Source of the DNA: Methanolobus mangrovi
GTDB taxonomy: Archaea; Halobacteriota; Methanosarcinia; Methanosarcinales; Methanosarcinaceae
NCBI RefSeq assembly: GCF_031312535.1
Contig: NZ_CP133594.1
Location: forward strand, 186,001-250,000
DNA: 64,000 nt
Direction: 5' to 3'
Within the stretch, counting starts at the first letter, position 1. Each line of letters starts with the position of its first letter. Both the position numbers and the translations under genes were made by a program. A model generated the notes under the pieces. The model ran no database searches. It saw nothing but the letters and a program-made list of their open reading frames with translations, and had not been told where the DNA came from. Of this stretch, positions 1 through 64,000 are shown in pieces.

Positions 1-630
1 GCACTTGGCAGTGTCCTTAACCACACCAGTCTCCACCAGACCGTAGTAGGTCTTGAAACACAGGCACAGTTCGACAAGACAGAGGACTACCCGGACATCG
101 TCATCGGATGCTGTGGCGGTGGAAGTAACCTTGCAGGTGTAAGTCTGCCTTACATCAGGGACAACCTTGCCGGCAAGACCAATACAAGGTTCATAGCTGT
201 CGAACCTTCTGCATGTCCAACTCTTACAGCAGGTGAATTCAAGTATGACTTCGGTGACATGGCACAGATGACTCCTCTGCTTAAGATGTATACACTCGGT
301 TCAGAGTTCATACCACCTGCAATCCACGCAGGCGGTCTCAGGTACCACGGAGCATCACCAATTATCAGTAAGCTTGTTGCAGATGGTATCATGGAAGCAA
401 CATCATACCACCAGGTAGAGGTGTTTGACGCAGCAGTAACATTCGCACGCAGTGAAGGCATCGCTCCTGCTCCGGAATCAGCACATGCTATCAAATGCGC
501 AATCGATGAAGCACTCAAATGCAAGCAGACCGGTGAAGAGAAGACAATCCTGTTCAACCTTAGTGGTCACGGTCACTTTGACATGGGTTCCTATGACAAG
601 TACTTCAGTGGAGAGCTGAGCAACGAATAA
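1..630 (+). CDS. trpB2: Tryptophan synthase beta-like protein (TrpB2 type), C-terminal part
   Basis: This is the last ~209 residues of a PLP-dependent TrpB-like enzyme; the reading frame is open from base 1, so the start lies outside the window. The glycine-rich phosphate-binding loop GCCGGGSN, the EPSACPTL segment and the C-terminal NLSGHGHFD are seen and are typical of the TrpB2 branch common in archaea. The family condenses indole or a related acceptor with serine. The PLP lysine would lie upstream of the window and cannot be checked. No trpA or other trp gene follows, which fits the usual stand-alone location of trpB2. Confidence 0.85.
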   Translation, partial: ALGSVLNHTSLHQTVVGLETQAQFDKTEDYPDIVIGCCGGGSNLAGVSLPYIRDNLAGKTNTRFIAVEPSACPTLTAGEFKYDFGDMAQMTPLLKMYTLGSEFIPPAIHAGGLRYHGASPIISKLVADGIMEATSYHQVEVFDAAVTFARSEGIAPAPESAHAIKCAIDEALKCKQTGEEKTILFNLSGHGHFDMGSYDKYFSGELSNE

Positions 631-658
631 ATTTAGTTATTTATTAAAACAGGGTTAA

Positions 659-690
659 GTGGCATGCAAGGCATGCCACATACTTTTTCT
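659..690 (+). terminator. Hairpin terminator after trpB2
   Basis: A perfect 9-bp inverted repeat, GTGGCATGC (659-667) and GCATGCCAC (671-679), has a 3-base loop and is followed by a T-rich tract. It lies 29 bases after the stop of the TrpB-like gene and before the convergent MscS gene. T-tracts drive termination in archaea; the hairpin may protect the 3' end. Confidence 0.6.
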
Positions 691-727
691 TTTAATTCTT
701 TCAGTTATCTAACGTTTTGCCAATTGA

Positions 728-1609
728 TCAGTTAGATTCCATATCCTTTTTGTAAACAATAGTGCGGTATGGGAATGGTATTTCGATACCTTCTGCATCG
801 AATCTCTTTTTGACCGCCTCTCTGATATCACAACCGATATCATATGCAATATCCCTGTCTTCAACCCAGATAAGAAGCCTTAAGATCACAGCAAAATCTC
901 CCAGTTCCCTGACACGAACACTCGTTACTTCTTCTTTTTTAATATCAGGGTGATAATTCTTAAGCTGGCTGAAAGTCATTACTCCATTCTGTTTTCTGGC
1001 TTCACATATCATGATATGTCTTGCTTTGTCAATATCAGAATCATAACTGATCCCGATATCAATCGGCCAATTCACAGTCGGGTCCTCAATGGACCAGTTG
1101 ATTATCGATTCCTCACTTATCACACTGTTTGGAATGATGAGTCTCCTGTTATCCCATGTCCTGACAACGGTATGCCTGAGTGTGATATCTGTAATTCTTC
1201 CATACTCGTCCCTGATGGTTACAAGGTCTCCAACTCTGAAAGGCCTGAATGCTGCAAGTGAGATGCCGGATATGATATTTGAGAGTGTACTCTGGGCTGC
1301 AAGACCAAGCACAATACCGGCAAAACCTGCACTGGCAAAGAGGGTTATGGACAGTGCTTCAAGTGATGGTATCAGGTTTACGACAACAAGGATGCCAAAA
1401 ATATAGATAGAAGCAACCGCCGTATGCCTCACAACTCTATAACTTGTCTGGTCGACATTCATTTTTTTGCTTACAATTTTGAACTGCCTGGAAAGGATAT
1501 GGTCAACAGACCGTGCAAAAAAGACAGTCAGCAGTATTGTAAGTATTATGAGGCTTACATTCACAAGCTCCCAGGTAATCCATGCTGGTATAGTTATCAG
1601 GTCTGCCAT
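728..1609 (-). CDS. mscS: MscS-family mechanosensitive ion channel
   Basis: Small-conductance mechanosensitive channel that would release solutes on osmotic downshock. About 293 residues from the ATG at 1609 (MADLITIPAW), chosen because the product then starts just before the first hydrophobic segment (about residues 10-30); the frame remains open further upstream to 1786, but that extension is not membrane-like and adds no domain. A second membrane segment (YIFGILVVVNLIP) and the pore helix (ITLFASAGFAGIVLGLAAQSTL) are followed by the soluble beta domain (FRPFRVGDLVTI) and the mixed alpha/beta C-terminal domain typical of MscS. It is convergent with the TrpB-like gene. The family call is firm; gating properties cannot be read from the sequence. 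Confidence 0.85.
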   Translation of the reverse strand: MADLITIPAWITWELVNVSLIILTILLTVFFARSVDHILSRQFKIVSKKMNVDQTSYRVVRHTAVASIYIFGILVVVNLIPSLEALSITLFASAGFAGIVLGLAAQSTLSNIISGISLAAFRPFRVGDLVTIRDEYGRITDITLRHTVVRTWDNRRLIIPNSVISEESIINWSIEDPTVNWPIDIGISYDSDIDKARHIMICEARKQNGVMTFSQLKNYHPDIKKEEVTSVRVRELGDFAVILRLLIWVEDRDIAYDIGCDIREAVKKRFDAEGIEIPFPYRTIVYKKDMESN

Positions 1610-1892
1610 ATTAACTCTTAAACATATTAGCAATTGAATGAATATGAGTTTATTGCAGCTAGCTGAAAACTCAGTATCAGTTTTTTCAAGTTTCAAAAGC
1701 TTTATTTCACATTGCTTCAGAATATAAAGTGGAGTGAACAAATCTTTCAGGTAGGGTGTGTATGTAGGGTAAGAACTCAGGAGCAATAGCCATAGATAAG
1801 TGAAAGCATTCCGTTCTTTTTATTTTTTTGATTTATTCTGTTACGCCTCTGCCAGGTATACTTGTGCACTTTCAAGTGAGTAAGGGGTTAAT

Positions 1893-3368
1893 ATGAAAGA
1901 AATATATGACAAAATGGCAATAGAAGCCATGAATGCACAGAAAGCTGTTGTAAGTACCATTAACAAGAAACGTGGTACCGCCTTTAAAGTAGAGGATGCA
2001 AAGCCATACGTGGATGCAGTCAATAAAATGCAGCCCAAAGGCGATCAGTGCAAAGAAGTATTTGATCTGCATGTAAATTCGGTGAATACGCATTTTGAGA
2101 CACTTTCCGGCTTAACTGACAGTGTAAAACCGGAAGATGACCCATATGTCGAGCATTATCAGACACCTCCTATACTGGATATATTGTACGAGGAAGATCA
2201 TGCTTTCAGGGATTCAGTGGAAAAATTCATTGACAGGATTGGCAGGTCAGAGGCTCTGATAGGTAAGGAATCAATTCGAAGATATGGGGGATTTTATGGT
2301 CCTACCTGTGTGGTCGACTTTGCCTTTGTTCCTGGCAGTACAAGCAATGTGGTCAACAGGATATTGCAGAAAACAGACATTCCAGTAGATCACAAACGTG
2401 CAATCCTCTCTTCCAAGTCATGGGGAATGAATACATCATACGGAATAGGTTCTAAGTTCCAGATGGCAATTGAGAACGGCAAGACTCCTGATGAAGCTGT
2501 TAAAGAAGAAATAGAGATGCTTCAGATGGTCTATGATGCACCTATGGCTGCGCAGGCCAAGCTTATGGACGAAGCTGGTCACACATCCTTTGATGTAAAG
2601 AAATACATGAACCAGTACAAGCAGAAAATGAAGCCAACTATCAAGGCTGCAATGGATGCTGATGTTTTCTACGGCAATATCGTCACAGTTCCTGCATATG
2701 GTGTGGGGGATGTTGCTCATCACATATCCCAGTCGATGTTCAACATGACAAAAGATGATGTTATCATGGCAGTCATCAATGCCGTAACAGACGTCATGGA
2801 CGGGACCATGAAGAATGCCATGGGCAAGTTCAAGGATGAATATTCACCGCTTACCATTGCAACAGATGCAGCCGCAGCAGCAACTACAAAAATACTCTGG
2901 ATGGATGGATTCACAACTATGATGGTCCTTGACCTGCTGGTCAAGAGATACCACAACCTTGTGCTCAACAACCCAACAAGAGGTGCCGCAGCTGAACTTC
3001 ACAACGTTGACTTCATCGACCTCATCGAAAAGGGTGAACGTATCATTGACCACAAGCCAAGGGGTATGGGTGGCAGAGTCCAGGGCATACCTGTTGATCT
3101 GAGTCCAATTGAGAAGAACGAGGTTCTCAATAACCCGCAGCGTTACACATATCCTGCATGTGCCATCACTGTAAGGTTCTCCGCTCTCATGCGGCTGGCT
3201 GACTTCCCATGCCTGCTGACAAGTGAACCAGTCACCGCTACAATGCTGACCAATATTATAGCTCTGCATAAGACAGAACCACATTCACCGGCACGTACCT
3301 GTAAGTTCTGTGCAGCTAACTACTTCGATTACAAGTGCAAGTATTGTAACTGGACGGAGGCAGTTTGA
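1893..3368 (+). CDS. DUF2193-like conserved methanogen protein with CxxC pairs
   Basis: A 491-residue protein with no predicted signal or membrane segment. I recognise it with moderate confidence as the DUF2193 group of archaeal proteins, whose function is unknown to me. The last 25 residues hold two CxxC pairs (C470/C473 and C482/C485) in TCKFCAANYFDYKCKYC, which looks like a rubredoxin-like or zinc-ribbon knuckle able to bind a metal. The start is ATG after the weak site AAGGGG/TTAAT. aqpM follows 50 bases later on the same strand, with a hairpin between them, so partial co-transcription is possible. The family label and the metal site are inference. Confidence 0.55.
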   Translation: MKEIYDKMAIEAMNAQKAVVSTINKKRGTAFKVEDAKPYVDAVNKMQPKGDQCKEVFDLHVNSVNTHFETLSGLTDSVKPEDDPYVEHYQTPPILDILYEEDHAFRDSVEKFIDRIGRSEALIGKESIRRYGGFYGPTCVVDFAFVPGSTSNVVNRILQKTDIPVDHKRAILSSKSWGMNTSYGIGSKFQMAIENGKTPDEAVKEEIEMLQMVYDAPMAAQAKLMDEAGHTSFDVKKYMNQYKQKMKPTIKAAMDADVFYGNIVTVPAYGVGDVAHHISQSMFNMTKDDVIMAVINAVTDVMDGTMKNAMGKFKDEYSPLTIATDAAAAATTKILWMDGFTTMMVLDLLVKRYHNLVLNNPTRGAAAELHNVDFIDLIEKGERIIDHKPRGMGGRVQGIPVDLSPIEKNEVLNNPQRYTYPACAITVRFSALMRLADFPCLLTSEPVTATMLTNIIALHKTEPHSPARTCKFCAANYFDYKCKYCNWTEAV

Positions 3369-3374
3369 TCACAG

Positions 3375-3405
3375 ATGTGCCTCAATGAGGCGCATTTTGT
3401 TTTCA
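3375..3405 (+). terminator. Hairpin with T-tract between the DUF2193-like gene and aqpM
   Basis: ATGTGCCTC (3375-3383) and GAGGCGCAT (3387-3395) form a 9-bp stem with one G-U pair and a 3-base loop, followed by TTTTGTTTTC. It ends just before the ribosome binding site of aqpM (AGGTGA, 3408-3413). It could terminate the upstream gene or attenuate read-through into aqpM. Confidence 0.5.
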
Positions 3406-3418
3406 GGCAGGTGATTTT

Positions 3419-4168
3419 ATGTCAGAACCGGGTCTATTTAAAAGATCCATCGCCGAACTGATCGGGACGTATGTGCTGGTGTTTTTGGGAACAGGGTCTG
3501 TGGTAACAACAGTCCTGCTGATCCAGGGCACGAGTTCCATACCGGGCAACACTTTCAATGTAGGCATTGATATCGCAGCATGGTTTGCTATAGGCATAGC
3601 TTTTGGACTAGCGATAATTGCCATGATATATGCCTTCGGTCACATATCAGGAACACACATCAACCCAGCAGTGAGCATTGCATTATGGGCAACCGGACGG
3701 TTCCCTGCAAAGGATATGCTTGGATATATCATTGCCCAGTTGATAGGTGCAAGTCTTGCATCTTTCACTATTGTTGCGATACTTGGTTCAAGGGCTGTTG
3801 CTACAGGTCTTGGTGCAACGGGTATGTTTGATGGTGTGAGTTATGGTCAGGCTATACTTTGTGAAGCCGTTGCAACTTTTTTCCTTATGCTGACAATTAT
3901 GGGATCAGCGGTGGATAAAAGAGCACCCTCAGGTTTTGCAGGATTAGCCATTGGTTTGGTGGTGGCTGCAGATATCATTGTGGTGGGAAACATAACTGGC
4001 TCATCGCTTAATCCGGCCCGTACTTTCGGACCGTATCTGGCGGAATTCGTAATGGGAGGTACGAATTTCTGGTGGCAGTTCCCTATATACATTGTAGGAC
4101 CTATAGTTGGTGCTCTTGTTGCAGCTTTACTTTATGATTTTGTAGCAGGAACGAAGGAAGCCAGTTGA
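3419..4168 (+). CDS. aqpM: Aquaporin / glycerol-channel family protein (AqpM-like)
   Basis: Major intrinsic protein of 249 residues, the usual length of archaeal AqpM, with six hydrophobic membrane spans and the two half-helix NPA boxes, HINPAVS (N82-A84) and SLNPAR (N198-R201). The arginine after the second NPA is the conserved selectivity-filter residue. Archaeal AqpM passes water and small neutral solutes. The start ATG follows a good AGGTGA site (3408-3413). With the MscS channel nearby it suggests osmotic adaptation, but no shared operon with MscS exists. Confidence 0.9.
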   Translation: MSEPGLFKRSIAELIGTYVLVFLGTGSVVTTVLLIQGTSSIPGNTFNVGIDIAAWFAIGIAFGLAIIAMIYAFGHISGTHINPAVSIALWATGRFPAKDMLGYIIAQLIGASLASFTIVAILGSRAVATGLGATGMFDGVSYGQAILCEAVATFFLMLTIMGSAVDKRAPSGFAGLAIGLVVAADIIVVGNITGSSLNPARTFGPYLAEFVMGGTNFWWQFPIYIVGPIVGALVAALLYDFVAGTKEAS

Positions 4169-4288
4169 GAGCACCACATAATGCTTCTTCCTTTCTTTTT
4201 TTGTATTTATGGCATAGTGATCGACTTCCAGTTTTTACAGATAGGGCAATTTTAATTAGATATAACTCTCTCTTAAATCCCAGTTATC

Positions 4289-6523
4289 ATGAAAATTGAA
4301 TCTCTGGACCTACCAGATGAAGTTATCCGTTTCTACCTTGATTCAGGCATAAAAGAACTCTATCCGCCCCAGGCGCAGACAATTGAAAAGGGATTGCTGG
4401 AAGGTAATAATATGCTTGCTGCAATTCCAACGGCTTCCGGAAAGACGCTACTAGCTGAGCTTGCTATGTTAAAAGCAATCGCTAACGGTGGAAAAGCACT
4501 CTATATTGTTCCTCTGCGTGCCCTTGCAACTGAAAAATTTGAGCGGTTCAAGTCATTCTCCTCCATAGCAATAAAAAACGGTGGCTTGAAAGTTGGCATA
4601 TCCACAGGTGATTTTGAATCGCGGGATGAGTGGCTTGGTTCCAATGATATTATTGTTGCAACATCCGAAAAGACCGATTCACTCCTGCGTAACGAGACTT
4701 CATGGATGCAGGAGATTACTACTATTGTTGTTGATGAGGTTCACCTCCTTGATTCAGTTAACAGGGGTCCAACACTGGAAGTTACCCTCACCAAACTTAT
4801 GAAGCTCAATCCCGAATGCCAGATAATTGCTCTTTCGGCAACAGTGGGGAATGCTTATGAGGTTGCAGACTGGCTAAAGGCTAAACTTGTGCTCAGTGAA
4901 TGGCGTCCGACCGACCTGCATGAAGGTGTTTACTATGGTGGCAACATCAATTTCAGGAGTTCACAAAAACGCATCGATGCTCCAACCCAGGATGATGCGA
5001 TCAATATCCTTCTGGACACATTGGAAGATGGTGGCCAGTGTCTTGTTTTCGAAAGCAGTCGTAAGAACTGCGTTGCCTTTGCTAAAAGAGCAGGAAACAA
5101 GGTTTCAGAGTTGCTTGACAAGCCCACACGTAAGTCACTTAATGAGATTGTCGAGCAGATCGTTGAAAGTGGTGAAACTGAGGCAACCAACGTTCTTGCA
5201 CAATGTGTAAGGAACGGAACAGCATTTCACCATGCTGGCCTGAACTCAGCACACCGAAGACTTGTCGAGGATGGTTTCAGGGACAACAAGATCAAGATGA
5301 TATGCAGCACTCCGACCCTTGCGGCAGGTCTGAACCTTCCGGCAAGAAGGGTAATTATCAAAAGTTACAGACGTTATGATCCAAATTATGGGATGCAGCC
5401 AATACCTGTTCTGGACTACAAACAGATGGCAGGCAGGGCAGGCAGACCGCATCTTGATCCTTATGGGGAATCTGTCCTTATCGCCAAATCATATGACGAA
5501 ATGGCAGGGCTTTTTGACAACTATATCGATGCAGATGCAGAGGATATCTGGTCCAAGCTTGGAACCGAAAATGCCCTGAGGACTCATATCCTTTCAACCA
5601 TCGTGAATGGTTTTGCGACCACGAGGGATGGTCTGATGGAGTTTATTGAGGCTACATTCTTTGCTCACCAGAATGATACATGGGGTATTGTGGAAGTAGT
5701 GGATGAATGTCTTGAATTCCTGAGGGACAATAAGATGCTTGAAGGTGAAAAGACTCTATTACCTACTGCCCTTGGAAGGCTTGTGTCTACTCTATACATT
5801 GACCCTCTTTCAGGTGCTTACATAGTTGACGGGTTAAAGAAGGCTGATAATATTACAGATCTGACTCTATTGCATCTCATTTGCAAGACGCCGGATATGA
5901 GGCAGCTCTACATGAGGTCCAATGATTATGAGATTATCAATGATTTTGTCATGTCTCATAGTGATGAATTTGCAGAGATTCCGCCTCGATCCAGGGAGAT
6001 TGATTATGAATGGTTTTTGGGTGAGGTAAAAACTGCTCTTCTGATACTTGACTGGATAAATGAGAAGTCACTTGAGCAGATAACCAAGAAATTCAATGTA
6101 GGTGAAGGTGATGTGCATGCATTTTCAGACATTGCTGTATGGCTGATGCATTCTACTTCAAGGCTTGCAGGTCTCATTTCTCCAGAACTGTCCAATGATG
6201 CCGTCAGCAAGGCTGTGGTGTTGGAAAAGAGAATACACTATGGTGCCTCTCCTGAACTTATTGAACTTGTCAGTATAAGGGGAATAGGTCGTGTGCGTGC
6301 CCGCAAGCTTTATGATAATGGCCTTAAGACTGTGGCAGACATACGAAACTCTAATCTGGATACTGTTTCAACTCTTATTGGTCAAAAGACGGCAGCAAAG
6401 CTGTTCAGTGAGGTAGGCATCCATTTAAAGCTCAGTTCGGATGATTCTGGGAAGGTAAGCTCAAAGGCAATGAGTTCATTGATGGAAAATGAGCAGATGA
6501 CTTTCAGCGACTTTGAAAAATAA
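4289..6523 (+). CDS. hel308: ATP-dependent DNA helicase Hel308
   Basis: Superfamily 2 helicase of 744 residues, a normal length for archaeal Hel308, which unwinds forked DNA 3'-5' and acts in repair of stalled replication forks. Motif I is IPTASGKT (residues 46-53), motif II is DEVH (149-152), motif III is ALSATVGN, and motif VI is QMAGRAGRP. The C-terminal HhH-like segment ([17 protein letters not shown]) and the ratchet domain are present. The gene is monocistronic, with its own T-rich upstream region, and is followed by a hisD promoter. Confidence 0.95.
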
Positions 6524-6567
6524 GGTGCCAACTCAGATGAAATCCTGTTTGAGACGTTAGTTTTAAC

Positions 6568-6578
6568 CGTTATATATG
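6568..6578 (+). promoter_or_regulatory. TATA-like element upstream of hisD
   Basis: CGTTATATATG is a good archaeal TATA box about 95 bases before the hisD ATG, implying a leader of about 70 nt. Found by eye; no experimental start is known to me. Confidence 0.4.
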
Positions 6579-6671
6579 ATGAACAGGTATAAGCATCAGG
6601 AAATAATCATAATCATTTACTAATATCACTGATAATTAGCAATTTTACAGTATCCTTTCCGGGGAAATATC

Positions 6672-7949
6672 ATGCTTTACAAGAAACTATCCGAACTTAC
6701 CGATGAAGAAAGAGGCAGAATAATTGGTCGTGGTGGAGAACTTGCAGACGTTGGGGATACTGTTGCTGCTATCCTTAAGGATGTAAAACAGAATGGTGAT
6801 GCAGCTCTGCGGGAATACACTAAGAAATTTGATGGTGCTGATATTGAAGCTATCGAAATCTCAAAAGAAGAGATCGATGAGGCTGTAAAAAATGTGGACC
6901 CTGCTCTTCTGGCACACCTTGAATTTGCTGCCAGTAATATCAGGAAATTCCATGAAGCACAGATGCCAAAAAAAATGTGGTTCATTGAAATATCTCCGGG
7001 CATTGAGCTTGGGCAGAAGGTCACAGCTCTTGAAAGCGTGGGTGCCTATGTGCCAGGTGGAAGAGCATCATATCCTTCCACTGCCCTTATGACAATAGTT
7101 CCCGCAAAGGTTGCAGGTGTCAAGAATGTTGTTATGTGTACACCTCCGGGTAAGGATGGAACAGTTAATCCGCTTACACTTGCGGCAGCAAAAGTAGCTG
7201 GTGCAGACCACGTTTATAAAATCGGTGGTGTGCAGGCAGTTGCCGGTATGGCATATGGTACTGAAAGTGTGCTGAAAGTTGACAAGATCGTAGGTCCGGG
7301 CAATGTCTTTGTGACCGCTGCAAAAATGCAGGTAAGGGACATGGCAGAGATTGATTTCCCGGCAGGCCCCAGTGAAGTGCTTATCATAGCTGATGATTCC
7401 TGTAATGCCAGAATGGCCGCATCGGATATGATAGCCCAGGCAGAACACGATCCGAATTCAGTTTCTGTTATTATCACAACATCTGAAAAGCTTGCAGAAG
7501 AAGTGCGGGATGAGGTTGTCAGGCAGGCAGCAAAAACCCTTAGAACAGAGATTGTGGCTACTTCTCTTGAAAATGCCGCAGTGCTGGTGGCCGATTCTAT
7601 GGATGAATGTATTGCGTTTTCCAATGAGTTCGCTCCGGAGCACCTTGAGATAATGGTTGAGGATTCTGATGCTGTCCTCGAAGGAATAGAGCATGCAGGT
7701 TCCATATTCGTAGGCAATTATTCTCCGGTTCCCGTGGGTGACTATGCATCCGGTACCAATCACGTATTACCTACAGCAGGCTACGCAAGGATATACTCCG
7801 GCCTGAATATTGATCATTTCCTGAAATCTTCAAGCATACAAAAAATCAGCAAGCAGGGGCTTGAAACACTAAAAGATTCTGTCATTTCCATCGCCGAAAA
7901 AGAGGGTCTGAAGGCACATGCAGATTCTGTAAGGGCAAGGTTTGAATAA
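6672..7949 (+). CDS. hisD: Histidinol dehydrogenase
   Basis: Zinc-dependent enzyme of 425 residues that oxidises L-histidinol to L-histidine with two NAD, the last steps of histidine synthesis. The signature block [33 protein letters not shown], including the metal and catalytic region AEHDPNS, is present, as are the nucleotide segment [10 protein letters not shown] and the C-terminal [16 protein letters not shown]. The ATG follows GGGGAAATATC. It stands alone, not in a his operon, as is common in Methanosarcinales. Confidence 0.95.
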
Positions 7950-8052
7950 CTGACCCTTTTATTTTTTTCTGTTACAAATCGGTAATTATTTAATAGGTGA
8001 ATACATACATTATTTTAATAAGTTCTCTACGAACTGGAGGTGAGGGAGACTC

Positions 8053-8451
8053 ATGAAAATAAGAGTTGTAAGTTCGCGAGAGGAAATACCGCAATTGAAT
8101 CCAAATGAAAAGGTAATTCATCTTGCTTTCAGACCATCGAACAAGGATATATTTTCACTTGTCCAGACATGCCCAAAAGTGGAAGTGATCCAAATCCCGA
8201 GTTCTTACAGACGTACAGTCTCAAAGTCCATCGAGATGTTCATGAAAATGCAGAACATCAAGCTCGTTGAAGGTGATGTGTGGGGTCACAGGAAAGATAT
8301 TAATGAATACTATAGTATCGCTCCGGCCTTGCTCGACAAGATCAAAGAGCTTAAGTCAGAAGGCATGTCTGATGAAAATATAGTGACCAAACTGGAACGT
8401 GAAGGAAAATTGAACAGGGAAATGCTGTTCTATATATTGGGTAAAAAGTAG
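8053..8451 (+). CDS. DUF1699-like small conserved archaeal protein
   Basis: A 132-residue soluble protein with an N-terminal alpha/beta part (KVIHLAFRPSNKDIFSLVQTCPKVEVIQIPSSY) and a helical C-terminus (EGMSDENIVTKLEREGKLNREMLFYILG) that resembles a small helix-turn-helix. I recognise it with moderate confidence as the Methanosarcina DUF1699 family, which has no assigned function. It has a very strong ribosome binding site, GGAGGTGAGG (8037-8046), suggesting high expression. The link to its neighbours is unclear. Confidence 0.55.
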   Translation: MKIRVVSSREEIPQLNPNEKVIHLAFRPSNKDIFSLVQTCPKVEVIQIPSSYRRTVSKSIEMFMKMQNIKLVEGDVWGHRKDINEYYSIAPALLDKIKELKSEGMSDENIVTKLEREGKLNREMLFYILGKK

Positions 8452-8540
8452 GATTTCAAAAGGGTAGGATAAGGTGCGGTATCTAACGGTACAGCACTCC
8501 ATTCATATTTAGTTAAGGTTTGTTTTTAGCCTTAAGATTC

Positions 8541-8550
8541 TTTTTATAAG
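8541..8550 (+). promoter_or_regulatory. TATA-like element upstream of cobA
   Basis: CTTTTTATAAG lies about 145 bases before the chosen cobA start, in a T-rich gap of about 240 bases that holds no other gene I can see. It is the best promoter candidate for the cobA-hemD pair. Confidence 0.35.
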
Positions 8551-8693
8551 ATCATCTTTGTTTTCATACAATCGGTTTGTTTTTTCTTTAGATTATAAAG
8601 TTACCTTGTTTTCATCATGTCTTCGGGACGATGCATATTTATAACTTGGTAAGTTCATTATCATCTAAAAAAGATATACAGGATTTCATTAAC

Positions 8694-9461
8694 ATGGCCC
8701 AGAAATATGGTAAAGTCTATTTGGTTGGTTCAGGCCCGGGTGATCCGGAACTATTAACGCTCAAAGCACGCAGGCTTCTAGATACTGCTGAAGTTGTGGT
8801 ATATGACCAGCTTCCAGGGAAGGCTATTATTGATTCTATCTCTGGAACTGCTGAAAAGATAGACGCAGGTAAACATGCAGGTGAACATACCCTCACCCAG
8901 GACGAGATAAATGCTCTCATCATCCAAAAGGCAAAGGAAGGCAAGGATGTAGTTCGTCTGAAAGGCGGTGACCCATACATGTTTGGTCGAGGAGGGGAAG
9001 AGGCCCAGGAACTGATCGCTGAAGGCATTGAATTTGAAGTTGTGCCGGGCATAACATCTGCTGTTGCTGTTCCTGCATATGCGGGCATACCTGTGACCCA
9101 TAGGGATCATGCTTCAATGGTGACTTTCATCACAGGGCATGAGGACCCGACAAAAGAAGAAAGTGCACTTGACTGGGAGACACTTGCAAAATTCGATGGA
9201 ACTATTGTCATATTCATGGGCGTGAAAATGCTTGGCAGGAATGTCGGGGAACTCATGAAATACGGCAAGGACCCAAAGACTCCCGTAGCCCTTATAGAAA
9301 GAGGTACGAGGCCGGACCAGCGTGTTACAACAGGTTTCCTTGATAATATTGCTGAGATCGCAAAAGAAAGAGGTGTCAAAGCTCCTGCAATTACAGTAGT
9401 AGGAAGCGTTGTCACACTTCACGATATACTTGGCGAACAGACTTCAGGCAGTTTTGAATAG
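8694..9461 (+). CDS. cobA: Uroporphyrinogen-III C-methyltransferase
   Basis: SAM-dependent SUMT that methylates uroporphyrinogen III at C2 and C7 to precorrin-2, the branch point to siroheme, cobamides, F430 and heme in methanogens. About 255 residues. The N-terminal VYLVGSGPGDPELLTLKA, the VVRLKGGDPYMFGRGGEE block and GITSAVAVPAYAGIPVTHR are diagnostic. I start at the internal ATG 8694 (MAQKYGKVYLVG) since the family begins there; the frame extends to ATG 8631 without any domain. hemD follows after 12 bases. Confidence 0.93.
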   Translation: MAQKYGKVYLVGSGPGDPELLTLKARRLLDTAEVVVYDQLPGKAIIDSISGTAEKIDAGKHAGEHTLTQDEINALIIQKAKEGKDVVRLKGGDPYMFGRGGEEAQELIAEGIEFEVVPGITSAVAVPAYAGIPVTHRDHASMVTFITGHEDPTKEESALDWETLAKFDGTIVIFMGVKMLGRNVGELMKYGKDPKTPVALIERGTRPDQRVTTGFLDNIAEIAKERGVKAPAITVVGSVVTLHDILGEQTSGSFE

Positions 9462-9473
9462 AAGGTATTTCCT

Positions 9474-10271
9474 ATGGCAGAACAAGTCAAAAGACCGTTA
9501 CTTGCAATAATGAGGCCGCAGCGCTATCTTAAAGAGTCAACCGAACTTGCAGATTCCATGGGTTTTGAACCCCTGGCGGTTCCTATGATCGAACTTGCCG
9601 ACATGAAGGATGAATACTTCGATGGGTTTGTCGAAAGGGTTCTCTCCGGCGTTTCGGACTATGTGATCATTACAAGTGCCAATGGGATTGATTTTACTCT
9701 TAACAAGATTCCTTCCGATAACAGGGAAAAGTTCATTGAGGCGTTGAATGCTACAAAGGTCATAGCCATTGGTCCGACGACCCGGAAAGCACTGGAAAAT
9801 CTGGGTATCAATGTAATTGGAATGCCTGGTGTCTACAGTTCCGAAGGACTTGTGGAATTCCTCTGTCCTAATATAAAAGGCAAAGTTGTTGACACAGCCA
9901 GGAGTTTCTATGGTTCCTCCCTGCTTATAGAGGGCCTTAAGGACTGTGGTGCTGAAGTACATGAAACCAATGTTTATACGCTTACCAAACCGGAAGGTGA
10001 CGTACAGGAAGATTTCATGCGCAGAGTGCTTGATGGTGATGTCGATGTATTTGCGTTCACAAGTTCCATGATGGTGCGTAATTTCTTTGAACATGCGGTA
10101 AGCCAGACCACAAAGGAAGAAGTAATCAACATTATGAACAATTCCGTAGTTGCGGCCATAGGCATACCTACGGCACAAACACTTGAAAGTTATGGCGTGA
10201 AGGTTTCAGTTACTCCGGGGAAATTCACTTTCGAAGATATTCTTAAAAAAGTCCAGGAATTGCTGAGTTAA
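9474..10271 (+). CDS. hemD: Uroporphyrinogen-III synthase
   Basis: Closes hydroxymethylbilane to uroporphyrinogen III, the substrate of the CobA gene 12 bases upstream, so the two form a clear operon. The 265-residue protein shows the divergent HemD fold with the recognisable pieces DYVIITSANGIDF, VIAIGPTTRKALENLGI and DVFAFTSSMMVRNF, and the C-terminal VAAIGIPTAQTLESYGVKVSVTP. Start ATG after GAAGGT. Sequence conservation in this family is low, but gene order makes the call firm. Confidence 0.9.
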   Translation: MAEQVKRPLLAIMRPQRYLKESTELADSMGFEPLAVPMIELADMKDEYFDGFVERVLSGVSDYVIITSANGIDFTLNKIPSDNREKFIEALNATKVIAIGPTTRKALENLGINVIGMPGVYSSEGLVEFLCPNIKGKVVDTARSFYGSSLLIEGLKDCGAEVHETNVYTLTKPEGDVQEDFMRRVLDGDVDVFAFTSSMMVRNFFEHAVSQTTKEEVINIMNNSVVAAIGIPTAQTLESYGVKVSVTPGKFTFEDILKKVQELLS

Positions 10272-10393
10272 GCATTTCCTGAACATTCCTGTTTTTCTGT
10301 GTTATCTACCATAGATGTAATATATGATGATGATATAGAGTTCGCACATATTCTAATGATTTTCTTCTATTCTTCTATTTCGGAGTCCTGATC

Positions 10394-11596
10394 ATGATAG
10401 GTATTTCAAAACTCTATTGCAGAACCGTGGAGCCCTCGGATGCACTTCGCTATGGGCGTGATTCAAAAAAACTTCCATCCCACCTCCTCCAGTTCTCAAA
10501 AGATAAAAAAACGGTTGTAGTGTGGAATGTTACTCAGCGCTGCAACCTCAAATGTGTTCATTGTTATGCACATTCAAAGGATATTGATTACAAAAATGAG
10601 CTTACGCTTGAGCAAGGCAAGGCACTCATAGATGATCTTGCTGATTTTGGATGTCCTGCTATTTTGTTCTCAGGAGGGGAACCCCTGATGAGAAAAGATC
10701 TTCCTGAACTGGCAGGTTATGCCACATCAAAGGGCATAAGAGCTGTGATCTCCACCAACGGAACCATGATCACGCCGGAAATAGCAAGGAAGCTCAAAGA
10801 CATTGGCCTTTCCTACGTAGGGATATCCATTGATGGTATGCGTGAGACCAACGATAAATTCCGTGGCATCGAAGGCTCTTTTGACAGGGCAATGCAAGGT
10901 CTTCATAACTGCCAGAAAGAAGGAATCAAAGTTGGACTGCGTTTTACTATCAATCGCCATAATGTACATGATATTCCGGCAATATTTGATCTGATAGAAA
11001 GGGAAAACATCCCTCGTATCTGTTTCTACCACCTTGTATATTCAGGACGTGGTTCTGATATGATCAACGAGGATCTGTCCCTTGAAGAAAGCCGTCAGAC
11101 TGTAGACCTCCTGATAGATAAGACCAGGGACCTGCACAGCAAGGGTAAAATGGTGGAAGTCCTCACAGTTGATAATCATTGTGATGGTCCGTACATATAC
11201 CTGCGTCTTCTGAAAGAGGATCCAGAGAGAGCTGCTGAAGTTTTAGAACTCCTGAACATGAACAGAGGCAATTCTTCCGGAATTGGCTTTGGCTGTGTAT
11301 CATGGGATGGTTCTGTTCATCCTGATCAGTTCTGGAGACATCACTCCTTTGGAAACATAAAGGACCGCAAGTTCAGTGAAATATGGAGAGATACCACTGA
11401 TGAACTAATGGCAGGACTTAAGGACCGCAAGCCGCTTATCAAGGAAAATGCAGACAGGTGTGCCAAATGCAAATGGTTTGATGTATGTAACGGTAACTTC
11501 CGTGTACGTGCTGAATCTGTTTATAGCAATATATGGGCAGATGATCCGGCATGCTACCTTAGTAATGAAGAGATCGGTTACGATGATTTCCAGTAA
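10394..11596 (+). CDS. ahbC: 12,18-didecarboxysiroheme deacetylase (radical SAM, AhbC)
   Basis: Radical SAM enzyme of the alternative heme pathway: it removes the acetate side chains of 12,18-didecarboxysiroheme to give iron-coproporphyrin III. The 400-residue protein has the [4Fe-4S]-SAM motif C50-x3-C54-x2-C57 (CNLKCVHC), the SAM-binding GGEP (FSGGEPLM), and a SPASM-like C-terminal set with C356, C359 and C365 for auxiliary clusters. The N-terminus MIGISKLYC matches my memory of the Methanosarcina AhbC group. It sits about 120 bases after hemD, linking siroheme and heme synthesis; ahbA, ahbB and ahbD are not in the window. AhbD is the main alternative, but the C-terminal layout favours AhbC. 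Confidence 0.85.
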   Translation: MIGISKLYCRTVEPSDALRYGRDSKKLPSHLLQFSKDKKTVVVWNVTQRCNLKCVHCYAHSKDIDYKNELTLEQGKALIDDLADFGCPAILFSGGEPLMRKDLPELAGYATSKGIRAVISTNGTMITPEIARKLKDIGLSYVGISIDGMRETNDKFRGIEGSFDRAMQGLHNCQKEGIKVGLRFTINRHNVHDIPAIFDLIERENIPRICFYHLVYSGRGSDMINEDLSLEESRQTVDLLIDKTRDLHSKGKMVEVLTVDNHCDGPYIYLRLLKEDPERAAEVLELLNMNRGNSSGIGFGCVSWDGSVHPDQFWRHHSFGNIKDRKFSEIWRDTTDELMAGLKDRKPLIKENADRCAKCKWFDVCNGNFRVRAESVYSNIWADDPACYLSNEEIGYDDFQ

Positions 11597-11606
11597 CCGT
11601 TCTTTT

Positions 11607-11708
11607 TCAGGTATGCATCTGTGGGATCATATAGTCTACTAATACATATGCCATGATTACCATTATAATGGCCAGAAATGCAAATTTAAATACGAGTTTT
11701 ACGATCAT
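11607..11708 (-). CDS. Putative 33-residue single-span membrane peptide
   Basis: Frame ATG 11708 to TGA 11607 encodes 33 residues with one hydrophobic span (KFAFLAIIMVIMAYVLVDYM), a basic N-terminus (MIVKLVFK) and a short polar tail. A purine-rich site (AAAGAGATGA) lies about 8 bases upstream. It is on the same strand as, and about 120 bases downstream of, the superoxide reductase gene, beyond the terminator at 11775-11803. It could be a real small membrane protein or chance; its composition argues for real. Confidence 0.4.
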   Translation of the reverse strand: MIVKLVFKFAFLAIIMVIMAYVLVDYMIPQMHT

Positions 11709-11774
11709 GCATTCATCTCTTTACTTTTCATCGGCTTTCAGGATGCCTTTGTTTAAGGGTGGAGATGAACACGT

Positions 11775-11803
11775 ATAAAAAAGATGTGGCAACCGATGCC
11801 ACA
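11775..11803 (-). terminator. Hairpin terminator of the superoxide reductase transcript
   Basis: On the minus strand TGTGGCA and TGCCACA (7 bp, 11785-11791 and 11797-11803) form a stem with a 5-base loop followed by TCTTTTTTATA. It lies 25 bases after the stop of the superoxide reductase gene. Confidence 0.65.
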
Positions 11804-11828
11804 AATACTATATTTTTAATAAACAGAA

Positions 11829-12179
11829 TCAAACTTCTATACAGTTCTGCCATACACCGTGAACGTTGCAGTATTCAAGAGCGCAGAATGACTTGAAGTC
11901 ATCGATGTTGTTCACGTGGAAAGTTGCAACAGGGTCGGTGTGTACTGGTTCGAAGGTCATTTTTCCAAAGTTGACTGTTTTTCCTTCTTTAGTAACGCCG
12001 TAGAGTTCTACCCATTCGATATGATGTTCGACTGTGTTTGGGTGTGGCACTTCTTTTCCGACGACTACTCGTACAAAGTCAGCTTTTGATTGTCCATGTC
12101 CTCTGATAAGCTCTATCTCAGGAACATGTTTCTCTTTACCTTCAACATCCTTCCCTTTTAAAATATCTCCGAATTCCAT
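11829..12179 (-). CDS. sor: Superoxide reductase (neelaredoxin, class II desulfoferrodoxin)
   Basis: Reduces superoxide to hydrogen peroxide at a non-heme Fe(His4Cys) centre. At 116 residues it lacks the N-terminal rubredoxin-like Fe(Cys4) domain of class I enzymes. The E16-K17-H18 motif with the catalytic lysine, H46, H52, and the C-terminal C104-x2-H107 (EYCNVHG) supply the expected ligands. It is last in a minus-strand group after a DsrE-like protein and ferritin (33-base gap to ferritin), a sensible unit for oxygen and iron stress in an anaerobe. Confidence 0.92.
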   Translation of the reverse strand: MEFGDILKGKDVEGKEKHVPEIELIRGHGQSKADFVRVVVGKEVPHPNTVEHHIEWVELYGVTKEGKTVNFGKMTFEPVHTDPVATFHVNNIDDFKSFCALEYCNVHGVWQNCIEV

Positions 12180-12212
12180 ATTTTCACCTTTTAATGTAAT
12201 AGTAATTTTTTA

Positions 12213-12722
12213 TTATTCCTTTGCAGGCGGATTGAAAACTCTTGCTTCAAGTTCCTTGTCAATCATGAAAAGGCCGTTCCCGTCCTTGCCTACAAGTTTG
12301 AGCTTTGCTATCATTTCATTATCATTTGCTTCTTCCTCTATCTGCTCTGTAACGAACCACTGGAGGAATATCTGGGTTGCGTAATCCTTTTCTTCATTTG
12401 CAAGGTCTACAAGTCCATGTATTGACTTTGTTATGAACTGCTCATGCTTCAATGTTGCTTCAAACATCTCTAATGGAGTTCCAAAGTTTCCTGGCGGCTT
12501 TTCGATGGCATTCAGGACTACTTTTTCACCCTGATTGTTCACGTAGTCATATATCTTCATGGCATGACTCATTTCTTCATTGTACTGAACCATGAACCAG
12601 TTGGCAAAACCATTAAGTCCTACGTAGCTACAGTGTGCTGACATGTCCATGTAAAGAAATGCAGAGTACATTTCCTTATTGATCTGCCCGTTAAGGGCTT
12701 CTGTCATCTTTTTGCTTATCAT
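12213..12722 (-). CDS. ftn: Non-heme ferritin
   Basis: Iron-storage ferritin subunit of 169 residues that forms a 24-mer, oxidises Fe(II) at a di-iron centre and stores mineral. Ferroxidase ligands E17, E50 and H53 (EEMSH) are in place, and a second helix pair carries E and Q residues (QWFVTEQIEEE). Bacterial-type Ftn rather than heme-binding Bfr. It is between the DsrE-like gene and superoxide reductase; iron sequestration limits Fenton chemistry from the peroxide that superoxide reductase makes. Confidence 0.93.
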   Translation of the reverse strand: MISKKMTEALNGQINKEMYSAFLYMDMSAHCSYVGLNGFANWFMVQYNEEMSHAMKIYDYVNNQGEKVVLNAIEKPPGNFGTPLEMFEATLKHEQFITKSIHGLVDLANEEKDYATQIFLQWFVTEQIEEEANDNEMIAKLKLVGKDGNGLFMIDKELEARVFNPPAKE

Positions 12723-12752
12723 TTACTTTCTCCATTATTGATTTTTAGATAA

Positions 12753-13103
12753 TTAGAATACAACAATTTCGTAGCCTTCATCCATATATCGTGACATGCT
12801 TGGATGTCCGAACATTTCATCACACAATGGCAAAAGCTGCTGCTTTGCACTTTCAAGACTCTCCATTTTAGCTGCACAGGCCATGCATACGCAGTCTATC
12901 AATCCTGCATCCTTTGCTTTTGTGTAAAGGTTGGTAAAGGGTCTTTTCACATCTTCTGCTTCTTTTACAAGGCGTGTTGCAGAACCTTCTATGATCAATT
13001 TGACATCATAGCCTTTCTCTTTCAAATCAAGTGTATTCATTAAAGCATGAATGAAACACATTTCCTCCCCATTAAAAGCAAAAACAGCTATCTTTCTGGT
13101 CAT
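12753..13103 (-). CDS. DsrE/DsrF-like small protein
   Basis: A 116-residue alpha/beta protein that starts TRKIAVFAFNGEEMCFIHALMNTLDL and has DVKLIIEGSATRLV and CMACAAKM in the middle, the pattern of DsrE-like proteins related to sulfur relay subunits. Cysteines in VCMACAAK could act in redox or sulfur transfer, but the true DsrE catalytic context is not established. It is first in the minus-strand oxidative-stress group, 30 bases before ferritin. The family is likely; the substrate is unknown. Confidence 0.65.
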   Translation of the reverse strand: MTRKIAVFAFNGEEMCFIHALMNTLDLKEKGYDVKLIIEGSATRLVKEAEDVKRPFTNLYTKAKDAGLIDCVCMACAAKMESLESAKQQLLPLCDEMFGHPSMSRYMDEGYEIVVF

Positions 13104-13615
13104 AGGATCACCTTATGTGGTAATTTACCTCGCCTTCCCCTTTGAACTATTGAATAGATTTGTATAAAGTGTTTTCGGTTTCCTGATATTTTTATTCAAA
13201 GTACGAAGGTACCGTTGCAAAATGATTCTATTCTCTGAAAGAACAAAATAGCAGAAGAATACTAAATTCTCCTCCTAAATGTTTTGTCCATTTGCATATG
13301 ACTGGGCATACAATAGGACACATGGTCCAGGCGGCACCATCAAACATTCGTCAAGGAAATGTTTGCTTTCAATCGTACACCAGTGACCTTTTGTCCATTC
13401 TGGGTAATCTGTAAGGTATTCTGTCGTGCAGGAACTTGCCTCTTTTTGAAAACATTTGAAGGTTCTGCTCCTTTATGTTTGTTATACTGTCTGTAGGGTC
13501 AGTATCTTTGGTTCTAACCAGATAATTTAAATAATCTGACACCACTTAGGATAAAAAAACACAATCAATACATTCAATTACGATATTAATTGATTATACT
13601 TATCGGAGAGTCACA
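13104..13615. other. Gap between the DsrE-like gene and valS
   Basis: 512 bases between divergent genes. It holds the broken small gene at 13275-13455 (minus strand) and, nearer valS, AT-rich promoter-like sequence (GATAATTTAAATAATC at about 13519-13534). I see no RNA gene or repeat. Confidence 0.5.
13275..13455 (-). pseudogene. Small Cys-containing gene with a one-base frameshift
   Basis: ATG 13455 has an upstream AAGGAG, but its frame is lost after four codons. If one A is removed from the A5 run right after ATGTTTTC, the frame continues for about 59 residues: a peptide with four cysteines containing EYLTDYPEWTKGHWCTIES and DECLMVPPGPCVLLYAQSY, ending at TAG 13275. In the intact long frame there is no ATG, GTG or TTG upstream of the conserved-looking part. 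I do not recognise the family. Either the gene recently decayed, it uses programmed slippage, or the read has an extra A. Confidence 0.5.
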
Positions 13616-16207
13616 ATGACCATTCCAAAAGAATATGACCCACACATTATAGAGCCTAAATGGCGTGATTCATGGAATATGTCCATGTATCATTTCGACT
13701 GGAAAGATGAAAGCAGACCCCAGTTCATAATTGATACGCCACCACCATATCCTACTGGCAATTTCCATATTGGTAACTCCCTTAACTGGTGTTACATCGA
13801 TTTTGTTGCAAGATACAAGCGTATGTGTGGATATAATGTGATGTTCCCGCAGGGATGGGACTGCCACGGTCTTCCTACGGAAGTGAAAGTAGAAGAAATC
13901 CATGGTATCACAAAGAACGAGGTTCCAAGGGAAGAGTTCAGGAACATGTGCCGTGAACTTACTGTTGGCAACATCGAGAAAATGAGGAACACGATGCTCA
14001 ATCTCGGTTTCTCAACTGACTGGAGCAATGAATTTGTGACGATGGAGCCGGAGTACTATTCCAAGACCCAGAGGTCTTTCAGGAAAATGTATGACATGAA
14101 CCGTCTTTACCAGTCCGAACACCCGGTAAACTGGTGTCCAAGATGTGAAACAGCTATTGCTTTTGCAGAAGTTGAATATGATTCAAGGGAAACAAAGCTT
14201 AACTACCTGTATTTTGACGGGCTTCAGATCGCTACATCCAGACCTGAGTTACTTGCAGCATGTGTTGCAGTGGCTATCAATCCGGAAGATGAGCGCTATA
14301 AGGAACACCTGGGCTCAACGGTCAAGGTGCCTCTTTTCGGTCATGACGTCAAGGTTATCGGTGACAAGGATGTAGATCCTGAATTCGGTACCGGTGTAGT
14401 TATGATATGTACCTTTGGTGACAAGCAGGATGTAAGATGGTGGATGGAACACGATCTTCCACTGCGAAAGGCCATTGACAAGAGCGGCCTTATGACTGAT
14501 ATTGCTGGTAAGTACAAGGGAATGTCTATTCCTGAATGTAAGAAAGCCATTATTGAAGACCTTGAAAAAGCAGGTCATCTCTTTGAGCAGAAACCACTTG
14601 AACAGAATGTCGGTATGTGCTGGAGATGCAGCACTCCTATTGAGATCCTTTCCGAACGCCAGTGGTTCATCAAGATAGACACCGATGAGGTGTCAAAGGC
14701 ATCAAATGATATCGAGTGGCTGCCTGAGTATATGAAGGTCAGGCTTGACAACTGGACCAATACAATGGAATGGGACTGGTGTATATCCCGCCAGAGGCTC
14801 TTTGCAACACCAATACCTGTATGGTACTGCAAGCACTGTGACGAGGTAATGGTTGCAAAGGAAGAATGGATGCCTATTGATCCAACACAGCAGCAACCAC
14901 CTGAAGCCTGTAAATGTGGCAGTACTGAGTTTGAAGCCGAAGAGGATGTTCTGGATACATGGATGGATTCATCTATCACAGCACTTCATGTTTCAGGATG
15001 GCTTACTGATCATGAGATGAGGTTGCCTGCACAACTTCGTCCACAGGGACACGATATTATCAGGACCTGGGCATTCTATACAATATTACGCTCTATGGCT
15101 ATAACTGGTAAAAAACCGTGGGATGCCATTTTGGTAAATGGTATGGTGCTTGGAGAAGATGGACACAAGATGAGCAAATCACTTGGTAACGTCATAGCTC
15201 CTGAAGAAGTTATCAAAGACTACAGTGCAGACTCTTTCAGACAATGGGCGGCCATCGGTGGTTCACCAGGGTCTGATGTGATGTTCCGCTGGAAGGATGT
15301 TGTATCTGCATCAAGGTTCTTCACAAAGATGTGGAGTATCTATCGGTTTGCAATGTCTCATCTCGAAGATTACGAGCACTGTGATATGGATGTATCCGAG
15401 CTGAAGATAGTCGACAGGTGGCTTTTCAGTAATCTGAACACTCTTGTAAGATCAGTTACCGGGTCAATGGATGCCTATCAGTTTGACGAGGCATTCAAAG
15501 CTGTCAGGGGTTTCACATGGGATGTCCTTGCAGACAATTATATCGAACTTGTCAAATCACGTCTGTATGGTGATGACGAGTCCGGAAAGAAAGCTGCAAA
15601 ATACACTTTATATGTTGCAATTGACACTCTTTCCCGGTTGCTTGCTCCATTTGCTCCGTTCTTTGCAGAGGAAATGTTCTCTCGTATCGGTGATGGCAGT
15701 GTGCATGTTCATTCATGGCCAAAAGTTTGCGAGTCCATGATAGATGCTGACATTGAGAAGTCCGGTGAATTCATAAAGGATGTTGCAAGCAATGTGAGGA
15801 GATACAAATCCGAGCATGGTATAGCACTCAATGCTCCTCTTGAGAAAATAGAGATATATGGAAGCCTTGCAGACATAACTGATGTACTGGGCGCAACGAA
15901 CTCTCCCGTAGAGGTTATTGCAGGTGAGCCTGATTTCGAGCATGTTCCTGTGAATGTCAAACCTAATATGGGCGTGATCGGTCCGAAATTCAGGGGACAG
16001 GCAAAGGACATAATCAATGCACTGATCGAAGAGAATCCTAAAAAGATCGCTGATGAGATTGCAAAAGGAAAAATAACTGTAAAAGTTAACGGTGATATGC
16101 TTGAACTTGACCCTGAGTGTGTTGAGGTGGAGAAGGAAGTTGTCTCAGCAGGAAGGTCAGTTGATGTTCTTGATATCAGTGGAGTTCCTGTAGTTATTGT
16201 AAGATGA
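13616..16207 (+). CDS. valS: Valyl-tRNA synthetase
   Basis: Class I synthetase of 863 residues that charges tRNA-Val. The HIGH motif appears as HIGN (51-54) in [18 protein letters not shown], the KMSKS motif is at 518-522, and the CP1 editing domain lies between, with zinc-binding pairs WCPRCE, MCWRCS, YCKHCD and CKCGS. PPPYPTG and the [14 protein letters not shown] block point to the archaeal ValS clade rather than IleS or LeuS. It is monocistronic with a terminator hairpin directly after the stop. The start ATG follows GGAGAG. Confidence 0.93.
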
Positions 16208-16215
16208 AGTTTTTA

Positions 16216-16260
16216 AGGATGCATTATGCGGACCCTGTCCGCATAAACTTTAAGAGCATC
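16216..16260 (+). terminator. Two-part hairpin after valS
   Basis: A perfect 10-bp stem TTATGCGGAC/GTCCGCATAA (16223-16245, loop CCT) sits inside an outer GGATGC/GCATCC pair (16216-16221 and 16255-16260). It begins 9 bases after the valS stop. It lacks a long T-run, so it may be a 3'-end stabiliser as much as a terminator. Confidence 0.5.
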
Positions 16261-16335
16261 CGCCACTTATTTTAGCATAGTAATTATCAGGGTAACAACA
16301 ATCGGGTAATATTTATCTGTTTGACAGGTGATTAG

Positions 16336-16818
16336 TTGAAAATAAAATCCAGGGTCCAGCTAAGAAAATCAGCAAAGAATCAACTCTTGAGTGATATTAC
16401 TTCTATTTTTGGTGAAGCGGTAAAGAAGCTCGAAAGCAGCAAGTTTGAAACGGCAAACATCGATGATATGTCCCTCATACTTGTTGATGGGGAACCGCTG
16501 CTGTTCCAGATAAATGGCTTTTACTTCCCTACTGTAAAAGGTGTCCTTAAGCTGGGTTTGATGAAGAATGTGGTGACAGTAGATTCTGGTGCTGTTCGTT
16601 TTGTTATAAACGGTGCTGATATTATGTGTCCGGGAATTGTTGATGCTGATCCTGATATAAGGGAGAATGACCCTGTTATCATAATTGAAGAAGCTCATAG
16701 CAAACCTCTGGCCATTGGGACAGCTTTGATGCCGGGGGCAGAAATGAAAGGAAATAAAGGCAAAGCTGTAAAGTCCATCCATTACGTGGGTGACAAGCTC
16801 TGGAACTTTGACATCTGA
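16336..16818 (+). CDS. PUA-domain RNA-binding protein
   Basis: 160 residues with an N-terminal alpha/beta part and a C-terminal PUA domain (from about residue 75: VVTVDSGAVRFVINGADIMCPGIVDADPDIRENDPVIIIEE), the arrangement of archaeal relatives of MCT-1/Tma20, which act with ribosomes in eukaryotes. Start is TTG with AGGTGAT 5 bases upstream. RNA target unknown; a tRNA or ribosome role is inferred from the domain. Confidence 0.75.
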   Translation: MKIKSRVQLRKSAKNQLLSDITSIFGEAVKKLESSKFETANIDDMSLILVDGEPLLFQINGFYFPTVKGVLKLGLMKNVVTVDSGAVRFVINGADIMCPGIVDADPDIRENDPVIIIEEAHSKPLAIGTALMPGAEMKGNKGKAVKSIHYVGDKLWNFDI

Positions 16819-16948
16819 AAGAAATCATTAAAATAGGATGAGTTTTAATATAAATAGCAGCAACAGTTCATATATAACGTCAGGTAACGTTTTAAGTAGT
16901 AGTGATATTATTAATATAACAATGTTTTTGAATACATGAGGGCGAATT

Positions 16949-17329
16949 ATGGCAAATATCGTGAACAAATTATTTGGTAGCAGCAGCAAAAGCTCAACCA
17001 CTGAGGATGAATATACAGAACTTGACCTCACCAAGTATGAAGAAGTAATGGATGATGAACCTGCAGAAACCTATATTCGGGTTGCAGAGCTCACAAACCT
17101 CAACGAGCTGACCTCACTCAAAAAAGAGATATATGACGGTAATATCGTAATGATCGATATATCCAACATCAAAGTGGACAAGTTATTACTTGACCGTGCT
17201 TTGAAGGACCTCAAGGAGGTCGTGATGGATGTACATGGCGATATCGCCGGCATCAAGGAAGACCAGGTGCTTGTAACACCGATGGGTATCAAGATCGACA
17301 GGTCAAAGATCACTGGTGGCAGATATTGA
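16949..17329 (+). CDS. sepF: Cell division protein SepF (archaeal type)
   Basis: SepF anchors FtsZ filaments to the membrane; in archaea with FtsZ it replaces FtsA. The 126-residue protein has a short N-terminus (MANIVNKLFG) fit for a membrane-targeting helix, an acidic variable linker (about 16-40) and the core alpha/beta SepF domain (YIRVAELTNLNELTSLKKEIYDGNIVMIDISNI through GIKIDRSKITGGRY). Its stop overlaps the TTG start of the zinc-finger gene that follows (TTGA), so they are translationally coupled. A TATA-like TTTAATATAAATAG lies about 95 bases upstream. Confidence 0.88.
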   Translation: MANIVNKLFGSSSKSSTTEDEYTELDLTKYEEVMDDEPAETYIRVAELTNLNELTSLKKEIYDGNIVMIDISNIKVDKLLLDRALKDLKEVVMDVHGDIAGIKEDQVLVTPMGIKIDRSKITGGRY

Positions 17330-17964
17330 TAGATAGAGACTCCTGCCATAGTTTTGAAACGAGAACGTCATGTCCGCTTTGCCATGAAGATCTGGTGATC
17401 AGTTGGCAAGGCGATGATATCCCTTATTTTGGCGAAGTGATGTATATTACTGCATTGTGTAAATGCAGCTTCAGATTCGCTGATACCATTATTCTTTCCC
17501 AGAAAGAACCAATGAGGTATGAGTTGAATGTAGAGGGTCTTGAGGATCTCAACAGCAGGGTCATACGTTCCACTTCCGGTACCATTAGGATACCTGAGCT
17601 TGGGATTGACGTAGAACCCGGTTCAATCTCCGATTCTTATATCACCAATATTGAAGGTGTTCTTGACAGGATATACAAAGTAGTCATCACTGCAACCAAA
17701 TGGTCAGTGGACGATGAAGAGAAACATTCCAAGGGGCTTGAGATACAAAAAGCCCTGGAAGAGGCTATGGATGGTAAAAGGTCCCTTACTGTTATTATAG
17801 AGGATCCTTTTGGCAATAGTGCTATTATTTCTGACAAAGCTAAATCCTGTGTACTCTCTTCTGAAGATATGGCACATCTCAAGACCGGGATGATTGTCTT
17901 TGATGTGAATTCTTCAGAGATGGAACTTGATGCAAGTGACTCTGAGCATCAACTAAAGGAATGA
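17326..17964 (+). CDS. ZPR1-type zinc-finger protein
   Basis: 212 residues with CPLC and a later CKCSF metal-binding pair, then the ZPR1 beta domain (SRVIRSTSGTIRIPELGIDVEPGSISDSYITNIEGVLDRI and LTVIIEDPFGNSAI). Eukaryotic ZPR1 binds translation factor eEF1A; the archaeal role is not known. TTG start overlaps the sepF stop, and this coupling to a division gene is conserved enough to be worth noting. The stop lies inside the terminator stem. Confidence 0.85.
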   Translation: MIDRDSCHSFETRTSCPLCHEDLVISWQGDDIPYFGEVMYITALCKCSFRFADTIILSQKEPMRYELNVEGLEDLNSRVIRSTSGTIRIPELGIDVEPGSISDSYITNIEGVLDRIYKVVITATKWSVDDEEKHSKGLEIQKALEEAMDGKRSLTVIIEDPFGNSAIISDKAKSCVLSSEDMAHLKTGMIVFDVNSSEMELDASDSEHQLKE

Positions 17965-17988
17965 TATTTTCATTCCTGCTTTTTTTAT
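17957..17988 (+). terminator. Terminator of the sepF operon
   Basis: AGGAATG (17957-17963) and CATTCCT (17971-17977) form a 7-bp stem overlapping the ZPR1-type stop codon, followed by GCTTTTTTTAT. Confidence 0.7.
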
Positions 17989-18246
17989 AAGATACTACTA
18001 AAGTATTCATTTACTTATCCTGTCAACTGGCAGGCGTGAAAGAATGATTGGATGAGGGTATGAAATTCCTTGAATGTTTCCTCATTATAAGCAAAGATAT
18101 ACAATAGGCTTTATCGTCACTCTCATTTTCTCCTTTTTTATTTTCATTTAATCTGTTACGCTTTAAAACCGTGGGCAATGAAAGGAAATGCCTATAAGCA
18201 ATGTATCTATTAATGTAGCCAAAATCAAATTTAAACAGGTGAATAA

Positions 18247-19683
18247 ATGGCAGAGCAAGAAAAAGAGGCTGCGCTTCCTCCAAAAGAGAATTTCAGTGAA
18301 TGGTATAATGACCTGCTTCTAAAGGGTGAGATCATGGACGTACGTTATCCTGTCAAAGGGTTATATGTGTGGTTCCCATTTGGTTTCAACATCAGAAGAA
18401 ATGTTTACGATATCATTCGTAGATTGCTTGATAAAGATCATCAGGAAACCTTGTTCCCACTTCTTATCCCGGAAAATGAGTTCATGAAAGAAGCAGAACA
18501 CATAAAGGGTTTTGAAGAAGAAGTCTATTGGGTAACTCATGGGGGAACTTCTCCGCTGGATGTAAAACTGGCACTCCGTCCTACAAGTGAGACTGCTATA
18601 TATCCAATGTATAAGCTGTGGATCAGGTCTCATGCAGATATGCCTCTTAAGCTCTACCAGATCGTTAATACATTCAGGTACGAGACAAAACACACACGTC
18701 CTCTTATAAGGCTACGTGAGATCACATCTTTTAAGGAAGCGCACACAGTCCATGCTACCTGGGAAGATGCGGCATCGCAGGTTGATGAGGCCATAAGACT
18801 TTATACTGATTTCTACCGCCAGCTTGCTGTTCCTGTACTTGCGTCTAAGAGGCCGGATTGGGATAAGTTCCCGGGTGCGGATTATACAATAGCTACCGAT
18901 GCCCTCATGCCAGATGGTAAGACTCTGCAGGTAGGTACGGCTCATCATCTCGGCGATAATTTTGCGAAGACATTTGACATAACCTATGAGGATGCAGAAG
19001 GTGAGCAGGTCTATGCTTATCAGACCTGCTATGGCATCTCAGAACGTTCTATAGCTTCCATGATATCAATACACGGTGATGATAAAGGTCTGGTTCTTCC
19101 ACCTGCGGTTGCTCCTGTACAGGTTGTAATTATTCCTATCATTTTCAAGAAGCCTGAAGGTGTCCTTGAAGCTTGTGAGGATCTAAAAGCTGCTCTTGAA
19201 GCGGCTGGCATACGTGTAAAAATGGATGCAAGTGACAGTCGTCCTGGTGCCAAGTACTATAAATGGGAAATGCGTGGTGTCCCTGTAAGGCTTGAGCTTG
19301 GTCCAAGGGATCTTAAGAACAATGCAGCAATGCTTGCCCGTCGTGATACTGGTGAGAAGCAGCAGGTGTCCCTTGATAACATCACGGAAGATGTTCTTTC
19401 CCTGCTTGGTGAAATTCATGAGGGTCTGTATGAAAAGGCAAAAGCAAGCGTTCAGGAGCGCATCTTTGAATGTGAGGACATTGCTACTATCAAGGAAAAA
19501 CTTGCTGAGGGTATTGCAAAGGTATTCTGGTGTGGCAATAAGGAATGTGGTTTGAAACTTGAGGAAGATATCGGTGCCGGTATACTTGGTATACCCATTG
19601 ACCAGACAGAAGGCTGTTCCGGTAAATGTCCTGTGTGTGGCTCAGATGCAGACACTCAGGTGTATATTGCCAGGACCTATTGA
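18247..19683 (+). CDS. proS: Prolyl-tRNA synthetase (archaeal/eukaryotic type)
   Basis: Class II synthetase of 478 residues charging tRNA-Pro. Motif 2 ([23 protein letters not shown]), motif 3 region ([18 protein letters not shown]), the anticodon-binding domain and the C-terminal zinc-binding extension (CGNKECG ... CSGKCPVCG) mark the archaeal ProS type without the bacterial insertion domain. ATG start after AACAGGTG. The 280 bases upstream hold no gene I can support. Confidence 0.95.
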
Positions 19684-19737
19684 AGTTCCTCTGGAAAAAG
19701 TCATATACTCCCTCTAAAATACATCTAGGCGATTGGT

Positions 19738-20814
19738 ATGGATACACTAGCACCTGAAAAAGTCCGGTTACCTGAAAAACCGTTGTTCGTATGTGTTCTC
19801 GCAAATACGGAGACTGCCTACATAGAAGGTTTGTCTGCTGCAGGCAAGACTGCAAAACTTACAGACTATACGCCGGCAGGCGATGCGGAAGTCCTTGAAA
19901 CAGGAACTATCATAGACATTCCGATCCTGCCAATGACTCCTCCGTATGATACGCCTACGCCAGCTCTCATTACTCGTGCAGCGCTTTCGATTACAGGCGT
20001 TCCGCATGTGTTTGTGAATGCAGGTTTAAAGATTCTTCCTGCAAAACAGGTGCCTCTTGTTGATATTGGTGGAATGCCTGGCGGGGATATCAGGAATCCG
20101 ATTGCGGTGCACAATGTTGAAGATGCATTTAAAAATGCATTCAAACTTGGTGAGGAGCTTGCAAAAGATCATGATCTGATCGTAATCGGTGAAAGTATCC
20201 CTGCAGGAACAACGACTGCAAATGCGGTGCTTCAGTCACTGGGTTATGACGGAAATGTCAGCAGCAGTTCCAGTTCCAATCCTCTATCACTCAAAAAACA
20301 GGTTGTGGCTGAAGCTCTTCAGTCATCTGGTATAAGCTATGGTTCTTTGCGTGATGATCCTCTCAAAGCAATAGCATCTGTCGGTGATCCGATGATGGTT
20401 GCAGTTGCAGGAATTGCTGCAGGCCTTGGTGATACTCCTGTTATTCTTGCAGGTGGCACTCAGATGGCTTCGATATTTGCTGTTATCAAGCACCTGGGTT
20501 ACTCTACGGATAATATTAAAATTGTTACGACCACTTATGTTGTAAGGGATGAGTCGGCTAATTTCGTAGAACTGGTCGGTGAAATTGGTGCCAGATATGA
20601 AGGTGCTGATCCTGAATTTGGTAAATCTACATTCAAAGGTCTTCAACAATATGAAGTTGGCTTTGTAAAAGAAGGCGTGGGTGCAGGTGGTGCTATTTAT
20701 CTTACTGGCCTGTTCGGTTATTCTATGGGTGATCTGCGCTTAAAGATAGAGGAACTTTGTGACGAGTTGTGTAAATTCGGCGATATTGGCCGGGTTGCTG
20801 ACGAAAACATGTGA
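19738..20814 (+). CDS. cobT: Nicotinate-nucleotide phosphoribosyltransferase, archaeal CobT
   Basis: Archaeal CobT-like protein of 358 residues, expected to activate the lower-ligand base of cobamides by transfer of phosphoribose from nicotinate mononucleotide. The IGGMPGGDIRNPIAV, GESIPAGTTTANAVLQSLGY and AGIAAGLGDTPVILAGGTQM blocks are seen and match the family. Cobamides are essential for methyltransferases in methylotrophic methanogenesis. Follows proS by 54 bases, possibly on one transcript. Confidence 0.85.
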   Translation: MDTLAPEKVRLPEKPLFVCVLANTETAYIEGLSAAGKTAKLTDYTPAGDAEVLETGTIIDIPILPMTPPYDTPTPALITRAALSITGVPHVFVNAGLKILPAKQVPLVDIGGMPGGDIRNPIAVHNVEDAFKNAFKLGEELAKDHDLIVIGESIPAGTTTANAVLQSLGYDGNVSSSSSSNPLSLKKQVVAEALQSSGISYGSLRDDPLKAIASVGDPMMVAVAGIAAGLGDTPVILAGGTQMASIFAVIKHLGYSTDNIKIVTTTYVVRDESANFVELVGEIGARYEGADPEFGKSTFKGLQQYEVGFVKEGVGAGGAIYLTGLFGYSMGDLRLKIEELCDELCKFGDIGRVADENM

Positions 20815-20883
20815 TGTAGGGGGTGCTGTACCGCTAAATATATCTTTGATAAGATGTATTCTGGGGGTACTGCCCAAATATAT

Positions 20884-21078
20884 GGGGCTGTGGCCTAGCC
20901 CGGCATGGCGATGGGCTCCAGCGGATAAATGATGAGCAACGGGTCTACTGAGACTAACCCGACGGGGTTGGTTTGTGAGGAACCGTTGGAGCACTGATAT
21001 GTGCTCATAAACTGAAGGCTGTTAATGCAGCTGTTCGGAGAGACCCGTCGATCGTGAGTTCGAATCTCACCAGCCCCA
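20884..21078 (+). tRNA. trnW: tRNA-Trp (CCA) with intron
   Basis: Acceptor GGGGCTG (20884-20890) pairs with CAGCCCC (21071-21077), discriminator A 21078, no encoded CCA. D arm GCC/GGC, anticodon stem ATGGG (20911-20915) with CCCGT (21044-21048), anticodon CCA at 20918-20920, T arm GTGAG-TTCGAAT-CTCAC. The intron runs from about 20922 to 21042, after position 37, and holds a C/D-box guide RNA. Confidence 0.95.
20922..21042 (+). ncRNA. C/D-box guide RNA inside the tRNA-Trp intron
   Basis: Box C is ATGATGA (20929-20935), D' is CTGA (20948-20951), a C'-like TTGTGAGG follows, and D is CTGA (20994-20997). The D' guide ACGGGTCT pairs with 21041-21048, placing the fifth base on C39 (21044). The D guide GGAGC region pairs with the anticodon loop, placing the fifth base on C34 (20918). 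This matches the known euryarchaeal tRNA-Trp intron that directs 2'-O-methylation at positions 34 and 39 in its own precursor. Confidence 0.9.
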
Positions 21079-21086
21079 CTATAATT

Positions 21087-21126
21087 CCTTGCAGTACAAT
21101 GGCTTTTCTGCAAGGTTAATTTTTCT
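21087..21126 (+). terminator. Terminator hairpin after tRNA-Trp
   Basis: CCTTGCAG (21087-21094) and CTGCAAGG (21108-21115) form a perfect 8-bp stem with a 13-base loop, followed by TTAATTTTTCT. Confidence 0.6.
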
Positions 21127-21282
21127 ATGCCTAAACTATATATGTAGATAGAACTATATAATTAATAGTAAAAATTAATCTAATAATTTTACAAACAATT
21201 ACGTAACAAATACCGGGTTACCACCAGATTTATATTGCAATATATTTATTTAATTTACGTGTAAACAGGGAGCCTATGATTC

Positions 21283-22044
21283 ATGCGAAATCAGGATAAA
21301 GTACTCATTGTTGACGACGAACAGGCCATAGTGGAATTAATGGGCCTTTACCTTAAATCAGACTATGAAGTAATTCCTGCTTATAGTGGGCAGGAAGCTC
21401 TGGATAAGGTTAAAAGTGAAAAGCCTGACATAATTCTGCTTGATGTGATGATGCCTGATATGAATGGGTATGAAGTTTGCAGGGTTTTGAAAACATCTGT
21501 TGAAACTCAATTCCTTCCTGTTGTCATGGTAACTGCACTATCTGGGAAAGATGACCGTATCAAAGGGATCGAAGTGGGTGCCGACGAGTTTCTTGGTAAA
21601 CCTGTTAACCGGCTTGAACTTGTTACTCGGGTAAAATCTCTTTTGAGGATGAAGCATCTTCAGGACAAGATTCTTGCTGAGCGGAATGAAGCAATGAATT
21701 ATCTCGACATTGCAGGTTTTATTATTTTTGTTATTGATGGGGATATGAAGATCAACCTTGTGAATACAAAGGGCAATGATGTTCTGGGATATGGTGAATT
21801 TGAATTGATCGGCCATGATTTCTCAAAGGTCCTTGTGCCTGAAAATCTGGAAGATGAAGTAAGGACTCAGTTTGAAGGCGCTTTAAAAGGTGAATCTGAG
21901 CTGCCTGAATTCATTGAGCATTCTGTTATTTCAAAAGAAGGCAAAGAAATCCCGGTGCGTTGGTATGATGTTGTCTTGAAAGATGTGGATGGCAATATTA
22001 CTGGTATTCTATGTTCTGGTGAGGACCTGAGTAGATTCCAGTAA
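21283..22044 (+). CDS. Response regulator receiver with PAS domain
   Basis: 253 residues. Receiver domain 1-125 with acidic pocket D11/D12, phospho-acceptor D54 (ILLDVMMPD), T84 and K106 (FLGKPVN). A PAS domain follows (about 135-253: LDIAGFIIFVIDGDMKINLVNTKGNDVLGYGEFELIGHDF), ending with the PAC-like GNITGILCSGEDLSRFQ. No kinase, DNA-binding or other output domain, so it is a signalling adaptor or feeds a separate kinase. No cognate histidine kinase is adjacent; it is flanked by tRNA-Trp and the L15e operon. Confidence 0.88.
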   Translation: MRNQDKVLIVDDEQAIVELMGLYLKSDYEVIPAYSGQEALDKVKSEKPDIILLDVMMPDMNGYEVCRVLKTSVETQFLPVVMVTALSGKDDRIKGIEVGADEFLGKPVNRLELVTRVKSLLRMKHLQDKILAERNEAMNYLDIAGFIIFVIDGDMKINLVNTKGNDVLGYGEFELIGHDFSKVLVPENLEDEVRTQFEGALKGESELPEFIEHSVISKEGKEIPVRWYDVVLKDVDGNITGILCSGEDLSRFQ

Positions 22045-22397
22045 CGTGCATGCTTTCATAATGTATCTGTTTTCTAAAGATCAATGATGGGGCATTTATT
22101 CTCTTCATCTTCTTCTTTTCTGAATATGTTTTTCACAGGATATTCATTTATGATGTAGTATCAGGTGAATTCCTGTGGCTGCAATCATCAGGATAGTATT
22201 GTTAAAATAACATCAATGGAATAGTTCTATTTCATCCTGTTCATTTTTGTCCTCATTTGTAGTCTGGCTATTATTTCAATAAGATGTATAATTTTAATAG
22301 TCTATGTTATGTTTAAGTCTGGGTGTTCTCCTGTAATTCCATTTTCTTTATTGCGTGGTGCAAAGGTTTAAATTCAATTACGTTAAGTAGTAGTCCT
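22045..22397. other. Gap between the response regulator and the L15e leader
   Basis: About 350 AT-rich bases. I see no credible gene on either strand. The last 35 bases hold the BRE/TATA element of the L15e superoperon. Confidence 0.5.
22362..22374 (+). promoter_or_regulatory. BRE/TATA promoter of the L15e-exosome superoperon
   Basis: AAAGGTTTAAATT combines a BRE-like AAAGG and TATA TTTAAATT (22367-22374). The expected start about 25 bases downstream is near 22396, exactly where the structured leader begins. Confidence 0.5.
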
Positions 22398-22476
22398 GTT
22401 TCATTGTCGGGATAAGTCCCGTGGGAATGTAGCTTTACAAAAGCTGAACCGTGAAACTAGAAATGAAACTAAGGTG
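22396..22476 (+). promoter_or_regulatory. Structured leader RNA upstream of L15e
   Basis: Within 75 bases there are two perfect local hairpins, CGGGA-TAAG-TCCCG (22408-22421) and AGCTTT-ACA-AAAGCT (22431-22445), enclosed by GTTTCATT (22398-22405) pairing with AATGAAAC (22462-22469). The same 5' strand can instead pair its first six bases with TGAAAC at 22452-22457. The closing stem ends one base before the AAGGTG ribosome binding site (22471-22476). A translational control element is plausible; not a family I recognise. Confidence 0.5.
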
Positions 22477-22482
22477 AACAAA

Positions 22483-23073
22483 TTGTCAAAATCATTTTAC
22501 GCATACGTAAGAGACGCATGGAAAGACCCGGACAGCACTTATGTCCATGAACTGAGATGGGAAAGACTCCAGGAATGGAGGAAGGAAGGATCTGTTACCA
22601 AGATCAGGCGTCCAACCCGTATAGACCGTGCCCGCTCCCTTGGATACAAGGCTAAGCAGGGTATCATTGTAGCCCGTGTACATGTACGCAGGGGTAGCCT
22701 GAGAAAGTCCAGATACATCCGTGGAAGACGTACTCAGCGCATGGGTAAGAATAAGATTACCGCTGGAATGAGTCTTCAGAGAATGGCTGAAGGTCGTGCA
22801 GGCAGGAAATTCCCTAACATGGAAGTTCTCAACTCCTACTGGGTCGGTGAAGATGGTAAATTGAAGTGGTTCGAGGTAATCCTTGTAGACCCAAGCCACC
22901 CTGTTATTAAGAGTGATAAGAATCTTAACTGGATCTGCGGCAGTTCCCACAAGGGACGTGCAGAACGTGGTAAGACCAGTGCGGGTCGTAAGGGCAGAGG
23001 TATGATGTCACGTGGAACAGGTACCGAAAAGACAAGGCCAAGTATCAGGTCAAACCTTAACAGGGGCAAGTGA
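22483..23073 (+). CDS. rpl15e: Large-subunit ribosomal protein L15e
   Basis: Archaeal/eukaryotic-type ribosomal protein of 196 residues, highly basic. I choose TTG 22483 ([15 protein letters not shown]) because AAGGTG at 22471-22476 is 6 bases upstream and the family starts there; the in-frame GTG at 22474 overlaps that site. Conserved [20 protein letters not shown] and [14 protein letters not shown] blocks are present. First gene of the exosome superoperon; its stop overlaps the next start (GTGA). Confidence 0.93.
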
Positions 23074-23525
23074 TCCACTATATTAACTTGCGCGTGATCG
23101 CGCACTCAACTGAGGATATTTCCAGGGTACGCGGTGCCCTGGACTTCTTTTTATGGAATGCTATTGGCAAACCCGAAGGTACTGTTACTGATGACTATAT
23201 TGAAGTAACTGATATTGAGGGTCATTATGGTAATTCCTCTGTGATGCTCAGTTCTCAGATCACTCGCAAATCGGACTCTGTAAGACTTGCCAGGTTCATC
23301 CGGGATCATATGTCTCCCGAAGATGTTGAGCTCCTGCGCAGTGAAATGCCTGACAGGCTGGATGACGATCAGTTATTCCATATGAGGTTTGATAAGCAGG
23401 CTGCTTCCCTTGGGAAGTTAGTACTGAGTTCTTCTTCCGATGCTATCATTGTAAAGGTAAAGATAGCCACTTACCCTCAGAACCGCATTCTTGCGGGTCA
23501 GATAGTGGAGGAATTGTTTGGCTAG
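23070..23525 (+). CDS. Exosome-associated RNA-binding protein (DUF54/COG1325 type)
   Basis: 151 residues, GTG start overlapping the L15e stop. [24 protein letters not shown] and the following beta-rich segment ([36 protein letters not shown]) fit the small archaeal RNA-binding family predicted to work with the exosome or RNase P. It overlaps the next gene by 8 bases. Biochemical role not settled as far as I know. Confidence 0.75.
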
Positions 23526-24258
23526 ATTCAATTTCTATGATCTGAACGTCTATTCTGTGCCTGAGGGTAAAAACACGATTGAGGAAATGGCTGCTCTTGC
23601 GAGGCATTTTTGCTATAAGGGTATTGCTATTACCAATCCTTCAAAATCATGTCCTCCTGAAAAGTCTACTTTAGTAGATGGATTAGAGGTTTTCAGTGGT
23701 GTTGAACTGAATGTGGAAAATGCTTCAAAGGTGCATGGGCTTGTAGGGAAATATCGGAAAATGGTTGATATTATTGTCGTCCGTGGTGGCAATGAAAATA
23801 TAAACCGTGCAGCCGTAGAAAATTCTGGCGTAGATATTCTCTCCAATTGTGGTTCTTTAAAGGACAGCGGGCTGAATCACGTTCTGGCCAAGTCTGCAAA
23901 TGATCATGATGTTGCAATTTCTTTTGATCTTGGGGATATTATAAGTCAGCGTGGTGGAAGAAGAGTAAGGGCTTTATCAAATTTCAGGAAAAATCTGAAA
24001 CTTGTACGAAAGTATGATGTTTCTTTCATTCTTACTAGTAATGCAATATCTTATTATGACCTGCGCGCTCCTTATGAGCTAATGGCGCTGGCAGAGCTTT
24101 TTGGTATGAGTCGTGAAGAGGCCATTTCCGGACTATCGACCACTCCTGAAAAGATTATATCAAAGAATCGGCCTTCTGCTAATTATGTCTTTGAAGGCGT
24201 TGAAATTGTAACTGATCCTTCAAAAGCTGCTCTTTTGAATGAAGGTGATGATGTATGA
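23518..24258 (+). CDS. rnp3: RNase P protein component 3 (Rpp30)
   Basis: Protein subunit of archaeal RNase P, which trims the 5' leader of pre-tRNAs; Rpp30 has a TIM-barrel and pairs with Pop5, the next gene. 246 residues from TTG 23518 ([12 protein letters not shown]). The DILSNCGSLKDSGLNHVLAKSANDHDVAISFDLGDI and SFILTSNAISYYDLRAPYELMALAELFGM segments match. It overlaps the genes on both sides, so it is tightly co-translated. Confidence 0.88.
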   Translation: MARFNFYDLNVYSVPEGKNTIEEMAALARHFCYKGIAITNPSKSCPPEKSTLVDGLEVFSGVELNVENASKVHGLVGKYRKMVDIIVVRGGNENINRAAVENSGVDILSNCGSLKDSGLNHVLAKSANDHDVAISFDLGDIISQRGGRRVRALSNFRKNLKLVRKYDVSFILTSNAISYYDLRAPYELMALAELFGMSREEAISGLSTTPEKIISKNRPSANYVFEGVEIVTDPSKAALLNEGDDV

Positions 24259-24629
24259 AAGTACTTCCGCCAACAATTCGGGAGAACAAAAGGTATCTTG
24301 CATTTGAACTTATCGCGGATGGTCCGGTGAGCAGAGATGACCTGATAAGGGAGATATTTTCTGTATCGGGTAGTTTGCTTGGTGACCTTGGTTCAAGTGA
24401 ATGCAACATATGGCTTTTTGCCTTTGAGGACTTTAAAGGCGTAATAAGTTGTGACCGGGAGCATGTCCGGCAAACACGTGCTACTCTTGCTACAATTACC
24501 AACGTAAAGGGTAGAAGAGTTAGTCTTCATATTCTTGGTGTTTCAGGTACGGTTCTTGGTGCAACAAAAAAGTATTTAGAGGGTGTGGATATATTTAGCC
24601 CCGAAGAACAGTCACATATAAATGAGTAG
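24255..24629 (+). CDS. rnp2: RNase P protein component 2 (Pop5)
   Basis: 124 residues, ATGA overlap with rnp3. [34 protein letters not shown] is the standard archaeal Pop5 opening; the RRM-like fold contacts the RNase P RNA catalytic domain together with Rpp30. The adjacent pair makes stoichiometric synthesis likely. Confidence 0.88.
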
Positions 24630-24651
24630 AAAGCATATTTCAGTTAGTTAT

Positions 24652-24661
24652 CGTATATATT
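24652..24661 (+). promoter_or_regulatory. TATA-like element before psmA
   Basis: TCGTATATAT lies in the 65-base gap between rnp2 and psmA, about 40 bases before the psmA start, so psmA may have an internal promoter as well as read-through. Confidence 0.35.
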
Positions 24662-24694
24662 CTATTATTATTTACAAATAAATTAGGAGATGAA

Positions 24695-25489
24695 GTGAAG
24701 ATGCAAATGACACCACAAATGGGATATGATCGTGCCATTACAGTTTTTAGTCCTGACGGACGTCTCTTTCAGGTAGAATATGCAAGAGAGGCCGTTAAGA
24801 GGGGTACAACCGCAGCCGGAATCAAAGCAAAGGATGGTGTGGTATTGCTTGTGGACAAGAGGATCACAAGCCGTTTGATAGAGGCTGAATCCATTGAGAA
24901 AATATTCCAGATCGATGACCACATTGGTGTTGCTACTTCAGGACTTGTAGCAGATGCTCGTGCTCTTGTAGACAGGGCAAGGGTAGAGGCCCAGGTAAAT
25001 ATGGTTTCATATGATGAGCCAATAGGCGTTGAAGTTATTGCCAAGAAAATATGTGATCACAAACAGACATATACTCAGTATGGTGGTGTTCGTCCTTACG
25101 GTACTGCTCTTCTGATAGCAGGTGTTGATGATTCCAGTCCACGTCTGTTCGAAACAGATCCAAGTGGTGCATTACTTGAATACAAGGCAACAGCTATTGG
25201 GGCTGGTCGAAATGCCTTTATGGAAATATTTGAGGCAGACTACAAGGCTGATATGGATATTGATGCTGCCATCATGTTAGGCATGAAAGCACTCTATACT
25301 TCAACAGAAGGAAAAGTGGATGCAGCTACTCTGGAACTTGGTGTTGTAACACTTGAGGCCCGCCAGTTCAGAAAACTGTCTGAAGAAGAAGTTGCAACAT
25401 ATGTTTCAAGGGTTCGTGAAGAGCTCAAAGACACGGTCGAAGAAGAAAAGAAAGACGAGTCTGAAAGTAAGGACGAAACAACTGAATAA
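24695..25489 (+). CDS. psmA: Proteasome alpha subunit
   Basis: Forms the outer rings of the 20S proteasome and the gate for substrates. 264 residues; [35 protein letters not shown] is the alpha-type N-terminal H0 gate segment. GTG 24695 has GGAG 5 bases upstream; ATG 24701 is the alternative and would remove two residues. The C-terminal tail ([13 protein letters not shown]) is acidic and flexible. The catalytic beta subunit is not in this window. Confidence 0.93.
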
Positions 25490-25520
25490 ATCAATATTTT
25501 GTGTTATGGGGTGAACTAAT

Positions 25521-26213
25521 ATGGTATCTCTTGATGAGTCTGTAATTGCAAGGCTCAAGAAAGGAAAAAATCATTTTGAAGTCTTTGTTGATCCGGAGGG
25601 TGCGTTTGCGCTTAAAAGGGGAGAGAAAGTAAATATAGAGGATATAATCGCTGTAGAGTCTATATTCTATGATGCTCATCAAGGAGAACAAGCTGCAGAG
25701 TCTGATTTTGTGAACATCTTCAATACCAATGATGTATTGGAGATTGCTGAACAGATTATTCTGCATGGGGAGCTACAGCTCACCAAAGAACAAAGAAAGC
25801 GTATTTTGGAAGAGAAGACCAGACAGGTCATCACTTTTATTGCGCAAAATGGTATTAATCCCCAGACAAAAGCTCCCCATCCACCATCCAGGATCGAAAA
25901 AGCAATGGAAGAAGCAAAATTCCATATCGATCCTCTCAAAAGTGTTGATGACCAGGTAAATGCTGTAATGAAAGCCATTCGTCCGATAATTCCTATAAGG
26001 TTCGAGGAAGTTGATATTGCTGTAAGGATTCCGGGTGAATTTGCAGCAAAGGCTTATGGGGATATCTCTAAATTTGCAACTCTTGTGAAGAATGAATGGC
26101 AAAATGATGGTTCATGGGTGGCAGTTGTAAAAATGCCTGCCGGCCTGCAGAATGATTTCTATGGCCTTGTCAATCACCTTACAAAAGGGGATGCTGAAAC
26201 TAAATTATTATGA
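25521..26213 (+). CDS. sbds: SBDS-family ribosome maturation protein
   Basis: Archaeal homolog of the Shwachman-Bodian-Diamond protein (Sdo1), which with an EFL1-like GTPase releases eIF6 from new 60S-type subunits. 230 residues: N-terminal FYSH domain (VSLDESVIARLKKGKNHFEVFVDPEGA), middle helical domain (LTKEQRKRILEEKTRQVITFIAQNGINPQTKAPHPPSRIEKAMEEA) and C-terminal ferredoxin-like domain. Ten bases before rrp4, in the conserved order. Confidence 0.95.
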   Translation: MVSLDESVIARLKKGKNHFEVFVDPEGAFALKRGEKVNIEDIIAVESIFYDAHQGEQAAESDFVNIFNTNDVLEIAEQIILHGELQLTKEQRKRILEEKTRQVITFIAQNGINPQTKAPHPPSRIEKAMEEAKFHIDPLKSVDDQVNAVMKAIRPIIPIRFEEVDIAVRIPGEFAAKAYGDISKFATLVKNEWQNDGSWVAVVKMPAGLQNDFYGLVNHLTKGDAETKLL

Positions 26214-26222
26214 GGCCGCATA

Positions 26223-27002
26223 ATGGAACGTGAAATTGTAATTCCAGGGCAGCTATTGTCCGAAAACAAGGCTGATTCTGGTCCGGGTACTTACGTAAAG
26301 GACGGAAAAGTCTATTCCCTTTTATACGGAGTAAAGAATGCCAAAAATAAGATTTCTGTAATTCCCTTTACCGGTAAATATATCCCATCACCAAGGGACT
26401 ATGTTATTGGTACGGTTATAGGGGTCACTCCTTCTAACTGGATATTTAACATTAGTTCTCCATATGATGGATTACTGCATGTGTCAGAGTATCCAAGACG
26501 TGTGGAATCTGACAAAATGTCAGAAATTATGGGTGTTGGCAGCTCAGCTTTGCTTCGCATAAAAGATGTAAATTCATCCATGAAGGTAGAACTGACCATG
26601 AGAGAACGTGGTCTGAGGGCTCTTAATGTGGGCCGGATTATTGAAATAACTCCTACAAAAGTTCCGCGTATCATAGGACATGGTGGTTCTATGGTATCTA
26701 TGCTTAAGAAAGAAACAAATTGCGAGATATTTGTGGGACAGAATGGAAGAATATGGATTAAAGGCAACGATGCTGAAATGGACCTTCTCAATGAAGCTAT
26801 TGAGCTTATAATGAAACATTCTCACACCTCCGGCTTGACGGAGAGGATCTCTCATTTCTTGAAAAATGAGGATGATGTTGTTTCTGGGAAGGATGAAACT
26901 GTTTTAGAGGATGATCTCGCTGTGGATACGGAAGATGAATGCGAGATTCGGGAAGAAGCCTGTAGAAAAGTGGATGCGTTACTGGACGATGATGATAATT
27001 GA
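26223..27002 (+). CDS. rrp4: Exosome subunit Rrp4
   Basis: RNA-binding cap of the archaeal exosome: N-terminal domain, S1 domain (PSPRDYVIGTVIGVTPSNWIFNISSPYDGLLHVSEYP) and KH domain with GHGGSMVSMLKKETNCEIFVGQNGRIWIKG. 259 residues; the last ~50 form an acidic tail (DDLAVDTEDECEIREEACRKVDALLDDDDN), longer than the folded core needs. It lies directly upstream of rrp41. Confidence 0.93.
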   Translation: MEREIVIPGQLLSENKADSGPGTYVKDGKVYSLLYGVKNAKNKISVIPFTGKYIPSPRDYVIGTVIGVTPSNWIFNISSPYDGLLHVSEYPRRVESDKMSEIMGVGSSALLRIKDVNSSMKVELTMRERGLRALNVGRIIEITPTKVPRIIGHGGSMVSMLKKETNCEIFVGQNGRIWIKGNDAEMDLLNEAIELIMKHSHTSGLTERISHFLKNEDDVVSGKDETVLEDDLAVDTEDECEIREEACRKVDALLDDDDN

Positions 27003-27059
27003 TCCAAATGTATCTCTTTTAGATCAACAGGGAAAATGTGCAAACATTGGAGAATTAAT

Positions 27060-28043
27060 ATGAGTGATAAACCTGAAAAGTTCATTGATGAAAAAGGATT
27101 ACGTCTTGATGGCAGGCGTGTTAATGAGATCCGCCCTATGAAAATGGAGATAGGTGTACTCTCCCGGGCTGATGGTTCATGTTATTTGGAATGGGGCAAA
27201 AACAAGGTCCTTGCAGCTGTATATGGGCCAAGGGAGCTCCATCCAAGAAGATTACAGAAAGCAGATTCTGCGCTGATAAGGTACCGTTATAATATGGCTG
27301 CTTTTTCCGTGGAGGATCGCATAAGGCCGGGTCCTAGCAGAAGAAGTATTGAGATATCAAAGGTCAGCCGTGAGGCATTTGAGCCTGTTGTGCTTACTCA
27401 CCTTTATCCTGGTGCTGTAATTGATGTATTTGCAGAGGTTCTTCAGGCAGACGCCGGAACCCGTACAGCAGCTATAAATGCAGCTTCCATGGCGCTTGCA
27501 GATGCCGGTATTCCTATGAAGGGACTCGTCTCTGCCTGTGCAGTAGGGAAGGTTGATGGCCAGCTGGTACTCGATCTTAATAAACCGGAAGATAATTACG
27601 GTGATGCTGATATCCCAATGGCTATGACATCTGAAGGTGAGATCACTCTTTTGCAGATGGATGGTGACGTAACGCAGGAAGAGTTCAAACAAGCAGTTGA
27701 ACTGTGTAAGGAAGGATGTCGCCAGATACTTGAGATTCAGAAAGAAACTCTCAAGAACAAATTTACCAAGCTGGAAGAAGTGGAAGTATCTGATGAAGAA
27801 GAAGATGTAGATGTCTCTGCTCTTGTTGAATCTACACTTGATTCTTTAGAAGAGGATGAAACATCTGAAGATGTTGAAGACATCGAAGAAGAAATGGAAG
27901 TGGAAGATCTAGAGGATGTTGAAGCAGAGGATGAAGTTGAATCTGTGGAAGATCAAGAGGATTCTTTCCGGGACGTCGATGAAGTGGAGATTCCTGAAAA
28001 TAATGATGAGGATGTCCCTGAAGATGATGAAGAGACTGCCTGA
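27060..28043 (+). CDS. rrp41: Exosome catalytic subunit Rrp41 with acidic C-terminal tail
   Basis: Phosphorolytic 3'-5' exoribonuclease subunit that forms the hexameric ring with Rrp42. I start at ATG 27060 (SDKPEKFIDEKGLRLDGRR) with GGAG (27049-27052) 7 bases upstream; the frame opens earlier at 27036. The RNase PH core fills about residues 1-240, including the RPGPSRRSIEISK and DAGTRTAAINAASMALADAGI blocks. After that comes a tail of about 90 residues, roughly half Asp/Glu, absent from the typical ~245-residue archaeal Rrp41. Confidence 0.95.
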   Translation: MSDKPEKFIDEKGLRLDGRRVNEIRPMKMEIGVLSRADGSCYLEWGKNKVLAAVYGPRELHPRRLQKADSALIRYRYNMAAFSVEDRIRPGPSRRSIEISKVSREAFEPVVLTHLYPGAVIDVFAEVLQADAGTRTAAINAASMALADAGIPMKGLVSACAVGKVDGQLVLDLNKPEDNYGDADIPMAMTSEGEITLLQMDGDVTQEEFKQAVELCKEGCRQILEIQKETLKNKFTKLEEVEVSDEEEDVDVSALVESTLDSLEEDETSEDVEDIEEEMEVEDLEDVEAEDEVESVEDQEDSFRDVDEVEIPENNDEDVPEDDEETA

Positions 28044-28057
28044 GTGATGTGGTAACC

Positions 28058-28840
28058 ATGAGTAATCAATCAATGTCTATACTTAAGAAAGATTATATTT
28101 ACAACCTTATGCTCAAAGGAAAACGTGAGGATGGTCGTACCTTTGATGCAATAAGAAATATAGATATCAGGACCAATGTAATTGAGAAAGCAGAAGGTTC
28201 TGCATGGATCAAGCTGGGAGAGACCGAAATAGTGGTAGGTGTTAAAGTTCAGGTAGGAACTCCGTTCCCTGACTCAGCTGGTGAAGGTGTAATTATTACA
28301 AGCATGGAGCTCAACCCAATTGCTTCCCCTGATTTTGAGGCTGGTCCTCCTAAGGAGAATGCAATAGAGATGGCTCGTGTGACTGACAGGGGTATCCGTG
28401 AATCAGGCGCAATTGATTTAAGTAAGTTGTGTATTACGGAGGGAGAAGAGGTTTGGATGGTATTCATCGATATCCATGTACTCAACAATGCAGGGAATAT
28501 TCAGGATGCTGCCTCTTTGGGTGCAATTGCAGCCCTGCTGTCTACCACCGTTCCTGGCAAACGTGAGGGACGTGGGGAGGACATGCCTATGCCTATTCGG
28601 GATATGCCTGTGGCAATCACGCTGGTAGATATCGGCGGTGAGATGATGGTTGATCCTGATCTTGATGAAGAAACTGTCTGTGACACTCGTATAACGATCA
28701 TCTCTAATCAGGATGGCTCTATATCAGGAATGCAAAAGAGCGGTGACGGTGCACTCACTGAAGAACAGCTTTTAAAGGCTGTGTCCCTGGCATGCCAGAA
28801 AGCATCAGAACTAAGGGAAACTCATCTGTTGAATATTTAA
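28058..28840 (+). CDS. rrp42: Exosome subunit Rrp42
   Basis: Non-catalytic RNase PH-like partner of Rrp41 in the hexameric ring, 260 residues from ATG 28058; GTG 28049 is an in-frame alternative. KREDGRTFDAIRNIDIRTNVIEKAEGSAWIKLG and GAIAALLSTTVPGKREGRG are typical. Fourteen bases after rrp41. Confidence 0.95.
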   Translation: MSNQSMSILKKDYIYNLMLKGKREDGRTFDAIRNIDIRTNVIEKAEGSAWIKLGETEIVVGVKVQVGTPFPDSAGEGVIITSMELNPIASPDFEAGPPKENAIEMARVTDRGIRESGAIDLSKLCITEGEEVWMVFIDIHVLNNAGNIQDAASLGAIAALLSTTVPGKREGRGEDMPMPIRDMPVAITLVDIGGEMMVDPDLDEETVCDTRITIISNQDGSISGMQKSGDGALTEEQLLKAVSLACQKASELRETHLLNI

Positions 28841-28890
28841 ACGGACAGATTCAATATAATTAAATTCACCATTTCAAGGAGATAAGATTC

Positions 28891-29178
28891 ATGGCAAAAA
28901 AGTATACAAGAAAAGGACGTGTATCCAGATCCGCTGGTAGGTTTGGTACACGATATGGTAGGAAGGACCGTAAACTGGTAGCGGACCTTGAAGAAAAGAT
29001 GCGCATGCCTCACAAGTGCTCAAGATGTGCACGTCCTACTGTCAAGAGAATAGGCACTGGTATATGGAAATGTACAAAGTGTGATCATACCTTTGCAGGT
29101 GGAACTTTCCTGCCTCAGACCAATGTGGGTAAGACAGTTGCACGTTCTGTTAAGAAAGCAACAGAAGCACTCGAGTAG
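28891..29178 (+). CDS. rpl37ae: Large-subunit ribosomal protein L37Ae
   Basis: 95 residues with a zinc ribbon, [22 protein letters not shown], and the basic N-terminus [21 protein letters not shown] that matches L37Ae. ATG after AAGGAGATAAG. Immediately followed by rpoP, the usual archaeal order. Confidence 0.95.
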
Positions 29179-29184
29179 GTGAAT

Positions 29185-29322
29185 ATGGCCTATAAATGTA
29201 CAAGATGCAAAAGAAATGTTGAGATAGATTACGAGTATACAGGTATACGCTGCCCATACTGTGGACACCGTATCCTTGTGAAAGAGCGTCCAACATCCAT
29301 CAAACGCATCAAAGCAGAGTAA
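29185..29322 (+). CDS. rpoP: RNA polymerase subunit P (Rpo12)
   Basis: 45 residues from ATG 29185 to TAA 29322, starting [15 protein letters not shown]. Zinc ribbon C5-x2-C8 and C23-x2-C26 ([10 protein letters not shown]), then the conserved basic tail [13 protein letters not shown]. Small universal archaeal polymerase subunit that helps assemble the Rpo3/Rpo10 platform. GTGA-type site AGGTGAAT 5 bases upstream. Confidence 0.95.
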
Positions 29323-29328
29323 GAAGCG

Positions 29329-29802
29329 ATGTTAATCACTTCTTCTCGCAAACCTTCTGCCAGCACGCGTACTCTGTGTAAGCATCTGGCATCTTTTTTC
29401 GGTTGTGAATATGCCAACCGTGGTAAGATGGGCATGGGTGAGGTTCTAGACCTTTCTCATGATACTCCTCTCATCATAGTGGGTGAATATCACGGCAACC
29501 CTGGTAGTATTGTTTTTTATGATCGGGGGGGTTACTGTGTGCTGTCGCTCCATATCTCGATGTTGCCCACAGAGTTTTCGTATCCCCGAAAGTCCGGTGT
29601 TATTCCTTCAATAGGGGGGGATAGTGAACTTGTATCTGTCATATCTGATGTTCTTTATCCAGATGGCTCGAATGACTCCTCAGTTGTTCTGTCACTTGGG
29701 ATCTCAGGTGATAGGATGGATTTCAATGAACAGGACAAAGTGCTTTTCAGTCTGAGGGTGAAAAGTCATAAAATATATGATGGTGATGAAGATTGCTCTT
29801 GA
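29329..29802 (+). CDS. Brix-domain ribosome biogenesis protein
   Basis: 157 residues of the archaeal Brix group related to eukaryotic Imp4/Rpf, thought to bind pre-rRNA during subunit assembly. MLITSSRKPSASTRTLCKHLASFFGCEYANRGKMGM is the conserved opening. It overlaps the following pcc1 start by 10 bases. Function by homology only. Confidence 0.85.
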   Translation: MLITSSRKPSASTRTLCKHLASFFGCEYANRGKMGMGEVLDLSHDTPLIIVGEYHGNPGSIVFYDRGGYCVLSLHISMLPTEFSYPRKSGVIPSIGGDSELVSVISDVLYPDGSNDSSVVLSLGISGDRMDFNEQDKVLFSLRVKSHKIYDGDEDCS

Positions 29803-30029
29803 TCACCAATTCTATATTTGAAACACCTGCTGCTCCTTCCATCTATCGTTCCCTGAAACCTGAACTTGAAACTATGATAACTGACAGGTCTTCTGTTGAG
29901 ATGGTGGTTGAGGGTACATCTCTGCATCTTACCGTAAGGTCGGATGATCTTGTTGCTATGCGTTCAACACTCAATACATGGTTACGTCTTATTCAGGTTG
30001 CATCTGAGACTGCATCCTGTCTGATGTGA
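29793..30029 (+). CDS. pcc1: KEOPS complex subunit Pcc1
   Basis: About 78 residues. Pcc1 dimerises in the KEOPS complex and supports Kae1 in making t6A37 of tRNAs. TTG 29793 has GGTGATG 4 bases upstream; TTG 29799 is an alternative. The fold shows in VEMVVEGTSLHLTVRSDDLVAMRSTLNTWLRLIQVASET. Other KEOPS genes are elsewhere. Confidence 0.8.
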   Translation: MLLITNSIFETPAAPSIYRSLKPELETMITDRSSVEMVVEGTSLHLTVRSDDLVAMRSTLNTWLRLIQVASETASCLM

Positions 30030-30165
30030 TCTGTAAAATACTATCAATTTTTCTGGCTCCAATTTTGTATCTAAGCTTTCTCTTCTCATCATTGTTTTGT
30101 ATCTCTATGTGTACATAGAAACATTAAAATCACTTTAGGTTTATTGACATGTCAGGTGAAACCAA

Positions 30166-30519
30166 ATGAGTACACAAATACCCCCGCAGATACAGAACCA
30201 ACTGGCTCAGTTGCAGCAGGTTCAGCAGCAGGCGCAGTCCCTTGCTATGCAAAAATCCCAGATAGAGTCCATGCAGAAAGAGTCTGAGATGGCACTGGAA
30301 GAGCTGGAAAAACTTCCTGAAGACGTTGTTGTTTATCGCAGTGTCGGCGAATTACATGTCAAATCAAGCAAGGAAGAAGCCGTTTCTAAATTGAATGAAA
30401 AAGTAGAGACACTTTCACTCAGGATACAATCCATTTCAAGACAGGAAGAAAGGATCTCAAAGCGTTTCACACAACTTCAGGAACAGATTGAACAATCCAT
30501 GGGGAACCAGGCTCAATAA
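30166..30519 (+). CDS. pfdB: Prefoldin beta subunit
   Basis: 117-residue coiled-coil chaperone subunit; two long helices joined by a short beta hairpin (ELEKLPEDVVVYRSVGELHVKSSKEEA). Prefoldin hexamers pass unfolded proteins to the thermosome. ATG after AGGTGAAACCAA. Last chaperone or RNA gene of the superoperon. Confidence 0.93.
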   Translation: MSTQIPPQIQNQLAQLQQVQQQAQSLAMQKSQIESMQKESEMALEELEKLPEDVVVYRSVGELHVKSSKEEAVSKLNEKVETLSLRIQSISRQEERISKRFTQLQEQIEQSMGNQAQ

Positions 30520-30580
30520 GCCTCTTCCCTATGCTGATGACATTGCCGCTATAAAAAGCCGGTAATGTTCAGAGGTTTCC

Positions 30581-31579
30581 ATGCAAGTTGAAGAAACGGA
30601 GTTTTTTAATAAACTTCTGGATTACAACAATATTCTTTATCTTTGCCATCGAAATGCTGATCCAGATGCAGTAAGCAGTGCATTTGCCCTTTCTGAGGCC
30701 CTGGGTGGGACTATAGGTCTTGTGGACGGATGCAACAGAGTTGCTTCACTTCTTATAGATAAACTCAATATTGAAGTGGTCGAAAAACCCGATCCATCTG
30801 AGTATGATATTACTCTGGTAGTTGACACTTCAACCAGTTCACAGCTCAATGATATCAAACTTGGCAGGTATTGTGTGATCGATCATCATGCTACTACAGC
30901 TTTAATTGAGAATGCCGAGTTCTATCTTCACCGTCATGCAACATCAACTGCAGAAATGGTCTTTGGTATCCTGCAATCCATGGGAGCTCCCATCATGCGT
31001 CGCACCGCTATGGGTCTTCTGACCGGCATAATTACCGATACAGGACACTTTAAGCATGCTACACAGGAAACGTTCAGGACGGTTTCTGAGATAATAGCAG
31101 CTAGTGGAGTAGAGTACGCTGATGTACTGGAAATGATGGCTGCAACTCCTCAGGATATATCGATGCGTATCGCTATGTTGAAATGTGCAACAAGGGCAAC
31201 CATTGAAAGAGTCGATGACTGGCTGTTAGTAGACTCTCATGTGAATTCTTTCGGAGGAGCTGCTTCTTCTATGTTCCTTAACGTTGGTGCAGACGTGGCT
31301 CTCATCGGTACGTCACGTGATGCCAATATACGGGTTAGTGGAAGGGCGAAGCGTGAAGCTGTTGCTGCAGGTGTGAATCTGGGGAAGATAATGGAAGATA
31401 TTAGTAAGAACTATGATGGTACTGGAGGAGGACATGCAGGAGCTGCTGGCATAGATGTAGTTGCTGACATGGATACCATCATTTTCGAATGCAAATACAG
31501 GATACGTGATATCCTTAGAGGAAAACCCAATCCTTCGATATGTGATTCATTGAACGAAGAATCTCAAGAATCAGAATGA
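30581..31579 (+). CDS. DHH-family phosphoesterase
   Basis: 332 residues with DHH motifs: HRNADPDAVSSA (I), VVDTST (II), CVIDHHAT (III) and a later LTGIITDTG (IV), then the DHHA1 domain ending in GTGGGHAGAAG. Relatives are NrnA-like nanoRNases, RecJ-like nucleases or cyclic dinucleotide phosphodiesterases. Close spacing (61 bases) to prefoldin and to the next gene is compatible with the superoperon. Substrate not resolved. Confidence 0.85.
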   Translation: MQVEETEFFNKLLDYNNILYLCHRNADPDAVSSAFALSEALGGTIGLVDGCNRVASLLIDKLNIEVVEKPDPSEYDITLVVDTSTSSQLNDIKLGRYCVIDHHATTALIENAEFYLHRHATSTAEMVFGILQSMGAPIMRRTAMGLLTGIITDTGHFKHATQETFRTVSEIIAASGVEYADVLEMMAATPQDISMRIAMLKCATRATIERVDDWLLVDSHVNSFGGAASSMFLNVGADVALIGTSRDANIRVSGRAKREAVAAGVNLGKIMEDISKNYDGTGGGHAGAAGIDVVADMDTIIFECKYRIRDILRGKPNPSICDSLNEESQESE

Positions 31580-31598
31580 TCTAATAAAGGGCGATTAG

Positions 31599-32903
31599 AT
31601 GATAGAGTACTGGAACCCATTGGTTGAAAGGATGCCAGTTGATGAACTGGATAAGATGCAGGAAAGGAAACTAAAAAGTCTGGTTGATTATGTATACCAG
31701 CATTCAGAGTTCTATAAAAAGAAATTTGATGCTGCAGGTGTCAAGCCAGGGGATATCCAGTCAATGGATGACCTGAAAAAATTGCCTTTTACATATAAAT
31801 CAGACCTAAGGGATACCTATCCTACAGGTATGTTCTGTGTTCCGAATGAACAGCTTGTTCGTTTCCATGTTTCTTCCGGAACAACTGGAAAGCCCACAGT
31901 GGTTGGCTACACACGTAACGATATCAATGAATGGGCTACATCCCTTGCAAGGGCGCTGACATCTATTGGGGTCGGACGTGGTGATGTTATCCAGATAAGT
32001 TATGGATACGGTCTTTTTACAGGCGGTCTTGGTTTACACTATGGTGCTGAAGAAGTAGGCTGTACAGTTCTTCCGACAAGTTCCGGAAATACTGAAAAGC
32101 AGCTTGATCTGATGCAGGATCTTAAATCCAGCGTAATGGCCTGTACTCCATCTTACTTCCTCTTCATGAACGAGGTTGCAAATAAGGCAGGCATTAGTAT
32201 CGAGAACGATACTCAGCTTCGTGTAGGTATATTTGGTGCAGAGCCATGGTCTGAGGAAATGAGGTCCAGGATCGAGGAAGCCACAGGTATCAAAGCATAT
32301 GATGTATATGGTACTTCAGAACTCAGTGGACCCCTTTGCACAGAATGCCAATATCAGGATGGTATACACATCTGGGCAGACCAGTTCCTGATAGAGGTTA
32401 TTGATCCGGAAACCGGAGAGCAGCTTACAGAAGGTGAGCGTGGAGAACTTGTAATCACTACGCTGGCCAAGGAAGCACTTCCACTTATACGATACCGTAT
32501 TGGTGATATCACAGTTATCAACAAACAGCCTTGTAAATGTGGACGAACCCATCCGCGCATAATGAGGGTTCTGGGACGTGCTGATGATATGCTCATTGTC
32601 CGTGGTATCAATGTGTTCCCCGGACAGGTCGAATCAGTCCTGATGACTATCCCGGAAGTTGGCGAGCATTTCATGATAGTTGTTGACAGGGTCAATGAAC
32701 TTGATATCATGAAGATCCAGATAGAGATGACCGATGAAGCATTCAGTGACAAGGTCAATGATATCATCTCTTTGGAGAAAAAGGTTGCAGCAGCACTGAA
32801 AAATGTGCTTAACCTTGCTGTGAAGGTAGAACTTGTTGAAAAAGGTACAATTCCAAGATCAATGGGCAAAGCCAAGAAAGTGATGGACAACAGAAAGTTA
32901 TAA
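31599..32903 (+). CDS. paaK: Phenylacetate-CoA ligase family protein (arylacetate-CoA ligase)
   Basis: AMP-forming ligase of 434 residues, the family length. The AMP-binding motif SSGTTGKPTVVGYT, the YGTSEL motif (YDVYGTSELSGP) and IRYRIGDITVI are all visible, as is the C-terminal catalytic-lysine end (GKAKKVMDNRKL). In anaerobic archaea these ligases may re-activate aryl acids to aryl-CoA for aromatic amino acid synthesis by 2-oxoacid oxidoreductases, which fits the ACT protein downstream and the IorA-like gene at 34979. In-frame with a four-cysteine loop CTEC...CKCG likely binding zinc. Confidence 0.88.
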   Translation: MIEYWNPLVERMPVDELDKMQERKLKSLVDYVYQHSEFYKKKFDAAGVKPGDIQSMDDLKKLPFTYKSDLRDTYPTGMFCVPNEQLVRFHVSSGTTGKPTVVGYTRNDINEWATSLARALTSIGVGRGDVIQISYGYGLFTGGLGLHYGAEEVGCTVLPTSSGNTEKQLDLMQDLKSSVMACTPSYFLFMNEVANKAGISIENDTQLRVGIFGAEPWSEEMRSRIEEATGIKAYDVYGTSELSGPLCTECQYQDGIHIWADQFLIEVIDPETGEQLTEGERGELVITTLAKEALPLIRYRIGDITVINKQPCKCGRTHPRIMRVLGRADDMLIVRGINVFPGQVESVLMTIPEVGEHFMIVVDRVNELDIMKIQIEMTDEAFSDKVNDIISLEKKVAAALKNVLNLAVKVELVEKGTIPRSMGKAKKVMDNRKL

Positions 32904-32949
32904 TATTTCGTAGGACAACATAACTTTTAATAAAATTGCAGGTGCTAAC

Positions 32950-33387
32950 ATGGAAGAGAAGATCATCAAACAAATTTCCCTTTTTGCTGAGAATAAGCCT
33001 GGTCGTCTTGCACACATTGCTGAGAACTTCAGGAAGGCTGGTATTAATATCAGAGCATTCACTATAGCCGAAGCAGGAGACTTTGGAATTATCAGGATGG
33101 TCGTTGACAAACCGGATGCAGCACATGAGGTTCTTCATGATGCGGGTTTCACGGTTTCCGAGACCAGTGTAATGGGTGTGGAGATGGAAGATGTGCCCGG
33201 AGGACTCGGAAAGATAGCAGATGTCCTTGGGGAACAGAACATCAATATTGACTATGCATACGCTTTCGTAACAAAGACTGAGAAAGCTCTTCTTATTCTC
33301 AGGGTCAATGACATTGAGGGTGCTATTAAGGTTCTTCATAGTGCAGGTGTCAAGCTTATAGATATGGCTGATATTCAGGAGATATGA
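32950..33387 (+). CDS. Tandem ACT-domain protein
   Basis: 145 residues with two ACT repeats (about 1-70, KQISLFAENKPGRLAHIAENFRKAGINIRAFTIAE, and 73-145, GVEMEDVPGGLGKIADVLGEQNINIDYAYAFV). Such proteins bind amino acids and often regulate nearby enzymes. It lies 46 bases after the arylacetate-CoA ligase; an aromatic amino acid sensor is an inference from that pairing, which is common in archaea. Confidence 0.85.
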   Translation: MEEKIIKQISLFAENKPGRLAHIAENFRKAGINIRAFTIAEAGDFGIIRMVVDKPDAAHEVLHDAGFTVSETSVMGVEMEDVPGGLGKIADVLGEQNINIDYAYAFVTKTEKALLILRVNDIEGAIKVLHSAGVKLIDMADIQEI

Positions 33388-33480
33388 TTTCCTGAATTGT
33401 TACTTATTTTTTTAATGCAATTAGGGCTTTGGTATTTTTCTTTGATTTTGTTGTTGCTTATAAGCGTCAACCACCACAAT

Positions 33481-33489
33481 TTTATAGTA
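33481..33489 (+). promoter_or_regulatory. TATA-like element before the DUF2103-like gene
   Basis: TTTATAGTA lies about 27 bases upstream of ATG 33511, the distance that would give a leaderless or near-leaderless transcript. Confidence 0.4.
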
Positions 33490-33510
33490 TCTGTTGTCAT
33501 TCCCCTTGAA

Positions 33511-33858
33511 ATGACTGATACTATCAATGCAAATGGGATAAATAAACCGAAGTCTAAACTTGGCGGTTCCCATACTACCATAATCGGCGGCCGAAATGGT
33601 AAAAAGATAGTATCCTTATTGAGCCGGCATCCTGATATTAAAAAGATAATACCTTCAGTGATAACTGTTAAAGGTAAAGGTAATTCAGGAGGCATGCTGA
33701 CTGCCAAGGTACAGAGGCCCGATGACAGGGGTAATCTGAGGCTGCTTCTTTCACATGGCACATCCTTTCAGGAACTGCGCCTGGTAACTACGGTTGGTAG
33801 TTTCACAGAAGGTGAGCGTATCATGAAAGAGCTCAATTTGTTGTTGCTTGATGATTAA
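33511..33858 (+). CDS. DUF2103-like conserved archaeal protein
   Basis: About 115 residues from ATG 33511 (MTDTINANGINKPKSKLGGSHTTIIG). The frame continues upstream to 33397, but that region holds a promoter and codes a low-complexity hydrophobic stretch, so I reject it. SKLGGSHTTIIG and the SGGMLTAKVQRPDDRGNLRLLLSHGTSFQELRLVT block suggest the DUF2103 family, of unknown function. Twelve bases before the marker 12 gene. Confidence 0.55.
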   Translation: MTDTINANGINKPKSKLGGSHTTIIGGRNGKKIVSLLSRHPDIKKIIPSVITVKGKGNSGGMLTAKVQRPDDRGNLRLLLSHGTSFQELRLVTTVGSFTEGERIMKELNLLLLDD

Positions 33859-33870
33859 AGGTGGTATATT

Positions 33871-34854
33871 ATGTTCATTGGAATTGATCACGGTACGACT
33901 GCAATGCGTTTTGCTGCGCTTTTCCCGGAATCCGGAAAGGTGCTGAAGCTGGAGATTCCAAGAACTGAAGCAGCTGATATGACCGAATCCCAGCTAGTAT
34001 CATCAATGGAAGATGCTTTCGGTATCAAGAGTGTTGATATCTCCCTTATGGCGGTGACATACTCCATGGGTGACGGCATCACGGATATTGAGAACATTCG
34101 AAGCGTTAATAACCGCGGTGTCAAAAGTATCGAGGGCGCTGGTAAAAAAACAGGTGGTGGTAGCCGTGTTTTTGATTCAATTGTGTCATCGGGGATTCCA
34201 GCGGTCGTTATACCTGGTATCCATGATGGGAGTAATACGGACCCGCGGCTGAATATCTTCTCTCATTCCACCAGTCCGGAGAAAGTAGGTATTGCATACC
34301 ATGCATTTTCTCTTGGATATACTGATTTCGTTCTTTCTGATATAAGTTCCAATACTGTTACAGTAGGTGTTGCCGGTGGAAAACTTGTTGGAGCCATAGA
34401 TGCCTGTATCTTTGCACCGGGATTGCAGCATGGTCCACTGGACGTGCAGGCCCTGAGGGATGTAGATGCCGGAAAGATGAGCGCAAATGAAGCATTTGTG
34501 CATTCGGGTGTTCTCAAGAACACTCCTTTCTCAGACAGGCATGACCTGATCAAGGCAGCTGAGGGCAAGGATTCACAGGCCCTTCTTGCACTGGATAGCA
34601 TAGCTCTCTTCGCTGCCATGGAAATTGCAGGCATGCAACTTTTGCTGAAAGACTATGATTCAACTGGTGAGATCATCATAGAGGGCTCTGTTGGTGAGAT
34701 TCCCTATGTCGTTGACAAAATAGAAGGTCATCTTGGTGTAAAGGTTCACGTGCTTGACAGGTGGAGTGCTGCTGTTGGTTGTGCTGAAATTGCAAAGGCT
34801 ATTAATTCTGGTTCCCAGGATATTCTGGGTCTGAATGTTAATTTTCAGAAATGA
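33871..34854 (+). CDS. Methanogenesis marker protein 12 (ASKHA-fold)
   Basis: 327 residues beginning MFIGIDHGTTAMRFAAL, an ASKHA-type phosphate-1 loop, with LSDISSNTVTVGVAGGKLVGAIDACIFAPGLQHGPLDVQALR and IIEGSVGEIPYVVDKI. I recognise it as methanogenesis marker 12, found in methanogens and of unknown function; the fold resembles butyrate/acetate kinases. Coupled closely (12 bases) to the DUF2103-like gene. It converges on the IorA-like gene. Confidence 0.8.
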   Translation: MFIGIDHGTTAMRFAALFPESGKVLKLEIPRTEAADMTESQLVSSMEDAFGIKSVDISLMAVTYSMGDGITDIENIRSVNNRGVKSIEGAGKKTGGGSRVFDSIVSSGIPAVVIPGIHDGSNTDPRLNIFSHSTSPEKVGIAYHAFSLGYTDFVLSDISSNTVTVGVAGGKLVGAIDACIFAPGLQHGPLDVQALRDVDAGKMSANEAFVHSGVLKNTPFSDRHDLIKAAEGKDSQALLALDSIALFAAMEIAGMQLLLKDYDSTGEIIIEGSVGEIPYVVDKIEGHLGVKVHVLDRWSAAVGCAEIAKAINSGSQDILGLNVNFQK

Positions 34855-34931
34855 TTGTTTGATATTTCAAACTTAACATTATAACACATGTACTATAAAT
34901 TGTAACCTATATATTTGAAACTTCAAACAAT
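34854..34931. repeat. Paired palindromes in the convergent gap
   Basis: ATTGTTTGATATTTCAAA (34854-34871) and TTTGAAACTTCAAACAAT (34914-34931) are inverted copies matching at 16 of 18 positions; each half is also palindromic (TTTGA-N-TCAAA). It overlaps the marker 12 stop codon and lies before the end of the convergent IorA-like gene. It could be a bidirectional terminator or a two-site protein-binding element. Confidence 0.5.
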
Positions 34932-34978
34932 TTGCAGTATGGTTTATTAAAAATCAGATGATATGTAGTTGATGATAC

Positions 34979-36523
34979 TCAATACAGTGTGCATTTACCT
35001 TCAATATAGATGACAGAAACTCCTTTTGTTTTCAGCTTTTGTTGTATAAGGTTTCTGAGTATATCCTGAGTTTTATCCGAACCTTCTGAACTGATGCTTC
35101 TGTCAATATCAAAAACTGTCGTGTCAGGTACAAGAGTTCTCACAACATCATGAAGGTCAGGTGTCTCTTGTCCGCCTGTCATTGCAGCAATTTCATTCTG
35201 GAGTATGATTACAAGAATGTCAAAACCACAGCTCACTGCATTTATGAGTCCTACAATGCCGGAGTGTGCAAGGCCAAAATCGCCAATGACGGCTATTCCC
35301 TTTCCGGGGAAACCACATGCAGTGGAGATTGCACCACCAAGTGCAAATCCTGTGTTGACTGCATTGAGGGGGTCCGGTGCCGTGCGTATGGAACATCCCA
35401 TATCTCCTGCAACCGGCTCTATGTCATGCAGTACATTGTAAAGTGGCATGAATGGACAATCGCCACATATGGGTCTTGATCCCCTGCTGACAATGGTCTG
35501 GATGTGTGTATATTTTGAAACATCATCCTTATCAATGTTCTCAAGGGCAAATTCCACATGCTCTTTTTCAATCATGCCAACAGGAAGATGTCCGCTTCTT
35601 TTTCCAAGAATGCTGTCACATGTACTGATGTATGATTCAATGAATGCTTCACTTTCCTCCACGACAAGTATGCGCTCATGTTTGCTGATGAATTCCTTCA
35701 CCACATTTTTGGGAAATGGTGACACAAGGCCAAGTGCCAGATGCGAATAGCCAGAGTAGACCAGTTGTGTGGATAATATGTCGTTAACTATTGATGATGG
35801 GTATCCTGAGGATATTATTCCTACTTTATCTCCGTTTACCTTCATAAGGTTGAAACGGGAATTCTCAGTTTCATGGCTGAGAAGGGGTTCGGATTCTATA
35901 TGGAAGCGCTGGTGTTTCCCATGCATGGTGAGTTTCCAGATGTCCCTGTCAAGCTTCTTTCCTAGTATGTTTGCCTCTTCTTTCTTGCCTGCTGTTCTGG
36001 TTACGTTTTGCTCTCTCTTTTCCAGCCTGTCAGTGATTCTCATGATGACTGGAACTTTAACCTCTTCCGAGAGTTCAAAAGCCCGCTTTAATGAGTCATA
36101 AGCGTCTTTTGGTGTTGCCGGGTCAAAAACAGCTGTTTCTGAAAGTGGTCCGTAGAATCTGGAATCCTGCTCATTCTGTGAAGCCTTTGCTCCGGGATCA
36201 TCTCCTGCAAGTATGACAAGTCCTGCACCGATAGTATGCATCATTGCAGTCATGAGCGGGTCTGAAAGCAGGTTCATGCCTACATGCTTGACCAGTACCA
36301 TGGACCTTATTCCGGTTACTGAAGCACCCAGTGCAGCTTCCATGGCTGCCTTTTCGTTGGTGAACCAGTGGATATCGTAATTGTTGGAATCTTTTTCCTT
36401 AAAAAAGTAGTCTGCAACAGCAGTTATGGGATATCCGGCAACAGCAGTAATGAACCTCACATTGCTGTCAATAGCTGAAAGATAAATTGCTTCAAGACCG
36501 GTTATATCCTTATTATCTGTCAT
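34979..36523 (-). CDS. Indolepyruvate ferredoxin oxidoreductase alpha-like TPP enzyme, lacking the ferredoxin domain
   Basis: 514 residues from ATG 36523 (MTDNKDITGLEAIYL). It carries the pyruvate:ferredoxin-type N-terminal domain (TNEKAAMEAALGASVTGIRSMVLVKHVGMNLLSDPLM) and the TPP-binding domain (IGDFGLAHSGIVGLINAVSC ... LQNEIAAMTGGQ). A true IorA ends with an 8-Cys ferredoxin domain; here the protein ends at KGVSVIYIEGKCTLY, with only scattered Cys (ICGDCPF). No IorB partner is adjacent. It follows marker 11 by 7 bases, so the two are one operon. Substrate unknown. Confidence 0.8.
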   Translation of the reverse strand: MTDNKDITGLEAIYLSAIDSNVRFITAVAGYPITAVADYFFKEKDSNNYDIHWFTNEKAAMEAALGASVTGIRSMVLVKHVGMNLLSDPLMTAMMHTIGAGLVILAGDDPGAKASQNEQDSRFYGPLSETAVFDPATPKDAYDSLKRAFELSEEVKVPVIMRITDRLEKREQNVTRTAGKKEEANILGKKLDRDIWKLTMHGKHQRFHIESEPLLSHETENSRFNLMKVNGDKVGIISSGYPSSIVNDILSTQLVYSGYSHLALGLVSPFPKNVVKEFISKHERILVVEESEAFIESYISTCDSILGKRSGHLPVGMIEKEHVEFALENIDKDDVSKYTHIQTIVSRGSRPICGDCPFMPLYNVLHDIEPVAGDMGCSIRTAPDPLNAVNTGFALGGAISTACGFPGKGIAVIGDFGLAHSGIVGLINAVSCGFDILVIILQNEIAAMTGGQETPDLHDVVRTLVPDTTVFDIDRSISSEGSDKTQDILRNLIQQKLKTKGVSVIYIEGKCTLY

Positions 36524-36530
36524 ATCTTTG

Positions 36531-37442
36531 TTATTCGAGTTGTGAATCCAGCGTGACCGATTCGTCAGGCCGTGCAAACCATGCAAGTGCTGCAAGTGCT
36601 CCTATGACACCATTGCCATCCAGCCAGATGTCAACATTGTTGTCTTTTGCACATTGCATTGCGTATTCTTTCGTGAGCTCGCCACTGCGGCATTGTTTGC
36701 TGTACTCGTTCATTTTCTTCGCATCAAAATCAGAGAGGACGACCATCCCTGTCTCATCGGAAACACTGTACTTCAGGAGTGCTGCCTTTATACTCTCAAG
36801 CAGTTCCTGTTTCGCGTTCTCGTCCACACATGCGAATTCCAGTACTGTGGATACGCAGTTCTGTGTCCTTGCTGATACCGGGAAAAGTTGTACAAGTGAG
36901 TGGGAAAGATAAACAGACTCGATACAGTCCAGTTCCTTTGCCATATTATGGGTAAGTGTCCAGGTGGCGCCTTCTTCCTTTGTGTCCGTGTCATCGATGC
37001 CGATGAGCACTCTCTCTCTTTTAGGGACCACGATTGTTCCCTTTGCAGCACGGCCACCGCCGGATTCGGTATAGTTGCAACACAGTACACCCTCTGCGAA
37101 TGCCCTGCATTTTGTAGCACCTACTCCGCCTCCCCCAAGTCCTGCATATGTAATATGGACCTCATCTCCTTCCACAACAACAGATTCGATTCCTGCCGCA
37201 GCAGTGGATGGCTTAAGCTCGAGGGCAGATGTGCCGGTTTTCACAAAGTATCTGATCATGTTCCCTATGGAACGTGTATTCAGAATGAGTGGCGAATGTG
37301 AATAATGGAACTTTGACCATGCGGCACCGCCATAGCAGTTCGTATGCTCAACGATCTCTGCATATTCGTTGTTCCTGTCGCATATTGCATATATGCCCCT
37401 GTATGGAGTTGTATAGGGGTCATTAAGTTCTATCTCTTTCAT
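36531..37442 (-). CDS. Methanogenesis marker protein 11
   Basis: 303 residues, recognised as methanogenesis marker 11. The middle holds GIDDTDTKEEGATWTLTHNMA, a motif shared with tRNA-modifying enzymes such as TiaS, preceded by a glycine-rich GLGGGGVGATKCRA stretch and several Cys. Function unknown. Its stop lies 7 bases before the start of the TPP enzyme. Confidence 0.8.
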   Translation of the reverse strand: MKEIELNDPYTTPYRGIYAICDRNNEYAEIVEHTNCYGGAAWSKFHYSHSPLILNTRSIGNMIRYFVKTGTSALELKPSTAAAGIESVVVEGDEVHITYAGLGGGGVGATKCRAFAEGVLCCNYTESGGGRAAKGTIVVPKRERVLIGIDDTDTKEEGATWTLTHNMAKELDCIESVYLSHSLVQLFPVSARTQNCVSTVLEFACVDENAKQELLESIKAALLKYSVSDETGMVVLSDFDAKKMNEYSKQCRSGELTKEYAMQCAKDNNVDIWLDGNGVIGALAALAWFARPDESVTLDSQLE

Positions 37443-37496
37443 TTGTGTGCTAATTGCCGGTTAATACCTTAAATGTTTTGTTAGGTATTGGGGATA

Positions 37497-38186
37497 TTAT
37501 CTCACAAATCCTTCATCTTTCAGACTAACATACCTGCCATCTCCAATGACAACATGGTCCAGCACATCGATACCCAGCAACTTGCCACCTTCCACAAGTT
37601 TTTCTGTTACTGCTATGTCCTCCCTGCTTGGCGTGGGGTCGCCCGACGGGTGGTTATGTGAAAGTATGACTGAGGCGCAAGATTCCATGAGTGCCGCCTT
37701 GAACACCTCTCTGGGATGTACGATATTAGCATTCAGGCTGCCTATGGAGATGAGCTCCTCCCTTATCACATGGTTCTTGGTATCAAGGAGCAATGCTACA
37801 AGTCTCTCGCGTTTGTGTTCCCGCATCTTGGGGTAGAGAAGTGAATATACGTCGGCAGGTGACTTTATCTTTCTTTTAGGCTCATCACTGAATCCTTCAA
37901 GCTTGCGGGCAAGTTCAAAAACTGCGGCTATTTGTGCAGCCTTGGCATTTCCGATTCCATGCATCTGGGTGAGTTTTGAAATGTTTGCCTGGCTGAGCTG
38001 TTTGATATTGTAGTCCGAGAATATTCGACTGCACATATTGATCACATTCTCTTTCTGTGACCCTGTCCTCAGGATAATGGCCAGTAGTTCTGCATTGGAA
38101 AGTGCTTCAGGTCCGTATTTGAGCAATCTTTCGCGTGGTCTCTCATCTACAGGCATGTCATGGATACTTATTTTGTATTCACTCAT
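37497..38186 (-). CDS. radC: RadC-family JAMM protein
   Basis: 229 residues: an N-terminal helix-hairpin-helix region (LTQMHGIGNAKAAQIAAVFEL) and a C-terminal JAMM/MPN domain with the metal motif H177-x-H179...S187-x2-D190 in HNHPSGDPTPSRED. Once called a DNA-repair protein; its real role is unclear. It is common in bacteria and patchy in archaea. It is separated by 55 bases from marker 11 and divergent from mobB-moaE. Confidence 0.9.
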   Translation of the reverse strand: MSEYKISIHDMPVDERPRERLLKYGPEALSNAELLAIILRTGSQKENVINMCSRIFSDYNIKQLSQANISKLTQMHGIGNAKAAQIAAVFELARKLEGFSDEPKRKIKSPADVYSLLYPKMREHKRERLVALLLDTKNHVIREELISIGSLNANIVHPREVFKAALMESCASVILSHNHPSGDPTPSREDIAVTEKLVEGGKLLGIDVLDHVVIGDGRYVSLKDEGFVR

Positions 38187-38332
38187 TGCAATGGCTACAA
38201 AACAGTAGGATATAAACTATTCGTAATTTATCTATTATAATTTTTAACAAATCTTAAAAATAATCAATATGAGTTATACTGCGTGCTATTCGCGTTGTAT
38301 ACTTATACGATGAATTCTCATAAACTCTTTCT

Positions 38333-39163
38333 ATGAAAGTCATTTGCGTTGCAGGCTACAAGAATTCCGGCAAAACCACATTGGTCACATGTCTTGTTGA
38401 GGCTCTTTCCAAAAGGGGTTCTGTCGGTACTGTAAAACAGATGTTGCATCATCGTTTCAATCCGGAGAATACCGATACTGGTAAACACTTTGATGCAGGG
38501 GCAGATGTAGTTGCCGCCATCACAGATATCGAGCTTGTGACAATAAAGCGAAATCCGACACTTCAGGATGCCCTGAATGCACTTGCTGACGGAGGGGCTG
38601 ACTTTGCCATTGTCGAGGGTGCAAAAAGCAGTGATCTTCCCAAGATATTTCTTGGAGAGGTCGAAGGCTCCGACGATGTGTCTAATATTCTTGTTCAGCT
38701 ACCCGTAAGGTCGGAATGGGATATTGGTGCATTGGTAGAACTCATTGTTAGCCAGCCGGAATGGGTGACTCTTGATTCCCTCATTAAGAAGGTCCGTTCG
38801 AATCCGGACATCCGTCTATCTGGTGGGATTGCAACATTCACGGGGATCGTCAGGCGTGTGAATGATACTCTGGAAACCACTGCCATTAATTTCGAAAAAT
38901 ACGAAGGTGTTGCTGACAGGGCAATTGAAAAAATATGTTATGAACTCAAGGAAAAGGACGACATAATAGACGTACTTATTCATCACAGGGCAGGTCTTAT
39001 CAGATCAGGCGAGGACATTGTCTATATTGTTGTTGCTGCTGCCCACAGGAAAGAACTTTTCGAAACACTTGTGGAGGCGCTTGAGCGCATCAAAGAGGAA
39101 GTTCCTATATGGAAGAAGGAATTCACTATTGAGGGTGATTTCTGGGTCCATGATAAAATGTAA
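38333..39163 (+). CDS. MobB-MoaE fusion for molybdopterin cofactor synthesis
   Basis: 276 residues with two domains. Residues 1 to about 145 are a MobB-type P-loop GTP-binding domain (GYKNSGKTT, 8-16), the adaptor for bis-MGD formation. From about 150 onward is MoaE, the molybdopterin synthase large subunit (GIATFTGIVRRVNDT ... NFEKYEGVADRAIEKICYELKEKDDIIDVLIHHRAGLIRSGEDIVYIVVAAAHRKELFETLVEALERIKEEVPIWKKE). MobB and MoaE act at distant steps, so the fusion suggests a shared assembly. The product is needed by formylmethanofuran dehydrogenase, encoded at 61316-64000. Confidence 0.92.
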   Translation: MKVICVAGYKNSGKTTLVTCLVEALSKRGSVGTVKQMLHHRFNPENTDTGKHFDAGADVVAAITDIELVTIKRNPTLQDALNALADGGADFAIVEGAKSSDLPKIFLGEVEGSDDVSNILVQLPVRSEWDIGALVELIVSQPEWVTLDSLIKKVRSNPDIRLSGGIATFTGIVRRVNDTLETTAINFEKYEGVADRAIEKICYELKEKDDIIDVLIHHRAGLIRSGEDIVYIVVAAAHRKELFETLVEALERIKEEVPIWKKEFTIEGDFWVHDKM

Positions 39164-39194
39164 AGAAGGGATCCAAGAATAAAATGATGGGTTT

Positions 39195-39605
39195 TTACCT
39201 GTTCTTCAGTCCCATCTGCTCATCAATTTCTTCTGCTATCTCTTCCAGTTCCTGGAATATACGTTCTGAGTCTTTTCTCATTTCCTGGACTGCAGCCTTG
39301 AGGCTACCTCCACGAATGTAGAGTGCTCTTTTTTGCCTGTATATCAGACCAGAACTAATAAGATTTCTGATGTGGTGGTTGACCCTTGACAGGTTCACAT
39401 CCAGGTTTTCTGCAATAGTATCTGAAGATATCTTTCCTTCTCTTTCGGAAAGTTGTTGCAGCAGGTCATGAACTACCTGTGTGGCAATGTTCTCAGTATC
39501 TCTTCCTGAGGATAATCCGAAACTGTTACAAAACCAGCGGATATCTTCTTCAAGTTTTTTTTCCCGGGGTTTTTCCAGATTTATCAGGATTATCTGTTGT
39601 GGCAT
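39195..39605 (-). CDS. HTH transcriptional regulator next to hsp20/clpB
   Basis: 136 residues with a winged helix-turn-helix (ISSDTIAENLDVNLSRVNHHIRNLISSGLIYRQKRALYIRGG) and a helical C-terminus likely for dimerisation. It is divergent from hsp20 across a gap holding a perfect palindrome, and its own promoter (minus-strand TTTATATAGG at about 39629-39638) is beside it. I infer a heat-shock or unfolded-protein repressor that also controls itself. It is of the archaeal ArsR-like or MarR-like class. Confidence 0.7.
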   Translation of the reverse strand: MPQQIILINLEKPREKKLEEDIRWFCNSFGLSSGRDTENIATQVVHDLLQQLSEREGKISSDTIAENLDVNLSRVNHHIRNLISSGLIYRQKRALYIRGGSLKAAVQEMRKDSERIFQELEEIAEEIDEQMGLKNR

Positions 39606-39648
39606 AAGATTACTCTATTTAACTATCCCTATATAAACCTTATTCTCA

Positions 39649-39673
39649 TTTTATCGATATGATTTCGATAAAA
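39649..39673. promoter_or_regulatory. Perfect 9-7-9 palindrome between the HTH regulator and hsp20
   Basis: TTTTATCGA (39649-39657) and TCGATAAAA (39665-39673) are exact inverted copies 7 bases apart. It lies just upstream of the regulator's minus-strand TATA box and about 30 bases upstream of a TTTAAATA box (39703-39710) that could serve hsp20, as an operator shared by both genes would. Confidence 0.7.
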
Positions 39674-39849
39674 CTGACAAAACATGCATCTTTTACAAAA
39701 CATTTAAATAGGAGTTTTACGATATAATTGCTCAGCTGACTGGAACGATTCTGCCAGAATAAAGACAATAGAAATTAACAGAAAAACAAAGCTGAATAGC
39801 CGGAAGAACAAAGATATCTTAATATCCATAAAACAAAAGGTGAGATAGT

Positions 39850-40311
39850 ATGAAATTTGGTTTAACAAAAGTGACACCAGCAAGGAGTGGATTATGGAGT
39901 CCAATGGAAGAGATAGTACAGATGCAAGACATGTTGAACAACATGTTCAAAGAAAGGAATTTCGGAGACAGATGGGCAGAAACCGGAATACTTGCACCAC
40001 TTGTGGATGTTAAGGATGAAGGTTCAGAGATCACTGTTACAACCGATCTACCGGGAATTAAGAAAGATGGTATCGATCTTGATGTCAGCGACAATATGTT
40101 GACAATATCCGCAAATTGCAGCACTAACAATGAAGAAAAAGATAAAAGCTATTTGCGCAGGGAAAGGACCTACAGTTCATTCTCAAGGGCCATTACTCTT
40201 CCGGAAGCTGTAACTACCGAAGGTGCAAAGGCAAAACTTGAGGATGGTGTGCTTACGGTAACCCTTCCGAAGTTGCAGATCGAAGAAAGGAAAAAGATAC
40301 TCATCGAGTAA
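39850..40311 (+). CDS. hsp20: Hsp20 / alpha-crystallin small heat-shock protein
   Basis: 153 residues with the alpha-crystallin domain (LAPLVDVKDEGSEITVTTDLPGIKKDGIDLDVSDNMLTISANC), the GVLTVTLPK motif, and a C-terminal IEE-x-K tail. ATP-independent holdase that keeps aggregates soluble. AGGTGAG is 4 bases upstream of the ATG. clpB follows after 190 bases; Hsp20 and ClpB commonly act together in disaggregation. Confidence 0.92.
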   Translation: MKFGLTKVTPARSGLWSPMEEIVQMQDMLNNMFKERNFGDRWAETGILAPLVDVKDEGSEITVTTDLPGIKKDGIDLDVSDNMLTISANCSTNNEEKDKSYLRRERTYSSFSRAITLPEAVTTEGAKAKLEDGVLTVTLPKLQIEERKKILIE

Positions 40312-40335
40312 GTTCAGCTTGTATGGGTAAGCTTT

Positions 40336-40378
40336 GCCTGCAAGTAAATGAAATGTTAAAAAGATAATTCTTGCAGGC
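40336..40378 (+). promoter_or_regulatory. Long-loop hairpin between hsp20 and clpB
   Basis: GCCTGCAAG (40336-40344) and CTTGCAGGC (40370-40378) are a perfect 9-bp inverted repeat with a 25-base AT-rich loop, followed by ATTATTTTG. Could be the hsp20 terminator, an attenuator, or a binding site for clpB control. Confidence 0.5.
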
Positions 40379-40501
40379 ATTATTTTGTGCGTAAATCCGG
40401 GTATTTCCTGTCCTTAAAAAACGTATCAAAAGTAATTTAAACAAACATTCTAAATTAAAATGATGGGATAATGGGGACATCAATCCCGGGGAGTTTATAA
40501 A

Positions 40502-43159
40502 ATGGATCTTAACCGTTTCACGCAGAAGGCTCAGGAAGCTATTCAGGATTCAAGTACGATTGCTGCAAGGTACAGAAATCAGCAGATAGATTGTGAACAC
40601 ATGTTCCTTGCATTGCTGGAGCAGAGTGGTGGACTTGTAACTACATTATTGCATAATATGGAAGTTCCGGTGGACCGTCTGAAGCAGAAGGTTGAAGCTC
40701 AGCTTGCAAACCTTCCGCAAGTCTCAGGCCCGGGTGGCGAGCAGGTCTACATGACTCAGACCATGAGGCGTATTCTGGATGCTGCAGTGCAGGAAGCCGG
40801 AAAGATGAAAGATGAGTATGTGAGCGTTGAGCATCTCCTGCTTGCAATGGTTGGAGAAAAGGACAGCCCGTGCGGTAAGATCCTTGCAAGTGAGGGTGTT
40901 ACGCGTGATCGTCTACTCGATGTTATCAAACAGATAAGGGGGAATAGGAGAATTACTTCAGAGAATCCGGAAGACACAATGGAGCCACTTAAGAAGTACG
41001 GAATAGATTTCACAGAACTTGCAGCCCAGGGAAAACTGGACCCGGTCATTGGCAGGGATCAGGAAATAAGGCATTCCATTGAGATCCTTTCCCGTAGAAG
41101 GAAGAACAATCCTGTGCTCATCGGTGAGGCCGGTGTCGGTAAGACTGCAATTGTCGAGGGACTTGCACAGCGTATTGCAAAAAGGGATGTACCCGATGCC
41201 ATGAAGGATAAGCGTATCATTGCCCTTGATATGGGTTCACTTATTGCAGGTGCAAAGTTCAGGGGTGAATTTGAGGAAAGGCTGAAAGCGGTACTCAAGG
41301 AAGTTGCTGATTCAGAAGGCCAGATAATTCTCTTTATAGATGAGATACACACCATTGTAGGTGCAGGTGCCACAGAAGGTGCCATGGATGCAGGAAACCT
41401 CCTGAAACCGATGCTTGCACGTGGCGAGCTTCACTGTATAGGTGCTACCACAGTTGACGAATATCGCAAGTATATCGAAAAGGATGCTGCACTTGAACGC
41501 AGGTTCCTGCCGGTCTTCGTAGAAGAGCCTACGGTGGAAGATACTATTTCCATACTGCGTGGTCTGAAGGAGAAGTATGAAGTCCATCATGGTGTACGTC
41601 TGAAGGATTCAGGGCTTGTTGCAGCTGCTGTAATGAGTAGTCGCTACATTGCCGACAGGTTCCTTCCGGACAAGGCTATCGACCTTGTGGATGAGGCGGC
41701 TGCAAAGAAGAGAACTGCAATTGACAGCAAGCCGGCAGAACTCGATGAGGCCGACCGCAAGATAATGCAGCTTGAGATTGAGCGCGAAGCACTCAAAAAG
41801 GAAAAGGATGCAGCTTCAAAGGACCGCCTGGATGCCCTTGAAAAGGAACTTGCAGACATCAGGGCAGAATCAGATGCTATGAGGGCCAGATGGGATCATG
41901 AGAAGGAAGCTATCTCAAAGCTTGGTGCCCTGAAACAACAGATGGAAGATACAAAGGTCCAGCTTGAACTTGCTGAGAATGACAATAACCTTGAACTTGC
42001 TTCCAGGTTGAAGTACGGAACTCTCATTCCATTGCAACATGAGTATGCTGAAGAGGAAAAGCAACTTCAGGAGATGCAGGGCGACATGCTCCTCAGTGAG
42101 GAGGTCGGCGAAGAGGATATTGCCGAGGTTGTCAGCCAGTGGACTCACATACCAGTTACAAGGCTCATGGAAGGCCAGCGTGAAAAACTTGTTCATTTCG
42201 AGGACAACCTTCACAACCGTATAATTGGCCAGCATGAGGCTGTAAAGGCAGTGGCTGATGCTGTCATACGCAACTATGCGGGTATCAAGGACCCGAAGCG
42301 TCCAATTGGAAGTTTCATATTCCTTGGTCCGACCGGTGTTGGTAAGACTGAGCTTGTAAAGGCACTTGCAGCTGAATTGTTCGATAATGAAAACAACATG
42401 GTGCGCATTGACATGTCAGAATACATGGAAAAGCACACCGTTGCAAGGATGATAGGTGCACCTCCTGGCTATATCGGACATGAGGAAGGCGGCCAGCTTA
42501 CAGAGGCGGTACGCAGGAGACCATATTCCGTTGTGCTCTTCGATGAGATCGAAAAAGCTCATCCGGATGTATTCAATGTAATGCTGCAAATTCTTGATGA
42601 CGGCCGGCTCACTGATTCAAAGGGGCGGACTGTGGACTTCAAGAACACTCTGATCATTATGACCTCAAACATCTTCGGCGGTGACCTCACTGAACTGCTG
42701 AAGTCAGGTGATGAGCTGTCCCGTCCGGAACAGGGACTTCCTGATAGCGGTAAGGGTGGCAAGATTCTGGATTATGCGACCTTGCAGATGCGTGCAATGA
42801 GTGAGCTTGGCAAGTATTTCAGGCCCGAGTTCCTTAATCGTGTTGATGAGATCGCCATTTTCCATGCATTGAAGCCGGAAGAATTGGTGAAGATCGTTGA
42901 TATCAAGGTTGCAGACCTTGTCGAAAGGCTCAGGGATAAGCGTATCAGTCTTGAAATGACTGGTGCTGCAAAGGCCTACCTATCAAAGGCAGGATACAGC
43001 GAGACCTTCGGAGCCAGACCACTAAAGAGGGTCATTCAGAATGAGGTTGAGACCCGGATAGCCAAGTTGATAGTTGCAGGTGAAGTGCCCGAAGGTTCCA
43101 CAGTGCATGTGGATAGCAATGGCGCAGAACTGCTCGTTGATGTAAGGTCAACAGAATAA
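40502..43159 (+). CDS. clpB: ClpB disaggregase
   Basis: Hsp100 chaperone of 885 residues. N domain 1-150 ([36 protein letters not shown]), AAA+ domain 1 with Walker A GEAGVGKT (208-215) and [10 protein letters not shown], a coiled-coil M domain (about 405-530, rich in EK) that defines ClpB over ClpA/C, AAA+ domain 2 with GPTGVGKT (609-616) and the [25 protein letters not shown] sensor. With Hsp20 it forms a heat-shock unit. ClpB is sparse in archaea, so acquisition from bacteria is likely. Confidence 0.95.
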
Positions 43160-43194
43160 GCAAAAAATCAAAAAAAAGTGCGAATTCGAAAGTG

Positions 43195-43235
43195 TGGATG
43201 CGGTTGCCGTATGAGCAACCGGTCCATTTATTGTT
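43195..43235 (+). terminator. Terminator after clpB
   Basis: CGGTTGC (43201-43207) and GCAACCG (43215-43221) form a 7-bp stem with a 7-base loop, extended by GGA/TCC across small bulges, then a T-rich tract with TTATTGTTTT. It lies between convergent genes. Confidence 0.6.
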
Positions 43236-43250
43236 TTCCAATTTACTTAA

Positions 43251-44906
43251 TTAAAACCCAAGTGCCATCCTTATGAGCACTATAAGTCCGACGAAAAGGT
43301 CAAGGACTATCAATCCGCCAATGACCATACCTCCGAGTTTCAGGTATTTTGTGTCAAAGTCCAGTATTGAAAGGGCATTTTTCACCGAGTCCATTGTATC
43401 GTTGGCTTTCTCGACAGTTCCTTTTGCTTCCACAAGGGTCGCATTGACATTATCGAGCAAAAGGTCGATACGTGGCTGCTCCTCAGTCCTTACATTTTCC
43501 AGAACACCATGCAGTTCATCCAGTGTCTTTGGAATTATTCCCGGTTCTTCGACCCACCTGTTAGACAGGAACTCGTATTTTCTCTCCATTTTCAGGGACT
43601 GCCTGAAATAGAATGCCTTCTGGGCCTTCATCAAGTCATAGTTTCGCTGGTAACCATCGAACTTGGTACTGAGGGATGCCGATATCTTTGCACCGTACGG
43701 CTGCATCATGGACATCGGATTACTGGGTGATCTCTTGATGGATGTTGCGATCCTGGCCATATTTGCAGCAGATATGTTTGCAGTCTCTTTCTTTGCAGCT
43801 GCTGCACTTACTGAGCTGCTTGCTGCTTCTATATTGCTTGTGGATGCTGTCCGCATCACAGGTTGGGAACTTGAAATGTTTCTTACAGTCCTGTTAATGA
43901 TGCCTGTATCAATATTTTTAACAGTATCTCTAATGTTTATGTTCTCTTCGATCTTTTCAGATTCTCTGACAACATCGGTCACTCCAGTGTTAACTCCGAT
44001 GTCATCTTTTATTGACTCTGCTATGTTTATATTATCGAGTATGTTTGTTGCACTTATTACGTCATCAAGTACATTGCTGGCATAGATGCTTGCTTTTGGT
44101 ACATTGATGGCTCCTGCTGTAATCTCAAACTTGTTTTCAGGGTGTATCTTGATGATATCTCTCAGTTGTGCTGTAACTGTATCCTTTCTCGAGATAAGCC
44201 CTTCATAGTAGAGTTTATCTGTCTGGATCATCTCTAACTGGTCCCTTATCGAAGGGCTGAGTTCTGCAATTGAAACAGGTACTTTCTTTTTGGTGACAAA
44301 GAGCTTCTTTACTTCCTTGAGGACCTCTTCGCTGACGTCCAGATTATCGTCGAGTGATGCTAGTATGTCCTCGATCATTGGTTGCTCGATCGTGTTCAAT
44401 CGTTCAAGTACTTCTTTAGCGTTGTAAATGCCTGTTGTGACAACACCTGGTTCCTGATAGAATATATCATGTATCTCCTGATTTACAGCTGCCAGCTTTG
44501 CCATGAGCTGGAACTTCTCTATCACATCGGTGAAGTCTGAAAGTATGTCCCAGAAATTAAAATCAAAATTGCCGGTGTCATTAACACCTTTTTCTTTAAG
44601 TTTATTCTCAAGCCGTGTCTTTTCCTGCCTGAGGGAGTCAAGCCTTGCTTTCTCCTCGTCCCAGAGGTCTGCCTCACTTCTTGGTGTCAGTCTCTGGATA
44701 GTGAGGAGTTCCTCAACTTCTTTTAATGTAGAATTCAACTGCTCGCCCACAGCTTGTATTGTTGAGCCTATCACTGCAATTGCCATACCAGCTTCTTCGG
44801 CAGCATCGCCTGCATCTTCAGCTGCATTTCCTGCCTGGTAGATAGCTTTACCAACTGTGTATAATCCACCTGTAGCAACGCCTGCTACGACATCAAACCA
44901 TCCCAT
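43251..44906 (-). CDS. Unrecognised 551-residue coiled-coil protein with C-terminal membrane anchor
   Basis: No family recognised. N-terminus MGWFDVVAGVATGGLYTVGKAIYQAGNAAEDAGDAAEEAG is rich in Gly/Ala, like a glycine-zipper or amphipathic membrane-inserting helix. Residues 55-125 and about 155-255 are charged, coiled-coil-like; 275-400 is a Ser/Asn/Ile-rich linker (NILDNINIAESIKDDI); 405-520 is helical; 525-551 (GGMVIGGLIVLDLFVGLIVLIRMALGF) is a membrane span. There is no signal peptide. ATG has GGGAG upstream. It is convergent with clpB and transcribed in the same direction as the TrmB gene upstream of it. Confidence 0.7.
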   Translation of the reverse strand: MGWFDVVAGVATGGLYTVGKAIYQAGNAAEDAGDAAEEAGMAIAVIGSTIQAVGEQLNSTLKEVEELLTIQRLTPRSEADLWDEEKARLDSLRQEKTRLENKLKEKGVNDTGNFDFNFWDILSDFTDVIEKFQLMAKLAAVNQEIHDIFYQEPGVVTTGIYNAKEVLERLNTIEQPMIEDILASLDDNLDVSEEVLKEVKKLFVTKKKVPVSIAELSPSIRDQLEMIQTDKLYYEGLISRKDTVTAQLRDIIKIHPENKFEITAGAINVPKASIYASNVLDDVISATNILDNINIAESIKDDIGVNTGVTDVVRESEKIEENINIRDTVKNIDTGIINRTVRNISSSQPVMRTASTSNIEAASSSVSAAAAKKETANISAANMARIATSIKRSPSNPMSMMQPYGAKISASLSTKFDGYQRNYDLMKAQKAFYFRQSLKMERKYEFLSNRWVEEPGIIPKTLDELHGVLENVRTEEQPRIDLLLDNVNATLVEAKGTVEKANDTMDSVKNALSILDFDTKYLKLGGMVIGGLIVLDLFVGLIVLIRMALGF

Positions 44907-45132
44907 ATTTTTTTCTCCCGTTCTCTTTTATCTTATTATCCGGAAGAGGCAGGGCCCCGTTTACACTTTTGACTACGGGGAGAATTGCACATCCGCAAAT
45001 GTCCTGATTCCCATTCCGGATTCTTTAAAAGACTTCATGAATTTTATGAATGGCTTATAATATATATGTTGCCTATATTTTCTATATGATTTATAGGCTC
45101 ATATACATCTACTCATATTTTTAAAACAGTTT
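44907..45132. other. Gap between the coiled-coil gene and the TrmB gene
   Basis: 226 bases. CCCCGT (44955-44960) and ACGGGG (44975-44980) are a 6-bp inverted repeat with a 14-base loop that may mark the TrmB 3' end or the promoter region of the downstream minus-strand gene. No gene seen. Confidence 0.4.
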
Positions 45133-45984
45133 TCAGGAGCTCATGTCAATTCTTTGCCCTTTGGCCCAGAGCTCCTCGAATTTATCTTTCAGTTTCCCTG
45201 CATATTCCTTGTCATATACTTTCAATTCCCCAAAGACCTTTTTTGGAGAAAGGGGATCAGGAATAGGTATGTGTGTAATGTATTCATCGATCAGTATGAA
45301 GTCATATTCACAATCAAGGATCTTTACATCGATGTTTTTCTTAATAATGCTTCTAAGGGAAAGGTCGTCTACTTGTTCGATCTTATCTTTAAGTGCAGTC
45401 AGGAAAAGCTCCTCAGGTATAATGGTCCTGATCTTTATTCCCTTCTCTGCCGCTTTAATGAATTCATCAATAACCGTAGGGATAAAAGTCTTTGGATCGA
45501 TGCATTTTTCTTTTTCCAATATCTTTTTCAATTTGGCAGGTTTGACATGCAGGATCTCTTTTTCAGTTTCTTCCAGCATATTTTTGATATTCTTTATAAT
45601 GTCCTCTTCACCTATCAAAGTAGACCAAAACTGTAATTCTGTATGTTCGGGCTGGGAAATGTCTGAAAATCTGGTTTCCAGCTCTGCAACTTTCAATTTG
45701 AAATCATCCAGCTCATTTTTCGTATCTTCCTCTTTTTTATTGTAGAGGTTATTCAGGGCTATCTTTGGTTTAACTGCCTTGTATTTCCTGGGTCTTGATC
45801 TCTGGAATTCAACAAGCCCCATGTTATTAAGATTGGAAAGTACTTCGTATATCTTTCCAACAGGTATGTCTGATCTGCGTGACAGATCCTGGGCACCTGT
45901 AATTCCTTCTTTTAATAAGGTTGCATACGCAGAAGCTTCGTATTTTGTAAGTCCCAGATCTCTTAATGCTCTTTCATTGTCCAT
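45133..45984 (-). CDS. TrmB-family transcriptional regulator (first copy)
   Basis: 283 residues: N-terminal TrmB winged helix (LRDLGLTKYEASAYATLLKEGITGAQDLSRRSDIPVGKIYEVLSNLNNMGLVEFQRSRPRKYKAVKP, residues 5-73), a coiled-coil linker, and a phospholipase-D-like ligand domain (about 110-280). Related proteins sense sugars or other small molecules. On the minus strand its promoter (CCTTTATAG) contains the 12-base motif TTAAAACAACTA in reverse, which also occurs by the RND exporter start. It may therefore regulate both. Spacing to the exporter is about 930 bases. Confidence 0.85.
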   Translation of the reverse strand: MDNERALRDLGLTKYEASAYATLLKEGITGAQDLSRRSDIPVGKIYEVLSNLNNMGLVEFQRSRPRKYKAVKPKIALNNLYNKKEEDTKNELDDFKLKVAELETRFSDISQPEHTELQFWSTLIGEEDIIKNIKNMLEETEKEILHVKPAKLKKILEKEKCIDPKTFIPTVIDEFIKAAEKGIKIRTIIPEELFLTALKDKIEQVDDLSLRSIIKKNIDVKILDCEYDFILIDEYITHIPIPDPLSPKKVFGELKVYDKEYAGKLKDKFEELWAKGQRIDMSS

Positions 45985-46037
45985 ATTTTCACTGTTTGGT
46001 TGTTTTTTTACGGGTGAAATGTTTATCAGGTTCTAAG

Positions 46038-46049
46038 TTAAAACAACTA
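46038..46049 (+). promoter_or_regulatory. Shared motif TTAAAACAACTA, copy 1
   Basis: The complement TAGTTGTTTTAA follows the TATA box CCTTTATAG of the minus-strand trmB gene. An identical 12-mer is at 46867-46878 before the RND exporter. Candidate operator. Confidence 0.45.
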
Positions 46050-46177
46050 TAAAGGTGTTTTTAATATGCATGTAATTTGACTAGTTCTCACAGGGTCATC
46101 TTTATAAGTGTGCGAAACATCGACATACTTGACGATACATAGTCATCAATTTGTAGTAAACTCATTAAAGGTGTTTT

Positions 46178-46342
46178 ATGATGCGATCAAATTTAGAAAA
46201 TCCGAAAAGACTGATATCTTCCGTTGAAATATTAAAAGCTCATGTGGAAGATCTGCCTGTTCGGAACCTTGATACTGATTGGATAAAGGGAAATAAAGTA
46301 GACCTTAACTTATTGATGAAAGACCGGCACCCAAGGATTTGA
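46178..46342 (+). CDS. Possible small protein, 54 residues
   Basis: ATG 46178 to TGA 46340-46342, MMRSNLENPKRLISSVEIL..., polar with no membrane span or Cys. AAAGGTG (46168-46174) lies a few bases upstream and a TATA-like TTTATAAG is at 46100-46107, giving a normal leader length. I recognise no family. It could be a regulator fragment or a real small protein; coding-like amino acid content favours real. Confidence 0.4.
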   Translation: MMRSNLENPKRLISSVEILKAHVEDLPVRNLDTDWIKGNKVDLNLLMKDRHPRI

Positions 46343-46578
46343 TTCGGGTATGTTTCCTGGATGTTGAATGGTTATTAATTTGGAATGTCACAATCAACAT
46401 GTTTTTTTGAGAGTACAATCCTTATATAAATTCCTTGTATATACAGGTACATTCAGTCTTATTATTTTCGAGATCAATTATTATTAACTCTAATTTTGGA
46501 TATATACTTTGTAACTGTGGACTTTTTGTCATATATGTGTTATTATTGCCAAACTAATTAAAAATAAATCAATTCTGT

Positions 46579-46591
46579 CGATATATAGAAA
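46579..46591 (+). promoter_or_regulatory. TATA element for the candidate RNA
   Basis: CGATATATAGAAA places an expected transcription start near 46611, about 13 bases before the first stem of the RNA fold at 46624. Confidence 0.45.
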
Positions 46592-46610
46592 CACTTATCT
46601 ACTAATAATG

Positions 46611-46760
46611 CAGTTGTACTGTTGTGTACCATCAACCACACGCTTGTCGTGTAGTTAGTACCACCCTATCCAACCCCCAAACGAGGCATCCTTTCCAGGA
46701 TGTCTCAAAACCTATTCACTATATTTTATAGCAGAATGTTGATGGTGCATTCCTCTCTCT
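46611..46760 (+). ncRNA. Candidate structured RNA with a three-way junction
   Basis: A 13-bp closing stem joins 46624-46636 to 46738-46750 (core ACCATCAAC with GTTGATGGT, two G-U pairs at the outer end). Inside lie ACACG-CTTGT-CGTGT (46638-46652) and a 10-bp hairpin GAGGCATCCT-TTCC-AGGATGTCTC (46683-46706). The 46634-46636 bases could pair alternatively with 46654-46656, extending the first hairpin. The 5' end fits the TATA box at 46579; the 3' side is T-rich. It could be an independent small RNA or the exporter's leader. No family recognised. Confidence 0.55.
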
Positions 46761-46830
46761 TCATAGTTTCATTATTATGCCACTGCTTACGATTCTGTTT
46801 TAACTTTTAATCAGTTTATTAATGGGTAAA

Positions 46831-46845
46831 ATCCTTATATAGAAA
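46831..46845 (+). promoter_or_regulatory. TATA box of the RND operon
   Basis: ATCCTTATATAGAAA is a strong BRE/TATA match. The start expected near 46862 is next to the motif TTAAAACAACTA at 46867-46878, an arrangement that suits repression. Confidence 0.5.
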
Positions 46846-46866
46846 AACATGTTATTAAGGCTCAAA

Positions 46867-46878
46867 TTAAAACAACTA
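46867..46878 (+). promoter_or_regulatory. Shared motif TTAAAACAACTA, copy 2
   Basis: Exact copy of the 12-mer in the trmB promoter at 46038-46049, here at the expected RND start site. Confidence 0.45.
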
Positions 46879-46916
46879 ATACAGAGTTTTTTTATTATCA
46901 TAATTAAACATAAGGA

Positions 46917-49295
46917 GTGTTTGTCATAAAAAACATCTTTGAAAAACTGGGTGTCTTCATTGAAGACAATACGATACCTATCCTGCTAATCACGTTTCTT
47001 CTCGTGATTATTTCATTTCAGGGTGCCCAGTACATAGGGATGGCATCAGGGACTGATACTTTTGTAGATAAGAACTCTCAATTGTACCAGAATTATGATC
47101 ATCTTTACCAGAATCTCTTTGGCACCGAATCAATTGTAATAATGATTGAAGGCACTGATGTAACAAATCCTGAACTTCTCAAGGCAATGGACAGAGCATA
47201 CGAGTCCACAGTCAATATTCCCGGAGTAATTCAAGTCAATTCCCCATCATCTATAATCAAAGATGCTAATTATGAGATGACTGGGCGGAGTGAAATCCCG
47301 GATGATGGAGAAGTGATCGATGAAATTATCAGTTCATCAGTTCCAGCATATTATCTTCCTGATGAAACTCATGCTATTATGTCTGTAGTCGTTGAAGCAA
47401 CTACCTCAGATGATACGAAGGAGGAAATACTCAGGGAAACCAGAACATCTGTTGAAATGGCAGATTTCCCTGGGGATTATAATGTAATTGTGACGGGAGA
47501 TCCTGCTTTTATGGTCGAAATGAATGAAGCAATGAATTCCAGCATGGGTACATTGCTCATGATCTCAATTCTCCTCATGGTAGTAGTGCTATATCTTGTC
47601 TTCAAACATGTAAGGTGGAGACTTCTTCCGCTTCCAATAGTCATACTTGGTATTATTTTCACTTTTGGAGCCATGGGTTATCTGGACATCCCAATGACGA
47701 TGGTTTCCATGTCTGCCTTCCCGGTACTTATTGGACTTGGCATCGATTACGCTATTCAGTTCCATAATCGTATTGAAGAAGAACTGGAGCATGGTACCAG
47801 TGATGAACAGGCAGTAATTAACACCATCAAGCATACCGGTCCTGCAGTTCTGATCGCACTGATAATAACTGCACTTGGTTTCTTCTCATTGTTTACATCA
47901 ACTGTTCCAATGATACAGGATTTCGGAAAACTTCTGATGATCGGTATCGTGATGTGTTTCTTAGCCTCATTGTTTGTAGGGGTTACAGTACTATACGGCT
48001 TCCATAAAATTTCAGAGAAAAATATACTCTCTAAAATAGGGCTGAAAAAGCAATCTTCTAAGAAAAAAGTATCTGTAATGGAACAATCTGAACATGAACC
48101 GGATTTCCTTGAAAAGGCGCTTAAAGGCATATCTGGTTTTTCGATGAAGCATTCAGTACTGGTTATAGCAATTGCAGGTTCCCTTTGTGTTGGTGGACTT
48201 TATGCAGATACTCTGGTCTCTATTCAGACCGATACACAAACCTTTGTACCCCAGGATCTTCCTGCATTGATCGATCTTACACACATGGGCGAAATATTGG
48301 GTGGAGAAGATCAATTAAACCTGATAATAAAGACTGATGACAACACAGATCCGGAACTACTTGAATGGATAGATGAGTTCTCACAGCATGAAGTAGGGGG
48401 AAGGAGTCATATTTACGGCTCAAATAGCATTATTGATCTTATAAAGGCCCAGAACGGTGGAGAAATCCCTGAGAGTTCAGCAGAGGTTGCAGCGTTGTAT
48501 GAACAGATACCTGACGCTCAAAAGGAACGTTATCTTAACGGAAATTCCATACTTCTGGTCAACCTTGAGATTGGCAATGCAATGAGTGAGCTTGGACTGA
48601 TGGGTATCGGAGACCTCTCAGATATAGTGGAAGACGATATCCTCTGGATGGCACCTCCTCCGGGAGCAGAAGTAACCATAACCGGAAACTCTGTTGTTTT
48701 TGTAGAGGTTATAGGTGCTTTGACATCCGGCAGAACCATGATGACATTACTGGGAATCATATTGGTTTTTGCAGGTCTGCTTGTGATATACCGTGATCTG
48801 TTGAAGGCTTTAACTCCGGTGATAACCATGATAATGGTAGTTGGCTGGTCTGGAGGTCTCATGTATTACACAGGTCTGGAATATACCCCCATGACCGCAA
48901 CCCTTGGTGCGCTTATCCTGGGTGTTGGTTCAGAATATGCAATCCTTATGATGGAGCGCTATTTCGAAGAAAAGGATAAAGGTGCAGATCCCGAACAGGC
49001 AATGGAAGAAGCAAGTGTGAAGATTGGAAAAGCCATCGTCACATCTGGTGCAACCACTGTGTTTGGTTTTTCTGCATTGATAGCATCACCATTCAGTATT
49101 ACCAGCAATTTTGGCCTGATAACAGTTATAGACGTATTCCTGGCTCTGCTGGCTACGTTTGTGATCTTCCCTCCCGTAATTGTCACACTTGACAAATTCA
49201 AGGAAAAAAGAAGAGCACATGCAGCGATCAGCCGCAAATCCAAACTCATTGATACACGTGAATCAAATACCATTCCGGAGGTCATAACCACATGA
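46917..49295 (+). CDS. RND-superfamily exporter (HAE3-like, MMPL type)
   Basis: 792 residues in two homologous halves. Each has one membrane helix, a large external domain and a cluster of five to six spans; the second halves show VLIGLGIDYAIQFHNRIEEELEHG and LGVGSEYAILMMERYFEEKDKG, the acidic RND segments. Hydrophobe/amphiphile efflux-3 type transporters in archaea are proton-driven; the cargo is unknown. The only canonical start is GTG 46917, overlapped by AAGGAG; translation at ATA 46926 (ATA AAA AAC) would match the site better. The stop overlaps the ATG of the next gene. Confidence 0.9.
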   Translation: MFVIKNIFEKLGVFIEDNTIPILLITFLLVIISFQGAQYIGMASGTDTFVDKNSQLYQNYDHLYQNLFGTESIVIMIEGTDVTNPELLKAMDRAYESTVNIPGVIQVNSPSSIIKDANYEMTGRSEIPDDGEVIDEIISSSVPAYYLPDETHAIMSVVVEATTSDDTKEEILRETRTSVEMADFPGDYNVIVTGDPAFMVEMNEAMNSSMGTLLMISILLMVVVLYLVFKHVRWRLLPLPIVILGIIFTFGAMGYLDIPMTMVSMSAFPVLIGLGIDYAIQFHNRIEEELEHGTSDEQAVINTIKHTGPAVLIALIITALGFFSLFTSTVPMIQDFGKLLMIGIVMCFLASLFVGVTVLYGFHKISEKNILSKIGLKKQSSKKKVSVMEQSEHEPDFLEKALKGISGFSMKHSVLVIAIAGSLCVGGLYADTLVSIQTDTQTFVPQDLPALIDLTHMGEILGGEDQLNLIIKTDDNTDPELLEWIDEFSQHEVGGRSHIYGSNSIIDLIKAQNGGEIPESSAEVAALYEQIPDAQKERYLNGNSILLVNLEIGNAMSELGLMGIGDLSDIVEDDILWMAPPPGAEVTITGNSVVFVEVIGALTSGRTMMTLLGIILVFAGLLVIYRDLLKALTPVITMIMVVGWSGGLMYYTGLEYTPMTATLGALILGVGSEYAILMMERYFEEKDKGADPEQAMEEASVKIGKAIVTSGATTVFGFSALIASPFSITSNFGLITVIDVFLALLATFVIFPPVIVTLDKFKEKRRAHAAISRKSKLIDTRESNTIPEVITT

Positions 49296-50401
49296 ATGGC
49301 ACATCCAATAAAGTTGACAAATCAAAACTATACTTTATCCCCTTACTGGTATGTATCCTTCTTGCAGCCACCTTTGTGCTGATGCCTTCGGCAACTGCAA
49401 AGGAATACATATCCCCTACCTATGAATATACGAACAATTACTACAAGGCTTACGGAGAACCTGACATATACGCATCAGTTCTTGGAGACACAGAATTCGA
49501 ACGCGGTGAAACTGCCCAGATAAGGGTCATGTTATCCAACAAGGGTGTATTGTATGGTTTCAAACCAGGCACCAGCATAGATACTTCAGAGGGTGTTCAT
49601 CAATTATCTCTCACAGAGCTACAGTATGAAACTCAGAGAACATCAGCATATGGGATAAAGGCACATCTTGTGTCCTCGACTGATCTGATAGAGATTGATG
49701 CAGCAACGAATAGTAAAACACTGGATGAACTGCTTGCCGGTGAATTATCAGAGGATCCTTTTGTCTTTACGGTTACTATTTCAGAGAATGCTCCCGCAGG
49801 AACATATCTTCTTGAAATGCCAATGAATTATGAATATCCGGAAGATGTAAGGATGACAGCCGGTGAATCTATCATACTTGGAATGCCTGATCAGGATCAT
49901 GCAACTTATTATGAGACCGTTGAACAAACGATCCAGATCCCTGTCATTGTAGTGCCTGAAGCTAAATTTGAAGTCAGCAGTGTTTCAGGAAATATTACTG
50001 CAGGTAGCACTAACACTCTCAATATAACCTATACCAACATCGGTGAACTTCCTGCAGAAGATGCAGTTGCAAGGTTGATAATGATGCAACCATTGAGCAC
50101 TGACCGCCCTATACAATCACTTGGTACGATGCAACCCGGTGAGAGCAGAACCATATCATTTGATATTACTTCTGATTTCCAGGCTGTTGAGAAAAGCTAC
50201 GGTATTGACAGTGAGATCAAATATACAGACGTAGACGGTGAAGATGCGTTCTCAGAGAATATGAAAGTCGATGTCTTCCTAAAACAGCCTGAAGGAAAAG
50301 TCAATGTAACCGGTCTTGCTATTGCAGGACTTGTAATTATGGGAATAGTACTGGTAATCAAAAATATCAGAAAAAACGGATCGAAGAAATCAAATAAATA
50401 A
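49292..50401 (+). CDS. Membrane-anchored surface protein (COG1361/CARDB-like), first paralog
   Basis: 369 residues: N-terminal signal segment (YFIPLLVCILLAATFVLMPSATA), an extracellular beta-rich region with EFERGETAQIRVMLSNKGVLYGFKP and a CARDB/Ig-like repeat (ISGNITAGSTNTLNITYTNIGELPAEDAVARLIM), then a C-terminal span (VTGLAIAGLVIMGIVLVIK) with basic tail. ATGA overlap with the exporter gene means tight coupling. It probably sits on the outer face and may guide or anchor the exporter or its cargo. Confidence 0.8.
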   Translation: MNGTSNKVDKSKLYFIPLLVCILLAATFVLMPSATAKEYISPTYEYTNNYYKAYGEPDIYASVLGDTEFERGETAQIRVMLSNKGVLYGFKPGTSIDTSEGVHQLSLTELQYETQRTSAYGIKAHLVSSTDLIEIDAATNSKTLDELLAGELSEDPFVFTVTISENAPAGTYLLEMPMNYEYPEDVRMTAGESIILGMPDQDHATYYETVEQTIQIPVIVVPEAKFEVSSVSGNITAGSTNTLNITYTNIGELPAEDAVARLIMMQPLSTDRPIQSLGTMQPGESRTISFDITSDFQAVEKSYGIDSEIKYTDVDGEDAFSENMKVDVFLKQPEGKVNVTGLAIAGLVIMGIVLVIKNIRKNGSKKSNK

Positions 50402-50414
50402 GAGAGGGATGCTT

Positions 50415-51512
50415 ATGAAAACAATTAATGCTAAAAAGATAATTCCGGCATCAATTATTCTAATTATGCTGCTTGCACTTCCTGTGCACGCTGAAATGAC
50501 AGTAACTAGTATGGAACTTCCTGAATATTTCAACTTTGATGATAACTATTATACAGTTTACGGAGGGCCGGATGTAAGCGCAACACTTGTAGGCGACAAT
50601 GAATTTTATCGTGGGGATGAGGTAACTCTCAATCTCAACTTGATGAACAAAGGTGTTGTAACTGGTTTTAAATCAGAGGATGAAGCTGATGATTCATCAG
50701 ACCTTGAGCAGAAAATACAGCAAACAGAAATGGGTTATGAAGCTCAGAGGACAACAGCCATTGGAATCGTTGCTATTCTTGTATCAGAAGACCCAAATAT
50801 CAGGGTAAAGTCAGGACCACAGGAAGCAGGTACTCTTGCCTCTGGTGAGCAGGTAGAGGATCCGGTCATGTTTAACATCGAAGTATCCAAGAATGCTCCT
50901 GCTGGTGAATATCCTCTCAACCTGCAATTATACTATGGATACCAGGAGAATGTCCAGATAGATGGTGACGATGAAACTGACCTCGGTATCACTAACATGG
51001 AAGTCGGACTCTGGTATGCTGTTGGCCAACAGATGCAGGACATCTCAATCATTGTGAGTGAAGAGGCTGATTTCGAAGTTGTAAACGTTACCGGTGAACT
51101 TGAAGCTGGTTCAGAGGGACTTTTGCATGTTATTTACAAAAATACAGGTGAAGAAGCTGTGAAGGATGCCACGGTCAGAATAAGTTCCAATGATCCATTC
51201 AGCACAACAGATGACCAGTCTTTCCTTGGTTCAATCGCACCAGGTGAAACTGCAGAGGCAGTATTCAAACTGAAAGTTGATGAAACAGCAGTACCAAAGG
51301 TCTATGCCATCAATAGTGAGATCAAATACGAGGATACTGATGGACACAGCCGGATATCGGACACTATTAAGATACAGACAGAAACTCTTCCTGCCGGTTC
51401 TTCTGGCTCAGGTATGGGTATGTACGTTGGAATTTTAGTAGTTCTGATAGTCCTTGGGGCTGTTTTTGTAGGTGCAAAGAAATACATGGGTAAAAAAGAA
51501 GGAGATAACTGA
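50415..51512 (+). CDS. Membrane-anchored surface protein (COG1361/CARDB-like), second paralog
   Basis: 365 residues, clearly a paralog of the preceding gene: YYTVYGGPDVSATLVGDNEFYRGDEVTLNLNLMNKGVVTGF aligns with YYKAYGEPDIYASVLGDTEFERGETAQIRVMLSNKGVLYGF. Signal segment (IIPASIILIMLLALPVHA), Ig-like part, and C-terminal span (GMYVGILVVLIVLGAVFVGAKKY). I prefer ATG 50415, with GAGAGGG 6 bases upstream, over ATG 50409. Last gene of the exporter transcript, whose terminator overlaps its stop. Confidence 0.8.
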   Translation: MKTINAKKIIPASIILIMLLALPVHAEMTVTSMELPEYFNFDDNYYTVYGGPDVSATLVGDNEFYRGDEVTLNLNLMNKGVVTGFKSEDEADDSSDLEQKIQQTEMGYEAQRTTAIGIVAILVSEDPNIRVKSGPQEAGTLASGEQVEDPVMFNIEVSKNAPAGEYPLNLQLYYGYQENVQIDGDDETDLGITNMEVGLWYAVGQQMQDISIIVSEEADFEVVNVTGELEAGSEGLLHVIYKNTGEEAVKDATVRISSNDPFSTTDDQSFLGSIAPGETAEAVFKLKVDETAVPKVYAINSEIKYEDTDGHSRISDTIKIQTETLPAGSSGSGMGMYVGILVVLIVLGAVFVGAKKYMGKKEGDN

Positions 51513-51525
51513 TCTCCTTTTTTCC
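51495..51525 (+). terminator. Terminator of the exporter operon
   Basis: AAGGAGAT (51499-51506) and ATCTCCTT (51512-51519) form an 8-bp stem with loop AACTG; the flanking A-run and T-run extend it to about 12 bp. The TGA stop of the second surface protein lies in the loop. Confidence 0.7.
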
Positions 51526-51574
51526 TTCTTTCTTTATTTGTTTTTTCTTCTAATCAGGGGTTGATTTTATTACA

Positions 51575-52375
51575 ATGCTCTTAACATCTCTCCAGAAACT
51601 TGGTTTTACATCATATGAAGCAAAGGTCTTTGTGGCTCTTGTGAAGAATGAAAGTGCCACAGTATCAACCCTGCATCTTGATTCCGGGGTTCCGAATTCA
51701 GCTATATATGGTGCACTCAAAAAACTGGAACAGAAAGGCATCATTGAATTCCAGAACACAAAACCAATGCGTTACAGGTGTATTCTTCCAGAGGATGCCA
51801 TACTGAAACTCAAACGTGATTATGGGGATGAATGTGACAATGTTCTTGACCAGTTGAACAGAATATATGGTGAATGTTCAACTAACAAGAGTGAAGAACT
51901 TATGTGGACCATCAATGGTATCAGGAATGTTACGGATCGGGTCATGCAGATGTTTGAAGGTGCTCAAAAAGAGATCATCATACTTAGTTCCTCAACGCCA
52001 TTCTATAAGCTTGCTGACAGGTACAAATCCCTCAAAAAAGACTACACTACAATGATTGGTATTTTGAACAAAAAGACAACTGATGAAGGTGTCAGTCTGA
52101 AACTTATAAGTTCTTGTGAGGAAGAAGCCCGAAAATTATCTAATATTGTTCCTCTTGCATCCGTTCGGATAAATTCCATGGAGAAGAATCCACTATACTT
52201 GAAAAGTTTTGTTGTTGTTGTAGATAATTCAGAGATGCTTGTGGATATCTTAAAAGATGACGATGGTGAGGCCGACCTGACTGCCATATGGACAAATGGA
52301 AAAGAATTCTCTTCTACAATGTCACATCTGCTCAATGCCAAATGGGAAACTTCCACAGAATACCATCCTCTATGA
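51575..52375 (+). CDS. TrmB-family transcriptional regulator (second copy)
   Basis: 266 residues: winged helix (LQKLGFTSYEAKVFVALVKNESATVSTLHLDSGVPNSAIYGALKKLEQKGIIEFQNTKPMRYRC, residues 5-68) and a C-terminal ligand domain (about 110-260) similar in layout to the TrmB at 45133-45984. Start ATG 51575 after AGGGGTTG. Its stop (TGA 52373-52375) overlaps or abuts the start of the surface-protein gene, so it is translated with it and may control that operon or the exporter. Confidence 0.85.
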   Translation: MLLTSLQKLGFTSYEAKVFVALVKNESATVSTLHLDSGVPNSAIYGALKKLEQKGIIEFQNTKPMRYRCILPEDAILKLKRDYGDECDNVLDQLNRIYGECSTNKSEELMWTINGIRNVTDRVMQMFEGAQKEIIILSSSTPFYKLADRYKSLKKDYTTMIGILNKKTTDEGVSLKLISSCEEEARKLSNIVPLASVRINSMEKNPLYLKSFVVVVDNSEMLVDILKDDDGEADLTAIWTNGKEFSSTMSHLLNAKWETSTEYHPL

Positions 52376-52386
52376 GGTGCATTATC

Positions 52387-53700
52387 TTGAAGAATAACTT
52401 TATTTCAGGTTCCTTTCGCATCTTACAGTTTGCTATTTTTCTTGGATTGATCATACTTCCGGCTTCTGCAGCAGACAGCGTAGTCTTTTTCCCCTCGGCT
52501 GCAGAAGTATCCACACATACCGGTGAATCAATCAGCTTTTCCACATCTTCTGTCAACTCATCAGATGTAACCTGGTTGCTTGATGGTGTGATGGTGCAAA
52601 AAGACCTTTCATGTACATCTTCAGTATATCTCGTTTCTAAGAATGAGGCTGAAGCTTACAATCTGACAGTCATTGTTGATGATGGGACTAACGTTTTAAC
52701 CAACGAATGGTTTCTGGAAGTAATTCCTGATTTTGATGTAACATTCTCGCCTGATTCAGAGTTTATAACTTCAAGGCTTGACCGTGAGCCGGAATTCTCT
52801 GTGAATGTAAGTGAAGGGTCAGATATTCTCTGGTACCTGGATGATGAATTGATCAATACTTACGCCAATGAAAATGATTCAAGCTACATACCATCTGTTT
52901 CCGAAACAGAGAATTATAGTATCAAAGTCCATATTTCCAACGACAATGGCAGTGTATGGAATCAATGGTATTGGACAGCCACAGCAACTCCTTCACAGAT
53001 AATATCGGGCAGTAGCAGTGGTGGAACTTCTTCAGGTTCAGTGTTCTCAGCTGAAGATTACAGCAATGTCAAAGCTAAATATGTCAGCATGCAGGTAGTC
53101 AATAAGGGTGCAGTTACAAAATTTTCATTCCCTGACGAGAAAAACCCATTTGATTATCTTGAGTTTAAGTCAACTGTGAATTCCGGCTATGTTAAGACTA
53201 CTCTGGAAGTCCTGAATAACAGGTCATCATCTGTGTCAAAGAACCCTGATAATGCTGTCTATTGCTATTCTAACATAATTCTCAGCAATACTGTTCTGGA
53301 AAGCAAAATGGATGATACTCGTATTATCTTCCATGTAGATAAGGGATGGATAGATGAGAACAGGATTGATGTTGATTCTATACGGCTGAACCTGTACAGT
53401 AACTCTGACTGGAAATCATTCCCTGTCAAAGTGGTAAATGAAAACGATGGTAATGTTTCTTTTGTTTCGACAACAAGCGGATTTGGTAATTTCGCTATAA
53501 CCGGAAAAGCCAATGAAACACTTGAAGATGACATCGTTGTTGTGGATATGGGGGGCAGCACCATGTCAGATCCTTCTGGCAGGAAATCGGATGATTCGGG
53601 AAATAGAAACAATTCTAACTCTGAAAATGAAGATGTTCTAGGATCAGTCCTGAGATCCATGAAGGAACTATTTATAAAAAGAAACCCTGTAAATAATTAA
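52387..53700 (+). CDS. Secreted PGF-pre-PGF domain protein
   Basis: 437 residues from TTG 52387 with GAGGTG (52374-52379) 7 bases upstream; ATG 52372, overlapping the TrmB stop, is an alternative. Signal peptide (FRILQFAIFLGLIILPASA), two Ig-like beta repeats (about 30-185), then a PGF-pre-PGF-like domain (NVKAKYVSMQVVNKGAVTKFSFPDEKNPFDYLEFKS to SFVSTTSGFGNFAITGK). Such domains usually precede a PGF-CTERM archaeosortase signal; here the C-terminus is hydrophilic (KELFIKRNPVNN) with no such signal. Confidence 0.75.
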   Translation: MKNNFISGSFRILQFAIFLGLIILPASAADSVVFFPSAAEVSTHTGESISFSTSSVNSSDVTWLLDGVMVQKDLSCTSSVYLVSKNEAEAYNLTVIVDDGTNVLTNEWFLEVIPDFDVTFSPDSEFITSRLDREPEFSVNVSEGSDILWYLDDELINTYANENDSSYIPSVSETENYSIKVHISNDNGSVWNQWYWTATATPSQIISGSSSGGTSSGSVFSAEDYSNVKAKYVSMQVVNKGAVTKFSFPDEKNPFDYLEFKSTVNSGYVKTTLEVLNNRSSSVSKNPDNAVYCYSNIILSNTVLESKMDDTRIIFHVDKGWIDENRIDVDSIRLNLYSNSDWKSFPVKVVNENDGNVSFVSTTSGFGNFAITGKANETLEDDIVVVDMGGSTMSDPSGRKSDDSGNRNNSNSENEDVLGSVLRSMKELFIKRNPVNN

Positions 53701-53721
53701 AATTTGATTGCAGGTATAAAC

Positions 53722-54792
53722 ATGGCATTAACTACAAATTCCAAAGTATGGAGCATAATGTTCCTTGTTTTTGTATTTTTAAGTGTTTTTTTCTTCATAC
53801 TTTTCCATTTTGAAGACCTGTTCATTGTTCTTATCATAGGCTCCATACTTGTCCTGGTAACTGACAGGACTTTTATGATATTCAATAAACGCTTTGGGGA
53901 CAAATCGTTATGGGCCAGAAGGATATATGCGATCATACTTCTGTCCATTGTTGTTTTTCTCTTCTCCATATTCATGCTGAGCCAGCTGTCTGATATGAAC
54001 TCGCTGGTAAGTTCGCAGGAAGATTATGAATCAGGTATAACGAATCTTTTTTCCACGTATGGTGATTTGTTTGCTCCTCAAAATAGGAATTTGGATGGAG
54101 CTCCAAATGGTAGTGCAGGGCCAATACTTTCCGGTGAGGACATGAGATCGATTGGAGATTATATATTCAGTTTCTTCTCTTCCATTATATCCAGATTATC
54201 TTATTTCCTTTTCACTGGTCTACTGATAATACCTATGATGTTCCGTCTTTATTTTTCAAAGAAGAATGTGATAGTCAATGATCTTATCGGATTCTTTCCT
54301 CTGAAGTATCAGGACTGTGTGGATTCATCTATTTATGATATTGGAAGAAGGCTTGGTGATTTCTTCTCTGCCAAGATACTCGAAAGTGTTATTGTCGGTG
54401 TGATATGCTGTATCGGTTTCTATCTTGCAGGTATCAACGGATGGTTTTTCCTGGGTGCTCTTGCAGGCCTGCTTAACATTGTGCCATATATAGGTCCGGT
54501 AGTTGGTGCCATTCCGGCAGTGATAGTTGGTTTTATTGTCAGTCCTACCACTGCATTGTTTGCAGTCATTACTGTCATCATCGCCCAGCTTGTGGATAAT
54601 CTCTATCTGATTCCTTATATGATATCGGGAAAAGTTGCTGTAAATCCTTTACTCAGTATCCTGCTTACCCTTATCTTTGCTGATATGCTGGGCGCTCTGG
54701 GGATGATACTTGCCATTCCTATATACATTGTTTACAAGGTAGTATTAACTGAGTTTTATCATGAACTGTTGAAGATATATCCTGATGAGTAA
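53722..54792 (+). CDS. AI-2E family permease
   Basis: 356 residues from ATG 53722 (AGGT upstream; the frame opens at TTG 53704). About eight hydrophobic spans, with the family's ILYLAGINGWFFLGALAGLLNIVPYIGPVVGAIPAVIVGFIVSP core (here YLAGINGWFFLGALAGLLNIVPYIGPVVGAIP) and GKVAVNPLLSILLTLIFADMLGALGMILAIPIYIVYK near the end. AI-2E family permeases transport small solutes or sodium/proton, with substrates mostly unknown. 21 bases after the PGF-pre-PGF gene, so likely the same operon. Confidence 0.88.
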   Translation: MALTTNSKVWSIMFLVFVFLSVFFFILFHFEDLFIVLIIGSILVLVTDRTFMIFNKRFGDKSLWARRIYAIILLSIVVFLFSIFMLSQLSDMNSLVSSQEDYESGITNLFSTYGDLFAPQNRNLDGAPNGSAGPILSGEDMRSIGDYIFSFFSSIISRLSYFLFTGLLIIPMMFRLYFSKKNVIVNDLIGFFPLKYQDCVDSSIYDIGRRLGDFFSAKILESVIVGVICCIGFYLAGINGWFFLGALAGLLNIVPYIGPVVGAIPAVIVGFIVSPTTALFAVITVIIAQLVDNLYLIPYMISGKVAVNPLLSILLTLIFADMLGALGMILAIPIYIVYKVVLTEFYHELLKIYPDE

Positions 54793-54848
54793 GATTCCCA
54801 AATTTACAGATATTTCCTCCATTTCCAATCATCTTTATTTCTAATTAC

Positions 54849-54867
54849 ATGTTAACAACGTTAACAT
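54849..54867. promoter_or_regulatory. Palindrome ATGTTAAC-AAC-GTTAACAT
   Basis: Perfect 8-3-8 inverted repeat about 115 bases upstream of the first DUF169 gene, in the gap after the permease gene. Candidate regulator site. Confidence 0.55.
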
Positions 54868-54922
54868 TTTGCTTCGCTGTATATCGATTTTATTGAATTG
54901 ATGGTAAGGTTGATATAACAGT

Positions 54923-54941
54923 TGTGCATAATATATGCACA
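54923..54941. promoter_or_regulatory. Palindrome TGTGCATA-ATA-TATGCACA
   Basis: Second perfect 8-3-8 inverted repeat, 40 bases before the first DUF169 ATG. Its TATA-like centre could overlap the promoter, so a bound protein would repress. Confidence 0.55.
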
Positions 54942-54980
54942 TCCGAAAAAACACATCTTTTTCTAATAGGAGATTAAACG

Positions 54981-55676
54981 ATGAACAACGAAGAAATTCA
55001 GAGATTAGGTAAAGAGCTCAGAGACGTCCTTAATATCAGTACTTCCCCAGTTGCAGTCCATCTGGTAAAGGCAGATGAAGAGATTCCTGAAGGTATACCA
55101 CATATAGGTGAAACCACAAGGCACTGCCAGATGGTAGACAACTCAAGGAGACTTGGTACCCAGTTCTATTCTTTACTTGATGACCAGATGTGTAAAGGTG
55201 GAGCTGCTGTTATGGGTCTGACTGAAATGAGTCCAAAACTCAAGTCCGGTGAAGTTTATTATAATTTGAACCACTTTGCTTCCCTTGAAGCTGCAAAGTC
55301 AACTATGGAGAAGGTTCCTATGGTGGGGGCAAATTCTATAAAGGCTATTGTCTATTCCCCTCTTGAGAAAGCTACATTCAAACCTGATGTTATCCTTGTT
55401 ATTGCCAAACCGAAGCAGGTCATGGAACTTTCACAGGCTCTTCTCCAAAAGAATGGTGGACGTGTGAATGCAGGATTTGCAGGTAAGCAGAGTGTATGTG
55501 CAGACGGTGTTGCCTATCCATACCTTACCGGCGAAGCAGGAGTGACCATTGGTTGCAGTGGAAGCAGGAAATATACTGAGATACAGGATGAGGAAATGAT
55601 AATGAGTGTTCCTGTAGACATGTTACCTGCTCTTGTAGAGTCTGCAAAATCAATGTTCGGCAGCTACGCCTGTTAA
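54981..55676 (+). CDS. DUF169 protein, first paralog
   Basis: 231 residues of the DUF169 (COG2043) family of unknown function. Seen are TRHCQMV, the Cys at DDQMCKGG, VCADGVAYPYLTG and the GCSGSRKYTEIQDEEMIMSVP end, which suggest a metal or cofactor site. ATG has GGAG 8 bases upstream. Two perfect palindromes precede it and a strong hairpin follows. The second copy is at 59033-59731 on the other strand. Confidence 0.8.
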   Translation: MNNEEIQRLGKELRDVLNISTSPVAVHLVKADEEIPEGIPHIGETTRHCQMVDNSRRLGTQFYSLLDDQMCKGGAAVMGLTEMSPKLKSGEVYYNLNHFASLEAAKSTMEKVPMVGANSIKAIVYSPLEKATFKPDVILVIAKPKQVMELSQALLQKNGGRVNAGFAGKQSVCADGVAYPYLTGEAGVTIGCSGSRKYTEIQDEEMIMSVPVDMLPALVESAKSMFGSYAC

Positions 55677-55690
55677 GTAGTTCATATATA

Positions 55691-55722
55691 ATTCAGTACT
55701 TTAAGGGTACTGAATTCTTTAC
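55691..55722 (+). terminator. Terminator after the first DUF169 gene
   Basis: ATTCAGTAC (55691-55699) and GTACTGAAT (55707-55715) are a perfect 9-bp stem with a 7-base loop, followed by TCTTTACTTTT. Confidence 0.7.
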
Positions 55723-55770
55723 TTTTCATAGATTTAAAAGTCAATTCGCCACAATTAATAATTATGCATA

Positions 55771-55789
55771 TTGCATAATATTTGAAAGA
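55771..55789. repeat. Palindrome ATTATGCA-TAT-TGCATAAT
   Basis: Perfect 8-3-8 inverted repeat in the convergent gap between the first DUF169 gene and the radical SAM gene. Same 8-3-8 geometry as the two sites before DUF169. Confidence 0.45.
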
Positions 55790-55798
55790 AACAAAAGT

Positions 55799-56782
55799 TC
55801 AGGATGCTTTGTAATATTTGTCATTTGCATCTTCTGATTCGATTATACTTTTTGCTGATATCAATTTATCAATAATTGGTTTAAGAGTTTGTTCATCTAT
55901 TCCAAGTGATGCAGATATTTGCTTAAAGGTGCAGGGTCTTCTTAGTATGAGGTCATAGACCTCTTCTTCTGTATTTTCATGTTTCATTCTTGAACGTTTT
56001 CTTTTCAGGCCCTTAAGTACCAGTTTGACACGCTCTTTTCCAAAAACTTCATCAAATCTGGATGCAATTTCCTTCAGCCTTTTTTCTGATACAGAAATGA
56101 TATAGTTCTCTGCCGGTGGTCTGCTAACAGTGAGTATTTCTATTTCATCGGGATTGATTTCCATGAGGACTTCTATCAGTCTGCCAATCTCTTTGTCTGT
56201 GCAATTAATAGGGAAATCTATCGTGGAATCAACAAGCATTACTTCAATTCCAAGCTTTGGACGTTTTTCCATGTTCATTATAGCCTGCAGTCCGGTGATG
56301 ATATTCTCAAGTTCAATACCTTCAGCAGGCCGGTTGATTGCCTTGAATGTTTCTTCATAACCTGATACAAGCGTTGCTACGACCATATCTGCTCCAGCAA
56401 TATTAGTGCGCACATCTTCTTTATCAACAAGTGAAGAATTTGTAATCACACAAACTGGATGTTTGCTGACATCTTTGACACCTTTTATCATTTTTCCAAG
56501 GTCAGAGTTTAATGTGGGTTCGCAGGTTCCTGAAAAGGTAATGTAGTCAAGATCGTCAATGTTCCTGTGGTATGACCTGATGCCTTCAATGACTTCTTTG
56601 GCTGAAACTGCTCCTTTTACATCTTTTGGATCTGCAATTTTGTAATCCACATGCCCAAGCTGGCAATAGACACAATCGAAGTTGCAATTCTTTTTAGTTT
56701 CGGAATTTTTGATTACGTCAATACCAAGTGATCTTCCAAGTCTTCTTGAAAGGATTGGCCCATAGATGATTCTTGTTTTCAT
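55799..56782 (-). CDS. Radical SAM protein with C-terminal winged helix
   Basis: 327 residues. Radical SAM motif C33-x3-C37-x2-C40 (CNFDCVYC) follows a long N-terminal insert, with SGTCEPTLN as the SAM-binding segment; the last ~60 residues (EEEVYDLILRRPCTFKQISASLGIDEQTLKPIIDKLISAKSI) look like a winged helix for nucleic acid or protein contact. It resembles the wyosine/ApbE-like radical SAM set but I cannot assign a substrate. Last gene of an operon with the MBL and DUF1847 genes. Confidence 0.8.
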   Translation of the reverse strand: MKTRIIYGPILSRRLGRSLGIDVIKNSETKKNCNFDCVYCQLGHVDYKIADPKDVKGAVSAKEVIEGIRSYHRNIDDLDYITFSGTCEPTLNSDLGKMIKGVKDVSKHPVCVITNSSLVDKEDVRTNIAGADMVVATLVSGYEETFKAINRPAEGIELENIITGLQAIMNMEKRPKLGIEVMLVDSTIDFPINCTDKEIGRLIEVLMEINPDEIEILTVSRPPAENYIISVSEKRLKEIASRFDEVFGKERVKLVLKGLKRKRSRMKHENTEEEVYDLILRRPCTFKQISASLGIDEQTLKPIIDKLISAKSIIESEDANDKYYKAS

Positions 56783-56818
56783 GTAGTAGGTCCTGATTTG
56801 TAACTATTTGCTAATCTT

Positions 56819-57490
56819 TTAGATTTCTATGGAATATCCGGCAGATATCTTCTGGAACTTTTCAGGATACATTTTTCTGATTACATCCTTATGTGATGTA
56901 CAATGCCCTGCTCCAATGAATTGCATATCTTTGAATACTCCATACTCCTGGCTATCATGTAGTCCACCAAGGACACCGGTGATATTGCCAAAAGAAGATG
57001 CTTTATCGATTATCAATAGCATACCCGGATGAGCACAACCTGTAAGGACATAATTCCCTGGTTCACATTCAAGTACCAGAGACTGTTCTTTAATGCCAGT
57101 TCCGGGTTTTTCCAATTCACCGGTTGTGTACACATGTTCGCATATTTTCTCAGGAGAGCCTATGCCATAGAGTTTTTTACTTATCCTTGATGTGATCTCT
57201 TTTTTAAGACGGGGAGAAAAACTTGATGGAACATATACATTGATATCCGGATTTCTGTTCAGAAATGTGGTCACACCACCGATATGGTCCCAGTGCTGGT
57301 GTGAAAGGACAAGAATATCTATAGATTCCGGGTCAATTGATAATCTGTTCATGTTTTCAAGAAGCACATGTCCATCCCATCCGGTATCAAAAAGTATGTT
57401 ATGGTCTTCTGTCTCTATCAAACAGGCAAATCCCCAGCCACTTTGCAGGCCTTCCTTCGCTTCGTTGTCATAAATCACGGTAAGTTTCAT
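56819..57490 (-). CDS. Metallo-beta-lactamase-fold hydrolase
   Basis: 223 residues with H64-x-H66-x-D68-H69 (SHQHWDHIG), a later GCAHPG and a C-terminal GAGHCTSH, the ligands of a di-metal site. The layout resembles archaeal proteins near the dihydropterin-linked ribofuranosyl-aminobenzene phosphate synthase (methanopterin pathway), but the assignment is not certain. 15 bases after the DUF1847 gene and 36 before the radical SAM gene. Confidence 0.75.
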   Translation of the reverse strand: MKLTVIYDNEAKEGLQSGWGFACLIETEDHNILFDTGWDGHVLLENMNRLSIDPESIDILVLSHQHWDHIGGVTTFLNRNPDINVYVPSSFSPRLKKEITSRISKKLYGIGSPEKICEHVYTTGELEKPGTGIKEQSLVLECEPGNYVLTGCAHPGMLLIIDKASSFGNITGVLGGLHDSQEYGVFKDMQFIGAGHCTSHKDVIRKMYPEKFQKISAGYSIEI

Positions 57491-57505
57491 AATATGACTC
57501 CTAAA

Positions 57506-58078
57506 TCAATCTGTGATTCCAAAATTCTTCTTTAGATAGTAACCTGAGTAGATGGCTCCTGCAGGATTATGTGCAAGTACGCGGTCCTTGACTATCAGGG
57601 TAGTTACCGGAGCCACAGAATGCTGGGTGAATAAAATATCATGGCCGATGCACAGGCCTATTATTATGTTTAGCTGAGTACCTTTCTTTTCCAGCATCAT
57701 AGCCTGGCCTATTGGGTTACAGGTTGGATCAAAGGTATCAGGATGGAGTTTTTCCAGTTCATAATCCTCCTTGTCTATGCTGGAGACCTTACAACATACG
57801 GAAAAGACATCAAAGTCATTTTCAAGTATTTTATGGATAACTTTTGCTTCCTTTTCCAATCCTACACAAAAAGCAAGTCCCAGTTTATTATAACCCAGCT
57901 CTTTTGCATAGAGGATTATCTCTTCGAGCCTTGTTTTTTGCATATAGTACCGGGCTTCGATCGCAGCGGATGTTTTCATTGATTCAAGTTCATTTCCTTC
58001 ATAATTGATGTCATCAGTTATACCTGCACAGTCCTTGCCTTCCCGGCACATTTTATCATCACAATGAGCACATTCCAT
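57506..58078 (-). CDS. DUF1847 Cys-rich protein
   Basis: 190 residues beginning MECAHCDDKMCREGKDC, a tight Cys cluster that could hold zinc or an Fe-S cluster, and a C-terminal SGYYLKKNFG. DUF1847 proteins are of unknown function. First gene of the minus-strand operon that continues with MBL and radical SAM. Three metal- or cluster-binding proteins in one operon suggest a shared cofactor or redox task. Confidence 0.7.
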   Translation of the reverse strand: MECAHCDDKMCREGKDCAGITDDINYEGNELESMKTSAAIEARYYMQKTRLEEIILYAKELGYNKLGLAFCVGLEKEAKVIHKILENDFDVFSVCCKVSSIDKEDYELEKLHPDTFDPTCNPIGQAMMLEKKGTQLNIIIGLCIGHDILFTQHSVAPVTTLIVKDRVLAHNPAGAIYSGYYLKKNFGITD

Positions 58079-58403
58079 TCAGAACCACCATATCAATTCA
58101 AAGGTCAGTTGTCTATATTTGTATATTGCCTCATATGAGATAAAATAAACCTGCGAAATTACTAAATATGTATGGTTTAAGGAAAAAGTATTCTATAGAA
58201 AGCTATACAGATCAATATCTTCAGATTAAAATCTGCGATAAGATCAACGTTGAGATACGCACTGTAAATATTTTCGACATATCCCTGTTATTGAAGATGA
58301 AGAATTGCTACAGGATTAAAAAATAGAAAATAGAAATGCTTTATTTACATAAAGCATAGTTTTTTCAGCCTGGAATAGATCGCTATCCTTAGTTATTGTG
58401 ATC
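58079..58403. other. Gap between the DUF1847 gene and the cupin gene
   Basis: 325 AT-rich bases holding the promoter of the DUF1847 operon. An open frame of 52 codons (58168-58326, plus strand) exists without a ribosome binding site; I do not count it as a gene. Confidence 0.4.
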
Positions 58404-58802
58404 TTATTCCGTAGTTGTTCCGTCGAAGTCCGCTTCATTGGCTTCAGCTTCTTCCTTCGTGGCGCGCACGATTCCATCTTTGTGGTGTGCCGGTGAATAG
58501 ATAGTATAGAGTTTAAGTTCCTCCGTTTCCGAAGTGTTGATGATGTTGTGCTGCGCGCCTGCTGGTACTACCACTGCAACCCCATCACCCAGTTCATATT
58601 CATTGCCGTCAATTATGCACTTTCCCTGTCCACTCTCAAAACGGAAGAACTGATCATTTTCCTCATGCACTTCCATCCCGATATCTTCCATGGGCCTTAG
58701 GCTCATAAGTACCAGTTGGCTGTGCTTTGAGGTGTAGAGAACTTTACGAAAATTATTGTTTTCTAAAGTGGCATCTTCGATATTGATAGAGAATCCTTTC
58801 AT
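58404..58802 (-). CDS. Cupin-domain protein
   Basis: 132 residues with a cupin barrel: EVHEENDQFFRFESGQGKCIIDGNEYELGDGVAVVVPAGAQHNIIN contains the HxN/E...H metal-ligand pattern (MEVHEENDQ) and the second-motif AQHNIIN. The N-terminus MKGFSINIEDATLENNNF and the C-terminal HHKDGIVRATKEEAE match the cupin often annotated for capsular or mannose-type binding, but a ligand cannot be inferred. Confidence 0.8.
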   Translation of the reverse strand: MKGFSINIEDATLENNNFRKVLYTSKHSQLVLMSLRPMEDIGMEVHEENDQFFRFESGQGKCIIDGNEYELGDGVAVVVPAGAQHNIINTSETEELKLYTIYSPAHHKDGIVRATKEEAEANEADFDGTTTE

Positions 58803-59032
58803 ACCACTTAATATGGGTTATTTGCATATAAAATCATTTGCAATAATATTTGCTTTAAACTAAATAATTACCTTAAATAATTAAATCAAAATAATTGTTA
58901 ATTATTTATCTGTGTTTTTATACTTCTGTAAGTGTAGAGCAGAGGGACCAATTCAGGTTTTATCAGATGAGCTTGAAAAATCTATGTAGTTGATTTTAAT
59001 ATGTTTTTTACAGGGATGAAAAAATCTGAAGG

Positions 59033-59731
59033 TCATTTTTGTCTCGCTTTTTGCATCGGGCCTTCATGGATTTTCTCAAGAGCTTCTATCATTTTCTCAA
59101 GGTTTTCATAAGGGATGCCTGCTATCATTTCATCATTCCTGATGTCTGTTGATCTACGACATCCGAAGCATCCTAGACTCATGTTCACGTTTCCTGAGAC
59201 AATTGGAATTATCGTGGAATCCACACATGTGGCCTGGAAGGCTGCTGTGCTGAAAGCCTGCCGTCCTCCTTCAAAGAAGGTTGCTGCAGGGACAAGCCAG
59301 TAAAGAGTTTCTGGAACATCAACAAGTATGACTACATCAGGTTCAATATCAAAGTCTTTCAAAGGACCAACAACCGTGGCAATAGTGCTTCCCTCTTCAA
59401 ATTCAGAGCGCTGGTTTATCATATTTGCAGCAGCATCACTACAGTCGAACATACCTATATTCGCATGGAACTCTCCTTCTTTAACTTTGGGTGGTATTGG
59501 TACCAGTCCAAGACTTGAAGCACCGACGACACATGCATGTTTACTGGCAGGAATTACAAAAGATTCTCCTTTCCTTGCCCTCATTATTGACTGGCAGTGT
59601 CTTATATTGGTTTCAGGTTCCTTAAACCCGTCCGGAATTTTTTCTCCTTTCCTTATAATCTTCACTGCAACTGGCTCATATCTGAGTTCAAGCATCTTAA
59701 CGAGTTTCTCTGATATCTCTGCATTGTTCAT
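59033..59731 (-). CDS. DUF169 protein, second paralog
   Basis: 232 residues from ATG 59731 (GGGAG 8 bases upstream; the frame opens earlier at 59761). Shares TNIRHCQ, VCx-like ACVVGA, the CVDS Cys and GCFGCRRSTDIRNDEMIAGIP with the paralog at 54981-55676. A TTTTAGTA/TACTAAAA inverted repeat (59767-59774 and 59814-59821) lies upstream. The paralogs are transcribed toward each other with four genes between them. Confidence 0.8.
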   Translation of the reverse strand: MNNAEISEKLVKMLELRYEPVAVKIIRKGEKIPDGFKEPETNIRHCQSIMRARKGESFVIPASKHACVVGASSLGLVPIPPKVKEGEFHANIGMFDCSDAAANMINQRSEFEEGSTIATVVGPLKDFDIEPDVVILVDVPETLYWLVPAATFFEGGRQAFSTAAFQATCVDSTIIPIVSGNVNMSLGCFGCRRSTDIRNDEMIAGIPYENLEKMIEALEKIHEGPMQKARQK

Positions 59732-59969
59732 GTTTCCAACTCCCTGAAAATCCATACTCAATAATATTTTAGTACGTCATTTATCTTACTGGTTTCGATA
59801 CTTTTGTGAATAATACTAAAACCTTACAGTATATTGTGAGCAGATATGATCGATAAACCAGAAGAATTAACCGTGAAATTAAAAAATAAAAACTAGAAAA
59901 AGCAGTATTAATTATCGCCAGTACATTTTTGTTGCACTGAAAAAAAGAGTACTGTGTCAATGACACAGC

Positions 59970-60365
59970 TTAAAGGACTTCCTGTGCTCTCTTGAAGATG
60001 AGCTCTGCAATGAGCTTGTCGCTTCCAAGAGGCTTTGCGTAGACGATCCTGACCTTCTGACCATCGAGTTCGAGTTCACCTTCGTTTGTCTCAGGGTCCA
60101 GTTTGAGGATTGCAGGGATGTCTTCTGTGATGTGGATGCCTGATGCAAGGAATACTGGTGCTGCAGCGATGGTTGTGACACCTGTACCTTCAAAGGACAT
60201 GAGTGCCTCTTCTACGGTAGGTTCGCTGTTCTCCATGAATCCTGCTTTCACAACATATTCAGGGTGGTTCTCTGCAATCATGTTAGCGATCTCTGTAACT
60301 ACCTGGTTGTTGTATGGTAATCTGCTGCCGTGTCCAATAGCTAAAATTCCGATTTTTTCACTCAT
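59970..60365 (-). CDS. cfbA: Sirohydrochlorin nickelochelatase (CfbA, CbiX-short)
   Basis: 131 residues, the single-domain CbiX-short form. Metal ligands H12 (GHGSRLP) and H78 (GIHITEDIP) are in place. In methanogens CfbA inserts nickel (and cobalt) into sirohydrochlorin, the first step to coenzyme F430. I use ATG 60365 ([13 protein letters not shown]) with GAAGGTT upstream; the frame runs on to 60473 without homology. Substrate comes from the CobA route at 8694. Confidence 0.9.
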
Positions 60366-60491
60366 AATGTAACCTTCTTTGTAAAATATAGTATTATTCT
60401 TAATAGTATTTGTGTTACTTAACGGGGGTAGTAGGGTGGTTATGGGATATAATGTTTTTTGTTTGCTATGCATTTGTAACGGTGTGATAAC

Positions 60492-61319
60492 TCATTCAGT
60501 CTGAATCCTTCCTTCCCCAGCATAAACATACAAATTCTTCCCTCTCACAAAAGCCACCAGCGCAATCCCTGCCTTCTCTGCCAGTTCCACAGCCTCACGC
60601 ACAGTGGCACCCTTGCTTGCAACAAGGGGGATGCCTGCGTTCACAGCTTTAGATACCATGGTGGATGCCAGTCTGCCAGTAGTTACAAGGGCGCATTCTG
60701 AAAGGTCAGTACCATTCAGCAGAGCTTTGCCAACAACCTTGTCCACGGAGCATGCTCTTCCCACATCCTCGCAGAAAAAGAGTACTTCTCCCTGATTGTC
60801 GCAAATGATGGATGTGTGCGCTCCTCCGGTCCTGTGCCATATCCTTCCTACTTCTTTTAACTGGCCTACTGCACGAATAATGGCACCGGTAGTAAATTTA
60901 GCATCAGAATTAATGTGTTTGATAACATCCTTGCGATATGATGTTGTTCCGCATCGTTCAAGATGTATTAATTCTTCCAGTTCAGGAATGTTAATTTCAA
61001 TTTCGCAAAAAATGCATCTATCTTCTATCCTGATCGAATCAACCTTTGTATCAGGTTCTATGAATCCCTCGCAGACGAGAAATCCAAGCGCAAGCTCTTC
61101 AAGTTCCATCGGGCTTGCAAAAAAAGTAGTTATATGAACGTTATTCACGAAAAGGTCAAACCTTTCCTCAACAATAACGTCCACATTGATGTGTTGTTTA
61201 CTGTTCTCAGTGATTTCCAGGCACTTCATAGGGACGTAAAAGGGAGAGGAAATATCTTCCTCATCCTTTCGAAAGACCTCAGTCTTTCTGTTCCTTTCTG
61301 AGTACCATTTCTCACTCAT
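60492..61319 (-). CDS. fdhD: Formate dehydrogenase accessory sulfurtransferase FdhD
   Basis: 275 residues. FdhD transfers sulfur from IscS/NifS to the Mo/W-bis-MGD cofactor. Core blocks MELEELALGFLVCEGFI, CGTTSYRKD, TGGAHTSIICDNQGEVLFFCEDVGRACSVDKVVGKALL and TTGRLASTMVSKAVNAGIPLVASKGA are seen. C123 is followed by GTTS, so the second Cys of the usual CxxC pair is absent. The ATG overlaps the fmdB stop by 4 bases, so it is coupled to formylmethanofuran dehydrogenase rather than to a formate dehydrogenase. Confidence 0.9.
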   Translation of the reverse strand: MSEKWYSERNRKTEVFRKDEEDISSPFYVPMKCLEITENSKQHINVDVIVEERFDLFVNNVHITTFFASPMELEELALGFLVCEGFIEPDTKVDSIRIEDRCIFCEIEINIPELEELIHLERCGTTSYRKDVIKHINSDAKFTTGAIIRAVGQLKEVGRIWHRTGGAHTSIICDNQGEVLFFCEDVGRACSVDKVVGKALLNGTDLSECALVTTGRLASTMVSKAVNAGIPLVASKGATVREAVELAEKAGIALVAFVRGKNLYVYAGEGRIQTE

Positions 61320-62629
61320 GCTTCCTTTTTGGCCTTTACCTTTGCAAAGAGCTGTTTAAGGGTGTCCTCATTGCTCTTTGTTTCAGGGAATGGTGAGTCT
61401 GTGAATGGCTCGAAGTATACAGGCACATTGTCGAGCCTGTAGAACGTACCGTCACATTCCATAGCATCAATTACACCAGGCAGAACCACGTCTGCTGCAG
61501 TAGTAGATGGACATGGTGCAATATCCAGGCAGATCATTGGTATGTCTGCAAGGTACTTTGCACTCTGTGCAGGAATGTGGTCCATCAGGTCTGCTGACAT
61601 GACAAATGCAGCGTCGACGTCCTTCTCCCTGAGCAGGTCTACACAGGTTGTCTCTCCAGGGTTGTACCTTGGGTATCCCTTTGTAAAGTCAAGTCCGAAT
61701 GGGTAACCGTAAAGGTAGGATGCAAGCTGGTTGAATCCTGCTACATTACAGTGGCCTCTAAGAGCACCGATGTTACACTTGGTGTAATTGTTCATCTCTT
61801 TGACGAAGTTCAGTGCGATCTCAATGTTCCTGTGCTTACCGTATGAGGATGAGACACCAAGACCTACGTATATAGCGACGAAGTTTGATTCCTTCATCAT
61901 TTCAACGGTCTGCTTCATTACTGAAATTGGAATTCCTGTAACTTCCTCGACGGATGGGTGTGGTTCCTTTCCGTTAAGGATTGTGAACATAGCACTAAGG
62001 AGCTCGTAGTCAGAGTTTGGGTTAAGCTGAAGGTGCATGTCTGATGCAGCGGTTGTAGGGGTTTCCCTTGGGTCCACTGTGACCATGGTCCTGTCAAAGC
62101 GTCCTCTCTTGGTCCAGTATCCTCTTGGGAAGACACCATACCTTGACATGTGTCTTGGCATGGATTCCAGTGCGTTGACACCCCAGTATACGATCATGTC
62201 AGCTCTGTTCTTTGCCTGACCGGCGGTAGCTCCTACCATACCGGATTCCTGAATACCCATGACAGTTGGTCCGTGGCAGATAGTTGCGTTTGAGTCTGCC
62301 ATTCCACCAAGGTATTCGGCAATGTGAAGTCCTACTTCCTGAGCTTCACAGGATGTTTCGCTTCCAAGGAAGAAGAATGGCTTCTTTGAATTTACAAGGA
62401 TGTCTGCTGCCATCTCCAGTGCTTCGTCCCAGCTTACGTCCTTTACCTTACCATTCTCTCTGATGGTTGGTTTAAGGATCCTGTGATGACTTACAACTTC
62501 CTGGAATTTGGCGTTACCCATCTTGCATGCATTCTGGACATCTATTGTACCGTTCTTGACATCCAGATCTACCTGAACGTCATCACATGAACCTCCGCAA
62601 ACCGGACAGATAATGTTCTTGTAGACCAT
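61316..62629 (-). CDS. fmdB: Formylmethanofuran dehydrogenase subunit B (Mo/W-bis-MGD)
   Basis: Catalytic subunit that reduces CO2 to formate at a bis-MGD Mo/W site before formylmethanofuran is made; in methylotrophic growth it runs in reverse, oxidising formylmethanofuran to CO2. 437 residues: N-terminal Fe-S motif C8-x2-C11-x3-C15 with C35, then the active-site Cys C118 in ATICHGPT, where some homologs have selenocysteine. Mo (Fmd) versus W (Fwd) cannot be told from the sequence. One base after fmdD. Confidence 0.93.
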   Translation of the reverse strand: MVYKNIICPVCGGSCDDVQVDLDVKNGTIDVQNACKMGNAKFQEVVSHHRILKPTIRENGKVKDVSWDEALEMAADILVNSKKPFFFLGSETSCEAQEVGLHIAEYLGGMADSNATICHGPTVMGIQESGMVGATAGQAKNRADMIVYWGVNALESMPRHMSRYGVFPRGYWTKRGRFDRTMVTVDPRETPTTAASDMHLQLNPNSDYELLSAMFTILNGKEPHPSVEEVTGIPISVMKQTVEMMKESNFVAIYVGLGVSSSYGKHRNIEIALNFVKEMNNYTKCNIGALRGHCNVAGFNQLASYLYGYPFGLDFTKGYPRYNPGETTCVDLLREKDVDAAFVMSADLMDHIPAQSAKYLADIPMICLDIAPCPSTTAADVVLPGVIDAMECDGTFYRLDNVPVYFEPFTDSPFPETKSNEDTLKQLFAKVKAKKEA

Positions 62630-62630
62630 T

Positions 62631-63020
62631 TTATTCGCCTCCCATGTACATCTTCAGGACAACTTCCTCGGCGCTGAGGATCTCGTCGTCTGTAGGTTCA
62701 ACAAAAACAGGGCTTCCCTTGTAACGTGGTGAACCGGTTGAGAATGTGTCAGGCTCAACAACTACATTTGCCCAGATGGACCTTGGTATGAATACCTGAC
62801 CGGATCTCATTGCTTCAGTCACTTTTGTGCTAACTGCAACTGAGTATTTTCTATCTCTTGATATGACTGCCACTTTTTCAGGGCATCCAAGATATGCGAA
62901 GTCTTCTGCACACATCCAGCAGACCGCACATTCCTTTGTGTAATCGTCGGTGTACTTGCTTCCACCTTTTGCAAGTCTACCTTCATCGATTGTACTACCT
63001 GTATTGAGTAATGCTTCCAT
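62631..63020 (-). CDS. fmdD: Formylmethanofuran dehydrogenase subunit D
   Basis: 129 residues from ATG 63020 (MEALLNTGSTIDEGRLAKGG) with GGTGA 5 bases upstream. Molybdopterin-dinucleotide-binding subunit; YSVAVSTKVTEAMRSGQVFIPRSIWANVVVEPDTFSTGSPRYKGSPVFVEP is the family's MGD-binding beta domain. A further open frame upstream to 63161 has no homology. Between fmdC and fmdB. Confidence 0.92.
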   Translation of the reverse strand: MEALLNTGSTIDEGRLAKGGSKYTDDYTKECAVCWMCAEDFAYLGCPEKVAVISRDRKYSVAVSTKVTEAMRSGQVFIPRSIWANVVVEPDTFSTGSPRYKGSPVFVEPTDDEILSAEEVVLKMYMGGE

Positions 63021-63030
63021 GAATATCACC

Positions 63031-63840
63031 TCACAGACACTCGTTGTTGTCACAGGATACATATAGTGTACCTTTTCCCTTCTGTGGGATGGCATAGTCG
63101 CCTGTGAACTTCTTGTATTCTCCGGGGCACTCGATGTCGTTGAACTTGAGGTCAGACTCAATGTCTACAAGCTCAAATCCAGGGGTGAATCTCTCAATAC
63201 ATCCACCTACAACAATGGTACCGCCGGTCATTTCTGCTCCAACGGTTCTGACAGCGTTTCCTTTTACAACGATAAGTCCAGAGCTAATGCGGATTCCGCA
63301 GAAGTGTTTGACATTACCGTTAATAATTATCTCTCCGCCACTAAGGCCGCCGCCAACCTGGCTTACAGCATCTCCATCAACGGTGATGCGCCCGCCGGTC
63401 ATGCCTTTCCAGCTACCGCGGTATGCACAGCCAACGTGGTCCTTTGTGTTTCCTTTAATATGGATGGAGCCGCCTTTCATTTCCATTCCGGCCCATGATT
63501 CAGCGTCACCTTCTACGATGATCTCTCCGCCTTCCATTCCAGAGCCTACATGCATTCCTGCAGAGCCTTTGATAAGGATTTTACCGGCTGTCATCTGTTG
63601 TCCGATACGCTTTACTCTTGGAACGTCTCCATCTACTATGATGGTAGTATCTTCTGCTGAGCTTCCACCGTTTCCTTCAACTGTAAAGAAATCAGTGAGT
63701 GGGTACTCTGCAGGTCCCTGCCACACGAGTACTTTTCCAATCTCATCGGCAGTTTTTCCGGCAAAGTTGTCAGGTGTGACAACCTCTGCCTCTACGGTAA
63801 GGTCGAAATTTCCTATTGGTTTAAGAATTACGTCTGCCAT
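63031..63840 (-). CDS. fmdC: Formylmethanofuran dehydrogenase subunit C
   Basis: 269 residues from ATG 63840 (ADVILKPIG). Repeated GXGXMxGGxIxVxGD units make a right-handed parallel beta-helix, as in glutamate synthase C-terminal domains (GGEIIVEGDAESWAGMEMKGGSIHIKGNTKDHVG...). Structural subunit of the Fmd/Fwd complex. A GTG at 63849 is a less likely start. It follows fmdA by a few bases. Confidence 0.93.
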   Translation of the reverse strand: MADVILKPIGNFDLTVEAEVVTPDNFAGKTADEIGKVLVWQGPAEYPLTDFFTVEGNGGSSAEDTTIIVDGDVPRVKRIGQQMTAGKILIKGSAGMHVGSGMEGGEIIVEGDAESWAGMEMKGGSIHIKGNTKDHVGCAYRGSWKGMTGGRITVDGDAVSQVGGGLSGGEIIINGNVKHFCGIRISSGLIVVKGNAVRTVGAEMTGGTIVVGGCIERFTPGFELVDIESDLKFNDIECPGEYKKFTGDYAIPQKGKGTLYVSCDNNECL

Positions 63841-63845
63841 TAAAA

Positions 63846-64000
63846 TCACTTCTCCGCATTGACCTGGATCGGTGTTGGGTTTGCCAGGTACTTTTCTGGT
63901 GTTGGATATCTGTCAAAACCAATTGTGTAGTACTTGAACCACTTCTTTACATCTGCAAGCATACTCTTCTCATCGTCTGCATCTACTGCAATGTCAGTGT
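63846..64000 (-). CDS. fmdA: Formylmethanofuran dehydrogenase subunit A, C-terminal end
   Basis: The last ~50 residues, ending in YYTIGFDRYPTPEKYLANPTPIQVNAEK, of the amidohydrolase-like subunit that transfers formate to methanofuran through a di-zinc site. Only the 3' end is in the window; the active site is beyond it. Gene order A-C-D-B matches Methanosarcina fmd. Confidence 0.85.
   Translation of the reverse strand, partial: TDIAVDADDEKSMLADVKKWFKYYTIGFDRYPTPEKYLANPTPIQVNAEK

Follow-up and report, generated by a model that had tools for sequence, protein, structure and literature searches.

Genes and features of the locus

The window analysed here is a 64,000-nt stretch of the Methanolobus mangrovi genome (G000). 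The region under study lies between a divergently transcribed gene for a TrmB-family regulator and a gene for an RND exporter of the HAE3/MMPL family (Table 1). The TrmB gene also stays beside the RNA described below in genomes G041, G064 and G048. The exporter gene seemed to begin at a non-canonical AUH codon, ATA at 46926-46928, 7-8 nt after the Shine-Dalgarno (SD) sequence (46910-46940). Its relatives have ATA, ATC or ATT at this position, and nine of the 16 readable orthologues had no in-frame ATG, GTG or TTG between the last stop and the AUH codon. A paralogue starts with ATG. A comparable start codon is the AUU of bacterial infC.

An imperfect inverted repeat, TTAAAACAACTA..GTTTTT(TT)A, occurred upstream of the TrmB gene (46028-46062) and in the 5′ region of the exporter (46864-46896). 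Both sites are conserved in relatives, and judging from the sequence, the shared repeat is a possible TrmB operator. Positions 46178-46342, between the TrmB gene and the RNA, could be an ORF of 54 codons; its SD (AAAGGTG) is good. Elsewhere in the window we noted known features: a tRNA whose intron holds a C/D box RNA (Rfam sR3; 20884-21078) and the eL15 leader (22408-22455).

Table 1. Features of the region between the TrmB gene and the exporter gene.
Feature	Position	Strand	Remarks
TrmB-family regulator, divergent upstream neighbour	45133..45984	-	Pfam TrmB, E 4e-22
Operator-like motif TGTCGATATATAGAAA	46576..46591	+	Abuts BRE; near-palindromic CKATWWATMG core
Predicted BRE/TATA of the RNA gene (GAAACAC-TTATCTAC)	46588..46603	+	Conserved RAARGNTTATYTACTAA
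Conserved sRNA core, ~90 nt	46623..46712	+	Predicted start 46622-46626; covariance models R1/R2
5′ hairpin	46623..46663	+	UG/CA + GUAC/GUAC (46626-46629/46658-46661), AAC/GUU (46634-46636/46654-46656), ACACG/CGUGU
Closing stem	46624-46636 with 46738-46750	+	13 bp, 2 of them G-U
5-bp hairpin (ACACG/CGUGU)	46638-46642/46648-46652	+	
C-rich linker GUACCACCCUAUCCAACCCCCAAAC	46658..46682	+	Candidate pairing seed
3′ hairpin GAGGCAUCCU-UUCC-AGGAUGUCUC	46683..46706	+	99% of cells paired
10-bp hairpin	46683-46692/46697-46706	+	Loop UUCC
Post-hairpin region	46707..46726	+	U-rich (CCUGUUUU) in most homologues, weak in this genome
3′ arm of the 13-bp closing stem	46738..46750	+	Best seen as lineage-restricted extension; also G058, G044
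Separate promoter of the exporter operon (GGGTAAAATCCTTATATAG)	46822..46842	+	Conserved in 16/16 aligned genomes
HAE3/MMPL-family RND exporter	46926..49295	+	TIGR00921, E 1.1e-228; Pfam MMPL; RNA-syntenic in 19 genomes

A conserved RNA of two hairpins

The original prediction was a new structured RNA with a three-way junction, in which a closing stem encloses a 5-bp and a 10-bp hairpin. All of these helices were recovered in place. The plus strand of the region folded to -43.2 kcal/mol, compared with -26.2 ± 3.4 kcal/mol for shuffled sequences (z = -5.0; none of 200 shuffles was as good). Folding of the minus strand was weaker (z = -2.6). An extra small hairpin was predicted inside the closing stem at about 46715-46731, which makes four arms, not three, at the predicted junction. 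The first hairpin had also been said to compete with the closing stem for three bases. We confirmed these two folds, the alternative being the pairing of AAC with GUU, and the comparison of homologues showed that this pairing belongs to the conserved one of the two.

Alignment with the exporter start revealed one conserved block, 46623-46712, followed by little conservation until the exporter promoter. Among 20 sequences, 8 of the 26 pairs were altered on both sides (0 of 500 shuffles) and standard pairs made up 94.5% of cells; the covariation score was 0.147, against 0.092 in shuffled and no more than 0.051 in slid controls, in an alignment that was fitted to the model and hence biased towards it. 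Five doubly altered pairs were located in the inner helix of the 5′ hairpin and three in the 3′ hairpin. Folding of single sequences gave the identical two-hairpin architecture in 19 homologues. The inner helices were wholly different among homologues (CACGGCAAA/UUUGUCGUG and CAAU/AUUG types), with GUAC and GUACCACC retained. The claim of a new structured RNA with compensatory changes was thus borne out by homologue covariation. It also held that no known family is present: nothing at the element reached the gathering threshold in Rfam 15, and the best weak matches were at chance level. No Rfam snoRNA matched the element at threshold, and the alignment of homologues contained neither the conserved RUGAUGA/CUGA of a box C/D guide RNA nor the 3′ ACA of an H/ACA one.

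The C-rich linker, GUACCACCCUAUCCAACCCCC, was almost invariant among homologues. It was the most conserved single-stranded part, and its conservation exceeded that of the hairpin sequences. It is unpaired except for its first 6 nt, which supply the 3′ strand of the pairs closing hairpin 1. The region after the 3′ hairpin is likely the 3′ end of the RNA in most species, where we infer termination from the sequence. The U-tract was weak in this genome and in G058.

The closing stem was found in few genomes. Its duplex was calculated at -20.0 kcal/mol in this genome, -16.2 kcal/mol in G058 and -19.3 kcal/mol in G044 (0 of 200 shuffles each), and it was not above shuffles in the 14 other homologues tested. 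Because the 13-bp stem and its 3′ arm occur in only 3 of the 17 homologues tested, the three-way junction was rejected as the defining fold of the family. The three genomes did not form a clade on the exporter tree: G044 was apart from G000 and G058, and G050, the sister of G000, had no closing stem. The stem is best seen as a lineage-restricted extension. In the genomes that have it, the closed form was favoured over the conserved form by 11-14 kcal/mol (about 14 kcal/mol in this genome), and the conserved form would fold first in a growing transcript.

Promoters and the operator-like motif

The RNA had been proposed to start near 46611, downstream of a TATA box at 46579. That TATA box is probably wrong, and the conserved BRE/TATA listed in Table 1 fits better. 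From its sequence, GATATATA at 46580 is more likely part of the operator-like motif. The promoter consensus upstream of the RNA was RAARG-YTTATYTACTAA, and the TATA-to-RNA distance was near-constant among homologues. The TATA of the diverged G052 homologue reads TTTATATAT. Judged from the conserved promoter, the RNA should start at about 46623, at the TGTGTACC position, instead of 46611. The spacing agrees with the promoter-TSS spacing of 19-22 nt in M. psychrophilus, a Methanolobus (PMC5378194).

By sequence evidence, the RNA promoter is separate from those of the neighbouring genes. The original prediction had allowed for an independent sRNA or a leader. As the exporter has its own conserved promoter, the former is favoured and the latter is not. 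The RNA gene has its own BRE/TATA, and the RNA has a 3′ hairpin followed by U-rich sequence, which also points to an independent sRNA.

In about 20 homologues, the operator-like motif occupies a conserved place in the promoter; relatives have the variants CTATTTATCG or CGATAAATAG. The 15-base pattern had only six sites in the whole genome. They comprised the sRNA promoter, position 46131, the starts of two MacB/COG1361 exporter operons and two others. The second copy in this region (46131-46145) reads GACGATACATAGTCA, and the copies at the MacB/COG1361 operons are at L068 and L070.

Distribution

We searched 112 genomes of the family and obtained 15 clear matches in addition to the window itself, each of them in Methanolobus. 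Exact linker matches were found in M. psychrotolerans, M. vulcani, M. bombayensis and M. profundi. The covariance model R1, built on block 46623-46712, found the RNA in 20 of the 27 genomes of the genus, and model R2 in 22 of 27, two of these weak. With the diverged copy at the equivalent locus in G052 added to those of R1, homologues were present in 21 of 27 Methanolobus genomes. The RNA lies directly upstream of the exporter in 19 genomes. In G051 it retains the TrmB/ClpB side, where the contig stops, and in G049 it is located away from the exporter.

When R1 and R2 were applied to the whole family and order, no homologue was found in the family outside Methanolobus and the genus g10 (model matches in G036, 1.4e-6, and G033, 0.003). 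R2 confirmed the g10 matches over 186 genomes of the order, and its only new matches were weak ones in G040 and G055. The plasmid records contained no match to the RNA. G005 has a 19-nt exact match to the linker next to a gene for a corrinoid protein (L024/L080), with the remainder of the RNA missing. G042 has a weak second model match (L064) with unrelated hairpins and the linker CCCTATCCAAACCC, possibly a paralogous sRNA.

The matches in g10 and in G040/G055 fall in the leaders of MacB-type operons, which suggests common descent with the sRNA or a shared binding partner. MacB leaders (L143, L145, L147, L149, L152) are long, with several hairpins and C-rich linkers. After them comes a conserved small ORF (about 50-60 codons, KLSPEQ-like end), and then the MacB ATPase gene. 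A switch that sequesters the SD may exist in G040/G055 (L134/L135, L142/L144), where the 3′ arm GAUGCCUC of a leader hairpin could base-pair with GGAGGCAU, the RBS downstream. Long C/A-rich loops, e.g. AGGCCGGG..UACCACCA..CCAACCAACC..CCGGCC, were also seen on other intergenic stems of Methanolobus (L184, L185, L191; L192, L193), which are possibly further sRNAs of similar style.

The linker and Shine-Dalgarno sites

Target scans covered the first 2.0 Mb of the genome, with gene starts from a simple script. We ranked the k-mers in SD windows without bias, by how strongly they were enriched before genes whose product carries an N-terminal membrane or signal segment. GGGTGG, AGGGTG and GGTGGT were the top three of 941 6-mers, and AGGGTGG and GGGTGGT the top two of 465 7-mers. 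These k-mers are pieces of AGGGTGGT, the complement of the linker ACCACCCU. Membrane or signal genes made up 8 of the 9 genes with AGGGTGG and 8 of the 10 with GGGTGGT, compared with 20% overall. The linker-complementary AGGGUGGU was the most enriched SD k-mer before genes for membrane or secreted proteins in this genome. SDs of this type mostly precede membrane and secreted proteins, namely the COG1361 protein of a MacB operon, MnhE, lipoproteins and secY. The RBS of one lipoprotein gene showed an 11-nt exact complement to the linker.

The bulk complementarity of the linker to initiation regions in the first 2.0 Mb was not above that of shuffled linkers. A single strong antisense target was rejected, as the rest of the genome contained no site exactly complementary to the 15-nt core of the linker. 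Matches with two mismatches included GGTTTGATAGGGTCG at four places, which are probably 23S rRNA copies. In G061, which has the RNA, 5 of the 8 genes with a linker-complement SD encode membrane or secreted proteins, and secY, COG1361 and MnhE recur. In G043, which has no RNA at the exporter locus and which we take to be the M. psychrophilus dRNA-seq strain, this was the case for 2 of 4 such genes, with the secY SD unchanged. Therefore, the RNA may have no part in the SD bias. Considering the script-called starts, the few AGGGTGG genes and the shuffle and G043 results, the target claim is a lead only, and the idea of envelope targets is suggestive only.

Interpretation of the RNA

The family is real and conserved, of a known kind and uncatalogued in Rfam 15, with a function that we infer. 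In our best explanation, 46623-46712 would be an independently transcribed sRNA conserved across Methanolobus. Its two hairpins would keep the C-rich linker unpaired, and the linker would pair with the SD regions of target mRNAs and block ribosome binding, as in M. mazei sRNA162. Targets would likely carry AGGGUGGU-type SDs, here mostly before membrane or secreted proteins. The motif in its promoter might put the sRNA under common control with exporter operons. In three genomes, including this one, the 3′ extension may close a larger branched fold as a second conformation. Judging from the sequence, transcription of 46623-46712 itself is highly probable, and a separate RNA rather than a leader is very likely. 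Pairing of the linker with SD sites falls a little short of an even chance, and envelope-type targets are rather doubtful. Taken as a whole, an independent sRNA whose linker masks the SD sites of its targets seems to us an even bet.

A role in protein binding would equally explain why the linker is conserved. An RNA-binding protein could recognize the C-rich ACC/CCAACC linker, and as similar linkers occur between the hairpins of MacB leaders, the sRNA could titrate the protein off these leaders, with a CsrB-like logic. In Methanolobus, linkers of the form GUACCA..CCAACC..CCC connect the successive hairpins of the MacB leaders, and the weak model matches outside the exporter locus lie in such leaders in two genera, which keeps the idea alive. 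However, the loose linker pattern was near control level and not clearly enriched in 27 genomes, no candidate protein was found, and the scores behind the homology of the leaders to the sRNA were weak. We consider this role unlikely.

The tight synteny with the exporter might instead imply a cis-acting leader or sensor, a riboswitch or attenuator in which transcription from about 46623 reads through to the exporter, gated by the alternative folds. The large energy gap between these folds here and the position of the element directly upstream of a MacB gene in g10 are consistent with it. Against it stand the conserved exporter promoter between the RNA and the gene, the U-rich sequence after the second hairpin in most species, the copy away from the exporter in G049 and the restriction of the closing-stem switch to three homologues. 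Such a leader is improbable. It is still more improbable that the closed four-arm RNA, first described as three-way, is the functional form. Its stem far exceeded shuffles in three genomes, and the extra inner hairpin was predicted in all three despite their differing sequence, but the form is missing in the other homologues tested, even in the nearest exporter relative, and is patchy on the exporter tree.

The preferred reading of an independent, SD-masking sRNA can be compared with known systems. In the same genus, dRNA-seq of M. psychrophilus revealed 195 intergenic sRNA start sites (PMC5378194). In M. mazei sRNA162, an unstructured linker between stem-loops masks the RBS; this RNA has 191 nt, three stem-loops and a variable 39-nt linker, and its homologues were reported only in Methanosarcina (PMC3510493). 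It and the Methanolobus RNA are both intergenic and beside a regulator gene, with stem-loops flanking an unstructured linker. However, the Methanolobus RNA measures about 90 nt, has two hairpins and is best conserved in its linker. R1 and R2 gave no Methanosarcina match in the family and order, so the Methanolobus RNA does not belong to the sequence family of sRNA162. M. mazei sRNA154 and sRNA41 act in trans by blocking ribosome-binding sites and regulate nitrogen fixation and the ACDS operons (PMC5867862). Compared by description rather than by sequence, they share with our RNA the RBS blocking proposed for it and differ in those targets.

RybB and MicA are bacterial envelope-stress sRNAs that repress envelope mRNAs at the RBS. 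The proposed logic is similar: under common control with envelope functions, the sRNA would repress envelope mRNAs. The RNAs are not homologous, and the targets here are putative. In the fullest form of this idea, the sRNA would share an operator with the MMPL and MacB exporters and repress mRNAs of membrane and secreted proteins, including secY, through a linker akin to or derived from MacB leaders. We regard this form as a long shot. If it were true, the linker ACCACCCU of an envelope sRNA would pair with AGGGUGGU SDs. Targets are known for only a few archaeal sRNAs. The present RNA, conserved across a genus that has members in culture, offers a clear predicted seed, a short testable target list and an exporter neighbourhood. 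It could show whether Archaea balance the synthesis and export of envelope proteins via sRNAs.
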